In this document: one piece after another, positions 1 to 64,000 of the stretch
Layout: each line of letters opens with the position of its first letter
Numbering within the stretch: position 1 is the first letter of the stretch
IMG/VR virus record: IMGVR_UViG_3300003873_000002
Location: 90,124 to 154,123 of that record
DNA: 64,000 nt
Source of the DNA: a virus
Strand: one strand, 5' to 3'
Made by a program: the position numbers and the translations under genes
The notes under the pieces: model-generated
What the model saw: only the letters and a program-made list of their open reading frames with translations
Database searches by the model: none
Told to the model about the DNA's origin: nothing

Positions 1-846
1 AGTTGTTAATTGTGAAATATTTGATTCGTTAGTATCAAGTCTATTTGTATGGTCTGAGATATCGTTTTTGATATTAGAAATATCATCAGTGTTTGTTTTT
101 ATTTTTGTATTTAGTGACTCGTTTGACGTATTGATAGACGAATTCAATTCATTATTTATATCATTGATTTTTGAGGGTGCATCATAGTCCTCAATCGTTT
201 TGATTCTAGTATTTAAACTAGGAATTTTGTCTGTTTCTATTTTAAGTTTATTTATGTTCGTTGCATTATTATTAATGTTATTCTTAATGGTGTTAATATC
301 ATTTTCGATTCCTGGTACTTTGTTTATTTTAGCTAAAGAATCATTATTAAAATCCGATTGCAAAGCAGTAATTTCATTGTTTATGTTATTTAGTGAATCA
401 TTAACAGTTTTCTTGAAATCTGTATATTTGATTTTTAAATCAACAAGATTATCATTTATTTCGCCTACTATTTTTGTAGATGCACCTGTTACACTATCTC
501 TAACACTATTTGCAACATTATCACTAATATGTGTTACAGTATCTGTAAAAACTGCATTGATTGGTACGGCTGTTTTAACTTTATTTTTAAAAAGGTTATT
601 GAATTTTGTATCTAATGCATTGATTTCATTATTAATTGTTTTAAGGTCTTCTGCAGATTTTGCGTCAGTGTAGTCTTTTTGCAACTTTTTAATTTCTAAA
701 ACGAATGCATTATATTCATCATAAAATGCATCAATATTTTCTTTGAGTTGGTCAGATGCTAGATTAAGATTATATCCAGTCAAATCAGAGAATTTCTTAC
801 TGTCAAGACCTTCATAAAATTGGAAAATTGTTTGATTTGGTAGCAT
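1..846 (-). CDS. Tail-fibre-type protein, N-terminal part (runs off the left edge)
   Basis: The frame is open on the minus strand from the ATG at 846 to base 1 with no stop, so this is the N-terminal ~282 residues of a longer protein. It begins MLPNQTIFQFYEGLDSKKF, the same N-terminal module (IFxFYEG, then LTG-NLN-AS-QL-ENI) found in the fibre genes starting at 4351 and 6477. Around residue 100 it has one copy of the VPINAVFTDT motif that recurs in the 2130-3902 protein, followed by Asn/Ile/Lys-rich coiled-coil-like sequence typical of a trimeric fibre shaft. By position and architecture it is a tail fibre or baseplate-attached appendage. The receptor-binding end lies outside the window. Confidence 0.7.
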   Translation of the reverse strand, partial: MLPNQTIFQFYEGLDSKKFSDLTGYNLNLASDQLKENIDAFYDEYNAFVLEIKKLQKDYTDAKSAEDLKTINNEINALDTKFNNLFKNKVKTAVPINAVFTDTVTHISDNVANSVRDSVTGASTKIVGEINDNLVDLKIKYTDFKKTVNDSLNNINNEITALQSDFNNDSLAKINKVPGIENDINTIKNNINNNATNINKLKIETDKIPSLNTRIKTIEDYDAPSKINDINNELNSSINTSNESLNTKIKTNTDDISNIKNDISDHTNRLDTNESNISQLTT

Positions 847-883
847 GCGACCCTCTTATTTTATTATTAAGTGTTAAAAATTA

Positions 884-1573
884 TTAAAGCAATTCAGCTG
901 TGGGTTTTTTAATATTTTTATATGTATTTTGAATTTCATCAATACGAGATAACTTACCATCAGACGAAATATTTCTTTCAATAGAGTACATACCTTCAGA
1001 AATATTTCCAGCATATTGTAAGCTTAATCCAAGGATTTCTTCCTGTGTTTTTGATGGTAATTGTGTAATTGCTTCAAGATTGCCTGATGTAATTTTGCCA
1101 GTAGAAACTAAATCAATAGATGCTTGTTTACCCAATCGATTAACCCAATATCTTTCTATTGCTTCATCACTACAAAAAGTATCTTCAATATCTGGATTGT
1201 TTTCTTTGATGTCATTGATAATACGACCAAAATTATTAATTTCCGCTTTTAGACGTCTATTTTTGGTTCGCATAGCGTCAATGATACTGTGGATTTCTTC
1301 GACGTCCATTTCTATTAACTGTTTTTTGAGAACATCCATTTCATTATCTCTTTCGCGCTCAGCAATTTTTAATTCAATTATCTTTTTTTTAATTTTGTGT
1401 TCGTTATCATTGTAGTGTTCTAATCTAGTGTCATATTCCATTAAAGCTTGTTTAAAACGATATTCTTCAGTTTGTTGAGATCCAACAACAAACCATTTAT
1501 CTGTAAATGCTGAATTGCTTGCAGCAGTTTCTAGTAATTGGTCAGTTGAATTTGATAAATTTAATTTTAACAT
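884..1573 (-). CDS. Hypothetical coiled-coil protein in the tail-fibre cluster
   Basis: 229 residues, not recognised as a named family. Residues ~45-140 are rich in Lys, Glu and Ile with heptad-like spacing (EHKIKKKIIELKIAERERDNE onward), suggesting a long coiled coil. The C-terminal part is compact and mixed, with no Cys pair or enzyme motif visible. It lies between two fibre genes on the same strand, 37 bases upstream of the 846 start, so a structural or fibre-assembly role is inferred from context only. Confidence 0.6.
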   Translation of the reverse strand: MLKLNLSNSTDQLLETAASNSAFTDKWFVVGSQQTEEYRFKQALMEYDTRLEHYNDNEHKIKKKIIELKIAERERDNEMDVLKKQLIEMDVEEIHSIIDAMRTKNRRLKAEINNFGRIINDIKENNPDIEDTFCSDEAIERYWVNRLGKQASIDLVSTGKITSGNLEAITQLPSKTQEEILGLSLQYAGNISEGMYSIERNISSDGKLSRIDEIQNTYKNIKKPTAELL

Positions 1574-1589
1574 TTTGGTATTGCTCTCT

Positions 1590-1640
1590 TTCTTATTATC
1601 TTATTTGTTCTTATCTGTTCTTATCTATTCTTATTTATTT
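1590..1640. repeat. Short tandem repeat, ~10-bp unit (TTCTTATCTG-like)
   Basis: About four imperfect copies of a ten-base unit fill the gap between the minus-strand genes at 1573 and 1640. It is one of the many unrelated intergenic tandem repeats of this genome. Confidence 0.7.
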
Positions 1641-2128
1641 TATTTCGGCTTTTTAAAAACTGGTAATTTTTCTTTATATTTATTTATATCCAAATCTTTA
1701 AGTTTATCGTTTTTGATTAGTTCTATCTGTTTTTCTGTATATGTCCATACATCTGCTTTCCATTTACCGAGTGCTTCCGCAATTTTTCTAAATTTATTCG
1801 GATAGCCCACATAATCACCTATAGATCTAAAATTATATTTAACACTTATAACATCATAAATATACTGTTCTGTGATTGTGTTTAATGTGTTTATTGTGTT
1901 TATTGTGTTTATTGTGTTTAATGTGTTTAATGTATCTGTTTTATCATTGTGGATTTTTGACACGATAACTAATTCGTTATTTTTTATCGTGATTTCTTTA
2001 TCATCACTTATATTAACCGCATTAATAAATGTTTCACGATCAACATTTATTAAATCTGATGGCAGATTTTTGTATTTAGTTAATTTATTTTTTGGGTAAA
2101 ACAGTTTTTTTGATGGTGAATATTTCAT
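1640..2128 (-). CDS. Tail fibre assembly (Tfa-type) chaperone candidate
   Basis: About 162 residues from the ATG at 2128, which begins MKYSPSKKLFYPKNKL. This start lies one base past the stop of the fibre gene upstream (2130-2132), so the two are probably translationally coupled; a longer frame to 2164 overlaps the fibre gene and is less likely. The N-terminal half resembles phage fibre assembly proteins: Tyr/Pro-rich start, then short beta segments ending in DKEITIKNNELVIVSK. The C-terminus has an aromatic helical segment (ALGKWKADVWTYTEKQIELI). Members of this group fold or trimerise the fibre tip encoded just upstream. The middle of the protein is an in-frame low-complexity insert (LNTINTINT) encoded by a 9-bp tandem repeat. 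Confidence 0.55.
   Translation of the reverse strand: MKYSPSKKLFYPKNKLTKYKNLPSDLINVDRETFINAVNISDDKEITIKNNELVIVSKIHNDKTDTLNTLNTINTINTINTLNTITEQYIYDVISVKYNFRSIGDYVGYPNKFRKIAEALGKWKADVWTYTEKQIELIKNDKLKDLDINKYKEKLPVFKKPK
1870..1932. repeat. In-frame 9-bp tandem repeat inside the Tfa-like gene
   Basis: About seven copies of a nine-base unit (TGTGTTTAT / TGTGTTTAA). On the coding strand they encode Asn-Thr-Ile/Leu triplets. The complementary unit (ATAAACACA) is essentially the one used in the intergenic repeats at 27488-27530 and 30655-30714. The unit is divisible by three, so copy-number changes keep the frame. Confidence 0.9.
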
Positions 2129-2129
2129 A

Positions 2130-3902
2130 TTAGTAACCCACTGCACTCCATGTAATTGTTGCATCTAATAAATTTGATTTAACAGTAAACCCTTCGCCAG
2201 TTTTTTCTATTAAAAAAATACTACCTGTTAGGTGTTCACCCATCACAGTTAGTGTAATATTTTTACAACTGTGTGGGAAAACGATTGGGTAATTGATTAT
2301 TTTTGTTGCACCACTTTGTATATTAAATGTGCCCCATTGATATATAGTATCAACTACTTCAAAATATCCATTTAATGCGTTATATGTCGTTATAAGACCA
2401 TTAATATCATCAGTATTTTTAAGTACCTTTTCGTTTACTACACGAAGTATATTAGCAGATGCAGCAGACGTAGTTGATGTTGAATCAACTACATCAATTA
2501 CTTTAGTGTGTTTAAGTGCTTCTACCATTGCATCATCAGCAGATTTTTGTGCATTATCTGTAAGATTTTTTAAATCGTGTGCGCCTTTAAGTGAAAATGC
2601 TGTTCCCGAATCATTTCTATCCAATGCATCACTAATTGGTAAATGTGTATCAGTAAAAACTGCGTTCTTGGGTACATCAGTAAGAACTCTACTATTATCG
2701 ACTTTAGAATTAAGCATTGATTGTAAGTTATCAATATTACCAATTAGATGGCGGTGGCTGTTATCTTTAACAGAAATATAACCTTTGTTATCGATATCCA
2801 CATCCAACCCAGATTTTACACCGCCTATGTAATCTGTAGTTGCTACAGGTAAAGTATAAATAGTATCAGTAAACTTCGCATTTAACGGTACATCAGTAAG
2901 AACTCTACTGTTATCGACTTTAGATGCTAAAGCATCTGATAGTGATTCAATTTTATTAAGTGGTATTTTTTTAGCTAGCTGAATACCACCATCTGCATCT
3001 ATATTAAATTGCGAACTATTTTTAACACCACCCAAAATATTTCCCGCAACTGGTAATGTATAAACAGTATCAGTAAATACAGCATCGACGGGGACATCGG
3101 TGTAAACAGTGCATCCATTTACGGTTGAAGAATTTAAACCACTATCATTTGTATCGACAGTCTTGAGTTTAAATAAAATATCAGACGCATTATAATCTAA
3201 TACATTAACTTTTTTATTTAGTGCATCACTAAGTCCGTCTATTGTATTAAATGTATGTCTATGACTATCATTATCAATTGTAGTGGTGCCATCTAATGCA
3301 ACACTTAATCCATTTCCAGTTTTAACTCCACCTAATTTATCACTTGCTGGTGGGAGCACATAAATGGTATCAGTAAAGACTGCATTGATGGGTACATCAG
3401 TAAGAACCCTGTTATTATTGACTTTATTATCTAACGCATTTTGTAAACCAGCTATTGATGATATAGTTAGTGAGTTTAACATTTCACGGTTCATTTTGAT
3501 AAAATCAACAATTTCTTGAAGATCATTTAAATTAATATCATTTGAACCAATTAAAAGTTCAATTACATGAATTCTGTTTTTTAAATTATCGTAAAATGAT
3601 ACCAAATTATTTTCAATAATGTTCTGATATGAATTACTTAAAGAACTTATTGTTTCGTTTAAAAGCTTAATTTCATTATTTATAATTTCTATGGACTTGG
3701 AATTCGATGCTGTTAAATCGCGCTCACTACTAATTAAACTAATTCGCTGCGACACACTATCAACAATATTGCATAATTTGTTAATTGAATCTCGCAATAA
3801 TATATCGTTGTCAATTACAGTAGCTGATAATTTATTAAGTTCATCTCCTATAACTGGGTGATATTTATCTAGATATGTTTTAGAAACGCTTGAAAGATTC
3901 AT
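2130..3902 (-). CDS. Large tail fibre protein with repeated TDVPxNAVFTDT modules
   Basis: 590 residues. The N-terminal ~150 residues are Asn/Ser/Leu-rich and coiled-coil-like. The central part repeats a ~60-90 residue unit built on (K)VxxxRVLTDVPxNAxFTDTxYxLPxA, visible about five times, followed by GGVK/GNG segments. This is the known repetitive shaft architecture of many phage tail fibres. The C-terminal ~120 residues differ (QWGTFNIQSGATKIINYPIVFPHSC...) and look like a compact knob, the likely receptor-contact domain. Its start overlaps the stop of the gene beginning at 4351 by four bases (ATGA), and its stop abuts the Tfa-like gene. Receptor unknown. Confidence 0.8.
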   Translation of the reverse strand: MNLSSVSKTYLDKYHPVIGDELNKLSATVIDNDILLRDSINKLCNIVDSVSQRISLISSERDLTASNSKSIEIINNEIKLLNETISSLSNSYQNIIENNLVSFYDNLKNRIHVIELLIGSNDINLNDLQEIVDFIKMNREMLNSLTISSIAGLQNALDNKVNNNRVLTDVPINAVFTDTIYVLPPASDKLGGVKTGNGLSVALDGTTTIDNDSHRHTFNTIDGLSDALNKKVNVLDYNASDILFKLKTVDTNDSGLNSSTVNGCTVYTDVPVDAVFTDTVYTLPVAGNILGGVKNSSQFNIDADGGIQLAKKIPLNKIESLSDALASKVDNSRVLTDVPLNAKFTDTIYTLPVATTDYIGGVKSGLDVDIDNKGYISVKDNSHRHLIGNIDNLQSMLNSKVDNSRVLTDVPKNAVFTDTHLPISDALDRNDSGTAFSLKGAHDLKNLTDNAQKSADDAMVEALKHTKVIDVVDSTSTTSAASANILRVVNEKVLKNTDDINGLITTYNALNGYFEVVDTIYQWGTFNIQSGATKIINYPIVFPHSCKNITLTVMGEHLTGSIFLIEKTGEGFTVKSNLLDATITWSAVGY

Positions 3903-4351
3903 AATTTCTTCTCTATATTTGCAATTTTAGTATTGACTTCATCTATTTTGCTTATATTATCTTTAATTAATATATCCATATTAATATATTTTTTATTCAA
4001 ATCATCCACTAAAACATTTATTGCACTGACTTTAATATTGATATCATCAATCTGTGCATTATCTTTACTGACTATGCTGGATACCTTTGTATCGACATAG
4101 TTTCTTAATGTCACATCAGTATTTTCTGATATTTCTTTTGCAATTGAGATGCGCTTATTTAAATCTTCATCACGTGTAATTGAATTATTTTCGTGTGTAT
4201 ATATTAAATCATAAACAGCTGCGTTCAATGCAACGATATTTTCTTGTAACTGTCTAGATGCAGTATTTAGCGTAGATCCAGTGAGTGGGGTAAATTTTTC
4301 AACTTCATCACCCTCATAGAATTCAAATATTTGTTGATATGGTAGATTCAT
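3899..4351 (-). CDS. Short fibre protein: conserved N-module plus coiled-coil stalk
   Basis: 150 residues. Residues 1-45 (MNLPYQQIFEFYEGDEVEKF, then LTGSTLN-AS-QLQENI) are the same module that begins the proteins starting at 846 and 6477, so this is likely a virion attachment domain. The rest is an Ile/Asn/Lys-rich probable coiled coil ending DEVNTKIANIEKKL. It overlaps the next fibre gene by four bases. It may be a connector or proximal half-fibre, with the downstream 590-residue protein as the distal part; that division of labour is inferred. Confidence 0.65.
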   Translation of the reverse strand: MNLPYQQIFEFYEGDEVEKFTPLTGSTLNTASRQLQENIVALNAAVYDLIYTHENNSITRDEDLNKRISIAKEISENTDVTLRNYVDTKVSSIVSKDNAQIDDINIKVSAINVLVDDLNKKYINMDILIKDNISKIDEVNTKIANIEKKL

Positions 4352-4386
4352 TTATTAATTCCTTTGTAGATATTTAATCCATAATC

Positions 4387-6477
4387 TTAAGGGGCTGATT
4401 GTATTGCTTTTTGCTTTGGTACAAGCACTGATGATGTATTGTTTAAGAATAAGTCATTCCTGCCGTTGAAACCCCAAACCCACACTTTGTGCTCACTATC
4501 TAATGCTACTACAAATTTTCCATGATCAGCACCAGAACATTTTAAATCAATGATATTTACATCATCTGATAAATGGACTCTTGTAAATCTATTTACGGGT
4601 TTATTTGACCCTATCCCGAGTAACCCAAAATCATTAAACCCACATGAATACAAATTATTGTTTTCATCCTTAATAAACATAGCATTTCTATAGGATTCTG
4701 TATAAGAATCATAACCATTCATAAATAATTTAGTAATCTTTTTATTCGTATTAACTAATGTTGGTTCATAAACATTATGAGGTAAATTTAACCCTAATTG
4801 ATAAGATTTATTATAACCCCATGCATATAAATCACCATCAACACCTAGAACAAAAATAGACGCAGGTCCACCACCAAATACTGAAATTTCTTTAGCTTCT
4901 TTTGGTAGAACAGATTGAATTAAAAATGGCTTAACTATATCAATATCTTGTGTGTGGATATCAATTATATTGTTATTTTTATCATAGATGTAACCGCTTC
5001 CGATTTGTCCCCAGTTATTATTTCCGCATGTTAGATACATTGCGTCTTTATTTTTTAATTTTCTATAACAGAGTAAAAATGATTGTGAATTATAGTCATA
5101 AACAGTATTATCGAAATCAGTTGGGTCATCTTTATATTCATATGATCCATCAAGATAACCATTTGAACTATAACCGTTTACACCATAGAACTCAATTTCC
5201 TCATCATTATTTACATGCCCACCCCAAGCTGCAGTAACCAATTCAAATTGATATCGATCAATTTTATCACCTGTACCTAAATTCCCATTGTGATTATAAC
5301 CAGCAGCATAAATTTGACCACCTTTTAAAAGCACTATTGTACTTGCATATCTATTTCCAATTGGCCAAATTTTTTCTATTGTATTTTCAACGAAGAATGA
5401 TACAACAGTAAAGACATTAACATGTCTTGTGCCAACTTCTAGAATATCACCAATTCCCATATTACCATATTCATTGAATCCACTTGCGTACGCAAGACCA
5501 TCTTTTTTAATAATCCACGTTGAACTATAATTAATATGTATCCCTGGTGAAATTGGTCTATAGAATGTAACAACATCAGTTTCAACAAGTTCGGGCACCA
5601 TAATGGGGTCGTTATGTCCTGCACCACAAGCACCTGTTTTATTATGACCCCATGCCCAAAGATTTCCTGAATCAAATAATACAAAACTTTCAGCACCCGA
5701 CATATCAGATTTTACGTATTTTCCTGTTTCGCCAGGGAACGCTAATCGAAATGAGTTCTGCGCATCATATGTTCCATCACCCTTAGGATTATTCTTGACT
5801 GTACCACCAAAAACCCACATTTCATCAAGAACTGTTCTAACCATAGAATTACTAAATGACGATCTACTACAAATTTCAACAGTATCAATACATGATTTAG
5901 TTGTTGGTTTTGGTGCAGTTTTCATATCAATGTATTTTTTTGCATTTAGGTATGTTGCTTTATCACCATTATTGGCGTAGATTTCACATTGATTTATTAC
6001 ATCCATGTCAGAATCTTTTGCAAATTTTTCGGCTGCAGCCAATGTTTCTGTGTCACCTCCATCTGCATATGCTCTGTCGCTGTTTGATTTATCGTTTAAT
6101 TTTTTATCTACAATAACGTTATAATCATTTATAGTTTTTTTCTCTGATTCACTGATAAATTTGCGAATTACTTCATTGAATTGGTTTATTTCAGTTGTGT
6201 AGTAATTTTTGAGTTCGTTTTTTACATTTAAAACAGAGTTATCAGTATAAATTGTTGATTGCTCATAAATATAACCTTCGGGATTTCCACCGGTAAGTAT
6301 AATTTGCATAACTCTATAAAGTTCTTTTATATTAAGTTGCAATTCGAGTGGTGCAAGATTTAGATTTCTACCAGATAATTGGTCATATTTGTTTTTATCA
6401 TTACCTTCATAGAATGTAAAAATATTTTCAACAGGCAGTTTTAAAATAGTTTCTTGTGTAATAGTGGATTTTGGCAT
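4387..6477 (-). CDS. Tail fibre/adhesin with a seven-blade RCC1-like propeller
   Basis: 696 residues. It opens with the shared fibre module (VENIFTFYEGNDKNKYDQLSG, residues ~15-50), then a helical, coiled-coil-like region to about 200. From ~220 to the end there are seven repeats matching the RCC1 blade signature: LWAWGHNKTGACGAG, AYASGFNEYGNMGIG, IYAAGYNHNGNLGTG, YLTCGNNNWGQIGSG, LYAWGYNKSYQLGLN, LYSCGFNDFGLLGIG and VWVWGFNGRNDLF. Seven blades would close a complete beta-propeller. RCC1 folds bind proteins or nucleosomes in eukaryotes, and RCC1-like repeats occur in bacterial surface proteins. Here the propeller probably replaces the usual fibre tip and binds a cell-surface ligand (inference). 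Confidence 0.8.
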   Translation of the reverse strand: MPKSTITQETILKLPVENIFTFYEGNDKNKYDQLSGRNLNLAPLELQLNIKELYRVMQIILTGGNPEGYIYEQSTIYTDNSVLNVKNELKNYYTTEINQFNEVIRKFISESEKKTINDYNVIVDKKLNDKSNSDRAYADGGDTETLAAAEKFAKDSDMDVINQCEIYANNGDKATYLNAKKYIDMKTAPKPTTKSCIDTVEICSRSSFSNSMVRTVLDEMWVFGGTVKNNPKGDGTYDAQNSFRLAFPGETGKYVKSDMSGAESFVLFDSGNLWAWGHNKTGACGAGHNDPIMVPELVETDVVTFYRPISPGIHINYSSTWIIKKDGLAYASGFNEYGNMGIGDILEVGTRHVNVFTVVSFFVENTIEKIWPIGNRYASTIVLLKGGQIYAAGYNHNGNLGTGDKIDRYQFELVTAAWGGHVNNDEEIEFYGVNGYSSNGYLDGSYEYKDDPTDFDNTVYDYNSQSFLLCYRKLKNKDAMYLTCGNNNWGQIGSGYIYDKNNNIIDIHTQDIDIVKPFLIQSVLPKEAKEISVFGGGPASIFVLGVDGDLYAWGYNKSYQLGLNLPHNVYEPTLVNTNKKITKLFMNGYDSYTESYRNAMFIKDENNNLYSCGFNDFGLLGIGSNKPVNRFTRVHLSDDVNIIDLKCSGADHGKFVVALDSEHKVWVWGFNGRNDLFLNNTSSVLVPKQKAIQSAP

Positions 6478-6837
6478 TTCTTTTTCCTTTGTACTTAACG
6501 ATTATTTAATCCAAACATCTTTCTATTATTTTGAAAACTGTACAGATTACATCAATTCCTTTAATTTAAATCAATTTCAATTGAATCAATTGTTTCAATT
6601 AATTCATTTTTAATAAAATAAATTAGCATATTTTTACAGCAGTATTTAATATTTGTATATCATATGGTTATCTGGTTATCTAAATATTTGTATTATTTGT
6701 ATTTGTGTTGTCTAAATACCAAAATATATGAATAATGTATTCTGACTCAATAAAAATTATAAAATCATAAATTCTACATATTGTTCCAAAATGGAACTCA
6801 ATTTTCCCTAAAACAGAAATCACCTTTTTTTCGAGGA
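6478..6837. other. AT-rich intergenic, no gene seen
   Basis: This 360-base stretch between the divergent fibre cluster and repeat element copy A is extremely AT-rich. Short TCAATT/AATTGA runs lie near 6560-6600. No ORF with a ribosome site, tRNA or convincing hairpin was seen. Confidence 0.5.
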
Positions 6838-7769
6838 ATCAGCTGTAACTTGTTGATTCTTTATTTTAAGAATCAGCTGTAACTTGTTGATTTTACATAT
6901 ATACCTTCCCATTTAGAATGTATTTGTTTTTCTTTTAAAATCAACAAGTTACCTCGTTTTTCCCACATGTTTTCTTCGAAAATCTGAAAACAAATTTTGT
7001 TTAAAATCAACAAGTTAACATGAAAATTTTCAAGTGCGCAAAAAACGCATCGATTTTGCCATGTTTTTAGAGCACCATAAAAAAAGCGCATTTTTTAACT
7101 TGTTGATTTTAAATGAAAAACATCAAATTTGTACACTATGTAAAATTAGAAACACTTTTCTATATAAAATATATATTACTAAGTAACATATATGTTTCAG
7201 ATGTAATGGCAAACCGGCCCGGATTTGGGACTGCCTGCCTGGATGGGTGGGTGTGGTGTAATGAGTGAAGTGTATTTGAGATAGTTGAATACAATTTCCA
7301 AAAACTTTTTTTACGTGTACAGATTTGACCTTTTCTGTTTAAATTCAACAAGTTATTGGATTCTCTAGATATCACAATTTTTAACCTTTTGTTGTACAGA
7401 TTTAGTGTTTTTTGTTTAAATTCAACGAGTTAATGATTTCATGGTTCCAAAAACTTTTTTCTACGTGTACAGATTTGACCTTTTCTGTTTAAATTCAACG
7501 AGTTATTGCATCTTTTGTTGTGGTTTATTTTTTTTCCCATGAGTTTGGATTTTGGATATTTTCTATTTAAAGTCAATAAGTTATTGGTTTTTAGTGCATT
7601 TTATGTGACATTCATGAGCATTGAATTAATCTGACTAAATTGAACTGAACCAATATTACATAACACATACAGATATGTTTAGATAGTTTAAATATAGTTT
7701 AAACTTCATATAACGCGCTGTATGAGACGATCTCTTTAAAAATGACATATGATATGACAATAAAAAAAT
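6838..7769. repeat. Iteron-rich repeat element, copy A (candidate origin or segregation locus)
   Basis: A ~0.93 kb non-coding element repeated, diverged but colinear, at 62995-64000. It carries about nine copies of an ~18-base iteron, consensus TTTAAAATCAACRAGTTA. Forward copies begin near 6935, 6998, 7337, 7416, 7488 and 7565; inverted copies (TAACTTGTTGATT) are near 6848, 6882 and 7097. Conserved non-iteron blocks include one around 7143-7206 (TATATATTACTAAGTAACAT, nearly palindromic) and repeated lines containing ACGTGTACAGATTTGACC. The core at ~7212-7265 is GC-rich and quite different from copy B. The right end, ATCTCTTTAAAAATGAC (~7730-7746), is also in copy B. Small open frames here (6873-7091, 7160-7375) follow the repeats and lack coding character. 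Confidence 0.85.
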
Positions 7770-7943
7770 AATCACATACTGAGCTTTATTTTAAAAATGA
7801 TTTATTTTATAATTTATAAAATTTTGTTTTAATTTGTTTAAATTAAGATATAGACTTCAAAAGTATTAAATAACATTGATTAACATTGATTAATACATCA
7901 GATCAATTATGTAAAATAAAATAAAGGAAAATAAGGAATTTAA
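7770..7943. other. Spacer and leader of the M15 peptidase gene
   Basis: AT-rich leader with a two-copy 11-bp duplication (TAACATTGATT, ~7870-7891). A purine-rich Shine-Dalgarno run (AAAGGAAAATAAGGA, 7922-7936) precedes the ATG at 7944. Confidence 0.5.
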
Positions 7944-8432
7944 ATGGAAAATATTAAATTGTCCAAGAACTTCACATTAAGCGAGTTTCTTAAATCTTCT
8001 ACTGCCTCAAGATTGGGGATTAATAATACACCAACACAGGAAATTGTCGATAATTTAAAAGATTTATGCGAAAATGTGCTTCAGCCAGCTAGGGACCATT
8101 TTGGTGCAATTAAAATTAATTCTGGTTATAGATCAGCAGAACTTTGTGAGGCCATTGGATCCACATCTCATTCAAATCATACATTAGGGTTCGCTGCAGA
8201 TGTTGAAACAAATGTCCCTAATATTGAATTATTAAATTGGTTTTATGATAATGTTGAATATAAAGAACTTATTGGTGAGTATTTTGGTGAGAATCCTAGT
8301 GATGGCTGGGTCCATATCGCATATCAAAAAGGTAACAATAAAGGCGAGCTAAAAATCAAAACTAAGGATATTAATTACAAAAGAGTCGATATCAATGAAT
8401 TAAATGAAATATGTGGGTACACTGGGGTATAA
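7944..8432 (+). CDS. M15-type peptidoglycan peptidase (candidate endolysin)
   Basis: 162 residues, the usual size of the single-domain peptidase M15A/M15_3 family (zinc D-Ala-D-Ala carboxypeptidase or L-Ala-D-Glu endopeptidase type). The family pattern is clear: N-terminal FTLSEFLKSSTA, then INSGYRS (58-64), SNHTLGFAADVE with zinc ligands H79 and D86, and the terminal GWVH with H124. There is no signal peptide or membrane segment, so it would need a holin or act from the virion. It should cleave peptide stems of peptidoglycan. The stop is followed after one base by the kinase gene. It could be the lysis enzyme or a tail-associated peptidase. Confidence 0.85.
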   Translation: MENIKLSKNFTLSEFLKSSTASRLGINNTPTQEIVDNLKDLCENVLQPARDHFGAIKINSGYRSAELCEAIGSTSHSNHTLGFAADVETNVPNIELLNWFYDNVEYKELIGEYFGENPSDGWVHIAYQKGNNKGELKIKTKDINYKRVDINELNEICGYTGV

Positions 8433-8433
8433 A

Positions 8434-9006
8434 ATGAAAATGCTTGAACAGATCATCAATAATATCAAAAACGATATGATAATAGAAACTGCAGAAGTCA
8501 ATGATACACTTAAAAACATGAAATCTCAAAAAGATATTTTTATTCTTATAATTGGTGGTTCTGGATCAGGTAAAAACTATTTCTATGAAAAAAATCTTAA
8601 AAACATCCCATTGGTCGATAATGATGCGATTACAAAAAAATTATCTGGTGGTGATTTTGAGAAAGCAAGAAAGCTCGTTTCTAAAGCAACATCTATTGCA
8701 AATAAAATGCTAACAGACGCATTTAATGAGAAAAAAAGTGTATGCCAGGTTTCAACTGGCACAAACGAAAAAGCAGTTTTTAATAAATTTAAAAAGGCTA
8801 AAGATGCGGGGATGAAGACTGGGTTGATACTCATTGACGCAGATATTAACGATGCACAAAAAAGAAATGTAAATAGGGCTAGTGGTGGCAAACAGGGCCT
8901 TGTGCCTGATTGGAAAGTAGAAAAAACAAACATCGCGGCCAAAAAAACATATAAAAATATCAAAAACAACAACGTGGTTGATTTCGCATTTATTGCAAAA
9001 AATTAA
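8434..9006 (+). CDS. P-loop kinase, zeta-toxin/polynucleotide-kinase-like
   Basis: About 190 residues from the ATG at 8434, one base after the upstream stop; an upstream frame start at 8404 would overlap the peptidase. A Walker A motif, IIGGSGSGKNYF, is followed by PLVDNDAIT, resembling the substrate-binding Asp region of zeta-toxin and PNK-like kinases, and by a hydrophobic strand LILIDADI. The C-terminal part is basic. It probably phosphorylates a nucleotide, sugar-nucleotide or nucleic-acid end; the substrate cannot be told from sequence. The context (lysis enzyme upstream, flagellin downstream) gives no strong hint. Confidence 0.6.
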   Translation: MKMLEQIINNIKNDMIIETAEVNDTLKNMKSQKDIFILIIGGSGSGKNYFYEKNLKNIPLVDNDAITKKLSGGDFEKARKLVSKATSIANKMLTDAFNEKKSVCQVSTGTNEKAVFNKFKKAKDAGMKTGLILIDADINDAQKRNVNRASGGKQGLVPDWKVEKTNIAAKKTYKNIKNNNVVDFAFIAKN

Positions 9007-9021
9007 AAGCTTCTAATACAT

Positions 9022-9104
9022 TATACAAACAGTATACAAACAGTATACAAACGGTATACAAACAGTATACAAACACTTCAGTGACCATAGCTTGACCATA
9101 GCTT
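9022..9104. repeat. Two consecutive 11-bp tandem repeats after the kinase gene
   Basis: Five near-identical copies of TATACAAACAG (9022-9076) are followed by two full copies and a partial third of GACCATAGCTT (9083-~9112). Both units are 11 bp but unrelated in sequence. Confidence 0.9.
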
Positions 9105-9133
9105 GACCATATAAGTTTAAAGACATCAATGAT

Positions 9134-9188
9134 AATCAATAAGTTGTGCTCATTTAGAGATTAGTGTAAATGACATAACTTATTGATT
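9134..9188. repeat. Large inverted repeat built from the iteron motif
   Basis: A perfect 12-bp arm AATCAATAAGTT (9134-9145) pairs with AACTTATTGATT (9177-9188). Nested inside is a second 6-bp pair, TCATTT (9150-9155) with AAATGA (9168-9173). The outer arm is the iteron core of repeat copies A and B with one substitution. The element lies ~70 bases upstream of the flagellin promoter, so it could be an operator, a protein-binding site or a cruciform. Together with the preceding repeats it accounts for most of the 339-base gap before flagellin. Confidence 0.85.
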
Positions 9189-9256
9189 TTGATAATAAAA
9201 ACACTTATTTAACTATTTAAACACAGATAATTAAAAAAAATATTTGAAAATAATTG

Positions 9257-9283
9257 TAACGTTTTTTGTTAAAAGGCCGATAT
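9257..9283 (+). promoter_or_regulatory. Sigma-28 (FliA)-type promoter for flagellin
   Basis: TAACGTTT at 9257-9264, an 11-base spacer, then GCCGATAT at 9276-9283. The established gammaproteobacterial sigma-28 consensus is TAAAGTTT-N11-GCCGATAA, so only one base differs in each half. It is 62 bases upstream of the flagellin ATG. This implies expression together with host late flagellar genes. Confidence 0.8.
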
Positions 9284-9345
9284 ATAATATAAGAGAGAAA
9301 CAATTAAAACAATTAAAAATATTTTTAAATTAAGGGAGAATTATC

Positions 9346-10170
9346 ATGTCAATGGTTATCAACACAAATATGGGTTCAGAAAACGCAGTTCGTTTATTGG
9401 ATCAATCAAGTCGTGAACAAAAAACAGCCATGGAGCGTTTAACCTCAGGTTTGCGAATCAATCATACTGCTGATGATGCGGGAGGTGCCGCCGTTGTTGT
9501 TAGAATGGATTCACAAGTTAAAGGCATCGATATGTCGGTTCGAAACTCAAAAGATGGTATTAACTTGATTCAAACAATGGATGGTGCCGCACAAGAAGTT
9601 GTGAATATGCTACAACGCATTCGTGAATTGGGTGTGCAAGCAGCTAACGAAACTTACACCTCAGCTCAAAGAAATCAAATGAACCAAGAAGTGAGTCAAT
9701 TAAAAACAGAAATTGACCGGGTGGCTAAAACCACTAAATTTAATGGTATTGCCTTAATGAATGGGTCAAATAAAGTTTTAAGTTTCCAAGCTGGTTGGGA
9801 GACTGCTGCAGAAAATACCATTAGTGTTAGTACTTTTAACTTTAGTAAAGGAAATATGTCTGTTGGAGTAGCAAAAATTACCACTCAAGCATTAGCGCTT
9901 TCTGCCATTGGAAAAGTCGATATTGATTTATCAAAAATCAATAAAATCCGAGCTAAATGGGGTGCTGTACAAAACCGCTTTGAACACACTATTACAAATC
10001 TTAATAATGTAAACGAAAATATCAAAGCCTCAAGAAGCCAGATTCAAGATACTAATTTTGCAAAAGAGAGTGCTGCGCTAGCCAAAACACAGGTGTTGCA
10101 ACAGGCAGGAATGAGTATGTTAACACAATCAAATCAAAATAGCAAACAAGTGTTGAGTTTATTGAGATAA
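9346..10170 (+). CDS. fliC: Flagellin
   Basis: 274 residues, matching a minimal flagellin with only D0/D1 domains and almost no variable middle. The N-terminal part has MVINTN, ERLTSGLRIN, TADDAGGAAVVVRM, RNSKDGINLIQT, LQRIRELGVQAANETYTSAQR and KTTKFNGIALMNG. The C-terminal part has GAVQNRFEHTITNLNNVNEN, ASRSQIQDTNFAKESA and LAKTQVLQQAGMSML, ending in NSKQVLSLLR. It should polymerise in host flagellar filaments and be exported by the type III apparatus. It has a good ribosome site (AAGGGAGAA) and the sigma-28-type promoter at 9257. Its codon and base composition look less AT-rich than its neighbours, suggesting recent capture from a host. The intact termini argue for function. Confidence 0.93.
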   Translation: MSMVINTNMGSENAVRLLDQSSREQKTAMERLTSGLRINHTADDAGGAAVVVRMDSQVKGIDMSVRNSKDGINLIQTMDGAAQEVVNMLQRIRELGVQAANETYTSAQRNQMNQEVSQLKTEIDRVAKTTKFNGIALMNGSNKVLSFQAGWETAAENTISVSTFNFSKGNMSVGVAKITTQALALSAIGKVDIDLSKINKIRAKWGAVQNRFEHTITNLNNVNENIKASRSQIQDTNFAKESAALAKTQVLQQAGMSMLTQSNQNSKQVLSLLR

Positions 10171-10217
10171 TAAGGTATAATACATAAAGAGAAATAAAAA
10201 ATAAAACGAGCACTATT

Positions 10218-10634
10218 ATGAAAATCGATCCTATTAATGTTGTACAGACGCGTATTATTATGGCACAAGAAAACTCAAATAAAGAAAATACAAAAATACT
10301 TGATTTGAATGCAAAAAAAGAACGAGGTGATTCTGTCGATATAAGTCTTGAGGCATATAAAAGACTATCAAAAAATAAACCTATTGAAAATAGGAAAACT
10401 GATGGTACTAGCACTAATGGGATTACAAAAGACCACAACCAACCAAACATTCTAGACCATAAACAAACACAAATGATGTTTGTAAAAAAGGAAGGTGTTA
10501 AGGATATGGTTGTAGTATTTAAAGATAAAAAGACTGGCGATGTAGTAGCAGAAATACCGAGCAAAAATGCAATTGAGAATAATAAAAGACTTAAAAATTT
10601 TTTAGATAACATTACACTCGATTTATTAGCTTAA
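10218..10634 (+). CDS. FlaG-like flagellar protein
   Basis: 138 residues starting 47 bases after flagellin. Residues ~38-50 (GDSVDISLEAYKRL) resemble the 'D-x-V-x-[IL]-S-x-x-A' segment of several flagellar proteins. The C-terminal half (KDMVVVFKDKKTGDVVAEIP, then SKNAIENNKRLKNFLD) follows the FlaG pattern 'vVkviDketGeVIrqIPsxeal'. In bacteria FlaG is commonly encoded next to flagellin and affects filament length. The Asn/Lys-rich composition is like other phage genes here, so it is more ameliorated than the flagellin. Family assignment is by eye. Confidence 0.6.
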   Translation: MKIDPINVVQTRIIMAQENSNKENTKILDLNAKKERGDSVDISLEAYKRLSKNKPIENRKTDGTSTNGITKDHNQPNILDHKQTQMMFVKKEGVKDMVVVFKDKKTGDVVAEIPSKNAIENNKRLKNFLDNITLDLLA

Positions 10635-10687
10635 ATACATTGAAATACAATGAGACACATCAATAAAATCAATCTATGGGGACAACA

Positions 10688-10798
10688 ATGACAGTAACAG
10701 AGATTAAGGAAAAGATTAGAATAGCTGAATCATCAGGTGATATTAATGAAGCTAATAAACTGAGAGAAGAATTGGCAAAAATGGTAGTTAATTCGTGA
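10688..10798 (+). CDS. Small hypothetical protein (36 aa)
   Basis: ATG at 10688 to TGA at 10796-10798, reading MTVTEIKEKIRIAESSGDIN then EANKLREELAKMVVNS. It is a highly charged predicted helical hairpin. Its stop overlaps the GTG start of the next gene (GTGA), which supports real, coupled translation. Function unknown. Confidence 0.45.
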   Translation: MTVTEIKEKIRIAESSGDINEANKLREELAKMVVNS

Positions 10799-11010
10799 TT
10801 GAAGAAATTAACTTAGACCGCATTAATTCTAATAAAAAAATTATCACAATTCTCACTTCGGTTGGCATTAAAACCAATGGGGCAAAAAAGTGGTTAGTGG
10901 ATAATACTGATGATATTATAGGAGTGTTGCAACAAAATAATGAACCATATATATTCACAATAAAAGAATATGAATTATTGCGCACTGAATTAATTAAAAA
11001 ACAAAAATAA
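10795..11010 (+). CDS. Small hypothetical protein (71 aa), GTG start
   Basis: The GTG start at 10795 overlaps the preceding stop. The sequence contains an SVGIKTNGAKKWLVDNTDDI segment and a helical C-terminus (FTIKEYELLRTELIKKQK). No family recognised. The overlap with the 36-residue ORF suggests a two-gene unit downstream of the flagellin pair. Confidence 0.5.
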   Translation: MIEEINLDRINSNKKIITILTSVGIKTNGAKKWLVDNTDDIIGVLQQNNEPYIFTIKEYELLRTELIKKQK

Positions 11011-11038
11011 CCAATACAATTATGCGTCTGAAGAACCA

Positions 11039-11656
11039 ATGAAATATCGATATAAAACTTCATCTTTATCTGTGAATAGATTGCAGAGACTTAGTATGCA
11101 CTCAATGTTTCAAAACGAAACAAAAATTAGAGCCAGAGGGGTTGGTGGGTTTAAGTATATAGGGTACAGATTTGTTTATCACACCACCTCATCCCAGCGA
11201 TTTAAAAAAAGATGGAAGAATTTAGAAGGTACACCACTTGAGGTGCATATTAAATTGTATTTTTATGTAACTGGGGCCAAATATAAAGGCAAAAAGCGCG
11301 AAAGGTATTTGATTTGTGCTCAATTTCCATATAGTCGTGATTTCAAAACACTTAAAAATTTATATGATTTACCCGTAAAATTATTTTCATCAGACCCATC
11401 ATTTAAGTATTATTTTTCATATGCACTGAATAAACATAATGCTGTCATAACAGATGAAAATGTTATATTAAGACATCTCGGAAAATCTTTAACAAATATA
11501 CCAAAAAAACGGAACCCAAACCTTAATACAGAACTCACAAAACATTTTTATAAATTTTTTATATTTGCAAAAACAAAAAGACCAAATGATATATTAAAAA
11601 AACAATATAACCTTGGTAAAAAATTTAATATGCCAATTAAAAATAAAAATGTGTAA
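11039..11656 (+). CDS. Hypothetical basic protein (205 aa)
   Basis: 205 residues, rich in Lys, Phe and Tyr and strongly basic. It contains GVGGFKYIGYRFVYHTTSSQ and a beta-rich middle (LEVHIKLYFYVTGAKYKGKK). No signal peptide, Cys pairs or known enzyme motif. The net positive charge could fit nucleic-acid binding or a head/neck component, but neither can be claimed. Confidence 0.6.
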   Translation: MKYRYKTSSLSVNRLQRLSMHSMFQNETKIRARGVGGFKYIGYRFVYHTTSSQRFKKRWKNLEGTPLEVHIKLYFYVTGAKYKGKKRERYLICAQFPYSRDFKTLKNLYDLPVKLFSSDPSFKYYFSYALNKHNAVITDENVILRHLGKSLTNIPKKRNPNLNTELTKHFYKFFIFAKTKRPNDILKKQYNLGKKFNMPIKNKNV

Positions 11657-11717
11657 TTTATTTGATAATTAAATAATTTTAATACAACAAACATAACAAA
11701 CACAATAAGGCTAAACG

Positions 11718-11912
11718 ATGTTAAGACAAATAATAAAAGAAGCACTTAGTGGTGATAGAGAACAATATATAAAATATTTTAACGGTTTACTTGATAAATA
11801 TAACGTATCATCACCGAGCGAACTTTCAGTTAAAGACAAAGCAAAATTTTTTAATGATGTTGATGCTGGTTGGGTGTCAAAAAAGGAATTAGCAAAAAAG
11901 AAAAATAAATAA
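11718..11912 (+). CDS. Small conserved-type phage protein with SSPSELS...FFNDVDAGW motif
   Basis: 64 residues. The segment VSSPSELSVKDKAKFFNDVD followed by AGW resembles a short motif I recognise from small proteins of marine T4-like phages, where 'SPSELSdedKkkFFneVDkGW' ends proteins of unknown role. The Lys-rich tail (KKELAKKKNK) suggests interaction with DNA or a capsid. The short leader starts just after a run of ACAAACA-type sequence. Function unknown. Confidence 0.55.
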   Translation: MLRQIIKEALSGDREQYIKYFNGLLDKYNVSSPSELSVKDKAKFFNDVDAGWVSKKELAKKKNK

Positions 11913-11935
11913 ATATCAAGAAAGGAAATAAAAGC

Positions 11936-12043
11936 ATGAAGGATTTTTTTAAAAAAATTTTAAAAATTATTAGCCCTACTAAAAAAACAAACGATAATTT
12001 TTCATCATACCGCAGAACTACTAGACGCCATATAAATAAATAA
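11936..12043 (+). CDS. Small basic peptide (35 aa)
   Basis: ATG at 11936 with a clear ribosome site (AAGAAAGGAAA, 11919-11929); stop TAA at 12041-12043. It reads MKDFFKKILKIISPTKKTND, then NFSSYRRTTRRHINK. The first 13 residues could form a basic amphipathic or membrane-associated helix. No family recognised. The stop codon lies at the start of the following tandem repeat. Confidence 0.45.
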   Translation: MKDFFKKILKIISPTKKTNDNFSSYRRTTRRHINK

Positions 12044-12100
12044 TAAACTGTTATAAACTGTTATAAACTGTTATAAACTGTTATAAACTGTTATAAACTG
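12043..12100. repeat. 10-bp tandem repeat ATAAACTGTT, about six copies
   Basis: Near-perfect ten-base repeat filling the gap between the 35-residue ORF and endonuclease VII, ending ten bases before the endonuclease start. No separate Shine-Dalgarno is visible for the downstream gene. Confidence 0.95.
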
Positions 12101-12109
12101 CTGTAAAAA

Positions 12110-12622
12110 ATGAATATAAAACACTCCCATACAGATTTGATGATTTTGAACCGCAAAGATATAAAAACAGTGCGTTCATATTTGTTATCAATACAAAATT
12201 CAATATGCCCATTATGTGGGTATCATATAGATGAAGCTGATGCAGTTCTTGACCACCAACACCGGACAAAATTGGAAACAATCGGTGTTAATGGCGCTGG
12301 TCTTGTAAGAGGTGTTCTTCATAGGAATTGTAATTCAGCTGAAGGTCAATTGCTTAGCAAATTTAAGCGAAGTGGTGTTAAAGATATTAAATTCGCTGAT
12401 TTCCTTAGAAAACTTGCTAATTATTACGAAGAAACTAATTATAATTTAATACACCCTAACGAAACAGAAGCCCCCGCTAAAATGGGTAAAAGACTATTTA
12501 ATAGAATATCAAAAGCATATAGTGTTAAATACCCTAAAAGAAAACCACTCGAATATCCCAAATCAGGGTTATTAACTAAAAAATTCCAAGATTTAATCGA
12601 AGAATTGGAAATTAGCAAATAA
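12110..12622 (+). CDS. 49: Recombination endonuclease VII (T4 gp49-like)
   Basis: 170 residues, close to T4 endonuclease VII (157). It is a His-Me/HNH-type Holliday-junction resolvase that cuts branched DNA before packaging. The zinc site and core are visible: C33-P-L-C36, D48-H49-Q-H51, then RGVLHRNCN with H71 and C74 followed by N75. The third ligand position is His rather than Cys. The C-terminal half is helical and basic, as expected for the dimerisation/DNA-binding part. No strong ribosome site precedes the ATG; M11 at 12140 is an alternative start. Confidence 0.9.
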   Translation: MNIKHSHTDLMILNRKDIKTVRSYLLSIQNSICPLCGYHIDEADAVLDHQHRTKLETIGVNGAGLVRGVLHRNCNSAEGQLLSKFKRSGVKDIKFADFLRKLANYYEETNYNLIHPNETEAPAKMGKRLFNRISKAYSVKYPKRKPLEYPKSGLLTKKFQDLIEELEISK

Positions 12623-12650
12623 AAAAATAAAAAAAAATAAAAAATAACTG

Positions 12651-12679
12651 TTGACTTGTATCAAGAAATATAGTATAAT
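12651..12679 (+). promoter_or_regulatory. Sigma-70-type promoter upstream of gp55
   Basis: TTGACT (12651-12656), 17-base spacer, TATAAT (12674-12679). It is 29 bases upstream of the gp55 ATG. Confidence 0.85.
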
Positions 12680-12707
12680 AATCTTATTAAAAATTTAGGA
12701 GATTACT

Positions 12708-13478
12708 ATGATTAATACACACAATACTGATAATATGTCTATTGATGGAAACATTGACGATGATTTTGTTCTTGATATTGAAGAAAAAGAAAACCTTTTA
12801 GTAGACGAAATTCATGACGACAACGAAACTGCTGAAAGTGAGATAAAAACATCAGGGGAATTTTTAAGGGGTGTTTCTAAAAAGGTTAATTATATTAATG
12901 ATTTAGAATTAACTACTAAGTTATTAAAAGAATCAAAAGAATATAAAGACTATGCATTGTTTAAAGAAAATAACCCCGGTGGTGAATATAAATATGTTAA
13001 AAGAGAAGCACCATCCGACGAGTTATGCCTGAATTTTCTTAAAATTTATGAAGGAATAACACGCAAACCAAATTTTAGTGGCTATTCCGATGATTATAAA
13101 GAAGAATTCTTTTCGAAAGCACAATATTTATTTATCAGACATTGGTTTAAATTTGATCCATTAAAAGTAAGAAAAAATTATGTTGTAAATCCGAATTCTA
13201 AATTAAAATCAGTTAATGATATAGAGGTTAAAAAATCAAAAAACGGTGTTAAACTAAAAGAAAAAATTGATGCGGGTGAATTAACATTAAAACCAGAAGA
13301 GGCGTTTGAAGGGGGTTTTAGCTGGTTTACAATGCTTTGTGCTACTGCATGTGTTGATAGTATCACAATGTTTAAAAACCGTAGAGAAAAACAACGCGCA
13401 TTAATTAAATCAGTAGTGGATAAAAATACACTAAGTGACGAGCAGATAAAATTCAATTATGACTGGATTGATTTATGA
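12708..13478 (+). CDS. 55: Late-transcription sigma factor (T4 gp55-like)
   Basis: 256 residues, longer than T4 gp55 (185). The conserved blocks are in order: KVNYINDLELTTKLLKESKE (T4 'YNYVNNKELLQAI...'), RKPNFSGYSDDYKEEFFSKA (T4 '[20 protein letters not shown]'), RHWFKFDPLKV, then FSWFTMLCATACVDSITMFK with NRREKQRALI (T4 '[23 protein letters not shown]'). gp55 binds host core polymerase and directs it to late promoters. The extra length is an acidic N-terminal extension (residues ~1-50) and an insert of about 35 residues between the FDPLKV and FSWF blocks. It has its own sigma-70-type promoter, so it is expressed from an early or middle transcript. Confidence 0.85.
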   Translation: MINTHNTDNMSIDGNIDDDFVLDIEEKENLLVDEIHDDNETAESEIKTSGEFLRGVSKKVNYINDLELTTKLLKESKEYKDYALFKENNPGGEYKYVKREAPSDELCLNFLKIYEGITRKPNFSGYSDDYKEEFFSKAQYLFIRHWFKFDPLKVRKNYVVNPNSKLKSVNDIEVKKSKNGVKLKEKIDAGELTLKPEEAFEGGFSWFTMLCATACVDSITMFKNRREKQRALIKSVVDKNTLSDEQIKFNYDWIDL

Positions 13479-13561
13479 AATAAAACATATTAATTCTATA
13501 AAAACCCAGTGGAAACCCAGTAGAAATTCAGGGAAAATTCATGGAAAATTCGAGGAAAAAT

Positions 13562-14050
13562 ATGGTTGATATTGAATTTACTGGCAGAATTGTTTTTAAT
13601 AACGCATTTCATAAGTTTATATGGGAAGAGTTTGTTTGTAAAGAGATCGATAATAAAAACGGTGTGTGGAGTGATGCTAGAAAACCACATCGTTTATGGA
13701 AAAATCTTCGTGTAGAATTAGATGAAAAATTAGAAATGGGTTTCACCGAATTAAAGGGGTGGGCAAAAAAGCCAGGTTATAGACTCCACAATACTGATTT
13801 TTATGCCAAATATAAAAATGTGTTATTAGATATTAAATCCGCATATAATATTTTAATGGGCGAATACAATGGGGATGATATATTCAAATATGCCCAGTTT
13901 CTCATTAACAGCGATAAGCACACTAAATTAACACCCTTAGAGATTGCGCATTTACATATGATATTTACTAAGCGACGTTGCAAATTCGCAGATTTAAAAA
14001 AAGATTTAAATGAAATAAAAAAAATTCAACAGCGTTGGAATATAATTTAA
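13562..14050 (+). CDS. Hypothetical protein (162 aa)
   Basis: The ATG at 13562 is preferred because GAGGA lies just upstream (13551-13555); an in-frame ATG at 13541 falls inside a degenerate ~15-bp tandem repeat (GGAAAATTCA-like, 13500-13560). The protein has an aromatic/basic middle (WSDARKPHRLWKNLRVELDE, then KGWAKKPGYRLHNTDFY) and a helical C-terminus with a KRRCKFADLKKDL segment. No family recognised. It is co-directional with gp55 and just precedes a cell-wall hydrolase promoter. Confidence 0.6.
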   Translation: MVDIEFTGRIVFNNAFHKFIWEEFVCKEIDNKNGVWSDARKPHRLWKNLRVELDEKLEMGFTELKGWAKKPGYRLHNTDFYAKYKNVLLDIKSAYNILMGEYNGDDIFKYAQFLINSDKHTKLTPLEIAHLHMIFTKRRCKFADLKKDLNEIKKIQQRWNII

Positions 14051-14058
14051 AATAAATC

Positions 14059-14087
14059 GTGACTTTTTCAAGAGTATATGTTATAAT
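14059..14087 (+). promoter_or_regulatory. Sigma-70-type promoter upstream of the SleB-like hydrolase
   Basis: GTGACT (14059-14064), 17-base spacer, TATAAT (14082-14087), 33 bases before the ATG at 14120. The -35 is one base from TTGACT. Confidence 0.7.
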
Positions 14088-14119
14088 ATAATCTATACAA
14101 AAATAAATAGGGGATTTCT

Positions 14120-14899
14120 ATGAAACTTGTTGAATTATATAGTAGTTGTGTTGTTATTTCTATTGCGACATCATTATCAACTGTTATGTTGTATAATCAC
14201 CACACCAATGAAAACCACGCTAATCAAAGTATTAAAAATAATGTTAATCACACTCAAATCCCATTTGTTTCTGATTTAAAACACCTTCAACCAAATAAAA
14301 AAAGTAGTCCAATTGCACAACCACCACAACCACCACAACCACCACAACCACCACAACCACCACAACCACCACAACCACCACAACCACAACCAGATAAACA
14401 AGTGAAAGTGTCACCAGATAATGAATTGGAATATTTGACGGTTAAAACTAATTATATAAGCAGTGATTATAAATATGAATTAAATCTTCTAGCAGAAGCC
14501 ATGTTTTTTGAAGCACGCGGTGAGGGTAAAATGGGTGTAACAATGGTTTATGATGTGATTATGAACCGTGTGCACAACAAACATTTTAGTGATACTATAG
14601 AAGGTGTTATACGAAGACATAAGGCATTTAGTTATCGCCATGCATTTACATATATTGAAAGACAAAATATTATGAAAAAACATCAACACACATATAATAA
14701 AATCAAAAATATTGCAAACAAATTGCTTCATAGCAAAACTTATAGGGATTATACTCTAAATTCAGTTTACTATTTTAATTTCAATAAAGTGCACCCATCA
14801 TGGTATTCACATGAATATGTGACTGTAGTATACAAAAACCATGTATTTTTGAACGATTGTCGAAGAGCAACACAACCGCACACAATCGCACTTAAATAA
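14120..14899 (+). CDS. Membrane-anchored SleB-type cell-wall hydrolase
   Basis: 259 residues. An N-terminal hydrophobic segment (residues ~5-26, ELYSSCVVISIATSLSTVML) acts as signal anchor or SAR-like sequence. A Pro/Gln linker (PPQ repeats, ~67-92) follows, encoded by a CCACAA tandem repeat. Residues ~118-259 form a cell-wall hydrolase (Hydrolase_2/SleB) domain: NLLAEAMFFEARGEGKMGVT, then MVYDVIMNRVHN, with E131-A-R-G-E135 as the expected catalytic region, and the late VYYFN...WY segment. SleB domains cut peptidoglycan glycan strands. It would be secreted to the periplasm by host Sec, which differs from the cytoplasmic M15 enzyme at 7944. Confidence 0.8.
   Translation: MKLVELYSSCVVISIATSLSTVMLYNHHTNENHANQSIKNNVNHTQIPFVSDLKHLQPNKKSSPIAQPPQPPQPPQPPQPPQPPQPPQPQPDKQVKVSPDNELEYLTVKTNYISSDYKYELNLLAEAMFFEARGEGKMGVTMVYDVIMNRVHNKHFSDTIEGVIRRHKAFSYRHAFTYIERQNIMKKHQHTYNKIKNIANKLLHSKTYRDYTLNSVYYFNFNKVHPSWYSHEYVTVVYKNHVFLNDCRRATQPHTIALK
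14323..14392. repeat. In-frame CCACAA tandem repeat (Pro-Gln linker)
   Basis: About eleven copies of a 6-bp unit (mostly read as CCACAACCA, 9 bp) encode the PQP linker of the cell-wall hydrolase. The unit keeps the frame. Confidence 0.9.
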
Positions 14900-14961
14900 T
14901 AATTAATTAAATAAATCTAAATAAATCTAAATAAATTTATAAAATATCTCAGGAGATTAAA

Positions 14962-16629
14962 ATGGGTGGCAACGCTACAGGAACAAATAAAAAGACTGGA
15001 GTAGAAGTAGAAGCGGAAAAAATTCCTTTGAAACAAATTGGTCGATCAGAATTTACTAATAAATTCACATCAGTTTTTAAAGAATTAAATTCAATCTTTA
15101 AAAAAGAAAATAAAAAACCAATTTGGGTCGATGAAAATAAAATCACTACAGGTGAATTGTTTAACGGATCGACTTCATTTATTTTCGATGCCTCGATTCC
15201 TGACGATGAAATTGTTAAATATAAAGAGTTTGCTGGTGATATTGATATCATCGTCCCTGATAATTTAAAAACTGAATTATGGAATATGCTTGATAAATTA
15301 GAAGGCAATGAAGTTATCCCCGGCGTTACTTATATTGGATCAAATAAACCAACAGTTAAATCAATTGGTGACCAAATTAATGCTGTCTTTGTTGCAACAT
15401 TTAATGAATCAAAAATCGCGGTTCAGGTTGATTTTGAGTTTCTTGAAGTTGATGAAAATGGTTCACCATCTGAGTGGGCAAAATTTAGTCATAGTTCATC
15501 ATTCGAAGATGCAAAAAAGGATATTAAAGCAGTACACCACAAATATTTGTTACAATCATTGATTGGTGGTGCATCTATTAGAGATGATATTGTAATTGCA
15601 ACTCCATCATCTACACCAGAGAAAATTAGATTCAAGAAAATGAATGATTTACCACGTATGTTGAAATTTAGTGTTGGTCGTGGTATTCGAACTGCATATG
15701 AATTAATGTACGACATGGATGGTAATGTTATTCAACATAACGGAAAAGACGTATATAGGGAAATTCCGTCAAAATCAAGTAATTATGAAACAATCGTCGC
15801 TAACATCTATAAACTGGCATTTGGGCGTTTAGATGATAACAAAGATGATGTTAAATTATTCGGATCGTTTGTTGGTTTGATTGAATTAATGAAGAAGTAT
15901 TTAAATAAAAAACAGGTTCTTAATACATTGGATAGATATGTAGATAAATTATTCCGTGTAAAACCACCACGGGGTCAGGAATTGGAATCACATGATAAAG
16001 AATTAGATTACCGCGTTAAGATTGTTGGGTATGAATATTTCCTTAAACATTTAAACATTACTGATTCGAAATTAAAAGACAAATACAAAAACCAAATTGA
16101 TCTTTATTATAAGGAATGGAGAGGCAGACGCGATGAGAATTTGGTTAGGGGTATTATAGATAGTATCATTGAAAATCGAGTTAAAAATAGTAATGAAGAT
16201 GCTGTTGATGGTAGTGATATCACACCTGATGATATGAGCACAATTGCTAGTGTAGGTGCCCAACCAGTCATCAGTAATATTCTCGTTAGTGTCAAAAATA
16301 AGAATATTGATATTGGCGATGATATTGGCGATGATATCGGTGATGATATCGGTGATGATATCGGTGATGATGATGATATTGATATAGGTATTAGTGATGA
16401 TGATGCCAAAAGCATGGGTATTGATATTGATAATGGTGATGATGATGATGATATTTTACTTGAAAATGTATTAGATAAAACATTTAGTCTTGCGTGGTAT
16501 ATTACTACTATCGAGCCAGGTCTTGATTTCGTAAAACTTATTAATGAGTTACCTGAGGAAAATTCTGATTTGGAAGATTTGAATGATATTGTCGATGCTG
16601 TTATTGAGGCGTATAATATAGGACAATAA
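14962..16629 (+). CDS. Nucleotidyltransferase-fold protein
   Basis: 555 residues. The Pol-beta/NTase superfamily pattern is visible: LFNGSTSF (hG[ST] element, ~67-73), AGDIDIIV (D93 and D95, the DxD metal pair), and the third acidic strand KIAVQVDFEF (~150). The middle is helical. The C-terminus has a low-complexity acidic stretch of about six GDDI repeats encoded by a 12-bp repeat (16308-16370). NTase-fold proteins transfer nucleotides to RNA, DNA, proteins or small molecules; the substrate is unknown. It heads a three-gene run with a PD-(D/E)XK-like protein and a ligase/adenylyltransferase fusion. A packaged or structural role is possible given the size. Confidence 0.6.
   Translation: MGGNATGTNKKTGVEVEAEKIPLKQIGRSEFTNKFTSVFKELNSIFKKENKKPIWVDENKITTGELFNGSTSFIFDASIPDDEIVKYKEFAGDIDIIVPDNLKTELWNMLDKLEGNEVIPGVTYIGSNKPTVKSIGDQINAVFVATFNESKIAVQVDFEFLEVDENGSPSEWAKFSHSSSFEDAKKDIKAVHHKYLLQSLIGGASIRDDIVIATPSSTPEKIRFKKMNDLPRMLKFSVGRGIRTAYELMYDMDGNVIQHNGKDVYREIPSKSSNYETIVANIYKLAFGRLDDNKDDVKLFGSFVGLIELMKKYLNKKQVLNTLDRYVDKLFRVKPPRGQELESHDKELDYRVKIVGYEYFLKHLNITDSKLKDKYKNQIDLYYKEWRGRRDENLVRGIIDSIIENRVKNSNEDAVDGSDITPDDMSTIASVGAQPVISNILVSVKNKNIDIGDDIGDDIGDDIGDDIGDDDDIDIGISDDDAKSMGIDIDNGDDDDDILLENVLDKTFSLAWYITTIEPGLDFVKLINELPEENSDLEDLNDIVDAVIEAYNIGQ
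16308..16370. repeat. In-frame 12-bp tandem repeat (GDDI)n
   Basis: About five copies of GATGATATTGGC or its GGT variant encode Gly-Asp-Asp-Ile units in the NTase-fold protein. Twelve bases keeps the reading frame. Confidence 0.9.
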
Positions 16630-16631
16630 AA

Positions 16632-17942
16632 ATGTTTATTTCTAAAATATTAAAGAACATGAGAAGGTGCGAACAAGATGATTCAAATACATCGCACACT
16701 GTTAAAGGTGTTATACATGAAATGATCATTCATGCAAAACTTGAACGCATTAAAAATAAACTTGATGAAGATTCGAGTAACATTTCAATATCACAAAATA
16801 TCTATAACTTTCTTAAAAGTATAAAAACTGATGATATTAATATCAAAGCGATGATTAAAGATATGATGGTATCTTATTTTATTCATAATGATAAATATGC
16901 AACATACCTTAAAAATTATTTTGTTAATGAATTAAATCTGGATAAAAAACTGATAGAAAGTCTTGAAAATAAATTGAGAAGACGCGGTGTTACTAGCGAT
17001 TTCTATAAAATAATGAAAAAATTATTTATTTTTGATGATAATGGTTTTTTGTCCTCTACAAATGACAAACGCCCAGATTATAATGAAATTAACGCAAATG
17101 GATTTATTTCAGATTATTCAAAACCACTTTGTAATAAAATACAAAATACAACAGGAATAAATTCTGATATAATCGAATCTGTGTTTAGTGTTGTTGCGAA
17201 CCATAGTGGTGTTGTCGGTGGTCTTGGTGTTGGTAAATATGAAATAGCACTTATTATTTTCTTTAAAGGTGGTAAAAGTGCCGTTAAAGGCGATGTAATG
17301 TTAAACGATAAAAACGTTGAAGTCAAGGTGGGTAATGCGCGGTTAGGCAGTAATCTTAAAAATCATGCTGATGAAACACAAAGATTTTTAAAACTTACCT
17401 TTGATGCTGATACTGTGACTAGAAATGATGCGCCAATGCCAGTAAGTGTATTAGAATTTATGTGTGATGTTGTTGGAGCCACTAAACAGGATGCAAGTAG
17501 CACTGTGGTTAAAAATTCATTAAACTTTGTTGAAAAAAATATGATGACTCTTATTAATTATGTGACATCAACAAAGAAATATAATATAAACCTTAAAAAG
17601 TTTGTTAATTTTTATACAGCGAACTTTGTTAGTGAGATTTATGGTGGGGATTATAAAAAATACAACAGTGCTTTTTATAATGCATTTAAATCCAAAGATA
17701 TACAAAAGGATGTCATACCATTACTTGCTGCAACATCATTAATTTTATATAAAGAGTCCGAAGGGTTTAATATTTTTATTTTTATAAGTGGTACTGGTAA
17801 ATCTGCATTGAGCATAAATAAATTTACTGAAAAAGGCGTAGATGCCGCTATGAGAACATTTATCAAAAATGGTGGGAAAATTAACGGTACAACTGCATCA
17901 TCGAACCCAACAGGTGTTCGAATGAAATTGGGTGCCAAATAA
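16632..17942 (+). CDS. PD-(D/E)XK-like nuclease candidate
   Basis: 436 residues, starting three bases after the NTase-fold gene. Residues ~196-240 (VGGLGVGKYEIALIIFFKGG, then AVKGDVMLNDKNVEVKVGNA) fit a restriction-endonuclease core: E204, then D221 on a GDV strand, then E230-x-K232. The N-terminal ~190 residues and the C-terminus are helical and not recognised. If functional it would be a Mg-dependent DNase or a DNA-binding relic. Tight spacing with its neighbours suggests joint action or joint packaging. The nuclease call rests on this one motif. Confidence 0.45.
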   Translation: MFISKILKNMRRCEQDDSNTSHTVKGVIHEMIIHAKLERIKNKLDEDSSNISISQNIYNFLKSIKTDDINIKAMIKDMMVSYFIHNDKYATYLKNYFVNELNLDKKLIESLENKLRRRGVTSDFYKIMKKLFIFDDNGFLSSTNDKRPDYNEINANGFISDYSKPLCNKIQNTTGINSDIIESVFSVVANHSGVVGGLGVGKYEIALIIFFKGGKSAVKGDVMLNDKNVEVKVGNARLGSNLKNHADETQRFLKLTFDADTVTRNDAPMPVSVLEFMCDVVGATKQDASSTVVKNSLNFVEKNMMTLINYVTSTKKYNINLKKFVNFYTANFVSEIYGGDYKKYNSAFYNAFKSKDIQKDVIPLLAATSLILYKESEGFNIFIFISGTGKSALSINKFTEKGVDAAMRTFIKNGGKINGTTASSNPTGVRMKLGAK

Positions 17943-17945
17943 TTG

Positions 17946-17970
17946 GACTTAATTGAGACTAAATTAAGTC
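17946..17970 (+). terminator. Hairpin after the nuclease-like gene
   Basis: A perfect 9-bp stem, GACTTAATT (17946-17954) with AATTAAGTC (17962-17970), around a 7-base loop, directly after the stop at 17942. There is no clean U-tract, so it may be a weak terminator, an mRNA 3' stabiliser or a processing site. Confidence 0.45.
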
Positions 17971-18014
17971 TAATTATGTGGGCTTAAATTAAATTAAACA
18001 AAAGAAGAATTTTT

Positions 18015-19610
18015 ATGTTAAAGAAAATTGTAGAAAATGCAAAAAACCACAGATCTGAAAATATTTTAGAAGCAAAAATGTTGGATATCAGTATTAAAAC
18101 CGTTAATAAATTTGCTACAAATCCAAATAAATGCTCTGTATTTCTTAGTGAGCCGGTTGATGTTTATCAAAAAACCGATGGTGTGAAGATTACATTAATC
18201 CGCACAGACACATCGTACGATAATACAATTGACGGTTTTTATAGGAACTGGGTTGTTGCATATAAAAACAATATTCTTTTTCATGACGAGTACAACTATG
18301 CCACACATAAAGATATTCACCATACTGTGGGTGCATCACAATTTAGTGTAGTATTAAAACATTTTTTGTCATTGCATATCAGAGGTGCCCTTAAATCAAT
18401 AAAGAAAAACACTGAGTATCTTATTGAATTTTTAATGAAAAAGCCGACACTTTCAAGTAACTATAAAACCAAGCATGGCATGGTATTAATAGGATATGCA
18501 AGAAGCTCTTATAAGATTAAAAATGGTAAAGTAACATCTACACCAAAATTATTTAAAACCATCGGTAGGGAGTCAATTGCGAGCGTATTTGATATTGATG
18601 TGCCCATGCATGTGTTCTCTGGTGTCCTTGGTGATTTTGATAATTTCCAGAAAAATATTATCGATACTAGGTTAGCACCAATCTTCTTAAAGTATAAAGC
18701 TAGTTTAGAATCTGCACCAGATAGTTGTAGTGTTATAGATATCATGAGAAATGTTTTTATTGAGCTAGAATCTGTTTATGGGGGCAATGAAGAAGGTGTT
18801 GTTATTACTGCAAAAAACAAATCATTTAATCTAAAATTTCAACAGGATTACCAAGTCGATCAAAAAGCCAGACAAATTATTAAAATGAAGCACCGAATGG
18901 ACGCTAAAAACAACGAAATATATTGGGAAAATGTTAGAAATTTCGCAGATGGGATTATTAAAGAGCTTGATATTAAAATGGGTGATACTACACCATTAAG
19001 AACTTTGCTTAGTAGAGTAAGCAATTTATTAACTCAAACCAGAATTGATATAGATTTTAAAAATAGTAAAAAAACAATGAGTACCATTGTTGATGATATC
19101 CAACTAACAATCAAATCAAAAATAATCAGAATGTTAGCCGGTAATAATGGTGCATTAATTATTGGTAAATTTAGAGTGCTTACAAATGCGCACACAAAAA
19201 TGATTAATGATGCACTTAAAAAATATGATACTGTTAATGTAGCTATTATCTCAAATAAAAATACCAAGAAAAATTTGCCTGTTATTGTCAAAATGATTGG
19301 ACTTACATTCGGTAGCAAAATTAATGTAGCGTTTGCAAGTACTGGCAATATTATTACATTGCTAGGCAAATTTGATGATAATATTAATACTGTTATAGCA
19401 GGCACCGATCGTGTGGAAGCTTATAAAAAACAACTACTGAGATCACCTGATATGAATATAGAGGAAATTGTGAGAAAAGATATAGATATCTCAGCGACTA
19501 AGGTAATCAAATCATTATCAGATGGTGATGAGTTCTTTTTAGCAAACACGCCGGAGCCAATACATGGCATGTACAACGAATTAAAACACATATATGTTGA
19601 TAACCAATAA
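18015..19610 (+). CDS. Fusion of ligase-type and NMN-adenylyltransferase-type domains
   Basis: 531 residues. The N-terminal part carries the covalent nucleotidyltransferase signature VDVYQKTDGVKIT (K53-T-D-G56, motif I of ATP-dependent ligases and capping enzymes), with a later EGVVI...FNLKFQQDY stretch resembling motifs IV-V. From ~376 the sequence changes to a Rossmann nucleotidyltransferase: ALIIGKFRVLTNAHTKMIND (the H in a T/HxGH-like position), VNVAIISN, then AGTDRVEAYKKQL (~461) and the closing ISATKVIKSL (~491), comparable to the ISxTxxR motif of NMN/cytidylyl transferases. Such a pair could couple NAD-related chemistry to end sealing, or tag RNA. Activities are inferred from motifs; the central region is unassigned. 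Confidence 0.55.
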   Translation: MLKKIVENAKNHRSENILEAKMLDISIKTVNKFATNPNKCSVFLSEPVDVYQKTDGVKITLIRTDTSYDNTIDGFYRNWVVAYKNNILFHDEYNYATHKDIHHTVGASQFSVVLKHFLSLHIRGALKSIKKNTEYLIEFLMKKPTLSSNYKTKHGMVLIGYARSSYKIKNGKVTSTPKLFKTIGRESIASVFDIDVPMHVFSGVLGDFDNFQKNIIDTRLAPIFLKYKASLESAPDSCSVIDIMRNVFIELESVYGGNEEGVVITAKNKSFNLKFQQDYQVDQKARQIIKMKHRMDAKNNEIYWENVRNFADGIIKELDIKMGDTTPLRTLLSRVSNLLTQTRIDIDFKNSKKTMSTIVDDIQLTIKSKIIRMLAGNNGALIIGKFRVLTNAHTKMINDALKKYDTVNVAIISNKNTKKNLPVIVKMIGLTFGSKINVAFASTGNIITLLGKFDDNINTVIAGTDRVEAYKKQLLRSPDMNIEEIVRKDIDISATKVIKSLSDGDEFFLANTPEPIHGMYNELKHIYVDNQ

Positions 19611-19643
19611 CATCAAACAATGATAGATTAATAAGAGTCTTAT

Positions 19644-20360
19644 ATGCGCACAATTAATACCTCATACTTTGTAGAGTATAAACGTTTATATAAATTAGTC
19701 CATGAAGAAAATAAAAAAAATCTCGACACATTGAATTTGGTTAAGTTTCGCTTTATTCCACTTGAAGTTTTTCATACAGATATCCGGAACCTTTTTAATA
19801 AATATCTTGATGCTAATATTACAGAGATAAACTCGCCAGAAAATTATATGTATATTTCACCATCTGATTTTAAAAAGGCAAATGATTTGCTAGATAAAAT
19901 ATTTGGTAAAAATAAATTCTTGATCGCACATAGCATGAATAAAATTAAAAAAGATATACCAGAATATAATGAATTGGTAAGTGAGTATCCAACACTAGAA
20001 AAGAATGGTAGTTTCAAGTGTGATGTGTGTGGTCATATCGTTGATAACAAATTGAAAAAAATAGATGATATTGATTTGAAACCAATAAATAACGATGAAT
20101 ACATTTATGATATTTCAGGCTATGATAATAAAATGATTAAAATTGTTATAAATATGCCGAAAAATAAAACAATGGGCATTTATTTTATGGACGCTTATAA
20201 AAAACCCATAGAATCAGTGCAATTTGATATATTAAGCACGAATGATAGATTTTCAACAGGCCAAATAAATTGTGAGTTGAAAAATGAATATAAATATCTC
20301 GGTTTTTATAAAAAAGGTGTAGAAAATGAGCACATAAACCGTGGTAGATTTATGCGTTAA
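19644..20360 (+). CDS. Hypothetical protein with one CxxC motif (238 aa)
   Basis: 238 residues. The first half is helical and charged. A CDVCGH segment lies at ~136-141, too little alone for a full zinc finger. The second half is beta-rich (MIKIVINMPKNKTMGIYFMD). No family recognised. It follows the ligase/adenylyltransferase gene by 33 bases on the same strand. Confidence 0.6.
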   Translation: MRTINTSYFVEYKRLYKLVHEENKKNLDTLNLVKFRFIPLEVFHTDIRNLFNKYLDANITEINSPENYMYISPSDFKKANDLLDKIFGKNKFLIAHSMNKIKKDIPEYNELVSEYPTLEKNGSFKCDVCGHIVDNKLKKIDDIDLKPINNDEYIYDISGYDNKMIKIVINMPKNKTMGIYFMDAYKKPIESVQFDILSTNDRFSTGQINCELKNEYKYLGFYKKGVENEHINRGRFMR

Positions 20361-20365
20361 TCTCA

Positions 20366-20425
20366 ATAAACAGCATTAAACAGCATTAAATAAAAACATC
20401 AATATACATCAATATACATCAATAA
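20366..20425. repeat. Two short tandem repeats before the 20426 gene
   Basis: Two copies of an 11-bp unit (AACAGCATTAA) and three of a 10-bp unit (CATCAATATA), ending at the ATG of the next gene. No conventional ribosome site is seen between repeat and start. Confidence 0.85.
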
Positions 20426-21151
20426 ATGGCAATAAACGACAACACAATGAATAATTTCCCGTCCATGAATTTTTTTAATTTTAATATGGTTCCACAGAAA
20501 CCTCGTAGTTTCGCAGAGTCTATGGCAATGTTTATGCAGTTCACACAGATGTTCAATAAAGCAATGGGTAATCCATTCGTTTTAAGTTACAAAAAGAAAG
20601 TTAAAGGTGTTGTGGGTGAATCTGAAATTGTCATCCGAGCAAATAAAAAAAATTATATGAATTCTGTGGTGAACCCTGGGGATGAACATAATGATGAACA
20701 TAATGATGAAAATACATCTGTCTGTATTACAAATACAAGAACAAGATGCACTCAAATTAAAAAAACAATTAAAAAAGAGGTGCATCTAGTTGATGATGAT
20801 CGTCAACTGACTAAAATATACCCCAAATTGCATAAACATATTAAACTAAAACCACACATAGCAAAATACCGTGATGATATTATATACTTAGATGGTGTTG
20901 GTGATGTGACTTTAGTTAAAAAACAAGCCGACAGCAATATCGATTTAAACCTTATACAAATCCAACAAAAATCACTAAGTGGTTTTTTTATCCCTAAGCA
21001 TAGGGATGGATCATCATGCGAGTATGTAGACCTCATAAAATGCCCTCTTCATAAATATTATAATAGAAATATTCAAGCATGGCCATACCAAAATAAAATT
21101 ACAGAAATAAAAAACAATAATGAAAGCTTATTGCAAGTTAATATCAGTTAA
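20426..21151 (+). CDS. Hypothetical protein (241 aa)
   Basis: The N-terminal ~55 residues are rich in Met, Phe and Asn (NNFPSMNFFNFNMVPQKP). A short in-frame 12-bp duplication encodes DEHNDEHNDEN (~95). The C-terminal half has SSCEYVDLIKCPLHKYYNRN, with two Cys and a His that could bind metal. Charged and soluble, no recognised domain. The start codon directly abuts a tandem repeat. Confidence 0.55.
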   Translation: MAINDNTMNNFPSMNFFNFNMVPQKPRSFAESMAMFMQFTQMFNKAMGNPFVLSYKKKVKGVVGESEIVIRANKKNYMNSVVNPGDEHNDEHNDENTSVCITNTRTRCTQIKKTIKKEVHLVDDDRQLTKIYPKLHKHIKLKPHIAKYRDDIIYLDGVGDVTLVKKQADSNIDLNLIQIQQKSLSGFFIPKHRDGSSCEYVDLIKCPLHKYYNRNIQAWPYQNKITEIKNNNESLLQVNIS

Positions 21152-21241
21152 TATCAGTTAATGTCCGTTAATGTCCGTTAATGATTGGTATTAAATTAAT
21201 TTTTATAATAAAAAGTTACATAAATAAAGAGGTAATGTGAG

Positions 21242-21514
21242 TTGGAACTTTTAATCAAATGCAACAACTGTGGGCTGCTTTGGAAGCAAAATTGCAACAT
21301 GGATGAACATAAAGACATGCGCAAAGGTAATTATAACTTTATAGGAAATGATAGTTGTTGTCCTCTTTGTGAATCCAACCTATCACAAATTGATATAATA
21401 CACAAAAATAAAGTATGGAATGGTGGTACTTTTGAATCACCGGAGTCCCACGAAACACATAAAAATATTATATACAATACTATTAATAAATTAAAAAAGA
21501 TTCTGATTAACTGA
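21242..21514 (+). CDS. Small zinc-ribbon protein, TTG start
   Basis: 90 residues from TTG at 21242, chosen because AGAGG (21228-21232) is at a suitable distance and upstream frames close. It has two Cys pairs: KCNNCGLLW (residues 6-12) and DSCCPLCESNL (~39-47), a rubredoxin-like zinc-ribbon layout. Small zinc ribbons in phages often modulate transcription or bind nucleic acid; no specific family assigned. It is the last gene before the DNA ligase promoter. Confidence 0.65.
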   Translation: MELLIKCNNCGLLWKQNCNMDEHKDMRKGNYNFIGNDSCCPLCESNLSQIDIIHKNKVWNGGTFESPESHETHKNIIYNTINKLKKILIN

Positions 21515-21568
21515 TAATTAATTTGTTGATAAAATCATTTAAAACCAGTTGAAATCATTTAAAACCAA

Positions 21569-21599
21569 TTGAAATAAATGTTGAAATATTTAGTATAAT
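21569..21599 (+). promoter_or_regulatory. Probable sigma-70-type promoter for DNA ligase
   Basis: TATAAT (21594-21599), followed by more TATAAT-like sequence, with TTGAAA at 21569-21574 (19-base spacer, longer than usual). A 20-bp duplication (TCATTTAAAACCARTTGAAA) overlaps the -35 region. Confidence 0.5.
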
Positions 21600-21638
21600 A
21601 TTATATAATATATTATATTAAATCAAAAGGGTGATGCC

Positions 21639-23108
21639 ATGAAAGTAGAAGAGATAATTAAATTATTAGCAGATACAAGTTCAACAAATCAAAAAATTAT
21701 GATTTTGAAAGATAACTCTGCGAATGAAACCTTAAAGCGTGTATGTTATCTTGCATACAACCCTACCACCGTTTTTGGAATTAAGAAAATCCCAGAAATC
21801 GAGTCACAAACCGATAATATTTCAATAGATAAAGCACTTGATATGCTTGAGCCCATCTATAATAGAGACGTTACTGGAAATAAAGCATCGGTGCATTTAA
21901 AAAATATCTTGTCGAGTTTAAATGATGAAAGACGTGAAATCATTAAAAATATTATTGGGCGGGATTTAAGATGTGGCATTGGTAAAAGAACTGTTTCAAA
22001 ATTATGGCCGGGGTTATTACAAAGTACATCATATATGGGTGCTGTTTCTTTCAGTGACAAACGAGTCGATAATCTTTTTAAAAAAACAAATAAAGGAGTT
22101 AAAATCTATTCTGAAACTAAAATGGATGGAAGATATGCAAATATTACTGTTAATGAAAATGGTTATACTATAACATCTCGCAACGGTAAATTCAATTACT
22201 TTGGAAATATTTTTGATGAAACAATTGATATTATACGCGAAAGATATCACCAGAGTTCATTTGTTATATGTGGTGAGTTGCTCATTGAGGGTGTTTCACG
22301 ATTTGAAAGCAACGGTATCATTTCATCATTGGTATCTATTGGTGATGATTTGGCTAAAGGCAAACCATATAAAAGTGAATACACAATCTCTGAATATAAT
22401 GAACTTCTTGGCAAAGTAAAAATGGTTGCATGGGATATTGTGCCGTTTGATATTGTTGATAATAATATGTTATACAAAGCAAATGAGAAAAAATTGCGTG
22501 AGCTATTAGAAGACGAGGATGCATTCTCAGAACAACTTGCATTGAATGCTATTTACAAAGAACGATATACACGCGAACAACGTTTAGATGATCTTAAAAA
22601 GGCTTTAGATGGTGTTGATAGAATTAAAATGATTGGGTACAAAGAAGTTAAAACAAAAAAGGAAGCACTTGAACATTTTAACTATCTTCTTTCAAACGGT
22701 GAAGAAGGGACGATTTTAAAAAGTTCAGATGGGTTATGGGTTGATGGGAAACCCACTAACCAGATCAAATTTAAAGTAGAAATTGATGTTGAATTGGTTG
22801 TTACTGGGATGAATGAAGGGCGCAGTGGCAAAAAATATGATGGACAAGTTGGGTCATATAACTGCGTTTCATCTGACGGGCTGTTAAAAGTCGCAGCAAA
22901 CGTCCTTGGTGATGAAATGAGAGAACGAAATGAAAATCTTAATGGTCGTGTTGTTACAGTTAGATGTAACGGTTTGAGTGCCACCGAAAATGGATATTCT
23001 ATGTTATACCCAAGATTGATTTGTATCAGGGACGATAAAGATACTGCGGATGATTTAGAATCAATTAAACTTATTGAACAAATGGCCTTATCACTAAAGC
23101 ATGAATAA
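21639..23108 (+). CDS. 30: ATP-dependent DNA ligase (T4 gp30-like)
   Basis: 489 residues, the size of T4 DNA ligase (487). The adenylated lysine is K161 in YSETKMDGRYANI (motif I; K159 in T4). Other motifs: TSRNGK (III-like), FVICGELLIEG (motif III/IIIa), EEGTILKSSDGLW (IV) and NQIKFKVEIDVELVV (V). The N-terminal helical domain includes RDLRCGIGKRTVSKLWPGL, typical of the T4-type DNA-binding domain. It seals nicks in Okazaki fragments and during recombination. Unlike gp30 in T4, it sits just ahead of the ribonucleotide reductase genes. Confidence 0.95.
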   Translation: MKVEEIIKLLADTSSTNQKIMILKDNSANETLKRVCYLAYNPTTVFGIKKIPEIESQTDNISIDKALDMLEPIYNRDVTGNKASVHLKNILSSLNDERREIIKNIIGRDLRCGIGKRTVSKLWPGLLQSTSYMGAVSFSDKRVDNLFKKTNKGVKIYSETKMDGRYANITVNENGYTITSRNGKFNYFGNIFDETIDIIRERYHQSSFVICGELLIEGVSRFESNGIISSLVSIGDDLAKGKPYKSEYTISEYNELLGKVKMVAWDIVPFDIVDNNMLYKANEKKLRELLEDEDAFSEQLALNAIYKERYTREQRLDDLKKALDGVDRIKMIGYKEVKTKKEALEHFNYLLSNGEEGTILKSSDGLWVDGKPTNQIKFKVEIDVELVVTGMNEGRSGKKYDGQVGSYNCVSSDGLLKVAANVLGDEMRERNENLNGRVVTVRCNGLSATENGYSMLYPRLICIRDDKDTADDLESIKLIEQMALSLKHE

Positions 23109-23152
23109 ACGCATTTAACTGAGAATAAACGCGATTAAATATAAAGATACAG

Positions 23153-23181
23153 TTGTATTATACCCACGAATATAGTATAAT
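23153..23181 (+). promoter_or_regulatory. Sigma-70-type promoter upstream of the membrane protein and nrdAB
   Basis: TTGTAT (23153-23158), 17-base spacer, TATAAT (23176-23181). It is the likely start of the transcript carrying the membrane protein, nrdA, nrdB and glutaredoxin. Confidence 0.7.
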
Positions 23182-23237
23182 ATAAAAATAATATAAAAAT
23201 AATAAAAAGCAGTTAGTTCAATTATTGTGTAAAGAGT

Positions 23238-23699
23238 TTGGTTAGAAAGAGAGATATTATAGTGAGAGTTTTGCGGTTATTATTTATTGCTGTATTGATT
23301 ACAACATTTGTGCTTGATTATATTGGATTCCATCAAAAAATTACATCGATGATGTTATTTGTAGAGATCACTATTGAGGCATTTATATACTTGATAGCAG
23401 CAACAACATATTCGTCACTTTCTCAGTACGAAAAAATTACAGCATATTATAATAGAACTGTTTCAAATGACGGTGTATTTGATACCGTAATGATTGCATC
23501 TATTATAGTGTCATCATATTATGTCTTTAATCTTTCACATATTTTAATTATTTCGCCTATCATTTTTATTGGATGTTATATCACATATTCGTTGGTTCAG
23601 CGATTCGATAAATCAATTGATGATGTAAAAGAGCTAGAATTGCCATTAGTAGAAACCATGATAAGGACGTGGTCTGTTGGAAAAAACATGGATAATTAA
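23238..23699 (+). CDS. Small inner-membrane protein, four predicted TM segments
   Basis: 153 residues from TTG at 23238; a GTG at 23262 with an AGAAAGAGAG site is an equally good start. Hydrophobic stretches suggest four helices: LLFIAVLITTFVLDYIGF, MMLFVEITIEAFIYLIAA, VMIASIIVSSYYVFNL and ILIISPIIFIGCYITYSL. The C-terminus is charged. No family recognised; a holin or host-membrane modifier is possible, but four helices do not decide it. It lies between DNA ligase and nrdA behind its own promoter. Confidence 0.6.
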   Translation: MVRKRDIIVRVLRLLFIAVLITTFVLDYIGFHQKITSMMLFVEITIEAFIYLIAATTYSSLSQYEKITAYYNRTVSNDGVFDTVMIASIIVSSYYVFNLSHILIISPIIFIGCYITYSLVQRFDKSIDDVKELELPLVETMIRTWSVGKNMDN

Positions 23700-23763
23700 T
23701 AAAATAAACAACTAGAAAATAAACTGAAAACAAACCAAAATATTTTAATTAAGTGGAGAGAAA

Positions 23764-26103
23764 ATGCATAATATTAAAGTTAGAAAGAGAGATGGTAGTT
23801 TAATAGATATAGACTACGAAAAGATCCATAAATCTATCGCATTTTGTACGAATGGATTAAGCAATGTTTCTATATCAGAAATTGCAATGAACTGCAAAAT
23901 TAATTTTTTCGATGGAATAACAACAAAAGAAATACATCAAAATATCATTAAATCTGCGAAGGATTTAATATCTGAAAAAACACCCAATTATCAAATAGTA
24001 GCAGGAAGAGCACTAAATATTGATATCAGGAAAAATGTATATAACCAATATACACCACCATCATTATATTCAATTATCACTAAAAACGTGGAAGATGGAT
24101 GGTACGATAGTGAAATACTAGAAATGTATAGTGAGGATGAAATTAATGAACTTGATAGTTATATTAATCATTCACTTGATGAAAATTTCACATTCAGTGC
24201 GTGGAAACAATTAACATCGAAGTATCTAGTGCAAAATAGAACGCAACGAGATGATTTTAAAGAAACACCACAAATCATGTATATGTTAATTGGTATGACA
24301 CTTTTTGGAAAATACAAAGAAAAACGATTAAAGTATGTTAAGTCATTTTACAATTTAACTGCTGTTAAACAAACACTTGGTTTGCCTACACCAATTCTAG
24401 CTGGGGTGAGAACACCAACAAGACAATTTAGTTCGTGTGTGCTTGGAAAATGTGGTGATAACCTGCAGTCAATTTCAGCATCAAGTAAATCAATTATTGA
24501 TTATGTTTCAAAACGAGCTGGTATCGGTTGGGATATGTCTGCCATTAGACCGATTGGGTCGTCTATTAGAAATGGAGAAGCGTATCACACTGGTATTATC
24601 CCATTTATCAAGCATATGAATTCTGCTGTGCAAAGTTGCTCACAGGGTGGAATCAGAGGTGGTGCAGCAACCATTTATTATCCTATTTGGCATTATGAAG
24701 TAGAATCATTGATTGTTTTAAAGAATAATAAGGGAACTGATGAAAACCGAGTAAGAACATTAGATCATGGATTTGCAATCAATAAACACTTCTATGATTG
24801 CGCTATAAATGGTGATGATTACTATTTGTTCGATGTCAAAGATACACCTGGTTTATATGAAGCATTTTATTCAGCAGACCAAACCGAATTTGTTAATTTA
24901 TATAATAAATATTCAAAAAAACGGAAAATCAGAAAACAAAAAGTAAATGCAATGGAGTTACTTACACGAATTGAAATGGAACGTGTATCTACTGGAAGAG
25001 TTTATATGATTCACCCAGATTTAATGAACTCACAGACACCCTTTATTAAAGATAAAATTTATCAATCGAATCTTTGTCTTGAAATAGCATTACCAACTGC
25101 GGATCTTACTAAATGGTCATCATTGACAACAGAAGAGTGTTTGGAATTAGGCATCTATAATAAAGATATGTCTGTAGATGATTTTATTGAAAAATTCGGC
25201 ATTGTTTCACTTTGCACATTATCAAACTTTAATTTTGGCAATATCAAATCAACAAAGGATTTTGAAGAGCTTGCTAATATTTCTGTGCGCGCATTGGATG
25301 AATTAATTGACTACCAGTATTATCCAATGATCGCAGCTGAAGTCCCTACAAAATCATTCAGATCTGTTGGGATTGGTGTTAATGGCCTTGCCCATTTTAT
25401 TGCAAAGCATAAGACTAAATATGGGAAACAATCTGCTGAATTGGTCGATGAATATATGGAAGCAATGAATTATTATCTTGTTAAAACATCGGTCGAATTG
25501 GCTAAGGAAAAGGGTTCATTTGATTGGATTGACCGCACTATTTATAAAACAGATAAACCATTTATTTGGGAACACAGAAAAGCAAAAATTGATAATATTA
25601 TACCAATGAAAACCAGAATGGATTGGGAATCATTAAGGGCAGATATTAAAAAATATGGGCAACGCCATTCGACACTGATTGCACATATGCCGTCTGAAAG
25701 CAATTCTGTTGTGTTCAATGCGACTAATGGTGTGGAACCCATTAGACAAAAAATGACCGTTAAGGGTAACGGTGATAACGTCACAAAGCAAGTTTATCCA
25801 ACGCATTTAAAATATGATTATTTATGGGAAATGGGTGATATGCGGCGCTATATTGAAACACTTGCTGTTATTCAAAAATGGACAGACCAATCAATCTCAA
25901 CCAATATGTCATATGATGCAGAACATTTTGATGATGGGACAATTCCACTTAAAATATTACTTATGGATATTTTGACTGCGTATTCATATGGGATTAAAAC
26001 AATTTATTATCATAATAGTAAAGTTAATAATGAAAATAATACAAATAGTGAAAATAATACAAATAACGAAGATGAAGGCGAATGTGAGAGTTGCAAACTA
26101 TGA
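23764..26103 (+). CDS. nrdA: Ribonucleoside-diphosphate reductase, alpha subunit (class Ia)
   Basis: 779 residues, close to T4 NrdA (754). The N-terminal ATP-cone is KVRKRDGSLIDIDYEKI. Catalytic signatures include FSSCVLGKCGDN (first active-site Cys about C225), SQGGIRGGAATIYYP, the NLCLEIALPT block with the radical cysteine, and IAHMPSESNS. The C-terminal CESC (775-778) is the thiol pair re-reduced by glutaredoxin, encoded three genes on. It reduces NDPs to dNDPs. A short Asn/Glu repeat (ENNTN) precedes the CxxC tail. The stop overlaps the nrdB start (ATGA). Confidence 0.96.
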   Translation: MHNIKVRKRDGSLIDIDYEKIHKSIAFCTNGLSNVSISEIAMNCKINFFDGITTKEIHQNIIKSAKDLISEKTPNYQIVAGRALNIDIRKNVYNQYTPPSLYSIITKNVEDGWYDSEILEMYSEDEINELDSYINHSLDENFTFSAWKQLTSKYLVQNRTQRDDFKETPQIMYMLIGMTLFGKYKEKRLKYVKSFYNLTAVKQTLGLPTPILAGVRTPTRQFSSCVLGKCGDNLQSISASSKSIIDYVSKRAGIGWDMSAIRPIGSSIRNGEAYHTGIIPFIKHMNSAVQSCSQGGIRGGAATIYYPIWHYEVESLIVLKNNKGTDENRVRTLDHGFAINKHFYDCAINGDDYYLFDVKDTPGLYEAFYSADQTEFVNLYNKYSKKRKIRKQKVNAMELLTRIEMERVSTGRVYMIHPDLMNSQTPFIKDKIYQSNLCLEIALPTADLTKWSSLTTEECLELGIYNKDMSVDDFIEKFGIVSLCTLSNFNFGNIKSTKDFEELANISVRALDELIDYQYYPMIAAEVPTKSFRSVGIGVNGLAHFIAKHKTKYGKQSAELVDEYMEAMNYYLVKTSVELAKEKGSFDWIDRTIYKTDKPFIWEHRKAKIDNIIPMKTRMDWESLRADIKKYGQRHSTLIAHMPSESNSVVFNATNGVEPIRQKMTVKGNGDNVTKQVYPTHLKYDYLWEMGDMRRYIETLAVIQKWTDQSISTNMSYDAEHFDDGTIPLKILLMDILTAYSYGIKTIYYHNSKVNNENNTNSENNTNNEDEGECESCKL

Positions 26104-27212
26104 AAAATTATTCCACAAGTACATTTAGTAAAAAAAATACATCAAATTTAACTGATACAATGTTTCTTTCTAATAATGGTATTGGTGTATCAAGACACGA
26201 ACATGTTAAATACCAATCAATGTACACAAGACATAAAAAAATGAAATCATTGTTTTGGTCACCTGAAGAGATTGATTTAACAGCAGATAAATATGATTTT
26301 CAAAAAATGCCTGAGTATCAACAAGGTATTTTTACAGATGTGTTATCGCGAGCAGTTCTATTGGATTCTGTCCAAAGTAGAAGCCCGGTAGAAGCCCTTT
26401 TACCTATATGCACGTTGCCTGAATTAGAATCCCAAATTTTAACATGGGGTTTTTTTGAAAACATACATGCAGAAACATATAGCCATATTATTAAAAACAT
26501 ATATAATAATCCGACAGAAGTATTTGACGATATTACAAAATCTACCGAAATTTTGAAGTGTGCTGATTCAATTACAGACCATTACGATAAATTAATAGAG
26601 CTTAATGCAAAACGGATACTGGCAACACCAGATTATGATTTATTTGAGCATAAAAAAATGTTGTATATTACAATGCACAGTATTCAGGCGTTAGAATCAC
26701 TACGTTTTTATTCTGCTTTTGCTGTCATGTTTGCATTTGCTGAGAATGATACTATGATTGGGTCCGCAAACGAATTGAAATTAATCGCCAGGGATGAATC
26801 ATTTCATGTTGGCATAACATCTGAAATTATTAAGCTATTGCCTAAGGACGATAGTGATTATATTGAAATTGCAGAAATTTGTGCAGATGATGTCCATGCA
26901 CTTTATAACGATGTTATTTCACAAGAAATTGAGTGGATTAACCATATTTTTAGAAATGGCTCTATGTTGGGTTTAAACGCAGAAATTTTAAAGAGTTATA
27001 TGCTATATATAGGATATCAAAAATTCAGACACTTTAAATTGGATACATCAAAATTTGGATTTGAAGTGGTTAAGAAAAACCCATTGAGATGGATTGATGT
27101 TTGGCTAGATACAACCAACCAACAAGCTGCACCACAAGAAACAGAAATACTAAATTATCAACAAGGTGTCGTAAAATTAGGTGGAACAGATGATATTAAA
27201 ATTGAACTATAG
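26100..27212 (+). CDS. nrdB: Ribonucleoside-diphosphate reductase, beta subunit
   Basis: 370 residues from the ATG at 26100, which overlaps the nrdA stop by four bases; an in-frame TTG nine bases earlier is less likely. Diiron ligands are recognisable: Asp in LLDSVQ, Glu in LPELESQ, E-x-x-H in NIHAETYSHI, and the second E-x-x-H in RDESFHVG. The radical-carrying subunit pairs with NrdA. The C-terminal ~20 residues, ending GTDDIKIEL, would be the tail that docks in the alpha subunit. No intron or frameshift seen, unlike nrdB in T4. Confidence 0.95.
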   Translation: MKNYSTSTFSKKNTSNLTDTMFLSNNGIGVSRHEHVKYQSMYTRHKKMKSLFWSPEEIDLTADKYDFQKMPEYQQGIFTDVLSRAVLLDSVQSRSPVEALLPICTLPELESQILTWGFFENIHAETYSHIIKNIYNNPTEVFDDITKSTEILKCADSITDHYDKLIELNAKRILATPDYDLFEHKKMLYITMHSIQALESLRFYSAFAVMFAFAENDTMIGSANELKLIARDESFHVGITSEIIKLLPKDDSDYIEIAEICADDVHALYNDVISQEIEWINHIFRNGSMLGLNAEILKSYMLYIGYQKFRHFKLDTSKFGFEVVKKNPLRWIDVWLDTTNQQAAPQETEILNYQQGVVKLGGTDDIKIEL

Positions 27213-27221
27213 GAGTGAAAC

Positions 27222-27437
27222 ATGATTGAGGTTTATATAAAAGCAAATTGTCCAAAATGTGTAGAAGTAAAACACTATCTTAAAAACAGAGAAATTGAGT
27301 TCAGTGAAATTGAGTTAACACAAGATAATACAGAGTCCATCATTAAAAAGACTGGGGCGAGAGTGGCACCAGTTGTATTAATTGATGGTAATTATATCAT
27401 GAATAATGATATTTTAAATGGGGTTGTTAATTTATAA
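27222..27437 (+). CDS. nrdC: Glutaredoxin
   Basis: 71 residues, a compact glutaredoxin: VYIKANCPKCVEVKHYL with active site C-P-K-C (residues 9-12), then the conserved cis-Pro region ARVAPVVLIDG. It has a good ribosome site (AGGAG) nine bases after nrdB. It probably re-reduces the C-terminal cysteines of NrdA, like T4 NrdC thioredoxin. CPKC differs from the classical CPYC. Confidence 0.9.
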   Translation: MIEVYIKANCPKCVEVKHYLKNREIEFSEIELTQDNTESIIKKTGARVAPVVLIDGNYIMNNDILNGVVNL

Positions 27438-27444
27438 ATCACAT

Positions 27445-27475
27445 AATGGGTGCGTATATGTATTATGCACTCATT
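27445..27475 (+). terminator. Hairpin terminator candidate after the nrd operon
   Basis: AATGGGTGC (27445-27453) pairs with GCACTCATT (27467-27475), nine pairs with one G-U, 13-base loop. It lies just after the glutaredoxin stop. It is followed by an AT-rich sequence rather than a pure U-tract. Confidence 0.55.
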
Positions 27476-27487
27476 AATTGATATAAC

Positions 27488-27530
27488 CATCAATAAACAC
27501 AATAAACACAATAAACACAATAAACACAAT
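27488..27530. repeat. 9-bp tandem repeat AATAAACAC, about five copies
   Basis: Intergenic repeat after the nrd hairpin. The unit closely matches the repeat at 30655-30714 and the complement of the in-gene repeat at 1870-1932. Confidence 0.9.
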
Positions 27531-27591
27531 AAATTAAATAATATCTAGTAATAAACACATATAAACCATGTGAACACATAAGGACGCAATA

Positions 27592-28209
27592 ATGAAACAG
27601 CTCAGTGCAGTGGATATAAAAATCAATAATTTTCTTCTTGAGGAAATTACAGATGATATCAGCAAAGCATTAAAACACGAAGAGTTTATTGATGTATTTG
27701 AAAAATTCAGTGATAAAACAACATTTAAACTCTTAGAATTGCTTGATGACATGTCATCATACAAACAATTGAATCTTAATGTAGAAGACCATACAATTCA
27801 ACAGTTAAGAAAAATTACAGAGTCATTAGTTGATTATAGAAAAGACGATAATACACTGTTTAATGCAATTGCAACTATTTTTAAAAATGTGACTAAAATT
27901 GAAGGCAAATTATGTGGTTATATCTCAAGTGCAACTAAAAGAACATTAATGAAACTACACGACATACCAATTGGTGCTACATCACGTGAAATATTTGATT
28001 TTTTGTTTAATCTTTTTAGTATATTATTTAAATATAAATTTAAGCATAGTGAGTTAAATAACACTATAAAAAGCAAACAACTTCGTGCAAAATTTTATAA
28101 AACGGTTGCGTTTAAGATTATGGATGAATATTATACTTCGCTAACACAGCATAATTTAAAAGATCAGATTGAAACAGACATTTCGTTCGGTTGGAGAAAA
28201 CCAAATTAA
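27592..28209 (+). CDS. Hypothetical helical protein (205 aa)
   Basis: 205 residues, mostly charged helices (FLLEEITDDISKALKHEEFI, LRKITESLVDYRKDDNTLFN, FDFLFNLFSILFKYKFKHSE). A good Shine-Dalgarno (AAGGACG) precedes the ATG at 27592. No enzyme motif or family recognised. It overlaps the phosphoesterase frame at its 3' end if that gene uses the TTG at 28169. Confidence 0.6.
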   Translation: MKQLSAVDIKINNFLLEEITDDISKALKHEEFIDVFEKFSDKTTFKLLELLDDMSSYKQLNLNVEDHTIQQLRKITESLVDYRKDDNTLFNAIATIFKNVTKIEGKLCGYISSATKRTLMKLHDIPIGATSREIFDFLFNLFSILFKYKFKHSELNNTIKSKQLRAKFYKTVAFKIMDEYYTSLTQHNLKDQIETDISFGWRKPN

Positions 28210-28822
28210 AAAGTTAAATGGTTTAAATATAACATATAATGCATTGAGCGAAAAGTTCAATGATATTTATATTATTTCTGACACACATTTTATGCATGAT
28301 AATATTATTAAATATGCAAATAGACCCGCTAGTCATAATCAAATAATGTTCGAAAAATGGAATGAAACCGTTAAAGAAAATGATTTAATCATCCATGTTG
28401 GTGACCTTTCACATGGGTTATATAAATACCATAATGGTGATGAAATATTACACGAAATTTGCACAAATCTAAACGGCAAAAAAATCCTATTAAGAGGCAA
28501 TCATGATAGAAACCATGATGAGTATTATAATAACATGGGATTTATAGTCAAAGATTATATTTATATGTCAGATATAAACACTATTATAAATCATTATCCA
28601 CCGATTAGTGATACCTCCAGCAGTATGTATATAAAACAAAAACAGATTGATTACAATACACAATTAATGAAACAGGTTGATTATAAATACTTGATTCATG
28701 GCCACCAGCACAATAACACAAGACAAAATCACAAAAATTGTTTTAACGCCACTGTTGAAAGAATAAATTATACCCCGATCAATATCACAGAAATTTTTAA
28801 AATACTTCAAATCGACACGTAG
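28169..28822 (+). CDS. Calcineurin-like metallophosphoesterase
   Basis: Up to 217 residues. All metal-binding blocks are present: DIYIISDTHFMHDN (D-x-H), LIIHVGDLSHG (GD), KKILLRGNHDRN (GNHD), IINHYPP and LIHGHQHNNT (GHxH). The size fits single-domain phage phosphoesterases, which may hydrolyse nucleotides or phosphoproteins. The start is uncertain: no ATG is in frame before the D-x-H motif, so TTG at 28169 (overlapping the upstream gene) or TTG at 28244 must be used. Confidence 0.85.
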   Translation: MKQTFRSVGENQIKKLNGLNITYNALSEKFNDIYIISDTHFMHDNIIKYANRPASHNQIMFEKWNETVKENDLIIHVGDLSHGLYKYHNGDEILHEICTNLNGKKILLRGNHDRNHDEYYNNMGFIVKDYIYMSDINTIINHYPPISDTSSSMYIKQKQIDYNTQLMKQVDYKYLIHGHQHNNTRQNHKNCFNATVERINYTPINITEIFKILQIDT

Positions 28823-28827
28823 GTGTC
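28814..28827 (+). terminator. Short hairpin at the phosphoesterase stop
   Basis: GACAC (28814-28818), four-base loop containing the TAG stop, GTGTC (28823-28827), then ATTCTTT. A small but clean stem-loop and possible terminator. Confidence 0.4.
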
Positions 28828-29083
28828 ATTCTTTGCCATTCTTTGCCATATATGACATTATGCCAGTCAAACAATATAATCTAATTAATCCCCATCAAAC
28901 TATAATTGTTTGTACATTATAAACACATTATAAACACATTATAAACACATTATAAACACATTATAAAACTCAGTACAATGCGCTATATGCGATGATATTA
29001 TTTCATAGATGGTTTTATGTCAATTTAATAAAAACATACCGTTAATCTCATTAAAATAAAAAAATAAAAAATAAAATAAACTG
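28828..29083. other. Gene-free stretch with tandem repeats
   Basis: Two copies of TGCCATTCTTT-like sequence (~28827-28850) and about five copies of an 11-bp unit ACACATTATAA (28919-28968). The block around 28978-29000 (AATGCGCTATATGCGATGAT) loosely resembles the right end of repeat copy A at 7714-7732. No gene seen. Confidence 0.6.
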
Positions 29084-29112
29084 TTGACATTTTAATAATA
29101 ATGATTTATAAT
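29084..29112 (+). promoter_or_regulatory. Consensus sigma-70 promoter upstream of a decayed gene
   Basis: TTGACA (29084-29089), 17-base spacer, TATAAT (29107-29112): a perfect match. The nearest downstream ATG (29157) opens a broken frame; the next intact gene is parM at 29753. Confidence 0.85.
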
Positions 29113-29156
29113 AACTATAAATTAATAAAAACCATAAAAATAACAAAGATGTAATA

Positions 29157-29640
29157 TGAAATGTTATAAAAACTTCAGCGGCGATAATGTTGTATTGTTT
29201 AGAAATAAAACTAGATTGGTTTAAACAAAAACTCTTATGATAATTATAATGTGGAATGCGTTGAATTTGGAATTGACATCGATTTTGGAATTCAAATGCA
29301 CACATAGATGTTGGTAATATGAAGTTAAACCAAATAACACTTTGTTTTCTGGCGGTTTAGGTAGTTATTTGTCAATACATGATAAGGGTTTAAAAGGGTG
29401 TGGTGAATATAACAAACATATGTCGTGTATTATGATGATTCAGGCTTTTTAAATACCTTTTAATATTCTGGATATTTATAAATCTGGTGATGAGTATAAC
29501 ATTTCTAGCAATGTGAAGAGCCTATTGAATACCCATTAAATCTTATGAAAAACTCAATAATTATTTGGGAAAATCATTCAGATATTTTCACGAACCAGAT
29601 TATAGTAAAGATTTTTTGATGTGTTGATTTGTATGTGGGA
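29157..29640 (+). pseudogene. Decayed gene of unknown function
   Basis: A start with good context (ATG 29157) opens MKCYKNFSGDNVVLFRNKTR and stops after 22 codons. Phage-like protein sequence then continues in shifting frames: NYNVECVEFGIDIDFGIQMH (~29240-29305) and, after another shift, VKPNNTLFSGGLGSYLSIHD followed by KGLKGCGEYNKHMSCIM (~29323-29430), then fragments ending near 29640. Several frameshifts and stops are needed, so this looks like a recently broken gene still attached to a consensus promoter. The family of the original is not recognised. Confidence 0.5.
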
Positions 29641-29670
29641 AAATATTCAATAGTTGCAAAAAGAAATAAA

Positions 29671-29710
29671 ATAGTGTAAAATAGTGTAAAATAGTGTAAA
29701 ATAGTGTAAA
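29671..29710. repeat. 10-bp direct repeats upstream of parM (parC candidate)
   Basis: Four perfect copies of ATAGTGTAAA with partial copies at both ends, 43 bases before the parM ATG. Direct repeats just upstream of parM are the usual form of parC, bound by ParR. Similar-looking tandem repeats occur in most gaps of this genome, so the assignment is tentative. Confidence 0.5.
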
Positions 29711-29752
29711 ATAAGTACAGATTTAAATTATTAACAACGAGCAGGAGTAATT

Positions 29753-30658
29753 ATGGAAGATGAAATCAGTATCGACATTGGGTATGGTCACTGTAAGGTA
29801 TTATATGCGGGTAAATTAGTAAAATTTCCAACAGCGATTAGTTATGCAAATGATTTAGGTATTTCGTGTGGGGAAATGAATTCTTATGAGTTCGAAGGTA
29901 AACAATATAGCGTTGGTTCGGACGCTTCTGATGAATCATTTAGTACAACTGATTACAAATTGCTATATAAGTTCGCGCCATTAATTGTTTTTCATATTTT
30001 AAGTAAATTTGATAGAGTTAATGCTGACACACCTATCAATATTAATACAGGATTATCAATTGTTGATTGGGTCCATAAAGATGGATTTATTGATAGACTA
30101 TCATGTATTGAAGTAAACGGTAAAAAAATTGATTTGGATGTTACGTTAATCCCACAAGGGGCTGGAGTTGCAGTAGATTGGGTAGAGAATCAAAATAATT
30201 CTATTTACCCGAACAAACTTTCTGTTATTGATATCGGATTTAACACCATTAATCTAATTTATATGGAAAAAGGTAGATTAATCAGACAAAAATCAAAACC
30301 ATATCCTGGGCATGGTATTGTTTCAATTATTAATACATTCTCGACATACCTAGAAAACAAATATTCAATGAATTTTAGTCAGCAAGAAGCTAATGATATT
30401 TTCCTCGATGGTGAATTCTTCTACAATGGTGAAGACCAAGAAGATGTTAAATCGCACATCAAAACAATCAAGGAGCAATTTGTTTCAAAACTTTTCAATA
30501 CTATTTTGGTTGACGCTAAAAAAACATTTGCAACATCAAATGTAGTGCTTATTGGAGGTGGTGGCGCTTATATGCTCGATGACATCCCAATGCCACCAAA
30601 TGTTGAATTTGTCGCTAAAGATTATGAATACTCGAATGTCCGTGGATATGCGATTTAA
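29753..30658 (+). CDS. parM: ParM/Alp-type actin-like ATPase
   Basis: 301 residues, slightly shorter than plasmid ParM (~320). Actin-fold elements are in order: phosphate-1 ISIDIGYGHCKV (residues 5-16), phosphate-2 SVIDIGFNTINLIYM (~162-176), and adenosine motif VVLIGGGGAYML (~264-275). The ARGAGVAVDW-like segment here reads PQGAGVAVDW. Such proteins form ATP-driven filaments that push DNA apart when bound by ParR at parC. The next gene encodes a ParR-like adaptor and direct repeats precede the start, completing a type II partition layout. It may segregate phage or prophage DNA or position replicating phage DNA. Confidence 0.8.
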   Translation: MEDEISIDIGYGHCKVLYAGKLVKFPTAISYANDLGISCGEMNSYEFEGKQYSVGSDASDESFSTTDYKLLYKFAPLIVFHILSKFDRVNADTPININTGLSIVDWVHKDGFIDRLSCIEVNGKKIDLDVTLIPQGAGVAVDWVENQNNSIYPNKLSVIDIGFNTINLIYMEKGRLIRQKSKPYPGHGIVSIINTFSTYLENKYSMNFSQQEANDIFLDGEFFYNGEDQEDVKSHIKTIKEQFVSKLFNTILVDAKKTFATSNVVLIGGGGAYMLDDIPMPPNVEFVAKDYEYSNVRGYAI

Positions 30659-30714
30659 ACACATTAAACACATTAAACACATTAAACACATTAAACACAT
30701 TAAACACATTAAAC
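30655..30714. repeat. 9-bp tandem repeat TTAAACACA between parM and parR
   Basis: Six full copies plus a partial one. The repeat begins at the parM stop codon and ends 12 bases before the parR ATG. An alternative parC-like array. Confidence 0.95.
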
Positions 30715-30726
30715 AGGAAATAAATT

Positions 30727-31029
30727 ATGCAAACAGAAACAAAAGAAATTACTATTAAACTTGATGGGAATTCAATTGATGTTTTAAAACAAGTTGATAG
30801 TATGTACAGAGAATCAATCATTAATATCGGAATTCGTATGATTTCCTTGACACCATATTATAAATTTTTATCTGGAAAGGATGATGTAGCTGACATTAAT
30901 GCATTGACATCACTAGATACAAACTGCAATACCAATGCACTACTCGCTAGTGAAAAATCACAAGAAGTTGTGAACGAAGCGCCATCAAAATTAAAAAGGA
31001 AAACAAAAAGCTCATGGGACGATTTATAA
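30727..31029 (+). CDS. parR: ParR-like DNA-binding adaptor
   Basis: 100 residues. The N-terminal ~50 (KEITIKLDGNSIDVLKQVDS, then MYRESIINIGIRMI) read as a ribbon-helix-helix domain: one beta strand, then two helices with the RES-N-GI pattern of RHH repressors. The rest is disordered and polar, ending in a basic/acidic tail KRKTKSSWDDL. In ParR proteins the RHH domain binds parC repeats and the C-terminus contacts the ParM filament end. Its place directly after the actin-like gene supports the call more than sequence alone. Confidence 0.65.
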   Translation: MQTETKEITIKLDGNSIDVLKQVDSMYRESIINIGIRMISLTPYYKFLSGKDDVADINALTSLDTNCNTNALLASEKSQEVVNEAPSKLKRKTKSSWDDL

Positions 31030-31148
31030 TGGATTTATACCATAAAATAATGTATATGATAGCATTAGGGTGGGTTATTTTGCTGTTTTTGTTATTGGTT
31101 ATTAAACCAATCGATAAATCAACACAATATTTCGAGGAGCATAAATGA
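31029..31148 (+). CDS. Small single-pass membrane protein (39 aa)
   Basis: The ATG at 31029 overlaps the last base of the parR stop, and the TGA at 31146-31148 overlaps the gp1 start (ATGA). It reads MDLYHKIMYMIALGWVILLF, then LLLVIKPIDKSTQYFEEHK: one transmembrane helix with a short charged tail. The double overlap argues that it is a real, translated cistron coupling the partition genes to dNMP kinase. Function unknown. Confidence 0.6.
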   Translation: MDLYHKIMYMIALGWVILLFLLLVIKPIDKSTQYFEEHK

Positions 31149-31711
31149 AAATAATTTTATTAGCAGGCCCTAAGGGGATTGGTAAAGATTTTGTTGGTGA
31201 ATATATGGTTAACACATATGGATTTAAGCGTATTGCATTTGCAGACAATGTAAAAAAAGTAATTGCAAAAACGCTTGATCTTAATTTAAGTGAAATTGAT
31301 TATTTAAAAAATAATGAACAAATGAGAGTTACTAGCATAGAAACGACTAGTGGGCTTAATATGCGCACAATTATTCAGCGATTCGCTACTGATGCAATGC
31401 AATCTGTATTTGGTGAAACTGTTTGGGTCAATGCATTGAAACGAGATATATATAATTTAATTGGTGATTATAATATTGTTGTTACTGATTTTCGATTTCC
31501 ACACGAATATGAAGAACTAATTAGAAGCGGATTCAGCGATGACATTGTAACAATAAAAATTACTGATAGATTTAACAGTTCAAGTGATTCAAGTCATATT
31601 AGTGAAAATGCGCTTAAAGATTTTAAATTTGATTATACATTTGTAAATAATAAAGACAATTTTGCAAGACGGGAACTTGATGATATTGTTATAGATGCGG
31701 TTTATGAATAA
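31145..31711 (+). CDS. 1: Deoxynucleoside monophosphate kinase (T4 gp1-like)
   Basis: 188 residues. Walker A variant LLAGPKGIGKDFVGEYM, then FADNVKKVIAKTLDL, the long internal helix region QRFATDAMQSVFGETVWVNA and the strand NIVVTDFRFPHE are the hallmarks of phage dNMP kinase gp1. It phosphorylates dNMPs (including modified dNMPs in T4) to dNDPs. A role in handling salvage or hypermodified nucleotides fits the deazaguanine genes elsewhere. The start is coupled to the small membrane ORF. Confidence 0.9.
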   Translation: MKIILLAGPKGIGKDFVGEYMVNTYGFKRIAFADNVKKVIAKTLDLNLSEIDYLKNNEQMRVTSIETTSGLNMRTIIQRFATDAMQSVFGETVWVNALKRDIYNLIGDYNIVVTDFRFPHEYEELIRSGFSDDIVTIKITDRFNSSSDSSHISENALKDFKFDYTFVNNKDNFARRELDDIVIDAVYE

Positions 31712-31799
31712 CCATAAAAAACATATAAATCATTGTAGAATTGTTGAATGCAAAAATATTGGTAAGTGGACTACGAATGATTTAATTATCAAACTATAA
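31704..31799 (+). CDS. Tiny hypothetical ORF (31 aa) overlapping gp1
   Basis: ATG at 31704, eight bases inside the end of gp1; stop TAA at 31797-31799, just before the ribosome site of the next gene. It reads MNNHKKHINHCRIVECKNIG, then KWTTNDLIIKL. His/Cys-rich start, no family recognised. Supported only by its fit between genes. Confidence 0.3.
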   Translation: MNNHKKHINHCRIVECKNIGKWTTNDLIIKL

Positions 31800-31807
31800 G
31801 GGAAAAT

Positions 31808-32134
31808 ATGAAATCGTGTATCATAACAAATGAACAATTAGAAATTAACAAGAAAATTTTATTAGAAGCAAAAAACGAATTTGACCGAGAAGAGTTTCAC
31901 GATTTTTATAATAATGTAATGGAGTTTAAGCATGAAAATCATTTAGAGACTTTACTAGAGGCAATTATTGGGTACGCAGAAGAACACAACCTTGATATGT
32001 TGGATGTTGCTGATGTTATTAAAAAAGACAATACAATGTCAGACATTCTTACATCAGATTTAATTAAAAATAAACAAATCAAATTTGTTAATAAAGATGA
32101 TAATATTATTTATCAAGTCGAGGAGTGGATATAA
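31808..32134 (+). CDS. gp33-like late-transcription coactivator candidate
   Basis: 108 residues, the size of T4 gp33 (112). The helical core (FKHENHLETLLEAIIGYAEE, then HNLDMLDVADVIKKDNTMSD) loosely parallels gp33 proteins of T4-like phages: an E-rich helix, 'yxEAixxyxEexxIexexvAxxI', then a loop and 'LxxxIxxeA'. gp33 bridges the sliding clamp and RNA polymerase with gp55; the C-terminal hydrophobic/acidic end (YQVEEWI) could be a clamp-binding tail. Similarity is weak, so another small helical protein is possible. The clamp-loader promoter lies one gene downstream. Confidence 0.4.
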   Translation: MKSCIITNEQLEINKKILLEAKNEFDREEFHDFYNNVMEFKHENHLETLLEAIIGYAEEHNLDMLDVADVIKKDNTMSDILTSDLIKNKQIKFVNKDDNIIYQVEEWI

Positions 32135-32710
32135 ATGATTTCATTTGAATCACAATATAATATCGCATTTGGTATTTTTTTGACATTCGATAAGAAACTA
32201 AAACGCCCAAAATTAAAAGTCAAACATAGTAATGAAGTGATCCAAAAATATGCATTGATGTTTCCATATATTAAGTTTGAAAGCACGACACGCAATTTAT
32301 TTATAAGCACATGTCTTTTTATAATGTTTAAAAGGACACCGTCATCGTTTTACGCTATGATGGAAAGATTGAGAGATGTTGACCCCAAAGATGTGCGCGA
32401 GTTTTTATATGAAATCAAATCTTACCAACAGAATATACAATTAGATATTGATTACATTATGTCTATTTATCAAAACAATGTCGACACCAATGACGTATTT
32501 AACGAATACCAACGCAAGAAAATCCATTTTTATACGTTGTGGTTTTACATAAAGTCGCTCGAAAAACATGATCCAGAAAGGGTTAATTTTAAAAACTCAA
32601 GAATACATATGATTATTTATAATAAACTAAGCAGTTTAATGCTTTTTTTGAAATTTAAACCGGAATCCATCGAAAAAATAGAAATGATGTATAATACGAT
32701 GGAGCTATAA
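32135..32710 (+). CDS. Hypothetical helical protein (191 aa)
   Basis: 191 residues. The ATG directly follows the gp33-like stop. It is aromatic-rich and helical (KYALMFPYIKFESTTRNLFI, DVREFLYEIKSYQQNIQLDI, KIHFYTLWFYIKSLEKHDPE). No motif recognised. Co-transcribed with gp1 and the gp33-like gene by spacing; it ends ahead of the gp44 promoter. Confidence 0.55.
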   Translation: MISFESQYNIAFGIFLTFDKKLKRPKLKVKHSNEVIQKYALMFPYIKFESTTRNLFISTCLFIMFKRTPSSFYAMMERLRDVDPKDVREFLYEIKSYQQNIQLDIDYIMSIYQNNVDTNDVFNEYQRKKIHFYTLWFYIKSLEKHDPERVNFKNSRIHMIIYNKLSSLMLFLKFKPESIEKIEMMYNTMEL

Positions 32711-32767
32711 TTGGGTCTCTTAAAGTATTCAAAAAATATTCAAAAAATATTCAAAAGCATTTAATTG

Positions 32768-32850
32768 TTGACAAATATAGTTAAAGATGTTATAATATAA
32801 CAATAGAGCAGAATAGAACAGAATAGAACAGAATAGAACAGAATAGAACA
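32768..32850 (+). promoter_or_regulatory. Consensus sigma-70 promoter plus 10-bp repeat before gp44
   Basis: TTGACA (32768-32773), 17-base spacer, TATAAT (32791-32796): a perfect consensus. Four perfect copies of GAATAGAACA (32811-32850) lie in the leader between promoter and the AGGAG ribosome site. Confidence 0.88.
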
Positions 32851-32868
32851 ACAGGAGAAATAAAAATA

Positions 32869-33834
32869 ATGTGTACACCGATGAAAAAAATTAACGAGCG
32901 TGAATTTATTTGGGCCCAAAAGTATAGACCCCAAACTGTAGATGATTTAATTTTTCCTGATAAAATTAAGAAAAAATTTCAATCATATGTCCAATCAGGC
33001 GAAATTCCAAATATCGCATTATGGGGTTCAATTCCAGGTTCGGGTAAAACATCTGCGGCGACTGCGATTATTACAGATCTTGATTGTGAAGTGCTATGGA
33101 TTAATGGGTCAAGAGAAAGAGGTATTGATGCGGTTAGAGTAAATATCACAAATTTTGCTTCAACAAATTCAATTGATGGAAGAGCAAAGGTGGTAATTAT
33201 TGATGAAGCGGATCAATTAACTGCCGATGCACAAAAGGCATTGAGAGGCATTATCGAAGAAGTTTCTGTATCATGCAGATTTATTTTTACTGGTAATTAC
33301 AAAGATAATATGATCGATCCTTTAATCAAACGCTTTATCTCATATGATTTGGATGAGTTATATCAAAGTGAATATAAACAAGAACTTGGTTTGCAGATTT
33401 ATCATAGATTGGTGTATATCCTTGAAAACGAAAATATTAGTTATGCACAAGATGATATCAAATCTATCATCACTAATATGTATCCATCCACAAGAGATAT
33501 GATTATGATGTTACAAGAATCGTCATATGGTGGCCAATTAGAAGTCAAAAACACAATCGATACTTTATCACATATTAAACACGCATTCGAATTAATTAAA
33601 CAAAATAATTTTCCAGCATTGCGTTTAATGTTAAATGAAGTTACTATGGTTGATACGTTTATTACACAAGTTTTCAAACACATCGATGAATATTTTGCCG
33701 TTGAGTCAATCCCTAAAGTAATTATGTTATTATCAGATTGTCAGGATAGTGCTAGAAATGCAAAAAACCCAACCATTACAATTACTGCACTATTTACGAG
33801 AATAATGGGTGACAAAAGCATCATTTTGTTATAA
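32869..33834 (+). CDS. 44: Clamp loader large subunit (T4 gp44-like AAA+ ATPase)
   Basis: 321 residues (T4 gp44 is 319). KYRPQTVDDLIFP is the clamp-loader family opening. Walker A is GSIPGSGKTSAA, Walker B VVIIDEADQL, followed by the DAQKALRGIIEE helix and the CRFIFTGNYKD sensor I region. With gp62 it opens gp45 rings around primer-template junctions using ATP. It has its own consensus promoter and a good ribosome site. Confidence 0.95.
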   Translation: MCTPMKKINEREFIWAQKYRPQTVDDLIFPDKIKKKFQSYVQSGEIPNIALWGSIPGSGKTSAATAIITDLDCEVLWINGSRERGIDAVRVNITNFASTNSIDGRAKVVIIDEADQLTADAQKALRGIIEEVSVSCRFIFTGNYKDNMIDPLIKRFISYDLDELYQSEYKQELGLQIYHRLVYILENENISYAQDDIKSIITNMYPSTRDMIMMLQESSYGGQLEVKNTIDTLSHIKHAFELIKQNNFPALRLMLNEVTMVDTFITQVFKHIDEYFAVESIPKVIMLLSDCQDSARNAKNPTITITALFTRIMGDKSIILL

Positions 33835-33880
33835 AATATAATAAAATTCAAATAAAGTATAATAAAAGGAAGAGTTTGAT

Positions 33881-34483
33881 ATGATTTTTAAAAGCACAAA
33901 AACATTTAATAATTTACCATGTTCACACCAGCAATGGATGGATTCTGATGAGGATGGGGTAATTGGTGCAGGTCAATGTGCCCAAACACATGGATATAGT
34001 AGATCGTTTATTTTCGAATTTTCTTGTAGTGAAGTAGATAGTTATGGGTGGGTCGTGGGTTTTAGTTCACTTAAAAAGGTTAAGAAGTGGCTAGAATATA
34101 TGTTTGACCATACTTCATTATGGGAATCATCTGACCCTCGCATCGACGATGTACTCAAAATAAATGATGAATTAGATATTCCATTATATAATTTAAGGGT
34201 TCTACCCACTGGTGTGTCTATGGAACAAACAGCATTATTTGTTTCTATGTATATTAATCCTTATATTTATGATACTACTGATGGTCGTTGCTGGATTTCT
34301 AGACTAGAAGTTAGAGAGAACGATAAGAATTCAGGTATTATTGAATTGACTGAAGAAGATGCGATTAAAATGTCACAGCGGTTGAATGAATATGAGCCTC
34401 ATAATTATTTCCCAACTAGGACTGTTTATAGATATACCATGCCAAAAAAATTAATTAACGAAATTGACACGTTTAGTGTTTAA
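33881..34483 (+). CDS. queD: 6-carboxy-tetrahydropterin synthase family (QueD-like)
   Basis: 200 residues. Family pattern: FKSTKTFNNLPCSHQQW (zinc His H16), GAGQCAQTHGYSRSF (C33 catalytic Cys, H37 zinc ligand), then WVVGFSSLKKVKKWLEYMFD and the DHT motif. The HGY variant of the usual HGH belongs to a larger-sized PTPS/QueD subfamily. QueD converts 7,8-dihydroneopterin triphosphate to CPH4, step two of preQ0 synthesis. It belongs with QueE, QueC and FolE at 40-43.5 kb, though placed between the two clamp-loader genes here. Confidence 0.8.
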   Translation: MIFKSTKTFNNLPCSHQQWMDSDEDGVIGAGQCAQTHGYSRSFIFEFSCSEVDSYGWVVGFSSLKKVKKWLEYMFDHTSLWESSDPRIDDVLKINDELDIPLYNLRVLPTGVSMEQTALFVSMYINPYIYDTTDGRCWISRLEVRENDKNSGIIELTEEDAIKMSQRLNEYEPHNYFPTRTVYRYTMPKKLINEIDTFSV

Positions 34484-34526
34484 AGTGTTTAAAGTGTTTA
34501 ATGAAATAGATTGAATAGAGGTATTT

Positions 34527-34994
34527 ATGAATGAATGGGGTATTGAGCTACCCCCTCCACCTATGGAGGAGGTAGTTACACCAAAAACAAAGAAAAAATC
34601 AATATTTGATATTATTGGTTCAACATATAATAAGAGATATTTTGCAAGTGATGAGGATATAAATAGCTCATTGAATGAATTCATGCTTGTAAATATATTA
34701 TCAAATCACCCTGCTACAATTTTTTTGGCTGAGTACTTAAACAATCATAATATGCCATTACCAACAGCTTATAGATTTATTTATCATTCAATTCCAAAGG
34801 GTGCTATTCGAAATATTTTATATCCATCGAATAAAAAATCACAAAAAAATATCAGTGAAGATGAAATAGAGGTGATTTGCAAACATTATAAATGCAATGA
34901 AGTTATTGCACAAAAATATTTTAATATTTTGCCAAAAGAAGAACTTGATAAAATTGTGGATATGTATGCTGAGGGTGGTATAGTCAACCAATAG
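34527..34994 (+). CDS. 62: Clamp loader small subunit (T4 gp62-like)
   Basis: 155 residues. After a Pro-rich start (ELPPPPMEEVV), the core (FDIIGSTYNKRYFASDEDIN, NEFMLVNILSNHPATIFLAE) follows gp62 proteins of T4-like marine phages ('...I..SI..tKK.L......y.pFivNrcLSy..D...yaNeMN'). A C-terminal segment (EDEIEVICKHYKCNEVIAQK, then YFNILPKEELDKI) matches 'ieaVkeYYgys..KA...L.iLs.eql..I'. It completes the clamp loader with gp44. The tail ends in GGIVNQ, inside a tandem repeat. Confidence 0.7.
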   Translation: MNEWGIELPPPPMEEVVTPKTKKKSIFDIIGSTYNKRYFASDEDINSSLNEFMLVNILSNHPATIFLAEYLNNHNMPLPTAYRFIYHSIPKGAIRNILYPSNKKSQKNISEDEIEVICKHYKCNEVIAQKYFNILPKEELDKIVDMYAEGGIVNQ

Positions 34995-35068
34995 TCAACC
35001 AATAGTCAACCAATAGTCAATCAGTAGATAGTCAGTAGATAGTCAGTAGATAGTCAGTAGATAGTCAG
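34980..35068. repeat. Two abutting 11-bp tandem repeats
   Basis: About 3.6 copies of ATAGTCAACCA (34980-35019) followed by about four copies of GTAGATAGTCA (35023-35068). Both units are 11 bp and share TAGTCA. The first includes the gp62 stop codon; the second ends just ahead of an AAAGGAGC ribosome site. Confidence 0.92.
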
Positions 35069-35083
35069 AAAAAGGAGCAAAAA

Positions 35084-36043
35084 ATGATCAGTTTAAGCCA
35101 CAATGACCTTGATGGTGTAGTTTCACAATTTTCTGTGAGAATAAAATACGGTGAGAATAATACTTATATTAATACATCATATGCAGATATTTCATATTAT
35201 TTGAACGAAATTAAAACAAGCAAAACAAATGTATCAAATCAGAATCAAGAACTTATTGTTACTGATTTAAATTTTAAAAGCAGTGATATCGATATTTTAA
35301 TTAGTATGAGCGATGATTTTGATATCACATATATTGATCATCATTTATACGATGAAAATGACCTTAAAAAATTATACAAGTCAAAAATCACTACAGTGAT
35401 TGATACATCTAAATCGGCATCTCTTATTGCATATGAATATTTCATAAAAGGCAATGAAAATGCATTAAACCATGTGGACACTGATGAGTTTAAATATCTT
35501 GTAGACTGTACAAATGCATATGATATTTGGTTAACTGATTCAGAATTGTGGGATGATGGGTTTAAACTTAATAATGCTTTTTGGGATTTATCATTAAACT
35601 CATTTGCATCTCATGTAGTGAGTAACTCATATATGTACACTAGTTATATTAAACAACGTGGAAATGAAATAGATAACGATGCAAGAAAATATTTTTTAGG
35701 CGAAGGCAGTGTGCCGAAAGTAAAAGAAAATAATGGTTTATTATTATTTGCGAATAGATTTGTTGCATACGCACAATTTTTATTCCCGGATTTTAATTAT
35801 TACATGATTGTAACATCCGAAAAAAATATTTCGTTCAGAACAAAAGATCTAAATGATGATAGTAGCCTTTATTTTAAAGATAGTATTTGTGATTACGCAA
35901 ATAGTTTAGATGAAGTTGTTTCATGTGGTGGCCACAAACAAGCATTTGGTGTTACTTTAAAATCTGATTTAAGTGATAGTGATAAACAAAATGTAATTCA
36001 AAAACTTTATAATAAATTTAATGAATATCAGGTAAAAAGGTAA
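35084..36043 (+). CDS. DHH-family phosphoesterase (RecJ/NrnA-like)
   Basis: 319 residues. DHH motifs: SHNDLDGVVS (I), VTDLNF (II), TYIDHH (III, giving the family name) and later DCTNAYDIW. The C-terminal DHHA1-type signature is VVSCGGHKQAFGVTL (~285-300). Such enzymes degrade short oligonucleotides or ssDNA 5'-3' or cleave cyclic dinucleotides. The size fits NrnA-like nano-RNases rather than full RecJ. An attractive but unproven role is clearing cyclic-nucleotide defence signals. It is followed four bases later by dda. Confidence 0.85.
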   Translation: MISLSHNDLDGVVSQFSVRIKYGENNTYINTSYADISYYLNEIKTSKTNVSNQNQELIVTDLNFKSSDIDILISMSDDFDITYIDHHLYDENDLKKLYKSKITTVIDTSKSASLIAYEYFIKGNENALNHVDTDEFKYLVDCTNAYDIWLTDSELWDDGFKLNNAFWDLSLNSFASHVVSNSYMYTSYIKQRGNEIDNDARKYFLGEGSVPKVKENNGLLLFANRFVAYAQFLFPDFNYYMIVTSEKNISFRTKDLNDDSSLYFKDSICDYANSLDEVVSCGGHKQAFGVTLKSDLSDSDKQNVIQKLYNKFNEYQVKR

Positions 36044-36047
36044 AAAC

Positions 36048-37463
36048 ATGATAAAACCATCAAAACCATTAAAGATATCTACTAAAACACTCACTAAAAC
36101 ACAACAAGTTGTCTTTAATGATATCATTCACGAAATTAATGATATTATGCAGGATGCTGTTTTTAGTCCACTTGAACGCATTATCTCTTTAAATGGACCC
36201 GCTGGTAGTGGAAAATCATTTTTAACTGCACGTATTATAAAATATATCATCGACAATAAAATGGGTGTAACAAAAGTGACTACCACTACACATAAATCGC
36301 TCGAAGTTATCAAAAATATGTTGGATGATGAGGGGTTAAATGGTGTTGATTCGGGAACAATCCACTCACATTTAAGAATAAAAGTCAGAGATGATTATAA
36401 TACTGGTGAGCAAACATTTGTAGTTGATAAAACCAAGGCACCAGAAAAGGTTGATATTTTATTTATTGATGAATATTCAATGATTTCAGAAGATTTAATG
36501 AAATATATTGTTGCTGCAGTAAAAAACGGTACAATTAAGTGCGTTGTGTTTGTTGGTGATATTTATCAGCTCCCACCAGTTTCAGGTGAAATTGATTTAA
36601 ATTCCATTATTAGGAATAACTATTATTTGACAGAAATAGCCAGGCAACGTGAAGGGTCTCCTATTATTTCTTTGGCAACCGTATTTAGAAATCAAATTGA
36701 AACACTAGGTGAGAGCTTGCATGTGCCAACTATTAAAGAACTTTTATACAATGGGATTAATGAAATTAATAATAATCCGCAAAAATATGGTGAGCGAATA
36801 AATGATATCAAAATTTATAATCGCGAAGATGAGTGGATGGAGAAATTATATGAGAAAAATGAAGAAGATGACGCAGATACTATTTTAGCTGCATACACGA
36901 ATACATATGTTAAAGTAAAAAATAGTGAAATTAGAGGGGTGCTACTTAAAGATAAAATCGTTGTTGATGAATTTAATAACAGAGATTTTTTAATACCTGG
37001 CGAGCACATGATTTTCCAAGAGGCATACACTAAAAATAATGAAGTGATACACAGAAATAATGAATCCATTATAGTCGAGAAATGTGAAAAGAAATTTAAT
37101 AATGGTATTTGGTACTGGGAAGTAGAAACAACTGTTAACACAAAATTTAAATGCATTGACCCTATCTCGATGAATAATTATAAAAATATGCTTAATAGTA
37201 TTATTGAACATGCAAAGTCATTACAGGGAATTGACAGGTCAAAAGTATGGAAGCGATATTTTGATATTAAAAATGATTTTCCATATATAACGTATGGATA
37301 TGCAAGCACTGTTCATAAAACACAGGGTAGTACATATAAAGATGTATTTTTTAGTCTCAGAAATGTTGTTGATTTTGAACAGAGTGTTGATTTTGATATG
37401 TTGTTAAGATTATGCTACGTTGCAATTACTAGATCATCACATAATCTATATATATTGGTGTAA
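36048..37463 (+). CDS. dda: Dda-like SF1B DNA helicase
   Basis: 471 residues (T4 Dda 439). Motifs: Q/Walker A LNGPAGSGKSFLTARII, Ia TTTHKS, Walker B ILFIDEYSMISEDL, III VVFVGDIYQLPPV, then the C-terminal helicase motifs YGYASTVHKTQGSTYKDVF (V) and YVAITRSSHNLYIL (VI). It is a 5'-3' helicase used in origin initiation and strand exchange. The gene is tightly packed after the DHH gene, and its 3' end overlaps a possible reading frame of the next gene. Confidence 0.93.
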   Translation: MIKPSKPLKISTKTLTKTQQVVFNDIIHEINDIMQDAVFSPLERIISLNGPAGSGKSFLTARIIKYIIDNKMGVTKVTTTTHKSLEVIKNMLDDEGLNGVDSGTIHSHLRIKVRDDYNTGEQTFVVDKTKAPEKVDILFIDEYSMISEDLMKYIVAAVKNGTIKCVVFVGDIYQLPPVSGEIDLNSIIRNNYYLTEIARQREGSPIISLATVFRNQIETLGESLHVPTIKELLYNGINEINNNPQKYGERINDIKIYNREDEWMEKLYEKNEEDDADTILAAYTNTYVKVKNSEIRGVLLKDKIVVDEFNNRDFLIPGEHMIFQEAYTKNNEVIHRNNESIIVEKCEKKFNNGIWYWEVETTVNTKFKCIDPISMNNYKNMLNSIIEHAKSLQGIDRSKVWKRYFDIKNDFPYITYGYASTVHKTQGSTYKDVFFSLRNVVDFEQSVDFDMLLRLCYVAITRSSHNLYILV

Positions 37464-37554
37464 ACATTGGTATAGTAAAGTGTATTATTTATTAAATAAT
37501 ACACAAATATTAAACAATAATAACAATAAAAAAAATATTTTTTATAAAGGAACT

Positions 37555-37911
37555 ATTATCAAACACATTTTGGATGTATCAGAACTAATTGATTACATGA
37601 AATCACTAGATGATGACGAATTGCTTGATTTTGTGACACTCACTGATTGGTCAAAAATAGAATATCTTGCTGACGATTTGCATGAAGTTATACTGCATGC
37701 GCTCGGATTTGGGGGCGACCATATTATAGGTGCAATTATCCAAGCTTCAATCGAAACAAAACTTGAAGATTTTTATGATGACGATGAATTTATAAATCCG
37801 CTCGATTATATAGATGCAGACAGTATTGACAGTATTGATTATCAATCAGATGATAGTTACAATAGTTACAATATTTATAATGATGATTATAGCGAGCTTA
37901 AATTTGATTAA
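37555..37911 (+). CDS. Hypothetical acidic protein, start codon uncertain
   Basis: The coding part reads from ATT/ATC near 37555-37558 (IIKHILDVSELIDYMKSLDD) to the TAA at 37909-37911, about 118 residues. No ATG or GTG is near the only ribosome site (AAAGGA, 37546-37551): candidates are ATT at 37555, TTG at 37570, or ATG at 37597. The frame stays open back into dda, but that part has no coding character. The C-terminus is very acidic (DFYDDDEF, DADSIDSIDY). Acidic DNA-mimic or regulatory proteins have this look; no family recognised. Confidence 0.45.
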   Translation: MIKHILDVSELIDYMKSLDDDELLDFVTLTDWSKIEYLADDLHEVILHALGFGGDHIIGAIIQASIETKLEDFYDDDEFINPLDYIDADSIDSIDYQSDDSYNSYNIYNDDYSELKFD

Positions 37912-38169
37912 TTGTGGCTAAACACAGTTATTCACAGTTATTCACAGTTATTCACAGTTAATCACAGTTAATCATGCCCAACAAATATCAAAATTTATTT
38001 GGTGACAAGGCGTGCATATTTTTAAATTTTAACATCAAACATATACAAACATATACAAACATATACCAATAAATCATATCCATCTACATTAAAATTTTAA
38101 TCAATCATAATCAATCATAATCAATCATAATCAATCATATTAAACATAACTCATAATTATTCATAAAAC
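37912..38169. other. Gene-free stretch packed with tandem repeats
   Basis: Contains about five copies of CACAGTTATT (37923-37972), about three of ACATATACAA (38038-38067) and four of TCAATCATAA (38101-38138). All units are 10 bp but unrelated in sequence. No gene or clear hairpin seen. Confidence 0.85.
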
Positions 38170-38198
38170 GTGATTAATATCTAAAAATATGTTATAAT
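38170..38198 (+). promoter_or_regulatory. Sigma-70-type promoter for gp41
   Basis: GTGATT (38170-38175), 17-base spacer, TATAAT (38193-38198), 41 bases before the gp41 ATG. Confidence 0.65.
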
Positions 38199-38238
38199 AC
38201 ACAAAAGAAAGTAAACATTTAAAAAGAATAGGTGATGA

Positions 38239-39606
38239 ATGGAAAAAACAATTTTAAAATACCTTTTAACCGATGGAGATTATTTTTCGAAGGTGTTTTC
38301 ATACCTTAATGAAAGTCATTTTAGCAATTTATCTGAAAAAACAATATTCAAAAAAATAAGCGATTATTATTCCAAATACGCAACCAAACCGTCAGCAAAG
38401 GAGATAGGATTAGGTATTAAAAATGATGATAAAATTCCCAATGAATTAAAGACACCGACATTAGAGGATTTCAAATCAATTGTTCTTACAGAAGATATTA
38501 AAAATGCAGAATTTATTATCGATGAAACTGAAAAATATATCAAAAAAATTGAAATGGTTAACGCTATTTATAAATCTGCTGAAGTTATTGAAAAATCAGA
38601 ACCTTTCGAAAATGTTTTAGGCTTTATACAAAAAGCACTTGAAATCAACTTCGATTATGATACTGGTACAGATTACAAAAGCTCGGCTGAAGAACGGTTT
38701 GAATATTATGTGCAGACCATGACAGGTATTTTAATGGGCATCACCAGTATTGACAATTCATTAGACGGTGGATTGCGCAAGAAAACACTCACAGTTATTG
38801 CCGGCCCCAGTCATAGTGGTAAATCAGCGATGTTGGTCGCTGCTGCAGCAAACGCAGCTATTAAGAAATCAAATATATTATTTTTAACTTTAGAAATGCC
38901 TGAAATGGAGATTGGTAAAAGAATTGACTCAAATCTTTTAAATATCCCCGCAAATGATATCAAAACAATGCAGCGCAGTGATTATTTGCAGAAAATTAAA
39001 GATATTGAACAATATGTTGGTAATATTAAAATTAAGGAATACCCAGCTGGATATATGGACACGCTTAAATTGCAATCATTGATGAACGACCTCAAATCAG
39101 AAGACGGGTTTATTCCTGATATGATTGTAGTAGATTATTTGACATTAATGGCGTCATCTAGAATTTCACTTGCAAATGCGGGTGGAAATTATCAATATTA
39201 TAAATATATAGCGGAAGAATTACATGGTTTTAGTAAATTGCACGATGTTCCAATATTGACCGCAGCACAATTGAATCGTTCGGCAATTGGTAATTTAGAA
39301 GCTGATGCCTCATCTATTTCTGACTCGCTCGGCATTTTTATGACAGCTGATAATGTACTTGCATTATTAAGCAATGAACAAATGGTTGGTGATAATAAAA
39401 TTATGACGAAATGGCTGAAAAACAGAAACTCTGGAAAATTAGAATCTAATGTTATTGGTGTTGATTTTGGCACAATGAGATTTTTTGATATTAATGAAAA
39501 CGAAGCACAAAATTTTAATAACCTAGTACAACCATTAATACCACAGGGCAATTCTGTAAGTGATATATTTGATACAAATGCGTTCGATTTTTCCACACTA
39601 CAATAA
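38239..39606 (+). CDS. 41: Replicative DNA helicase (T4 gp41-like)
   Basis: 455 residues (T4 gp41 475). DnaB/RecA fold: GLRKKTLTVIAGPSHSGKSAM (Walker A GPSHSGKS), NILFLTLEMPEMEIGKR (motif H1a/E), DMIVVDYLTLMA (Walker B) and ILTAAQLNRSA (motif III). The N-terminal ~150 residues form the helical primase-interacting domain. Hexameric 5'-3' helicase on the lagging strand with gp61 primase (54326). No separate gp59-like loader gene is recognised in the window. Confidence 0.94.
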   Translation: MEKTILKYLLTDGDYFSKVFSYLNESHFSNLSEKTIFKKISDYYSKYATKPSAKEIGLGIKNDDKIPNELKTPTLEDFKSIVLTEDIKNAEFIIDETEKYIKKIEMVNAIYKSAEVIEKSEPFENVLGFIQKALEINFDYDTGTDYKSSAEERFEYYVQTMTGILMGITSIDNSLDGGLRKKTLTVIAGPSHSGKSAMLVAAAANAAIKKSNILFLTLEMPEMEIGKRIDSNLLNIPANDIKTMQRSDYLQKIKDIEQYVGNIKIKEYPAGYMDTLKLQSLMNDLKSEDGFIPDMIVVDYLTLMASSRISLANAGGNYQYYKYIAEELHGFSKLHDVPILTAAQLNRSAIGNLEADASSISDSLGIFMTADNVLALLSNEQMVGDNKIMTKWLKNRNSGKLESNVIGVDFGTMRFFDINENEAQNFNNLVQPLIPQGNSVSDIFDTNAFDFSTLQ

Positions 39607-39678
39607 TATAAAATTAACAGAAATTAACAGGAATTAACTGAAATTTTATTAAACAAACAATAAACTAAGAGGTAAAAT

Positions 39679-40110
39679 ATGGGTAATTCAAAAATAAATT
39701 ATACATGGGATGACTATGATAGAGACATCCATAATATTGCTGGTATTCTCAGAACACACGATAAGAAAGTTCATCTTGTATCGTTATACAGGGGATCACT
39801 TGGTATTGCAACACACCTGTCAAATATCATTGATGCGCCGTTATCAATAATTAAATTTCAAACGAGAGATGGCAACGACAAATCACCATATTTTATCCAC
39901 AATGAAGGAATTGACCAGGATGATACTGTAGTATTATTGGATGACATTTATGATACTGGGCATACTCTTGATGTGACGGAAGCCTTTCTCAAAGAGAATG
40001 GTTTTAATAATATATTAAAAATTGTATTGTTTACAAATAATGTTGTTGATGGTGTGCATTATGCTAATAAAACATCAGGAAAGTGGGTTGTTTTCCCATG
40101 GGAAGTTTAA
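39679..40110 (+). CDS. Phosphoribosyltransferase (type I PRTase)
   Basis: 143 residues. The PRPP-binding signature is VVLLDDIYDTGHTL (residues ~84-97), preceded by HLVSLYRGSLGIATHLSNII, which fits the substrate-binding flank of Gpt/Hpt-type enzymes. Size and C-terminus (KWVVFPWEV) resemble xanthine/guanine PRTases. It would salvage a purine base to the nucleotide. Placed just before the deazaguanine genes, it could act on guanine or a deazapurine, but substrate specificity cannot be read from sequence. Confidence 0.82.
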   Translation: MGNSKINYTWDDYDRDIHNIAGILRTHDKKVHLVSLYRGSLGIATHLSNIIDAPLSIIKFQTRDGNDKSPYFIHNEGIDQDDTVVLLDDIYDTGHTLDVTEAFLKENGFNNILKIVLFTNNVVDGVHYANKTSGKWVVFPWEV

Positions 40111-40172
40111 TATTTTATAGAATTTTATTTCATAAAATGATTAAAAATGTTTAAAAAATAATTTAAAAACTG

Positions 40173-40201
40173 TTGACATTATTTATATTTTATATTATAA
40201 T
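40173..40201 (+). promoter_or_regulatory. Consensus sigma-70 promoter for the deazaguanine operon
   Basis: TTGACA (40173-40178), 17-base spacer, TATAAT (40196-40201): perfect consensus. The leader to queC is ~300 bases and holds two tandem-repeat arrays. Confidence 0.88.
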
Positions 40202-40308
40202 AATCATAAGAATTTTAAACTAATTGGCTATTAAACTATTATAATAACCAATCAATAAACTGCTAAACAACCAATATACATCTATGTAGAAATTTTATAT
40301 AAATACTA

Positions 40309-40477
40309 TGAGTAGTTTAATGAGTAGTTTAATGAGTAGTTTTTATTAATTATAAACTACACAAAACCACTGATAAATAACAGTTATTGTGCATTTATTT
40401 CATATAAGTCTGATTATGAGTAGTTTAATGAGTAGTTTAATGAGTAGTTTAATGAGTAGTTTAATGAGTTTAATGAG
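40309..40477. repeat. 12-bp repeat TGAGTAGTTTAA in two clusters
   Basis: About three copies at 40309-40343 and four perfect plus degenerate copies at 40417-40477, both in the long leader upstream of queC. Finding the same unit twice, separated by ~75 bases of other sequence, is unusual here. A role as leader regulatory sites is possible. Apart from these arrays the 394-base gap holds only the promoter. Confidence 0.9.
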
Positions 40478-40510
40478 TAGAATGAATTTAAACCAAAGAA
40501 AGGAATGTTT

Positions 40511-41239
40511 ATGGAAGATTTATTACCACCAACTGATAATGTAACTGGTGTTGTAGCTGTTTTGAGTGGTGGTTTGGACTCAACAACACTAACATACGCT
40601 TTAGTTGATAAATATGGTAAAGATAAAGTATCTGCTTTATCGTTTATGTATGGACAAAAGCAATCAAAAGAGCTCGATTTGGCTGCGGTCACGTGTAAAA
40701 AACTTGGAATTGCACATAAGATTATTGATATTTCATTTCTAGGTGACATTGTAAGTAAAGTTTCTGCGAATATTGGAACATCAGAAGTTAAAATGCCAAC
40801 CATTAAAGACGTACTGGGTGATCCCCAACCACCAACATACGTGCCATTCAGAAATATGATTTTGAATTCAATTGCATTTAGTTATGCCGAAGTAAATGAA
40901 TGTAATTATATTGCAACTGGGCTTCAAATTCATGATGTATATGGATATTGGGACACCTCTAAGGCATTCGTGGATTCAATGAATAACGTGGCAAAAAATA
41001 ATAGAATGTTTGGTGTTGAAATGATTGCACCGTTCGCATCACTTTCAAAAAAAGATGAAATCGAAATTGGGGATACTTTAAACGTACCATATGAAGACAC
41101 ACTAACATGCTATAACCCATCTGATGATGGCAAATCATGTGGTGTTTGCCCATCATGCGCGGAAAGGATTCATAATTTTAAACTAGCTGGTAAAAAAGAC
41201 CCCGTTGAATATCAAATTGATATTAAGTGGAGTGTTTAG
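40511..41239 (+). CDS. queC: 7-cyano-7-deazaguanine synthase (QueC)
   Basis: About 242 residues from the ATG at 40511, preferred over 40505 because AAAGGA (40499-40504) is correctly spaced. The PP-loop is VAVLSGGLDSTTLTYALV. Other family segments are ALSFMYGQKQSKELDLA, YVPFRNMILNSIAFSYAE and the zinc site SCGVCPSCAER near the C-terminus. It converts 7-carboxy-7-deazaguanine to preQ0 with ATP and ammonia. It is immediately followed by a class II amidotransferase with no gap. Confidence 0.93.
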   Translation: MEDLLPPTDNVTGVVAVLSGGLDSTTLTYALVDKYGKDKVSALSFMYGQKQSKELDLAAVTCKKLGIAHKIIDISFLGDIVSKVSANIGTSEVKMPTIKDVLGDPQPPTYVPFRNMILNSIAFSYAEVNECNYIATGLQIHDVYGYWDTSKAFVDSMNNVAKNNRMFGVEMIAPFASLSKKDEIEIGDTLNVPYEDTLTCYNPSDDGKSCGVCPSCAERIHNFKLAGKKDPVEYQIDIKWSV

Positions 41240-41878
41240 ATGTGTGCTATATTTGGATCATTCGAAAAACAAACCTTAATGGATTTGTATAATAAAAACA
41301 AATACAGAGGAAATTTTAGTTTTTCAATCACTAGCATTGATACAAAAACACTTAAATCATCCACAAATAAATTTTTTGGCGAAATGGATGAAAAACAACT
41401 AGATAATTGCTTTGTTGAAGGCAGATATCATATATGTCATACACAAGCACCCACAAATGTGCGCGTAAATGATTTTAATAGAATTCATCCAGTTCAAATA
41501 GATGATTATAAATTATTGCATAACGGGATTATTGTTAGTGATTACAATATTAAACTTAAAGAAAAATATAACACAGGGTGTGATTTTGATACATTTAATC
41601 TTGCAGCAGCAATTAAAACTGACGGATACAGTGTATTAAATGATATGCAGGGGTCTTTTGCGTGTGTAGAGATCACAGAGCATAATTATCCACGTATTTT
41701 TAGAAACGAAAACAGTATTTTGTGTACAGATGGGGTGAATATCAGTTCAGCAAAACTTAAAGGATATACCCCAATTATACCAAATCAGGTTTATAAAATT
41801 GATTTTAATAATGGTGTTGATGGGATAGAAATAATTGAAAGTTTTAATAACAAATATACAAATTTTTATTTCGAATAA
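41240..41878 (+). CDS. gat: Class II glutamine amidotransferase next to QueC (Gat-like)
   Basis: 212 residues. The N-terminal nucleophile is C2 (MCAIFG), with HICHTQAPTN and LLHNGIIVSDY, the Ntn-type GATase II glutamine pocket. No synthetase domain follows, so it supplies ammonia to a partner. Known phages with 7-deazaguanine-modified DNA (for example Escherichia phage 9g) carry a Gat-QueC fusion that turns preQ0 into the amidine of archaeosine. Here the same two domains lie as adjacent genes. This suggests the product goes past preQ0, for example to a dG+-type base; that is inference. Confidence 0.75.
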   Translation: MCAIFGSFEKQTLMDLYNKNKYRGNFSFSITSIDTKTLKSSTNKFFGEMDEKQLDNCFVEGRYHICHTQAPTNVRVNDFNRIHPVQIDDYKLLHNGIIVSDYNIKLKEKYNTGCDFDTFNLAAAIKTDGYSVLNDMQGSFACVEITEHNYPRIFRNENSILCTDGVNISSAKLKGYTPIIPNQVYKIDFNNGVDGIEIIESFNNKYTNFYFE

Positions 41879-41901
41879 ATTTTGGTATCAAGGAAAGAGA
41901 G

Positions 41902-42714
41902 ATGAATAAAAAGAAACCATTACTGGTAAGTGAAATTTTTGGTGCGGGTGGTACTGGATACCCAACAATTCAAGGTGAGGGCCCATTTTGTGGTAATCCC
42001 TCAATTTTTATCAGATTAGGTGGGTGTAATTTTACATGCGAGGGATTTGGATGCACGGAGGTAGCACCAGATGGAACAACAGTCAATGGGTGTGATTCAA
42101 TTTACTCAGTTTCGCAGAAATTTAAAGAAACGTGGTCACCATATACAGATTTCATGGATATTGTGGATGCAGTTAATTATGAACAACGAAATATGAAAAA
42201 TGAAGCAAACATGCAGCCAGTTGATATTGTTATTACTGGTGGTGAGCCATTAATGCAGCATCAAAATATTGTTCTTATTAATACAATTGAATATTTTATT
42301 ACCAGGGGACATCGTGTAACAATGGAAACAAATGCATCTGTGCATGTTAACTTCATAAAATACCCAATTTATAAAAAGGTCATTTTTACAATGTCTGTTA
42401 AATTAGCTGTATCTGGTGAACCGTATGAAAAAAGAGTTAAAGTAAAAACAATCAATGCTATTATTCAAAATACAAAAGGAAGTCATTTTAAATTTGTGGT
42501 AAGTAAAGAAGAAGCAGATAATGGTGTAATGGAAATTAAAGAAATTCTACGCAAAATTCCAGAATATGCAGATGTTTATTTAATGCCACTTGGAATGCAT
42601 GCAGATGAAATTGATAAAAATTTACCAGCAGTTGCACAAGCATGTGTCAGGGAACAGTTTAAATTATCTGATAGATTGCACGTCAGAGTGTTTGGTGCTG
42701 AGAAAGGTACATAA
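41902..42714 (+). CDS. queE: 7-carboxy-7-deazaguanine synthase (QueE), radical SAM
   Basis: 270 residues. The QueE opening TIQGEGPFCGNPSIFIRLGG is followed by CNFTCEGFGC and, ~18 residues on, GCDS. The classic compact CxxxCxxC is therefore spread out: two cysteines in CNFTC and the third probably in GCDS (phage-type QueE layout), though C in GFGC is an alternative. VIVITGGEPLMQ is the GGEP SAM motif, and VTMETNAS the substrate strand. It contracts CPH4 to the deazapurine ring. It has a good AAGGAAAGAG ribosome site. Confidence 0.88.
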   Translation: MNKKKPLLVSEIFGAGGTGYPTIQGEGPFCGNPSIFIRLGGCNFTCEGFGCTEVAPDGTTVNGCDSIYSVSQKFKETWSPYTDFMDIVDAVNYEQRNMKNEANMQPVDIVITGGEPLMQHQNIVLINTIEYFITRGHRVTMETNASVHVNFIKYPIYKKVIFTMSVKLAVSGEPYEKRVKVKTINAIIQNTKGSHFKFVVSKEEADNGVMEIKEILRKIPEYADVYLMPLGMHADEIDKNLPAVAQACVREQFKLSDRLHVRVFGAEKGT

Positions 42715-42764
42715 ATCATTTAAAATCATTTAAAATCATTTAAAATCATTTAAAATCATTTAAA
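42713..42764. repeat. 10-bp tandem repeat AAATCATTTA, five copies
   Basis: Near-perfect array beginning inside the queE stop codon and ending ~30 bases before folE. Confidence 0.95.
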
Positions 42765-42794
42765 CAAATAAAACAAAACAAGAAGAGATGAACT

Positions 42795-43553
42795 ATGAAC
42801 GAGCAAAAAGATTTTGTTTACAAAAGACTAATAAAAAAATATAATATGTCAATTGACCAATTTAATGACATTTATAATCAATATGAAGCAATGGAACCAT
42901 TTAAAATCAGTGAATCATGTTATGAAGTAGGATACAACATTAGTGATGAATTGCATTATATTATTAGATTGTCGACACAATATTTTATCACAAAGGCATT
43001 CAAAGCAATGAAGGTTGATTTAAGTGATGCGAATGTTGAAGAAAACATGGGTGAAGGAAATATCGGCACACCAGGTAGAGTAGCTAAAATGTGGTGTGGT
43101 GGTCATTTAAATGATGATTCAGAACATTTGAGCGGTCGATGGTCAAAAACACCAAGAATTGCAAGTTTTCCAAATACAACCAATAACAAACAACCTATTA
43201 CGAAACGAGTTAGCTTAATGAGTGTTTGTAGCCATCACTTAGCGCCATTTTCATCACTATTCAATGAAAATTCTGTTGCCACGATCTCATACATCCCAAA
43301 TAAACTTGTAATCGGAATTTCCAAGTTACAACGTCTAGTAGAATCTGTCGCAAGAAGGGGTTGGCTACAAGAAGATTTAACAAGAAAAATTTATGAAGAA
43401 GTAAGTAAAATTTGTGAAACAGAATCTGTTTCTGTTAAACTCGAAAATATTGAGCATACGTGTGAGACAACTAGGGGCGCAAAAAATCCAGAGGGTGGGT
43501 TTACATCTGTTTATGAGGGAGGTCAATTTTTAAATCATAAAATAAAAACTTAA
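42795..43553 (+). CDS. folE: GTP cyclohydrolase I (FolE)
   Basis: 252 residues, type IA. Signatures: NIGTPGRVAKMW (normally ..TP.RVAk.w), MSVCSHHLAPF (zinc residues C145 and H148 region, CSHH for the usual CEHH), NKLVIGISKLQRLVESVARR, and the second Cys in EHTCETTRGAK. It makes dihydroneopterin triphosphate from GTP, the entry step for QueD. Last gene of the operon; with QueD (33881), QueE and QueC it completes GTP to preQ0. Confidence 0.92.
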   Translation: MNEQKDFVYKRLIKKYNMSIDQFNDIYNQYEAMEPFKISESCYEVGYNISDELHYIIRLSTQYFITKAFKAMKVDLSDANVEENMGEGNIGTPGRVAKMWCGGHLNDDSEHLSGRWSKTPRIASFPNTTNNKQPITKRVSLMSVCSHHLAPFSSLFNENSVATISYIPNKLVIGISKLQRLVESVARRGWLQEDLTRKIYEEVSKICETESVSVKLENIEHTCETTRGAKNPEGGFTSVYEGGQFLNHKIKT

Positions 43554-43570
43554 CTTAAAATCATAAATGG

Positions 43571-43600
43571 TTGGCATTTTTTCCTTTAATAGCGTATAAT
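43571..43600 (+). promoter_or_regulatory. Sigma-70-type promoter before the small membrane ORF and gp43
   Basis: TTGGCA (43571-43576), 18-base spacer, TATAAT (43595-43600), followed by an AAAGGAGAA ribosome site for the ORF at 43624. Confidence 0.75.
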
Positions 43601-43623
43601 ATATAATATTAAAGGAGAACGTT

Positions 43624-43791
43624 ATGAAACCGATAGAACAGATAGAACAGATAGAACAGATGAAACAGATGAAACAGATGAAACAATCAAATGAAAAAAC
43701 TTTCAATTTTTTATTTGGTGAATTTTTTTATTTAGTAATTAGTGTTTTGATTTTATATTTGTGTGTCGCATATATTGTTGATTCTGTTTGA
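43624..43791 (+). CDS. Small membrane protein whose N-terminus is a tandem repeat (55 aa)
   Basis: ATG 43624 to TGA 43789-43791 with a strong Shine-Dalgarno and its own promoter. It opens MKP(IEQ)3(MKQ)3, encoded by 9-bp repeats CAGATAGAA/CAGATGAAA (43633-43683). One predicted membrane helix follows: FFYLVISVLILYLCVAYIV. The stop codon lies inside the next tandem repeat (ATTCTGTTTG). Function unknown. It is the first gene of the gp43 transcript. Confidence 0.7.
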   Translation: MKPIEQIEQIEQMKQMKQMKQSNEKTFNFLFGEFFYLVISVLILYLCVAYIVDSV

Positions 43792-43828
43792 TTCTGTTTG
43801 ATTCTGTTTGGTTCTGTTTGGTTCTGTT
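43781..43828. repeat. 10-bp tandem repeat ATTCTGTTTG, about five copies
   Basis: Begins at the last codons of the 55-residue ORF and extends into the gap before gp43; the last two copies read GTTCTGTTTG. Confidence 0.92.
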
Positions 43829-43883
43829 GAAATACAATATATTTATGATTAAACGTGCACTTTAAGCACACCAAAGGATAAAA

Positions 43884-46664
43884 ATGAGTTTACAATACGA
43901 AAATATTTTCCGTGCAGGTAACAAATATATCGAGCGGTTAAAAAATACAGAGACAGGTGATATTATTTTCCGCCGCTATAAACCACCATTTGAGGTTTTT
44001 ACACAAACCGAGGAAGAATCTGAATATAAATATATCCTAGACCAAAATATTAATTTAGAAAGAAACACATTCAATAGTGGTTATGAAATGAATGAGTTTA
44101 TTAAACTCTGTAAACAAATAAAAAGACCATTATATGGTAAATCAAATCCAATCAATACATATATTAGAGATAATTACTTTTTTAAACACGAAGGGTTTTC
44201 ATCGAGAATATGGCATTTAGATATTGAAGCAATCCCTGTAAAAGGTGAAGGATTTCCTGACCCGGTGGAAGCAAAATACCCAATTAATACTTTTCAAATT
44301 TATGATAATCTTGAAGAAAAAGTATTTATTATTATGTCTAGGGAATTATCTGAAGAATTTAAAACTGGGATGGTTGATAAGTATAAATGTGAAATCGATT
44401 TCATTATATGCAAAGATGAAATCGAAATGTTTGAACAATTCTTTAATCTATTAGATGATTTTAAACCCGCTATTATTGATGCATGGAACGGTGAGTTTTT
44501 CGATTTTCCATATATCACAAACAGAGCAAAAAATCTAATTGGTGTTAATCATTTGCGTTTAAGCCCGGTAAGGCATATTGATGAAAAACCAGTACAAACA
44601 GCAATGGATAATTTCAATAAAGTCATGTGGAGTGGAATTTCACTTATCGACACGATGGCTGCATATAAAAACTTTACATTCGTAACACAAGTAAGTTATT
44701 CATTAGATAATATTGCGAGTGTTGAATTGGGTGAAGGAAGTGGCAAAGTTGATTATGGTGAATTTAATAATATTATTGATTTTTATCACGGTGACCATGA
44801 AAAATTTATAGATTATGCAATCAAAGACGTAATAATTCTTAGAGATTTAGAATCAAAGCTTAATTTGTTGGAAATCATCCGAATGCTATCATATATGATG
44901 GGAATTGTTTATGATGATGCAATGGGAACAGTGAAACCATGGGGTTCGTATCTCACAAACACTTCATATCACGATAAATTAATCATGCCATTGGATGAAA
45001 AGCACGAAATAGAAGAATCTATCGTTGGTGGATTTGTTAAACAACCATCAGTGGGATTACATGAATTTGTAATTTCTATTGACTACAACTCTTTATATCC
45101 AAGTAAATTGGATTCACAAAATATGAGCATCGAAACATACATCAAACCTGATGATTTGCCAGATGAACTCAAAACGTTCTATTATAATAATATGATTGGG
45201 CAAGATGAATCAAAATTTGAAAATAAAGAACTTCAGAAGGAAATTAAAAAATTAACAAACAAATACAACGTTAGTTTTGGTACAAACGCATTCTTTTCCA
45301 ACGAAAAAAAGGGTATTATCCCAACAATCGTTACTGATATTTATGCATCACGCAAAATAGATAAATTAAAGATGTTAAAATATAATGTGATGATTACTCA
45401 AATCGATAACGCTTTAATTAATGTTACAGATGATGATAAAAGCGGTTTTGTATACGACTTGAACCGCATCGAAGAAAATATTGCAGAATTTGATGAATTA
45501 AACAATGTTGACCTATCCAATGTATCAAAAACAGCACTTATGGAAACAAAAGATCATTGTGTAATTAAAGCAGCTTACTGGGAAACCAGTCAGATGGTTA
45601 AAAAAATCAACATCAACTCATTGTATGGCGCACTTGGTAACGCATTTTTTGTTGGATTTAATGATAATATAGCGAAAAGTATTACGGGCACAGGTAGATT
45701 AATTATTAGATTGACTGGTAATTATATTGAACAAAAATTAAACGACATTTTGGGTAAAAGTGATGAACCTAGATGGGTGTATACAGATACAGATAGTTGT
45801 TATTTTGAGTTAAAAGACCTTAAAAATATGTTGTGTAAAAAACTTTTCGACAAAGATTATAGTGATATTAGTTATGAACAGCGTCAGATTATTTTAGAGA
45901 AAACATTGAATTTTACTGATGAGTATATCAATAAATGGGTAGATGAAATTATAGCTTATTATATGGACTTTTCACATAGTTATGATAATATTATACTTGG
46001 CGCTAAACTTGAAAAAATTGCAGACAAGGGATTGTTTGTAGCAAAGAAAAAATACTCCCTGAGAGTAATTTATGATGAAGGAAATATTCTACTTGAACAC
46101 CCAAAAGTTAAAACTTCAGGGCTTGAGATTGTAAGGTCATCTACACCATCATTTTGCAAAAGCAAATTATATGAAGGAATGTACAATATTTTTGAGTACG
46201 ATGAATTATACCTCCAAGATTATTTTAAAACAGTTAGAGATGAGTTTGTTAAACAACCAATTGAAAAAATATCAAAAGTGTCTGGTGTTTCTAATTTAAA
46301 CTATAAACTCGATGCAAAAGGTTTTTATAGAATAAATCCAGAAACAAACAAGCGAGTTCCTTGCCCAATTAATTCAAGAGCTGCATTAGTCCACAACATA
46401 ATAGTACAAAAACTTAACTTAACAGATTTTCAACTTATTACTGCTGGCGAAAAAATAAAATACTGTCATTTGTTGCTACCCAATCCATATATGTCAAATA
46501 TTGTGGGATATATGGATGAACGATTTATTGAAGAAGCGAATCTCGCCGAATTTATCGACTATGATACTTGCTTTGAAAAAAACTTTATTAAACCATTAGA
46601 AATTATGCTAGATGCAATTGGTTGGAGTGCAGTAAAACAAACAAATATTGATGAGTGGATTTAA
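43884..46664 (+). CDS. 43: DNA polymerase, family B (T4 gp43-like)
   Basis: 926 residues (T4 gp43 898). The 3'-5' exonuclease: WHLDIEAIP with D113 and E115 (Exo I), IDAWNGEFFDFPYI (Exo II) and FIDYAIKDVIIL (Exo III). The polymerase: motif A SIDYNSLYPSK (about D400), motif B KKININSLYGALGNAFF and motif C YTDTDSCYF (D635, D637). The KKKY motif reads AKKKYSLRVIY. The last residues would be the clamp-binding tail. Replicative polymerase for both strands. No intein or split seen. Confidence 0.97.
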   Translation: MSLQYENIFRAGNKYIERLKNTETGDIIFRRYKPPFEVFTQTEEESEYKYILDQNINLERNTFNSGYEMNEFIKLCKQIKRPLYGKSNPINTYIRDNYFFKHEGFSSRIWHLDIEAIPVKGEGFPDPVEAKYPINTFQIYDNLEEKVFIIMSRELSEEFKTGMVDKYKCEIDFIICKDEIEMFEQFFNLLDDFKPAIIDAWNGEFFDFPYITNRAKNLIGVNHLRLSPVRHIDEKPVQTAMDNFNKVMWSGISLIDTMAAYKNFTFVTQVSYSLDNIASVELGEGSGKVDYGEFNNIIDFYHGDHEKFIDYAIKDVIILRDLESKLNLLEIIRMLSYMMGIVYDDAMGTVKPWGSYLTNTSYHDKLIMPLDEKHEIEESIVGGFVKQPSVGLHEFVISIDYNSLYPSKLDSQNMSIETYIKPDDLPDELKTFYYNNMIGQDESKFENKELQKEIKKLTNKYNVSFGTNAFFSNEKKGIIPTIVTDIYASRKIDKLKMLKYNVMITQIDNALINVTDDDKSGFVYDLNRIEENIAEFDELNNVDLSNVSKTALMETKDHCVIKAAYWETSQMVKKININSLYGALGNAFFVGFNDNIAKSITGTGRLIIRLTGNYIEQKLNDILGKSDEPRWVYTDTDSCYFELKDLKNMLCKKLFDKDYSDISYEQRQIILEKTLNFTDEYINKWVDEIIAYYMDFSHSYDNIILGAKLEKIADKGLFVAKKKYSLRVIYDEGNILLEHPKVKTSGLEIVRSSTPSFCKSKLYEGMYNIFEYDELYLQDYFKTVRDEFVKQPIEKISKVSGVSNLNYKLDAKGFYRINPETNKRVPCPINSRAALVHNIIVQKLNLTDFQLITAGEKIKYCHLLLPNPYMSNIVGYMDERFIEEANLAEFIDYDTCFEKNFIKPLEIMLDAIGWSAVKQTNIDEWI

Positions 46665-46673
46665 AAATAAATA

Positions 46674-46702
46674 TTGATATTATATTATTTGTGTTATATA
46701 AT
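46674..46702 (+). promoter_or_regulatory. Sigma-70-type promoter before the dUTPase gene
   Basis: TTGATA (46674-46679), 17-base spacer, TATAAT (46697-46702). Followed by a two-copy 11-bp duplication (TAATATCGACA) and three copies of AAATAAATTA (46749-46781). Confidence 0.7.
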
Positions 46703-46802
46703 ATCGACATAATATCGACATAATACCATTATAATATTTTTAATAGTCAAATAAATTAAAATAAATTAAAATAAATTAAAACAATATCATAAAGGATGAA
46801 TA

Positions 46803-47621
46803 ATGAAATATAACATCAAAAAAAGATTCAGAGATTGGGTTGCAAAATTAACTACTAAAAACTGCAAAATTTATTATCCCAGAGATAGCAATTACCTCAA
46901 CAATGTATTTTATGCGGATGAAAATTATAACGAAGATAATTATACTATCCGAGGTGTTTATAGCATTGATAATCAAAATCGCATCAAGATGCTAGAAGAA
47001 ATGTTTAATATTCAAGAAATTATGAATAATCGGATTGATGAAAAATGGCGATCACGTAATAACGACTATGGGATTGCAGCAATTCTTGAAAGTGCAGAAT
47101 TGATTGACCATCTAGATTGGAAATGGTGGAAAAGTGGAAAAAATGATATTAAACAGGCGTATATCGAGTCTATCGATATTCATCACTTTTTAATGTCTAT
47201 TATTGTAGATCCAAATAAAAATAATTTATTTGCTGAGTATTTGCTATCATCAACATATGATGAACACACGTATAATTTTGATATCAAGAGTATTGAGAAC
47301 ACCACATTAGAGATGATTGAATATATATTGAGTTATAATAAAACATGTGATGAAGATGATATTTTAAACGCAATTGCATGCAATATAAGAATATCATTTA
47401 TGCTATGTGGTGATTTTGAAAAATTTTATAAAACTTATATTGGTAAAAATGCTCTTAATATGTTCAGACAAGATAATGGTTATAATGATGGCACATATAT
47501 CAAAATTTGGAATGGTGAAGAAGACAATGTTTATCTTGAAAAAATAATGCAAACAAATAATGTTTTTAGTGATATTTATAATGGTTTGGAGCTGGCATAT
47601 AAAGAAATAATCATTAATTAA
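46803..47621 (+). CDS. Dimeric all-alpha dUTPase/dCTPase (MazG-like superfamily)
   Basis: 272 residues. The metal-binding helix AAILESAELIDHLDWKWWKS, the second helix DIKQAYIESIDIHHFLMSII and the late signature YIGKNALNMFRQDNGYNDGT followed by YIKIWNGEEDN are the standard dimeric dUTPase (dUTPase_2) blocks. T4's equivalent is dCTPase-dUTPase gp56. It removes dUTP (and perhaps dCTP) and supplies dUMP for dTMP synthesis. It sits directly downstream of DNA polymerase. Confidence 0.85.
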   Translation: MKYNIKKRFRDWVAKLTTKNCKIYYPRDSNYLNNVFYADENYNEDNYTIRGVYSIDNQNRIKMLEEMFNIQEIMNNRIDEKWRSRNNDYGIAAILESAELIDHLDWKWWKSGKNDIKQAYIESIDIHHFLMSIIVDPNKNNLFAEYLLSSTYDEHTYNFDIKSIENTTLEMIEYILSYNKTCDEDDILNAIACNIRISFMLCGDFEKFYKTYIGKNALNMFRQDNGYNDGTYIKIWNGEEDNVYLEKIMQTNNVFSDIYNGLELAYKEIIIN

Positions 47622-47651
47622 ATATTTTTTTTAATATAATGTGAGAATACA

Positions 47652-48350
47652 ATGGGCACAAATATGGATCACACAGATCACACAGATGGTGAATATACAC
47701 ACAATAATCTTAAATTTGATGATAAAATATGTAGTTTAGAATGTTTTAAAACCGCTATGATGAAAAGAATGGATGATATCAAAAAGAATAAACTTGATAT
47801 CAATGAAACATTACACGAAATATCACATTCACATGTACTCGCAGAAAAAGTACAAGACGAATATAACAAAATCAAAAATCGTGATATAAATTATTTAAGC
47901 GAATTATATGAAGGGATGTATACAAAAAATAAATTTATACGCCTTATTAAAATATTATTGGGAAAAATACCATCCAAACAAAAATTTATCACTAAACATA
48001 TTTGTAGACTCACATATGAAGATTTTTTGGATATTATTAAATCAGATAAAATAATTAATTTAACCGGGAATGGAAGTGAGTCGCCCCAGTTTTTTCGGGT
48101 TTTTAATAATTTTTCATCCTCAGTTAAAGATAGTATAATACTCGCAAATAAACTAAAGACTTCAAAATATGACCTAATAAATGAATTAAAATTTCTAAGC
48201 GAGTTGTTGAATATAGTGACAACACAACAGCAAGAACAGGTTGTTAAATATATAAATTCATTAAAACATGAACAATTATTGTATTTAAAGTCACTAAAAC
48301 AAGAACAATTGGCATATTTAGTGTCTTTAGAATCTGATGAACATCAATAA
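47652..48350 (+). CDS. Hypothetical helical protein (232 aa)
   Basis: 232 residues, charged and largely helical, with a short DHTDHTD duplication near the start (9-bp repeat) and a longer internal duplication at the C-terminus (SLKHEQLLYLKSLKQEQLAY). No enzyme motif. It lies between dUTPase and uvsW with short gaps, so it is probably part of that operon. The ribosome site is weak. Confidence 0.55.
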   Translation: MGTNMDHTDHTDGEYTHNNLKFDDKICSLECFKTAMMKRMDDIKKNKLDINETLHEISHSHVLAEKVQDEYNKIKNRDINYLSELYEGMYTKNKFIRLIKILLGKIPSKQKFITKHICRLTYEDFLDIIKSDKIINLTGNGSESPQFFRVFNNFSSSVKDSIILANKLKTSKYDLINELKFLSELLNIVTTQQQEQVVKYINSLKHEQLLYLKSLKQEQLAYLVSLESDEHQ

Positions 48351-48371
48351 CCACCATTAAACGGGAAATAA

Positions 48372-50195
48372 ATGAGTATCATTGCAACAGATATAAATGA
48401 AAGCTTTGTTAAGTTTAATTTTGAAAAATTGGCTGACCCCATGACGGCTAAAAAAATGCTTGATAGTATTCTTGCGGTGTACGTGGATAACTTCAAATTT
48501 AATCCCGAATTTCGATCTGGTGTATGGGATGGAAAGAAAAGATTTTATAAAATTGTTGATGGTGAAATGTATGCACCAAAAGGACTTATAAAATCAATTA
48601 TAAAGTTTATGAGTCAGCATTATAATATTGAATACACACCAACATCTTATTTGAACATTACCCGTGATGAATTAGAAGATTTTATACAGTCGCTTAATCT
48701 ACCATTTAAACCATATGATTTCCAGTTCGAGTATATTTATAACTCAATCAACGAAGGCAGAAATGTGGGTATTTCATGCACATCTAGTGGAAAATCCCTT
48801 ATGATTTATATTATCATGCGATGGATGGTATCACAAGGCATGAAATCTGTTCTAATAGTTCCAAATATTTCCTTGGTTGCACAAATGAACGATGATTTCA
48901 AATCATATGGAATTGATATTAATGTTCACTTAATAACCGCAGGGAAACCGAAACATTTCGACGAGCAAATTACAATAACTACGTGGCAGTCAATATATAA
49001 ACACAGTGAATTGTTTAAAGATATTGACTGCATTATTGTTGATGAAGTTCATAGGGCTAAAGGTGATTCACTTCAGGATATCATGTCATCAGCTACAAAT
49101 ACCAAATACAGATTTGGTGTTACTGGCACCCTACCACGACCAATTGACGAAAAAATGACAGTAGTATCTGCATTTGGCAAAACAAGAAAAGTTATTAATT
49201 CAATGTCTTTAATAGATTACGGACTGGCTACACCCATAGAAATACAGATGATTTTCGGCAAATATAGTGATGATGATATGGCCAAATTCAGAAGTGGCTG
49301 CACAGGAAATGCATACCAATCTGAAAAAAAATTTATTGAAACACACACAAATAGAAACAAAATAATTGCTGAGATGGCAAATAAAATTTCATCAAAAACT
49401 GGCAATACATTTGTGATGTTTGGCACAATAGCACATGGAAAATTTCTTCTTTCATTAATACTCGCTGAACGTTATAAAATAGATTATAATAATATTAAAG
49501 TGGTAGATAAGATAACTAATAAATCTATTAATGATATATATGAAAGTTGTATGGGTTATGCAGGTTGTAGTTTTAATAATTCACACTTCTTTATTAATGG
49601 CGTGTTTAATGAAGAAACAAAAAAACAAATTAGGAAGTTTCTTATCTCCAGAAAAAATAAATACACCAAGGAATTAAAAAATAAACCAAATAAACCAAAT
49701 AAACAACACGAAGTATTTATCAATTCAATTGATGATAATATAGATATTTTTATCAGTAGGTTTAAATCACTACAAGATGAAGATGTTTATATTGTATATG
49801 GTGATATTGAAGCAAAACAACGTGAAGAAGTAAGAAAAATTTTAGAAACAAAAGAAACAGCGATTGTGCTTGGTTCGTTCCCCACAATGAGTACAGGTAT
49901 AAGCATTAAACGACTTCATAATGTTATTCTGGGCTCATCTATAAAATCGTTTATAACACTAAACCAAATTATTGGGCGATTAATGCGATTATATGATGGA
50001 AAGGATAAAGCAAAATTATGGGACTTCGTTGATGATTTAACACCAAGCAATGGCAATGAATGCACCATGATTAAACACTCTAATGAAAGGATTGAAATTT
50101 ATTTTGATAATGAATATCCTATATTAACAAACGATATTAAAATTCCAAGTGATTGTGTTAGTGATGGCGACAAGCTTATGCAGTCATGGATTTAG
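48372..50195 (+). CDS. uvsW: UvsW-like SF2 DNA/RNA helicase
   Basis: 607 residues (T4 UvsW 587). PYDFQFEYIYNSINEGRNVG, ISCTSSGKSLMIYIIMRWM (Walker A), SVLIVPNISLVAQM (Ia), CIIVDEVHRAKG (DEVH box), RFGVTGTLPR (III), later IVLGSFPTMSTGISIKRLHN and LNQIIGRLMRLYDGK (VI). UvsW unwinds R-loops and branched intermediates and switches replication from origin- to recombination-dependent. An insert of ~60-70 Lys/Asn-rich residues (KELKNKPNKPNKQ) occurs between helicase lobes. Confidence 0.92.
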   Translation: MSIIATDINESFVKFNFEKLADPMTAKKMLDSILAVYVDNFKFNPEFRSGVWDGKKRFYKIVDGEMYAPKGLIKSIIKFMSQHYNIEYTPTSYLNITRDELEDFIQSLNLPFKPYDFQFEYIYNSINEGRNVGISCTSSGKSLMIYIIMRWMVSQGMKSVLIVPNISLVAQMNDDFKSYGIDINVHLITAGKPKHFDEQITITTWQSIYKHSELFKDIDCIIVDEVHRAKGDSLQDIMSSATNTKYRFGVTGTLPRPIDEKMTVVSAFGKTRKVINSMSLIDYGLATPIEIQMIFGKYSDDDMAKFRSGCTGNAYQSEKKFIETHTNRNKIIAEMANKISSKTGNTFVMFGTIAHGKFLLSLILAERYKIDYNNIKVVDKITNKSINDIYESCMGYAGCSFNNSHFFINGVFNEETKKQIRKFLISRKNKYTKELKNKPNKPNKQHEVFINSIDDNIDIFISRFKSLQDEDVYIVYGDIEAKQREEVRKILETKETAIVLGSFPTMSTGISIKRLHNVILGSSIKSFITLNQIIGRLMRLYDGKDKAKLWDFVDDLTPSNGNECTMIKHSNERIEIYFDNEYPILTNDIKIPSDCVSDGDKLMQSWI

Positions 50196-50261
50196 AAGAT
50201 TTTGTGTATATTTGACACAGTTGGTATAAATAAAGTATGAATGAAGTATGAAGATAGTATG

Positions 50262-50400
50262 GAGGAATTACAGACTCTTTTCAAGTAAGGACCATGGTAT
50301 AGTCCACACCCATTGATTTAGTGTGGGTATATCGCGGGCGCGGAGTTAGAATAGCATGGGTATGGTACACGCAGCACAAAATGCTCCGAATGTGGTGAAA
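50262..50400 (+). ncRNA. Structured RNA candidate between uvsW and gp45
   Basis: A ~140-base, GC-rich island in otherwise AT-rich, repeat-filled sequence, with no ORF. Visible pairings: CCACAC (50304-50309) with GTGTGG (50321-50326), extendable by G-U pairs; and CGGA (50341-50344) plus GCAT (50354-50357) with ATGCTCCG (50381-50388), a stem with an asymmetric bulge. The pieces AGACT (50272-50276) and GTATAGTCC (50298-50306) resemble the two P7 strands of phage group I introns. No P3-P6 core or split gene was found, so an intact intron is unlikely. A leader element for gp45, an intron remnant or a trans-acting RNA are all open. Confidence 0.4.
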
Positions 50401-50715
50401 AATTAAGTATTTATAATTAATTAAGAATCATTAAGAAATAATCGAAAATAAATTAATAATAATGAAAATATTGATTAACAAATAATAACAAATAATAACG
50501 AAATTTAATCGAAAATACTCATAACAACAAATGATTTAAACAAAAGCAACGTATAGTAAATGATTTAAACAAAATAACCAACTTAAACGAAAAATAACAA
50601 AAATAACAAAAAATAACAAAAAATAACAAAAAATAACAAAAAATAACAAAAAATAACAAAAAATAACAAAAATAACAAAAATAACAAAAATAACAAAAAT
50701 AACAAAAAATAAATG
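50401..50715. repeat. AAAAATAAC-type tandem repeat array upstream of gp45
   Basis: After an AT-rich stretch with TAATAACAAA duplications (50480-50505), about fourteen copies of a 9-11-bp AAAAATAAC unit run from ~50585 to 50710. No gene. Confidence 0.85.
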
Positions 50716-50745
50716 TTGAAATTAATACATAATGTGTGTTATAAT
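50716..50745 (+). promoter_or_regulatory. Distal gp45 promoter (first of a duplicated pair)
   Basis: TTGAAA (50716-50721), 18-base spacer, TATAAT (50740-50745). The flanks (AAATGTTGAAATTA before, AATGTGTGTTATAATATA after) are repeated at the proximal promoter. Confidence 0.75.
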
Positions 50746-50784
50746 ATACGTATAGAAACACATGTATATTTTTAACTACGAAAA

Positions 50785-50870
50785 ATAACCAACTTAAACG
50801 AAAAATAACGAAAAATAACGAAAAATAACGAAAAATAAATGTTGAAATTATATGCAATGTGTGTTATAAT
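50785..50870 (+). promoter_or_regulatory. Proximal gp45 promoter with AAAAATAACG repeats
   Basis: TTGAAA (50842-50847), 17-base spacer, TATAAT (50865-50870). It is preceded by about four copies of AAAAATAACG (50799-50838). The pair looks like a ~125-bp segmental duplication of repeat plus promoter. Confidence 0.78.
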
Positions 50871-50927
50871 ATAAATGTATTGAACACCAATATATTTTTG
50901 ACCGCGGATTAAACGAAAGGATAAAGA

Positions 50928-51629
50928 ATGTTAACGACAGAAACAAAAAACTACATCAAAATGATGTCAAACATCTCAGACTCAGCCATTATTCGATGGC
51001 CAGTAACAAATTTCAACCCGACTGATAAATCGGTAATTGCATTTATTGATTTAGAAAAATTAGGTGAACCATCCTTTGAACAATTTGGTATCTATAGAAT
51101 TTCAGAATTTCTCCAGTTACTTGATTATTATGATGATGCATCAGTTAGTCTAGATAATAATGTTATTACTATCAAAAGTGATTCAACAGTACAAAGATAT
51201 ATTACAACAAATGAAAATAATTTATCTTCTTTCAGTGTATCACCAGCAATCTTAGATAAAATTTCCGAAGCACCATTAGCGTGTTCAATTCATGTTTCTA
51301 AAGAAGAAATGGATAGAATTAAAAAAATTAGTAACCTCTTGAGTCTGCACGAATTGGGTATTAAATCAGTAAATGGTGAAATTATTTTTACAATCCAAGC
51401 TGATTCAAATAAATCAAACATCCAGGCACAAAATGATAATAAAACTATCATGGAAGGCACATCAAATGAAGATTTTGCAATTGCAATGAAAATTGAAAGT
51501 ATCCAAAAATTACCAAACTGTGATTATAATGTAGAAATCCACCGTAATGCATCATCAGGTAATTTTATTACTCAATGGGACGCAGTTGATTTACCTATTA
51601 AAATTGTTGTGATGCCTAAAGCAGAGTAA
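50928..51629 (+). CDS. 45: Sliding clamp (T4 gp45-like)
   Basis: 233 residues (T4 gp45 228). The T4 clamp pattern includes the start LTTETKNYIKMMSNISDSAI, FGIYRISEFLQLLDYYDDAS (T4 'LGEFLQ...'), RYITTNENNLSSF, and the C-terminal DYNVEIHRNASSGNFITQWD segment. Trimeric ring for polymerase processivity and, in T4, the mobile activator of late transcription with gp33 and gp55. Two tandem promoters suggest strong expression. Confidence 0.9.
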   Translation: MLTTETKNYIKMMSNISDSAIIRWPVTNFNPTDKSVIAFIDLEKLGEPSFEQFGIYRISEFLQLLDYYDDASVSLDNNVITIKSDSTVQRYITTNENNLSSFSVSPAILDKISEAPLACSIHVSKEEMDRIKKISNLLSLHELGIKSVNGEIIFTIQADSNKSNIQAQNDNKTIMEGTSNEDFAIAMKIESIQKLPNCDYNVEIHRNASSGNFITQWDAVDLPIKIVVMPKAE

Positions 51630-51710
51630 TATTTTTAATTTTTAATTCAAATAAATTAACTAACCCAACATTAATTTATAAATAAGGAAGCAAAAATGTA
51701 GTAAAATATA

Positions 51711-51812
51711 ACAAAAACAACAAACGTAACAAAAACAACAAACGTAACAAAAACAACAAACGTAACAAACGCAATAAAACACAATAAAACGCAATAAAAC
51801 GACAATTAATAG
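51711..51812. repeat. 18-bp and ~10-bp tandem repeats before gp32
   Basis: Three copies of an 18-bp unit (ACAAAAACAACAAACGTA, 51711-51767) followed by about four copies of AATAAAACRC (51772-51802). The AGAGAGG ribosome site of gp32 follows. Confidence 0.9.
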
Positions 51813-51826
51813 AAGAGAGGAATAAT

Positions 51827-52870
51827 ATGTTTAACTTAAATTGGGACCAACTAAAAGGCAATACAGACGAAAGTATTTTTTCAAAAAAGGATTCATTCAA
51901 AGATAATCGTTTCTGGAAACTTTCACGAGGTGAAGATGAAACTGGTAGTGCCATTATCCGTTTATTACCAGATATGGATGGAACACCTATTATCAAAATG
52001 TTCGAACATTCAATTGCTATTTATAACAAAGCAGCTGGAAAGAAACGTTATTATATTGAAGATTCACCTGCATCGATTGGTTTACCATGCCCAGCCACAG
52101 AAAGATATTTTGAAATCGGTAAGCGCGAAACAAATTCACCAGCAGAAGAAGCTGCAAAAAAAGAAGAGCAAAGATTATATTCACGCAAAGTAACATTTAT
52201 TACAAATATTTTAGTAGTAAATGACCCAGCAAACCCAGAAAATAATGGTAAAGTATTTTTATGGAAATTTGGTGCAAAATTGCTAAGTAAATTTACATCA
52301 GCGCTTGAACCATCGGATGCTGATAAAGCACTTGGTATCCAGCCAATACAATTATTTCACCCACAACTAGGTGCAAATATTTTCTTGAAAATCAAAAAGG
52401 CAGATAATTTCTTTACATATGATGATACCGTTGTTATGCCACAATCTTCAGTGTGCACAGATGATGAATTGAATGGTTTAATCGAAAAGACGCATCGACT
52501 TTCTGAATTTTTAACACCGGAACATTATAAGTCATATGAAGAACTTTCTAAAAAATTAGCATATGTAGAGGGAAAGGATGTTGATTTTACCAAAGGAAAT
52601 GCCACACAGACGACGACCACCGCGCAGGTTCAGCAAGCACAACCAGCTACACAAGCGAATGTTGAAGCGACTACACAAGCGACTACGACTGAGACTACGA
52701 CTGAGACCACGACTGAGACCACGACTGTACAAGCAAACGCTCAAGTACTTGGACAACAAGCGCAAGCACCGTGGGATGAATCCACACCACAGACGCAACA
52801 TGCGCAACAGGCACAACAGGCACAACCCAAATCAGAAAACTCAGATTTGGACTTTTTAAACGATTTATAA
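51827..52870 (+). CDS. 32: Single-stranded DNA-binding protein (T4 gp32-like)
   Basis: 347 residues (T4 gp32 301). The N-terminus LNWDQLKGNTDESIFSKKDS, then WKLSRGEDETGSAIIRLLPD, is family-typical. SRKVTFITNILVVNDPANPE (T4 'YWANILVVKDPAAPE'), KVFLWKFGAKLLSKF and NIFLKIKKADNFFTYDDT complete the OB core. The acidic end SDLDFLNDL is the protein-interaction tail. Two departures: the zinc site keeps H61 and C88, but positions matching T4 C77 and C90 are S80 and T91; and a long Thr/Gln/Ala linker (TTTETTTE, QQAQQAQ), partly from a 12-bp repeat (52680-52728), precedes the tail. Confidence 0.92.
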   Translation: MFNLNWDQLKGNTDESIFSKKDSFKDNRFWKLSRGEDETGSAIIRLLPDMDGTPIIKMFEHSIAIYNKAAGKKRYYIEDSPASIGLPCPATERYFEIGKRETNSPAEEAAKKEEQRLYSRKVTFITNILVVNDPANPENNGKVFLWKFGAKLLSKFTSALEPSDADKALGIQPIQLFHPQLGANIFLKIKKADNFFTYDDTVVMPQSSVCTDDELNGLIEKTHRLSEFLTPEHYKSYEELSKKLAYVEGKDVDFTKGNATQTTTTAQVQQAQPATQANVEATTQATTTETTTETTTETTTVQANAQVLGQQAQAPWDESTPQTQHAQQAQQAQPKSENSDLDFLNDL

Positions 52871-52910
52871 GTCCAGAGTTGAGTTATAAGTTAATGTGTT
52901 AAATTAAATT

Positions 52911-52950
52911 GAGTTAAATTGAGTTAAAATGAGTTAAATTGAGTTAAATT
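52911..52950. repeat. 10-bp tandem repeat GAGTTAAATT, four copies
   Basis: Array in the 3' untranslated region of gp32, upstream of the terminator hairpin. Confidence 0.9.
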
Positions 52951-52988
52951 AAGGCAATGCATTAGTTTATAGGTAGTAAGGTTTATTG

Positions 52989-53020
52989 GGCCATTGTAAT
53001 TTTGCATTGGCCTATTTTTA
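52989..53020 (+). terminator. Rho-independent terminator after gp32
   Basis: GGCCA (52989-52993) pairs with TGGCC (53008-53012), followed by TATTTTTA. One of the few GC-rich stems with a T-run in the window. Confidence 0.65.
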
Positions 53021-53026
53021 TTTAAA

Positions 53027-53042
53027 ATGAGCTGCAGCTCAT
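53027..53042. promoter_or_regulatory. Perfect 16-bp palindrome before the RNase H gene
   Basis: ATGAGCTGCAGCTCAT is its own reverse complement. It ends one base before the AAGGAAAG ribosome site for the gene at 53054. Candidate operator or mRNA hairpin. Confidence 0.6.
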
Positions 53043-53053
53043 GAAGGAAAGAT

Positions 53054-54154
53054 ATGGTTATTATTGATGCAGGAAACCTTTATTTTAGAATGTTATACAT
53101 TGCTGTCAAACAGTCTAACCCGAGCAAAGATAAAGACGGTATGTTCATTACATCAGAGTTCGAAAGACAATTCATTCACTTAACATTAAGTTCGTTGATG
53201 AATACTAGAATGATGTTTATGCAACAATTTGGTGATGTTGCGTTAACAACAGAAGGAAAGGATCTTTGGCGTAAAAAATATTATAAAGTGTATAAAGCAC
53301 AACGCAAAGTTTTAAGAGATAGTAGTGAAATAAACTTCGTGGAGTTTTTTAAAGTTGTTGATAAATTAACAAAATTTATTGATGATTATACACCAATTAA
53401 AGTAGTTTCTGAACCATCTGCTGAAGGCGATGATATTGTTGCGGCATTAACAAAAGAATTTCACCGAGACCAACCTATTTTGATTGACAGTGTTGACCAC
53501 GATTTTATTCAGCTATTATCGTACCCAAATGTTACTTTAAGAAACCCAATTAAAAAGACTATTACAAAGGCACCTCCCAGCATAAGAAACTTTAAACTTG
53601 AGCATGTGCTTTGTGGTGATAAGGGCGATAACGTACCAAATATATTATATGGCTCTGAATACACTGATACATTTATTGAACACCTAAAAACACTTAATTT
53701 CACGAATTTTGATCCTTATACATTAGAAACCAATGATATGAATAAAATGCAGGAAATTTATGATAATTTTGATGTATTTAAAACAAATAGAAAGGGTGAA
53801 GAACTTTTTGAAAAGGATATCTATAAAATGATGCCTTTTGGTCCAAAAACTGCTGAAAAATATATCAAAGAATTAGATACACACCTTAAAAAGGATTGGT
53901 TTAAACGAAACTTTATTAGAAATTCTACATTGGTTCTTTTTGATAAAATTCCAGAAGAAGTACATAACAACATTATCAAAAGCTTTATTAACGCTAAACA
54001 CGACACACAAATCAATGAAATAATGAATTTTGCAAATAAAAATAGTTTATTGGAATTAGTTGCATCCACTTCAGATTTTTTAATCAAGCCCAAGAAAGAA
54101 TTGACATTTGAATATCTACTCGAAAACAGAAATAAAATTAATGAATGGTGCTAA
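53054..54154 (+). CDS. rnh: RNase H / 5'-3' exonuclease (T4 Rnh-like, FEN family)
   Basis: 366 residues (T4 RNase H 305). Acidic active-site residues appear in order: MVIIDAGNLYFR (D), EPSAEGDDIVAALTKEF (E-x-DD), ILIDSVDHDFIQLL (D-x-D) and LCGDKGDNVPNI (GDxxDN). KKYYKVYKAQRK is the bridge/arch helix. It removes RNA primers and flaps from Okazaki fragments with gp32 and gp45. It is encoded just after gp32, with a terminator and palindrome between them. Confidence 0.92.
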   Translation: MVIIDAGNLYFRMLYIAVKQSNPSKDKDGMFITSEFERQFIHLTLSSLMNTRMMFMQQFGDVALTTEGKDLWRKKYYKVYKAQRKVLRDSSEINFVEFFKVVDKLTKFIDDYTPIKVVSEPSAEGDDIVAALTKEFHRDQPILIDSVDHDFIQLLSYPNVTLRNPIKKTITKAPPSIRNFKLEHVLCGDKGDNVPNILYGSEYTDTFIEHLKTLNFTNFDPYTLETNDMNKMQEIYDNFDVFKTNRKGEELFEKDIYKMMPFGPKTAEKYIKELDTHLKKDWFKRNFIRNSTLVLFDKIPEEVHNNIIKSFINAKHDTQINEIMNFANKNSLLELVASTSDFLIKPKKELTFEYLLENRNKINEWC

Positions 54155-54325
54155 ATAAATAATTAATTTATTAACTGATTTTAAGCTGAATTTATTTTGA
54201 TATTATGTTTGTTATAATGTGTTTTGTGTGAATACAAATGAACATGAACGGGCGTGTTTTAATAATAATTTTATATTATAATTATAATAACATAATATCA
54301 TAATATTATTACAAATGGGGTTTTT
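54155..54325. promoter_or_regulatory. gp61 leader with a -10-like element
   Basis: TATAAT at 54213-54218 is present, but no good -35 lies 17 bases upstream; TTGATA at 54197-54202 is too close. Long AT runs (ATAATTATAATAACATAATA) follow. A weak or activator-dependent promoter is possible. Confidence 0.35.
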
Positions 54326-55465
54326 ATGGGACAAAGACTGTCAAATATAAATATAAAATATTTCAAAATGATTATTAACCAGGACCAAATTGGGTATGAA
54401 ACACAGATGGACATTAATTGTAGATGCCCCATTTGTGGTGATTCTAGAAGAAATAAAAGAAAAAGAAGATTTCACCTTTATACAAAAACAACTTATAAAG
54501 AAGGTGATGATAGATTGAAATGTTTCCGATGTGATTGGTCAGGAAATATGTATCAATTCATCAAAGAAATGAATCCATCACTTCTGCGGAATTATTTAGA
54601 TGAAATCAGAGGAAATTCTTTTAATAATATAATAAAGAAAAAGAAAGAATCGGAAAAGAAAGAAGAAGATATATCTAGTGCGCTACTTTCAACAAAAATT
54701 AACTTATCTATTGAATCTAGTAGTTCTAAGGGTGAACTAGCAGATCCCATACAAAACAATAAGTCAGCTACAGAGATAGAAGCAGATAAGATTCATTTAA
54801 AGGTGTTCAGTGTACCAAAAGAATTTAAAAAACTTAAAAACTCTGATAAAAAATTCGTGGATTATATTAATAAAAGGTTACCAAAAACCACAGTTGACAT
54901 TAATGAAGTATTTCTCACATGTGATGAGATTATTGTAATTAATAACAAAAAAATCAATTTAAAAAACTGCATTGTGGTGCCATTGTATTTTAAAGATATG
55001 CTATATGGGTTTCAAGCGAGAGATATTACAGTAAAAAGATTTTATACATATATACCCGATGAAAATTCTGGTATGAAGGCGTTTAATTGGTTTAATTTAA
55101 ATAAGAGTGAACCAGTATACATAGCGGAAAGTGTGTTTGACGCATGTTCTATGGGATTCGATTTAAACCATGTTACTGCGGCGCTCGGATCAGATTTTAG
55201 CAAAAACCTTTTAGATGAACTTCAAGACCCTATTTTCTGTTTTGATAATCAAAATTCTGATAAAGCGTCATTAAAAAAATCAAATAAACTTATTAATAAA
55301 TATAAAGTATTTGTTTGGCCGCCTTTAAAGAGTAAAGATTTCAATGAACTATTATTATTGGGTGCAAATCCGGAGGATATTAAAAAATTAATTGAATCAA
55401 ATATTAAAAAAAATAGTGAAAGTTTTTTGATTCCTTTTTTAAACAATAAATTTAAAAACATTTAA
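54326..55465 (+). CDS. 61: DNA primase (T4 gp61-like)
   Basis: 379 residues (T4 gp61 342). The N-terminal zinc-binding domain is INCRCPICGDSRRNKRKRRFHLY (C34, C37), then LKCFRCDWSGN (C66, C69). A Lys/Ser-rich linker (~110-160) follows. The TOPRIM-like catalytic part includes PVYIAESVFDACSMGF (acidic Glu), AALGSDF and DPIFCFDNQNSD. It makes RNA primers with gp41 helicase. The 3' end of the gene runs into a TTTAAAAACA tandem repeat, so the last codons (KFKNI) are repeat-derived. Confidence 0.92.
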   Translation: MGQRLSNINIKYFKMIINQDQIGYETQMDINCRCPICGDSRRNKRKRRFHLYTKTTYKEGDDRLKCFRCDWSGNMYQFIKEMNPSLLRNYLDEIRGNSFNNIIKKKKESEKKEEDISSALLSTKINLSIESSSSKGELADPIQNNKSATEIEADKIHLKVFSVPKEFKKLKNSDKKFVDYINKRLPKTTVDINEVFLTCDEIIVINNKKINLKNCIVVPLYFKDMLYGFQARDITVKRFYTYIPDENSGMKAFNWFNLNKSEPVYIAESVFDACSMGFDLNHVTAALGSDFSKNLLDELQDPIFCFDNQNSDKASLKKSNKLINKYKVFVWPPLKSKDFNELLLLGANPEDIKKLIESNIKKNSESFLIPFLNNKFKNI

Positions 55466-55505
55466 AAACATTTAAATACATTTAAAAACATTTAAATACA
55501 TTTAA
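55451..55505. repeat. 10-bp tandem repeat TTTAAAAACA/TTTAAATACA, five copies
   Basis: Starts inside the last five codons of gp61, covers its stop and continues in the gap. Confidence 0.92.
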
Positions 55506-55585
55506 TGATACATGTTGAAGTAAATTAAATAAATTTGATTAACAATTTACCATAATAAGAATAATAAGAGTAAAAAGAATTTATC

Positions 55586-56029
55586 ATGTTTATAAAGCAA
55601 TCAAATAACCCTTCAGCCAAATTAATCAATATTAAAAATGTCTCAAACATTGGCATTGAGCGCGAAAAAATGCGCATAATTTTTAATTTTCAACATAGTA
55701 TAAATATTTTTAATGGTGGATTGCGCCCAGATTATATTTATATGGACTTCAAAACACTGGATGATTTCTATCATGAGCTTAGAAATGTTACAGAAAAATG
55801 TAAGGATGATTTTTTTATTGATAAAAATTATAATAATAGATATGTTAATAAATCGGCAATATGCTCTATTAATATAGAAACAAAACGCAGACGCATCATT
55901 TTTAATTTAAATCATCAAATCAGTGCAAAAAATCCAGATAAGATTACATCAAATTTTATTTTTTGGAATTTTGATTGTGAAAGTTCATTCAACGACGCTA
56001 AAAAAGACATCGAATCTAATATTTTTTAA
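55586..56029 (+). CDS. Hypothetical protein with two similar domains (147 aa)
   Basis: Two segments align by eye: residues ~20-65 (IGIEREKMRIIFNFQHSINI...YIYMDFKTLDDFYHEL) and ~93-143 (SINIETKRRRIIFNLNHQIS...FIFWNFDCESSFNDAKKDI). Each has an 'R-x-IIFNxxH' strand and a later 'x-D-F/C...F' helix start, suggesting an internal duplication of a ~50-residue alpha/beta unit. No known family. Placed between primase and the DsbA-like gene. Confidence 0.55.
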   Translation: MFIKQSNNPSAKLINIKNVSNIGIEREKMRIIFNFQHSINIFNGGLRPDYIYMDFKTLDDFYHELRNVTEKCKDDFFIDKNYNNRYVNKSAICSINIETKRRRIIFNLNHQISAKNPDKITSNFIFWNFDCESSFNDAKKDIESNIF

Positions 56030-56048
56030 TAAATTATAAAAATACATG

Positions 56049-56077
56049 TTGACATAATCATTGGTATGTATTATAAT
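56049..56077 (+). promoter_or_regulatory. Consensus sigma-70 promoter for the DsbA-like gene
   Basis: TTGACA (56049-56054), 17-base spacer, TATAAT (56072-56077): perfect match, 41 bases before the ATG at 56118. Confidence 0.88.
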
Positions 56078-56117
56078 AATAAAAAAATAAAAACACCAAA
56101 CACATAAAGGTAATTCA

Positions 56118-56387
56118 ATGGACGAAGTAGCTGCAGTTTTAAATTATGCAAAATCTATTCTAGGTATCGAATATGAAATCACTATGTTAAGAGAGCAGGT
56201 GAAAGACATAAAATCCGATGCCAAGAATGATGGTGTATCAATTAAATCAGTAAACGCTGCAATCAGCAGAATTAAAAAAGAACTATCAACTACCATCGAC
56301 GAAAAAACTGATATCGAAGATATGGAATCTATTATCAAAGATGACCCAGGTGTAATGAAAGTTATCAGGGCGATTGTCGATAAATAA
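56118..56387 (+). CDS. Small dsDNA-binding protein candidate (T4 DsbA/GapR-like)
   Basis: 89 residues, exactly the length of T4 DsbA. The pattern 'ExxxLREQVKDIKSDAKNDG', then VSIKSVNAAISRIKK, is like the helical core of DsbA and GapR-type proteins ('...kdIrxxAKxxGxdxkxlnxxi'). These bind duplex DNA as nucleoid-like or late-promoter-stimulating factors. It has a perfect promoter upstream and a terminator hairpin downstream, so it is probably strongly expressed as a single gene. Assignment is by length and pattern only. Confidence 0.5.
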   Translation: MDEVAAVLNYAKSILGIEYEITMLREQVKDIKSDAKNDGVSIKSVNAAISRIKKELSTTIDEKTDIEDMESIIKDDPGVMKVIRAIVDK

Positions 56388-56425
56388 GACTCATAAACCA
56401 ATCTTGCAAATCATATAATTGCATT

Positions 56426-56458
56426 AAAGGCATTAAATTAAAAAAAAATAGTGCCTTT
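56426..56458 (+). terminator. Hairpin terminator candidate after the DsbA-like gene
   Basis: AAAGGCA (56426-56432) pairs with TGCCTTT (56452-56458) around a 19-base A-rich loop; bidirectional T/A-rich flanks. Confidence 0.55.
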
Positions 56459-56459
56459 T

Positions 56460-56583
56460 ATATAAACGTGTGTTATAATATACATAAATAAACAAACATT
56501 AACAAACACCATGTTGTTTATAGTTGTCGCATCAAAATCACAATAACAAAATCGCACTAAAATCGTGTTAAAAAGGAAGATGC
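56460..56583 (+). promoter_or_regulatory. Leader of the Cas4-like gene with a TATAAT box
   Basis: TATAAT at 56474-56479 preceded by GTGTGT; no matching -35. Then AACAAACATT duplications and an AAGGAAGA ribosome site before 56584. Confidence 0.35.
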
Positions 56584-57408
56584 ATGCCATTAAAATTTGC
56601 ACCGTATTCATTTAGTAAAATTACAACGTTTACCCAGTGCCCGAAGAAATTCAAATTTAAATATATAGATAAAATTTATTTTAAATCTGACAATATCGCG
56701 CTAGAAAAGGGTAGTTATATACACCTACTATTGGAAATACTGGCAAATCCATCATTTGCAGATTCAAGAAAGATTGATATTGTATCTACCGCTATGCATG
56801 TAATTAATAAAACACAGTTCAAATTTTCACTATCAACTGAACAAGATATTAAATCACACCAAAAAATCTTTTTAAATTTTATTCAAAGCGATATAGGCCA
56901 CAAGTATTTTATTGATTATGATATCATCTCTGCAGAAGAAGAGTTTGGTATAAAGTGGGATAACAATAACTTTGATGCAACAAGCTATTACAATAAATCA
57001 GCTACTATCAGAGGAAAGGTTGACCAAATTTCAAAAAATGGCAATGAAATCCATATCATTGATTGGAAGTCAGGAAAGGTACCTCAAGAAATAAGTGAAA
57101 TGCAAATTCAACTTTACGCTATCTGGTTTTTTCTTAAATTTAAAAATATAGATAAAGTAATAACATCATTTGTTTATATTGAACACAACAAAGAAAAAAC
57201 AGTTGTATACAAAAGAGATGATATCCCACTTATTAAAAAAGCGTACGGAAGACGAATCAAAGAAATTGAAATTGAAAATTCTTTTAATAAAAAAGAAACA
57301 CACATGTGCAATTGGTGTGAGTATAGAAATAAAGGGCTTTGTGACGAATTAAGCTCATTTAAAAATATCAAATTACAAACCCAAAATAGTCAAAATAAGA
57401 GATTATAA
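56584..57408 (+). CDS. Cas4/RecB-like PD-(D/E)XK exonuclease
   Basis: 274 residues. YSFSKITTFTQCPKKFKFKY has the first Cys (C20), GSYIHLLLEIL the RecB-motif His, then IIDWKSGKVPQ (D-x-K core of PD-(D/E)XK) and QIQLYAIWFF (motif QxxxY). The C-terminal HMCNWCEYRNKGLC supplies three more Cys, so it has the four Cys for a 4Fe-4S cluster as in Cas4/AddB-type nucleases. Probably a ssDNA or end-processing exonuclease in recombination. No CRISPR array or cas1/cas2 is present, so this is a phage recombination gene, not a CRISPR locus. Confidence 0.88.
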   Translation: MPLKFAPYSFSKITTFTQCPKKFKFKYIDKIYFKSDNIALEKGSYIHLLLEILANPSFADSRKIDIVSTAMHVINKTQFKFSLSTEQDIKSHQKIFLNFIQSDIGHKYFIDYDIISAEEEFGIKWDNNNFDATSYYNKSATIRGKVDQISKNGNEIHIIDWKSGKVPQEISEMQIQLYAIWFFLKFKNIDKVITSFVYIEHNKEKTVVYKRDDIPLIKKAYGRRIKEIEIENSFNKKETHMCNWCEYRNKGLCDELSSFKNIKLQTQNSQNKRL

Positions 57409-57409
57409 A

Positions 57410-58129
57410 ATGTTTAAAAGTATTTATGAATTTATGTCTGCGCCCTTAGAAATTAGTAGTGATATTAATAAATTCAATGAAGTAATCAAAAACGACAATA
57501 TCATGGACGAAATTAATGAAAAGGGTGTAATTTTACTTTATATTGAGAGCGGGATGCTCGAATTTGTTGAAGCATTAATCAAAAACGGCGCTAATATCCA
57601 AATAGTAGATATTGATGGTTTTACACCACTTGATTATGCTATCTCATTTGAAATGTATGATATTGTTGAACTACTTGTCGATAGTGGTTTTAAACTAGTA
57701 TATAACGGGTGCAGTGCACCATTAGTTGATGCAATTAACACTAATAACATAAAAATAGTTGAATTATTATTGGCATCTTATACCAAAGAAAGTTTAGATA
57801 TTCCTGTAAATACTGGTATTTATGCGGGCGCATATCCATTGCATCTAGCAATTTATAATCCATACATTTTGCTACTATTGATTAGATATGGATTTGATAT
57901 TAATAGAGAAACAGACAACCATATTTATAATGTACTTGAAGCAGCCATTTATAATAATGCACCACCAGAAATAATTGAGATACTTATTGATGCAGGTGCA
58001 GATACAGAATGTTTGAAAAATGATGCGAGGGTAATGAAAATTATTGACGACAATTATAAACCATCAGAAATAGAATTTTTTAAAAAATTAGAAAGCGGTG
58101 AATTGGTATTGAATAAGTATAACCAATAA
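57410..58129 (+). CDS. Ankyrin-repeat protein
   Basis: 239 residues, starting one base after the Cas4-like stop. Ankyrin signatures repeat about five times: FVEALIKNGANIQIVDIDGF, TPLDYAISFEMYDIVELLVD, PLVDAINTNNIKIVELLLAS, PLHLAIYNPYILLLLIRYGF and EAAIYNNAPPEIIEILIDAG. No enzymatic or membrane domain. Ankyrin proteins mediate protein binding; in phages they may contact host or defence proteins. Coupling to the nuclease gene suggests joint regulation. Confidence 0.8.
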   Translation: MFKSIYEFMSAPLEISSDINKFNEVIKNDNIMDEINEKGVILLYIESGMLEFVEALIKNGANIQIVDIDGFTPLDYAISFEMYDIVELLVDSGFKLVYNGCSAPLVDAINTNNIKIVELLLASYTKESLDIPVNTGIYAGAYPLHLAIYNPYILLLLIRYGFDINRETDNHIYNVLEAAIYNNAPPEIIEILIDAGADTECLKNDARVMKIIDDNYKPSEIEFFKKLESGELVLNKYNQ

Positions 58130-58216
58130 GTAACTAATAAGTAACCAATAAGTAACTAATAAGTAACTAATAAGTAACTATAAACAAAATAAAATAAAAC
58201 AAAATAAAACAAAATA
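58125..58216. repeat. 11-bp (AATAAGTAACT) and 10-bp (CAAAATAAAA) tandem repeats
   Basis: About five copies of the 11-bp unit (58125-58179) start at the ankyrin stop codon, followed by three copies of the 10-bp unit (58186-58216) just ahead of the AAGGAGC ribosome site of the PAAR gene. Confidence 0.93.
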
Positions 58217-58230
58217 ATTAAGGAGCAATT

Positions 58231-58527
58231 ATGCCTGGTTTTGCAAGATTAGGCGACAATGATACGGGCCACCCATGTTATGGTGGAAGACCATCAAATG
58301 CAGCAAATGGCTCTGTTTTCGCTAACGGCAAATTAATTATGGGTGTTGGGTGTTCCGGGTGGCCGTCACACTGTTGTGGCCCAGCATGCCATGGTTCTGC
58401 GGTCGCAAGTGGTTCTGGCTCTGTTTTTGTTGAAGGTTGTCCGTCCGCGAGGGTAGGAGATCCGTTGGATTGTAGCTCGATTGATTTTTGTGACGGCCAT
58501 TCTGGTGATGTAAACGCTGGCGGGTAG
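58231..58527 (+). CDS. PAAR-domain spike tip protein
   Basis: 98 residues. Starts MPGFARLGDNDTGHPC, then GSVFANGKLIMGVG, GSGSVFVEGCPSARVGDPLD and the His/Cys-rich metal residues (SHCCGPACHGS, FCDGHSG). This is the PAAR layout that caps gp5/VgrG-type spikes; T4's counterpart is gp5.4. It forms the sharp, metal-stabilised tip of the tail tube. Higher GC than its neighbours. It is a virion gene placed among replication genes. Confidence 0.92.
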   Translation: MPGFARLGDNDTGHPCYGGRPSNAANGSVFANGKLIMGVGCSGWPSHCCGPACHGSAVASGSGSVFVEGCPSARVGDPLDCSSIDFCDGHSGDVNAGG

Positions 58528-58534
58528 AGTATAA

Positions 58535-58600
58535 ATGAGCATAAATGCGTACAAATGGGTACAGATGGGTACAAATGAGCACAAATGTGTGTAAGAGGGT
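58535..58600. repeat. Degenerate 10-bp repeat (GTACAAATGG-like)
   Basis: About six diverged copies (RTACARATGG and GCACAAATG variants) fill the gap after the PAAR stop. Confidence 0.75.
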
Positions 58601-58609
58601 GTATAAGTA

Positions 58610-59263
58610 ATGGATATAAAATGGAATAATCCTTTTGAGGATGCATTCGGCCTTAAAACATCAAATGGTGACGGGTCAAGCAGATCAATTACTAAATGTG
58701 CCCCTGCAAGCACAAGTAGCTCAGGTGGCGCAGATGCTGACATGGGTCCACCACCACCAATATATACTGGGAATGATACATACGGTGATTTTATTTTTCT
58801 TTCACAGAATATCACATACACTGGTATAATTGAAAGCCATTATATGCGCACAACAGTCAATCTTACACTCACCGGCGACAACGAAGCTGGCGTACCATAC
58901 GATATGGAATTTAACTATACAATGGAAGGAATCCAAGAAGAATTTCATTTTAGTGAATCATTTCCAAAGTTATTCATGAACGACCCTATATTATATGAAA
59001 ATACAACTACAGATCTATACCATGGTATTGGTGATTGCGATGGATACGGCAACTTCACTACAGGTAATGTGTCCACAAATCCACATATTGATGAAAATGG
59101 TGCATTTATAATCACAACATTATCAGGAAAAAAATGGGCATGGTATTTCTTTATGTTAGGTGATGTTGAGAATGTACCTGAAATGGTCAAGAATGTAAGA
59201 TTAATAAATGACGGCAGAATTATACATTACAAAAAAGGCCGCAAAACACAGTGGCTTGGGTAA
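58610..59263 (+). CDS. Probable virion protein next to the PAAR spike (217 aa)
   Basis: 217 residues. The start DIKWNNPFEDAFGLKTSNGD is followed by a Ser/Gly/Pro linker (SSSGGADADMGPPPP, ~36-50) and a beta-rich Thr/Asn domain (ITYTGIIESHYMRTTVNLTL). No family recognised. Low Lys, high Gly/Thr/Asp and proximity to PAAR suggest a secreted or virion beta protein, possibly baseplate or spike-associated. Inference from context. Confidence 0.55.
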   Translation: MDIKWNNPFEDAFGLKTSNGDGSSRSITKCAPASTSSSGGADADMGPPPPIYTGNDTYGDFIFLSQNITYTGIIESHYMRTTVNLTLTGDNEAGVPYDMEFNYTMEGIQEEFHFSESFPKLFMNDPILYENTTTDLYHGIGDCDGYGNFTTGNVSTNPHIDENGAFIITTLSGKKWAWYFFMLGDVENVPEMVKNVRLINDGRIIHYKKGRKTQWLG

Positions 59264-59265
59264 TT

Positions 59266-59350
59266 GTTGTTTGGGTTGATGTTGTTTGGGTTGATGTTTT
59301 AATATTTTTCAGATATAATACAATATAATACAATATAATACAATATAATA
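59266..59350 (+). promoter_or_regulatory. Promoter with flanking tandem repeats
   Basis: TTGATG (59291-59296), 17-base spacer, TATAAT (59314-59319). The -35 lies in a two-copy 15-bp repeat (TTGTTTGGGTTGATG, 59266-59295). Downstream are three copies of CAATATAATA (59321-59350), which add further -10-like boxes. Confidence 0.6.
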
Positions 59351-59383
59351 CAATAATTCAAATAAGATAAGTAAGGAATAAAA

Positions 59384-59836
59384 ATGATCATCACATATCT
59401 AAATGCATATTTAAACACAAAATTACGCAGCAAATTCATGAAAGTCAAAGATTTTTTCACCACAACTAAAACAGATAAAACAAATATTGTAGTAAGCCAA
59501 TCACAACCACTGCAGCCATTACAACAGCCACAAAATGAAAAAATAGATTTATTATTATCTTTAATCGAGCATATTAAAATTAATAATGACAATACTGCAG
59601 TTATTAGATTATCAAAAGATATTATGATTGAATCAGATTATTCAGTAATCAATTTTTATAAAGGACACTCAGTTACCGTGGCTGAAACGATTCATTTTAA
59701 TCCAGATTTTAAAAAAAATATAGATAATAATGTGCTTCATAATTTATCATATGAACTACATGCAGTCGAACAAAGAGCCAACGAAGAATACAAAAAGTTA
59801 AAACAACAACAAGAAAATCCGTGTATCAGTTGTTAA
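59384..59836 (+). CDS. Hypothetical protein (150 aa)
   Basis: 150 residues with an AAGGAATA ribosome site. Basic N-terminus (TYLNAYLNTKLRSKFMKVKD), a Gln/Pro stretch (QSQPLQPLQQPQ), then a mixed domain and a helical C-terminus ending KLKQQQENPCISC. No family recognised. It precedes the origin-binding helicase and shares its promoter. Confidence 0.55.
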   Translation: MIITYLNAYLNTKLRSKFMKVKDFFTTTKTDKTNIVVSQSQPLQPLQQPQNEKIDLLLSLIEHIKINNDNTAVIRLSKDIMIESDYSVINFYKGHSVTVAETIHFNPDFKKNIDNNVLHNLSYELHAVEQRANEEYKKLKQQQENPCISC

Positions 59837-59861
59837 CCATACCACAATAACCAACAACACC

Positions 59862-62510
59862 ATGCTCTTTATGAAAACTATGAAAACTATTAAAATCACC
59901 GTATTCAATTCCGTAATAACAAATAAAAAAATTCCAAAATCACCATTTGAGAGTGGTGAATTTGTCTTCAATACAGTAGAAACTAATATAAATGATGTTT
60001 TTGAAATTATTTCAAACAATTTTTATTTGAATAATAATTTTGATTTGAATGGGACATACCTCAGAAGAAGTAATCAGCTTCAACACCATCTCACAAAAAA
60101 TATAGGACACATTATCCTTGATATCGATGAAGTTTATTCGCAAAATGATGCAAATAAAATATTTGAAACACTTAAATCAGAGGATTTTCATTTCGCATTA
60201 GGTAAAAGTAAGAGTTTTAATGGCACTGATAATTTCAATTTAAAGGGTGTTATCCTTTGCGATGGAAAAAATAATAAAGATGCTATAAGAAATTTTGTAG
60301 ATGAGTTAAACACTCTTATTGGGCAGTACGGGCACGTAGATCCAAGTATTTTATCTGTTGCCAGTTTTCAAGCACCAACTCATAATGGAGGGGCAATTTT
60401 TAAACACGAGGGAATGAATCTTTATAAGCTAAGCCAAAAAGCAAAAAGCACCAAACAAATAAGCAAAATACCAGACCCATCATGCTTTCTAGATGTATGT
60501 ATCAATGAATTTGCTATGAGAGGATTTCATCAAACAAATAAAGATAGTAATAAAAATATAAGAATTTTTTCGCACAGAAATGAAAAAACTCCTAATGGGT
60601 ATTTTCTTTTTGAAGATCACCCATTTATTATGCATCACCATAATGGTACAAAGATTAATATTTTTGAAACTATTATGAAAACATCCGCAAGCAATAAGTA
60701 TGTAGTTGAGTACACACAAAAACAACAAATAAATTCTATTAAACATAAAGTACCAAATAGGACACAAAATAATATCATTTGCAATGAAAAAATAATGACT
60801 ATTAATAAACGCAAATCTGATTTAATTAGCAAATTTATCCATAGCAAAAAGGCAACTCTAAAAATTAAGGCAGCGATGGGCACAGGTAAAAGTATTATTA
60901 TACAAGAAGTCGTTAAACAATGCAGTGAACAAAATAAACGTGTGCTTTTTATTACAAATAGAATATCAATTGCCAATGATATCAAAACCAAGACAGGTAT
61001 TAAGATATATAGTGATGGGGATTATAAAGAAGGCGATAATATTATTGTGCAACTAGAATCACTATGGAAATATGATTTAAAGTTTTTTGATGTTGTAATT
61101 TTAGACGAGTTCATGTCATTATTGCTGCATACAAGAAATACATTATCCAATCATAGTAAAATAAATAAAATGAAATTTAATTATATTTTAGAACACAAGT
61201 CGTATGTTGTAGCAGATGCATTTTTATTTAAAACTGACATGTTTTTCAAAAAAAGTTTCACAATTTATAATAAATATCTTGATAATGTTGGATTATATGA
61301 TTATCAAAAAATTGATGATTTAATCGATAAAATGATTACAACCTTAAAAAAACCAAACCATAAAAAAACAAAAAAAATAACTATTTCAAGCAATAATAAA
61401 AAAATGGTTGGAGTAATTAATCATATACTTAGGGCGAATAATTTCAAAACGATGTTATTGACTGCTGAGACACCTGAACACACAAAAAAATTAATCTACG
61501 AACATTTTAATAAAGAAAACCACGATGCATGGGACGCACTCATTTATACACCAACATTAACTGTGGGCATCTCTAACCTTAATGATATTTCTGATCATTT
61601 TCATATTGATAATGGTATGTCAATTGATACAATATCGTCATTGCAAATGATTAAACGTTCCAGAAAAGCTAAAAATATTCATTTTTATGTTAAATCTGGG
61701 CGCAGAATGATGCCATTTGACCTTGATACACTAAATAAAAAATCACTTGCGAAAATGGGTGTAGATGATATCACAATTGATAGTACAGGTAGTGTTGTTT
61801 TGACACCAGAACGCATTTTTGAAAATAAAGTAGAATCGATTTTTAATGCACTTGAATCAAATCACGAGAATGCATTTAAAACTTTGTTGCACGAACAATT
61901 TAAAAATAAAATTCTAACTATTACACCATCACAAAGAACATTTAATATACCATCTATTACAAAGGATATTAATGAAGAGTCTATTAAAAATAAACTTTCG
62001 ATTATAGAAAACCTTCATCAATCTATTTACGACAAAAATACAAATACTATTCAATTAAAACAATTAAAACAAATAGATGAATCTAAAGCAATGACAAAAT
62101 TAATAACAATTATTAAAGACCATGTGGTGTGTGATATAAGTGATGATGATTTATTTGAATTGGCTAAAAAGGAAATCAAAAGCAATTTTAAGTACATCAA
62201 AACACTAAAAAACATTTCTATATTTTATTCAGATGAACATAAATTGGGTGTTATTAAGCAAAGTATGGAATCTAATAATAACACCAAAGGTATAAAATTC
62301 ATAGAAACTACTTTAAGTCTCAAGGCACATGGCATAAAATTATACAATAAATTCTCACCGAATTTAATTAAAAGTATAAGCGAATCAAATGAAATAATTT
62401 TAAGCATTCCATTGAGAACTTTTTTAAGAGAAGTTGGCTATACCAATAAACATGGTACTTATATTCTGGGTGATAATATATTAAAAGACGCATCGTTGAT
62501 AAATCAATAA
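59862..62510 (+). CDS. UL9-like origin-binding helicase, possible N-terminal primase-like domain
   Basis: 882 residues. The helicase core matches the herpesvirus-type origin-binding protein family: TLKIKAAMGTGKSIIIQEVV (Walker A), KRVLFITNRISIAND (Ia), IIVQLESLWKY, FFDVVILDEFMSLL (DEFM Walker B), KITISSNNKKMVGVI, and ALIYTPTLTVGISNL with SSLQMIKRSRKAKNIHFYV (motifs V-VI). The N-terminal ~250 residues include NIGHIILDIDEVYSQ and LGKSKSFNGTDNF, loosely like an archaeo-eukaryotic primase fold. The C-terminal ~200 residues are helical and may bind DNA. The start is uncertain: ATGs at 59862, 59871 and 59880 form a 9-bp repeat without a clear ribosome site. It lies directly before iteron element copy B. 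Confidence 0.75.
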   Translation: MLFMKTMKTIKITVFNSVITNKKIPKSPFESGEFVFNTVETNINDVFEIISNNFYLNNNFDLNGTYLRRSNQLQHHLTKNIGHIILDIDEVYSQNDANKIFETLKSEDFHFALGKSKSFNGTDNFNLKGVILCDGKNNKDAIRNFVDELNTLIGQYGHVDPSILSVASFQAPTHNGGAIFKHEGMNLYKLSQKAKSTKQISKIPDPSCFLDVCINEFAMRGFHQTNKDSNKNIRIFSHRNEKTPNGYFLFEDHPFIMHHHNGTKINIFETIMKTSASNKYVVEYTQKQQINSIKHKVPNRTQNNIICNEKIMTINKRKSDLISKFIHSKKATLKIKAAMGTGKSIIIQEVVKQCSEQNKRVLFITNRISIANDIKTKTGIKIYSDGDYKEGDNIIVQLESLWKYDLKFFDVVILDEFMSLLLHTRNTLSNHSKINKMKFNYILEHKSYVVADAFLFKTDMFFKKSFTIYNKYLDNVGLYDYQKIDDLIDKMITTLKKPNHKKTKKITISSNNKKMVGVINHILRANNFKTMLLTAETPEHTKKLIYEHFNKENHDAWDALIYTPTLTVGISNLNDISDHFHIDNGMSIDTISSLQMIKRSRKAKNIHFYVKSGRRMMPFDLDTLNKKSLAKMGVDDITIDSTGSVVLTPERIFENKVESIFNALESNHENAFKTLLHEQFKNKILTITPSQRTFNIPSITKDINEESIKNKLSIIENLHQSIYDKNTNTIQLKQLKQIDESKAMTKLITIIKDHVVCDISDDDLFELAKKEIKSNFKYIKTLKNISIFYSDEHKLGVIKQSMESNNNTKGIKFIETTLSLKAHGIKLYNKFSPNLIKSISESNEIILSIPLRTFLREVGYTNKHGTYILGDNILKDASLINQ

Positions 62511-62994
62511 TTTTATAATTTTTTGTAATTTAATGGGGTGTTGCTGGCAATGTTGTGTAATGTCATGACATCCCAATATAAATGAAGACAAAATAAAACA
62601 ACCCTGTTTAAATCAGTGCAAACCGATACAAACCGTTGCAAACCGATACAAACCGATACAAACCGCGTCAACACAAAAAATATTATCGCACTGTATATGG
62701 AATACCACAATTTTTAAACAATTTTAAGTACAACTCCAATTGAATCCATCACACCACACTAATTGAATAATTCAAAGTCATACCAAATCATACCAAATCA
62801 TACCAAATCATACCAAAATCACCCAAGCTAATTTAACACTTCATGTTTTTCATATTTAAAAAAAATAATAAAAAAATAATAAAAAATAATAAAAAATTAT
62901 GCTAAAATCACACTGAAATTTCCATGCTGATTTTGAAAAAACATCCGGAGAATTACCTATAAAAAAATAAAAAATCACAAAAATTTTTTTTGGC
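62511..62994. other. Gene-free stretch with tandem repeats
   Basis: Contains about four copies of AACCGATACA (62621-62665), four of TACCAAATCA (62779-62817) and an A-rich AATAAAAAA run (62858-62897). No gene; a minus-strand frame at 62513-62710 is repeat-driven. Confidence 0.75.
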
Positions 62995-64000
62995 ATCAGC
63001 TGTAACTTGTTGATTCTTTATTTTAAAACCAGCTGTAACTTGTTGATTTTACGCATATACCGTCCCATTTAGAATGTATTTGTTTTTCCTTTAAAATCAA
63101 TAAGTTACTGCGTTTTTTATGTGATTTTTTTAAAAATCTGAAAAACAAATTTCGTTTAAAATCAACAAGTTAACATGAAAATTTTCAAGTGTGCAAAAAC
63201 TGCTCACTTTTCGCGCTGTTTTGAGACAGGGATGAAAAAAGCGCATTTTTTAACTTGTTGATTTTAAACGAAAAACATCAAATTTGTACACGGTGTAAAA
63301 TTAGAAACACTTTTCTATATAAAATATATATTACTAAGTAACATATATGTTTCAGATGTAATGGCAAGGCGTGTTCTGGATGTGTTGTGGGGTTTTTTCT
63401 GTTTATGGATTTCCAAAAACTTTTTTTTACGTGTACAGATTTGACCTTTTCTGTTTAAATTCAACGAGTTATTGAATTCCATGGATGTCACAATTTTTGA
63501 CCGTTTGTTGTACAGATTTAGTGTTTTCTGTTTAAAATCAACGAGTTAATGATTTCATGGTTCCAAAAACTTTTTTTACGTGTACAGATTTGACCTTTTT
63601 TGTTTAAATTCAACGAGTTATTGCATCTTTTGATTAAAATGTGTATTTTATAAAAATTGCTTTATAATTTTCTGTTTAAAATCAACAATTTAAGAAATCT
63701 TAAAAATATCAATTATAATTTTATTTTATATTTTTTATTTAAAATCAATCGGTTCGCTTAATGTGTTAACAATTATTGTATCACTAAAAACAAAGAGTTG
63801 TGTTATTTGTGTTCATTTTTGATCCAGTCACTGTTTGGTAAATTATCTCTTATTTTATAATCGATGCGAGCCGCTTGAACTCATTAAACACATTATAAAG
63901 CTTGGTTATTAATATCAGTATAAAAATAGTATAAGACTTAGTATAAAGCTCATCATAAGACAATCTCTTTAAAAATGACTTATGGTATACCAATAAAAAA
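62995..64000. repeat. Iteron-rich repeat element, copy B (continues to the window edge)
   Basis: Colinear with copy A (6838-7769). About ten iterons of consensus TTTAAAATCAACRAGTTA: inverted near 63006, 63038 and 63249; direct near 63090, 63153, 63450, 63530, 63600, 63673 and 63737. Shared blocks include TATATATTACTAAGTAACAT (~63327-63346), ACGTGTACAGATTTGACC (twice) and the right-hand ATCTCTTTAAAAATGAC (~63963-63979). The core at ~63365-63412 differs from copy A. It starts ~480 bases after the origin-binding helicase gene, as expected for a replication origin or a terminal/segregation element. Confidence 0.88.

Follow-up and report, generated by a model that had tools for sequence, protein, structure and literature searches.

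In AT-rich genomes a high GC content of intergenic DNA has been published as an indicator of structured RNAs, and GC-rich intergenic segments of such genomes are enriched for them (PMC2704228). Small RNAs are also described for lytic phages; the examples reviewed in PMC12197685 include RNAs of phage phiR1-37 and, from a lytic cyanophage, an antisense RNA (Millard 2010). The T4 replication origin oriF uses a promoter together with an unwinding element (PMC3016281). Here we describe a GC-rich noncoding island located between the uvsW gene and the clamp gene of an AT-rich virus (IMG/VR record IMGVR_UViG_3300003873_000002; 154,123 bp). The window, i.e. the whole stretch of 64,000 nucleotides that was analyzed, corresponds to bases 90124-154123 of this record. 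A first-pass annotation had proposed that the island could be an intron remnant, a leader element or a trans-acting phage RNA.

The phage and the neighborhood of the island

The phage is of the T4 type. This assignment is based on a family-B polymerase, a sliding clamp, UvsW, a gp32-like SSB, a clamp loader and a replicative helicase, and also on a Dda-like helicase and a gp55-like late sigma factor. Its nearest catalogued relatives are distant, with matches at 30% to Campylobacter phages for the clamp and at about 30-34% to Vibrio phages for the DNA polymerase, and the best IMG/VR match of uvsW, among the matches listed, is at 38%. Searches with the clamp and the DNA polymerase, both as single proteins and as alignments, revealed no close relatives, and the corresponding searches with uvsW gave none among the matches listed. 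UvsW contains an insertion of ~95 residues between conserved helicase blocks, which is absent from six T4-type homologues.

Several other features of the genome were recorded. A noncoding repeat of ~0.7 kb is present in three copies (window 6825-7517 and 62916-63632, record 55975-56791, the latter being 15975-16791 of stretch L004). The copies are 83-87% identical and contain ~75-bp TTCCAAAAACTTTTTT...ACGTGTACAGATTTGACC subunits. Two of them, in opposite orientation, are located where the strand of the genes and the GC skew change (near 56 and 97 kb of the record), and the third lies near the record end. These repeats may represent origins or clusters of promoters, or they may be inverted repeats that flank an invertible segment of 41 kb. 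Tandem arrays with a unit of 9-12 bp, close to one helical turn, are present in many intergenic gaps, and their sequence differs from place to place (for example window 9018-9075, 12043-12107, 28914-28967 and 29667-29713). Genes for a QueC-like protein, a QueE-like protein and a GTP cyclohydrolase are located close together at window 40505-43550, which suggests a 7-deazaguanine DNA modification pathway.

The coordinates of the island and of the features that bear on its interpretation are summarized in Table 1. The island lies between uvsW and the clamp gene, as had been annotated. It lies 67 nt past the uvsW stop codon and ~530 nt ahead of the clamp start. Neither of the two genes is interrupted, and the C-terminus of UvsW is complete in comparison with six homologues.

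Table 1. Island and associated features (positions within the window)
Feature	Positions	Strand	Remarks
GC-rich noncoding island, candidate small RNA	50262..50402	undecided	minus strand folds slightly better
uvsW	48372-50195	+	same strand as the plus strand of the island
Clamp ORF	50928-51629		complete, separate from the island
gp55-like late sigma gene	12708-13478
TATAAATA, T4-type late promoter octamer	50225..50232	+	points into the island; predicted start about 50238
TATAAATA(C), T4-type late promoter octamer	50408..50415	-	points into the island; predicted start about 50402
P7-like motifs AGACT and GTATAGTCC	50272..50305	+	chance-level
Hairpin GGACUAU-ACC-AUGGUCC	50289..50305	-	from sequence and minus-strand minimum-energy fold
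Hairpin with CCACAC/GTGTGG stem	50304..50326	not assigned	core of plus-strand stem 50292-50337
Tandem AACAAAAAAT-type arrays and duplicated ~126-bp unit with both clamp promoters	50586..50899	+	separate from the island

Composition, coding content and search for relatives

The noncoding DNA of the record has a GC content of 0.24-0.26. Within the island, windows of 60 nt reach values up to 0.53, compared with about 0.10-0.25 in the clamp-side flank, so that its description as GC-rich proved correct. To rank the island we used 7,644 noncoding 120-nt windows from the whole genome (mean 0.261, sd 0.069). The segment 50282-50401 (120 nt, GC 0.475) turned out to be the second highest noncoding place of the genome after a tRNA-Ser (0.492), and the next place below it reached 0.425. 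The unusual composition of the island is real. In stretch L003 there is a third gap that appears GC-rich; most likely it belongs to a coding gene which the stretch boundary truncates. The GC-richest stretch of the window (up to 0.62) belongs to the gene of a glycine-rich, PAAR-like small protein at 58231-58527.

An ORF of at least 40 aa with ATG, GTG or TTG as start was found on neither strand of the island, and the plus-strand frames, when read through and compared with Pfam and PHROGs, gave nothing credible. One plus-strand frame contains the zinc-ribbon-like sequence KCSECGEKL; this frame is broken by three stops and its best PHROG match has an E-value of 0.099. ARAGORN and RF00005 detected no tRNA or tmRNA in the window and found the four real tRNAs of the same genome elsewhere. 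These four genes are clustered at positions 10882-11265 of stretch L002; two Asn tRNAs are near-copies, and one has the unusual anticodon ATT.

No homologue of the island could be identified by BLAST, pattern or covariance searches. Searches of phages (megablast and blastn) and of plasmids (blastn) returned only one weak match (E 0.01) to a Paenibacillus replicon, which is located inside an unrelated 154-aa ORF on the other strand and was attributed to chance. Exact and gapped patterns of the island had no match in IMG/VR. The single pattern match in a GTDB contig lies inside a protein-coding ORF of 295 aa of a Poribacteria MAG and was likewise considered to be chance. Within the window, local copies of the island were limited to chance matches of 12 nt. 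Single-sequence covariance models of both strands, searched against 764 kb, recovered the island alone at E<0.1, with the best other match at E 0.5.

Folding and promoters

Minimum-energy folds were compared with those of dinucleotide shuffles and expressed as z-scores. The first-pass annotation had noted several nested complementary segments; these could not be distinguished from chance, as the whole plus strand has a z-score of -0.15 and 78 of 200 shuffles fold equally well. The predicted plus-strand transcript gave a z-score of -0.5. On the same strand a hand-picked hairpin of 51 nt (50290-50340) reached -2.2, and a folding energy of -17.8 kcal/mol was calculated for the stem 50292-50337. 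For the minus strand the values were -1.3 (155 nt), -1.7 (predicted transcript 50402-50239, with sub-windows up to -2.3) and -2.1 (202 nt including flank), all of them uncorrected and picked from many windows. Using the same method, the tRNAs of the phage showed z-scores of -1.4 to -3.4. After correction for the many windows tried on both strands, none of the island scores is significant. The hairpin at 50289-50305 is complete with one G-U pair on the minus strand, whereas a C-A mismatch interrupts it on the plus strand.

At each edge of the island a T4-type late promoter octamer, TATAAATA, is directed inward. Both octamers are consensus matches only. In noncoding DNA this octamer occurs once per about 1.84 kb per strand, and based on this background an octamer would lie no more than about 40 nt from a given edge with a probability of about 2%. 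In noncoding DNA up to 120 nt upstream of ORFs, 11 octamers are in forward and 2 in reverse orientation (one-sided binomial about 0.01). The arrangement was noted only in retrospect and lies in AT-rich flanks, so that the inward octamers are supportive and not decisive; they may be chance occurrences in such flanks. An intrinsic terminator was not found.

Two strong clamp promoters of the sigma-70 type (TTGAAA-N17/18-TATAAT) are present at 50716 and 50842, and tandem repeats fill the sequence from the island to the clamp gene, both in agreement with the first-pass annotation. The proposal of a clamp leader does not fit this arrangement. A leader or riboswitch would be located between a clamp promoter and the start codon; the island lies outside this interval, with both strong promoters 300-450 nt downstream of it. 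A role as clamp leader is therefore unlikely and would need read-through from further up.

Possible identities of the island

Tentatively, we regard the island as an orphan, late-expressed small RNA of the phage, with the strand left undecided. At this position a noncoding RNA gene of roughly 130-165 nt would be transcribed late from a gp55-type TATAAATA promoter, with a start at about 50238 if the plus strand is used or at about 50402 if it is the minus strand, and the product would be a stable, small structured RNA that acts in trans, its targets being RNA or protein of the host or the phage. This reading is favored by the rank of the island as the second GC-richest noncoding place of the genome below only tRNA-Ser, by the inward octamers at both edges together with the 11:2 orientation bias and the gp55-like sigma factor, by the z-score of the predicted minus-strand transcript, which is in the range of some of the phage's own tRNAs, and by the lack of an ORF of at least 40 aa and of protein-family matches in the plus-strand frames. 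It is weakened by the plus strand, which has no excess structure, by the selection of uncorrected minus-strand scores, by the missing terminator, by the possibility that the octamers are due to chance, and by the failure to find a homologue in the collections searched. Of the first-pass annotation, the GC-rich composition stood, the structural part proved weak and the intron reading was lost; among its options the trans-acting RNA is the best candidate, on account of the tRNA-like GC content and the inward late octamers. Its statement that selection must keep the island is an assumption, as the collections searched contain no relative of the island. It is rather unlikely that the island represents a new class of late phage RNA without an Rfam relative, possibly encoded on the minus strand and antisense to a uvsW-clamp transcript. 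The evidence does not constrain the mechanism further than to an RNA that would be transcribed, folded and trans-acting. If the island is transcribed, it would add a noncoding RNA to the replication genes of a T4-like phage without close relative in the collections searched, and it would support the use of intergenic GC content as an inexpensive criterion for detecting noncoding RNAs in AT-rich phages. If it is not transcribed, the island is a short fragment of DNA that is foreign or decayed.

The latter possibility, inert GC-richer DNA from a former gene, a tRNA or a mobile element that became integrated between uvsW and the clamp gene and is not yet ameliorated, is the main and a serious rival to the small RNA, although on balance we consider it somewhat unlikely. 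A fold no better than predicted by composition, the absence of a homologue and of an intact ORF, and the zinc-ribbon-like sequence in its broken frame speak for such DNA. On the other hand, phages, plasmids, IMG/VR and GTDB patterns yielded no donor, the two best DNA matches are chance matches, and promoter octamers are present at both edges. Less likely is a cis element in the 3' UTR of uvsW, with hairpins that block 3' exonucleases or define where processing separates the late uvsW transcript from the downstream replication genes. The start of the island 67 nt past the stop codon on the same strand and the energy of the plus-strand stem are consistent with this role, but the plus strand as such is unexceptional (z -0.15 to -0.7), the island is far longer than a usual stabilizing hairpin and a terminator is missing. 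The product of uvsW unwinds R-loops of the oriF/oriG type, and a T4-like origin consisting of a promoter, an R-loop transcript and an AT-rich unwinding stretch beside uvsW could include the island. AT-rich tandem repeats and two strong promoters are indeed located just downstream; however, the majority of the intergenic gaps of this phage have similar AT-rich arrays, the record shows turns of the cumulative GC skew near 56 and 97 kb and not at 140.4 kb, and a GC-rich segment is the reverse of what is expected of an unwinding element, which makes this explanation very improbable. Even less credit can be given to a gene for a very small protein, for example the ORF of 22 codons from 50249, which begins with ATG in a plus frame (MKIVWRNYRLFSSKDHGIVHTH): it has no family match, it covers only half of the island, and ORFs of this length are expected by chance at the GC content of the island.

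The remnant of a group I intron, comprising the P7 and P9 region, is by now largely refuted and has hardly any probability left; at most a remnant decayed beyond recognition would be compatible with the results. The motifs AGACT (50272-50276) and GTATAGTCC (50297-50305) are present as annotated and are similar to the R and S strands; the S-like motif is followed by a hairpin at the place expected for P9. However, the pair AGACT...ATAGTC occurs twice in the genome compared with about 3.5 times in shuffles, and for the S-like 12-mer 3 matches are present in the window where 6 are expected. The R-like and S-like strands are only 20 nt apart, which leaves no room for P3'/P8; P3, P8 and P4-P6 could not be found around the motifs, and the AT-rich upstream region contains no P/Q elements. 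There is no interrupted gene, and no homing endonuclease was recognized among the adjoining genes scanned. The Rfam search proposed beforehand was run in E-value mode over 49900-50950 and gave no match to Intron_gpI or any other family at E<=10, while the control, the group I intron of T4 nrdB, was detected with 5.5e-7. At the gathering score no intron was detected in the window or in the whole genome. The control (L095, 2509-2749) scored 35.7 bits, which is below the Rfam gathering score of 50; scans at this level can therefore miss genuine phage introns, and the whole-genome negatives are weaker than they look.

Comparison with known systems

With the group I introns of T4-type phages (td, nrdB, nrdD; RF00028) the island shares R- and S-like motifs and the following hairpin, but it lacks a core, P3/P8 and P/Q elements, interrupts no gene and has no Rfam match. 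The phage resembles T4 at oriF/oriG (PMC3016281) in the presence of promoters and AT-rich DNA near uvsW, whereas the GC skew does not turn at the island and the AT-rich part is located outside of it. The GC-rich intergenic candidates of 'Cand. Pelagibacter ubique' (PMC2704228) have many metagenomic homologues, in contrast to the island with none in the collections searched; both were selected by the same criterion, a high intergenic GC content in an AT-rich genome. Although the candidate RNA is predicted here from the DNA sequence and no sequence similarity was found, it is, like the small RNAs of lytic phages, noncoding and intergenic or antisense in a large phage of the lytic type.
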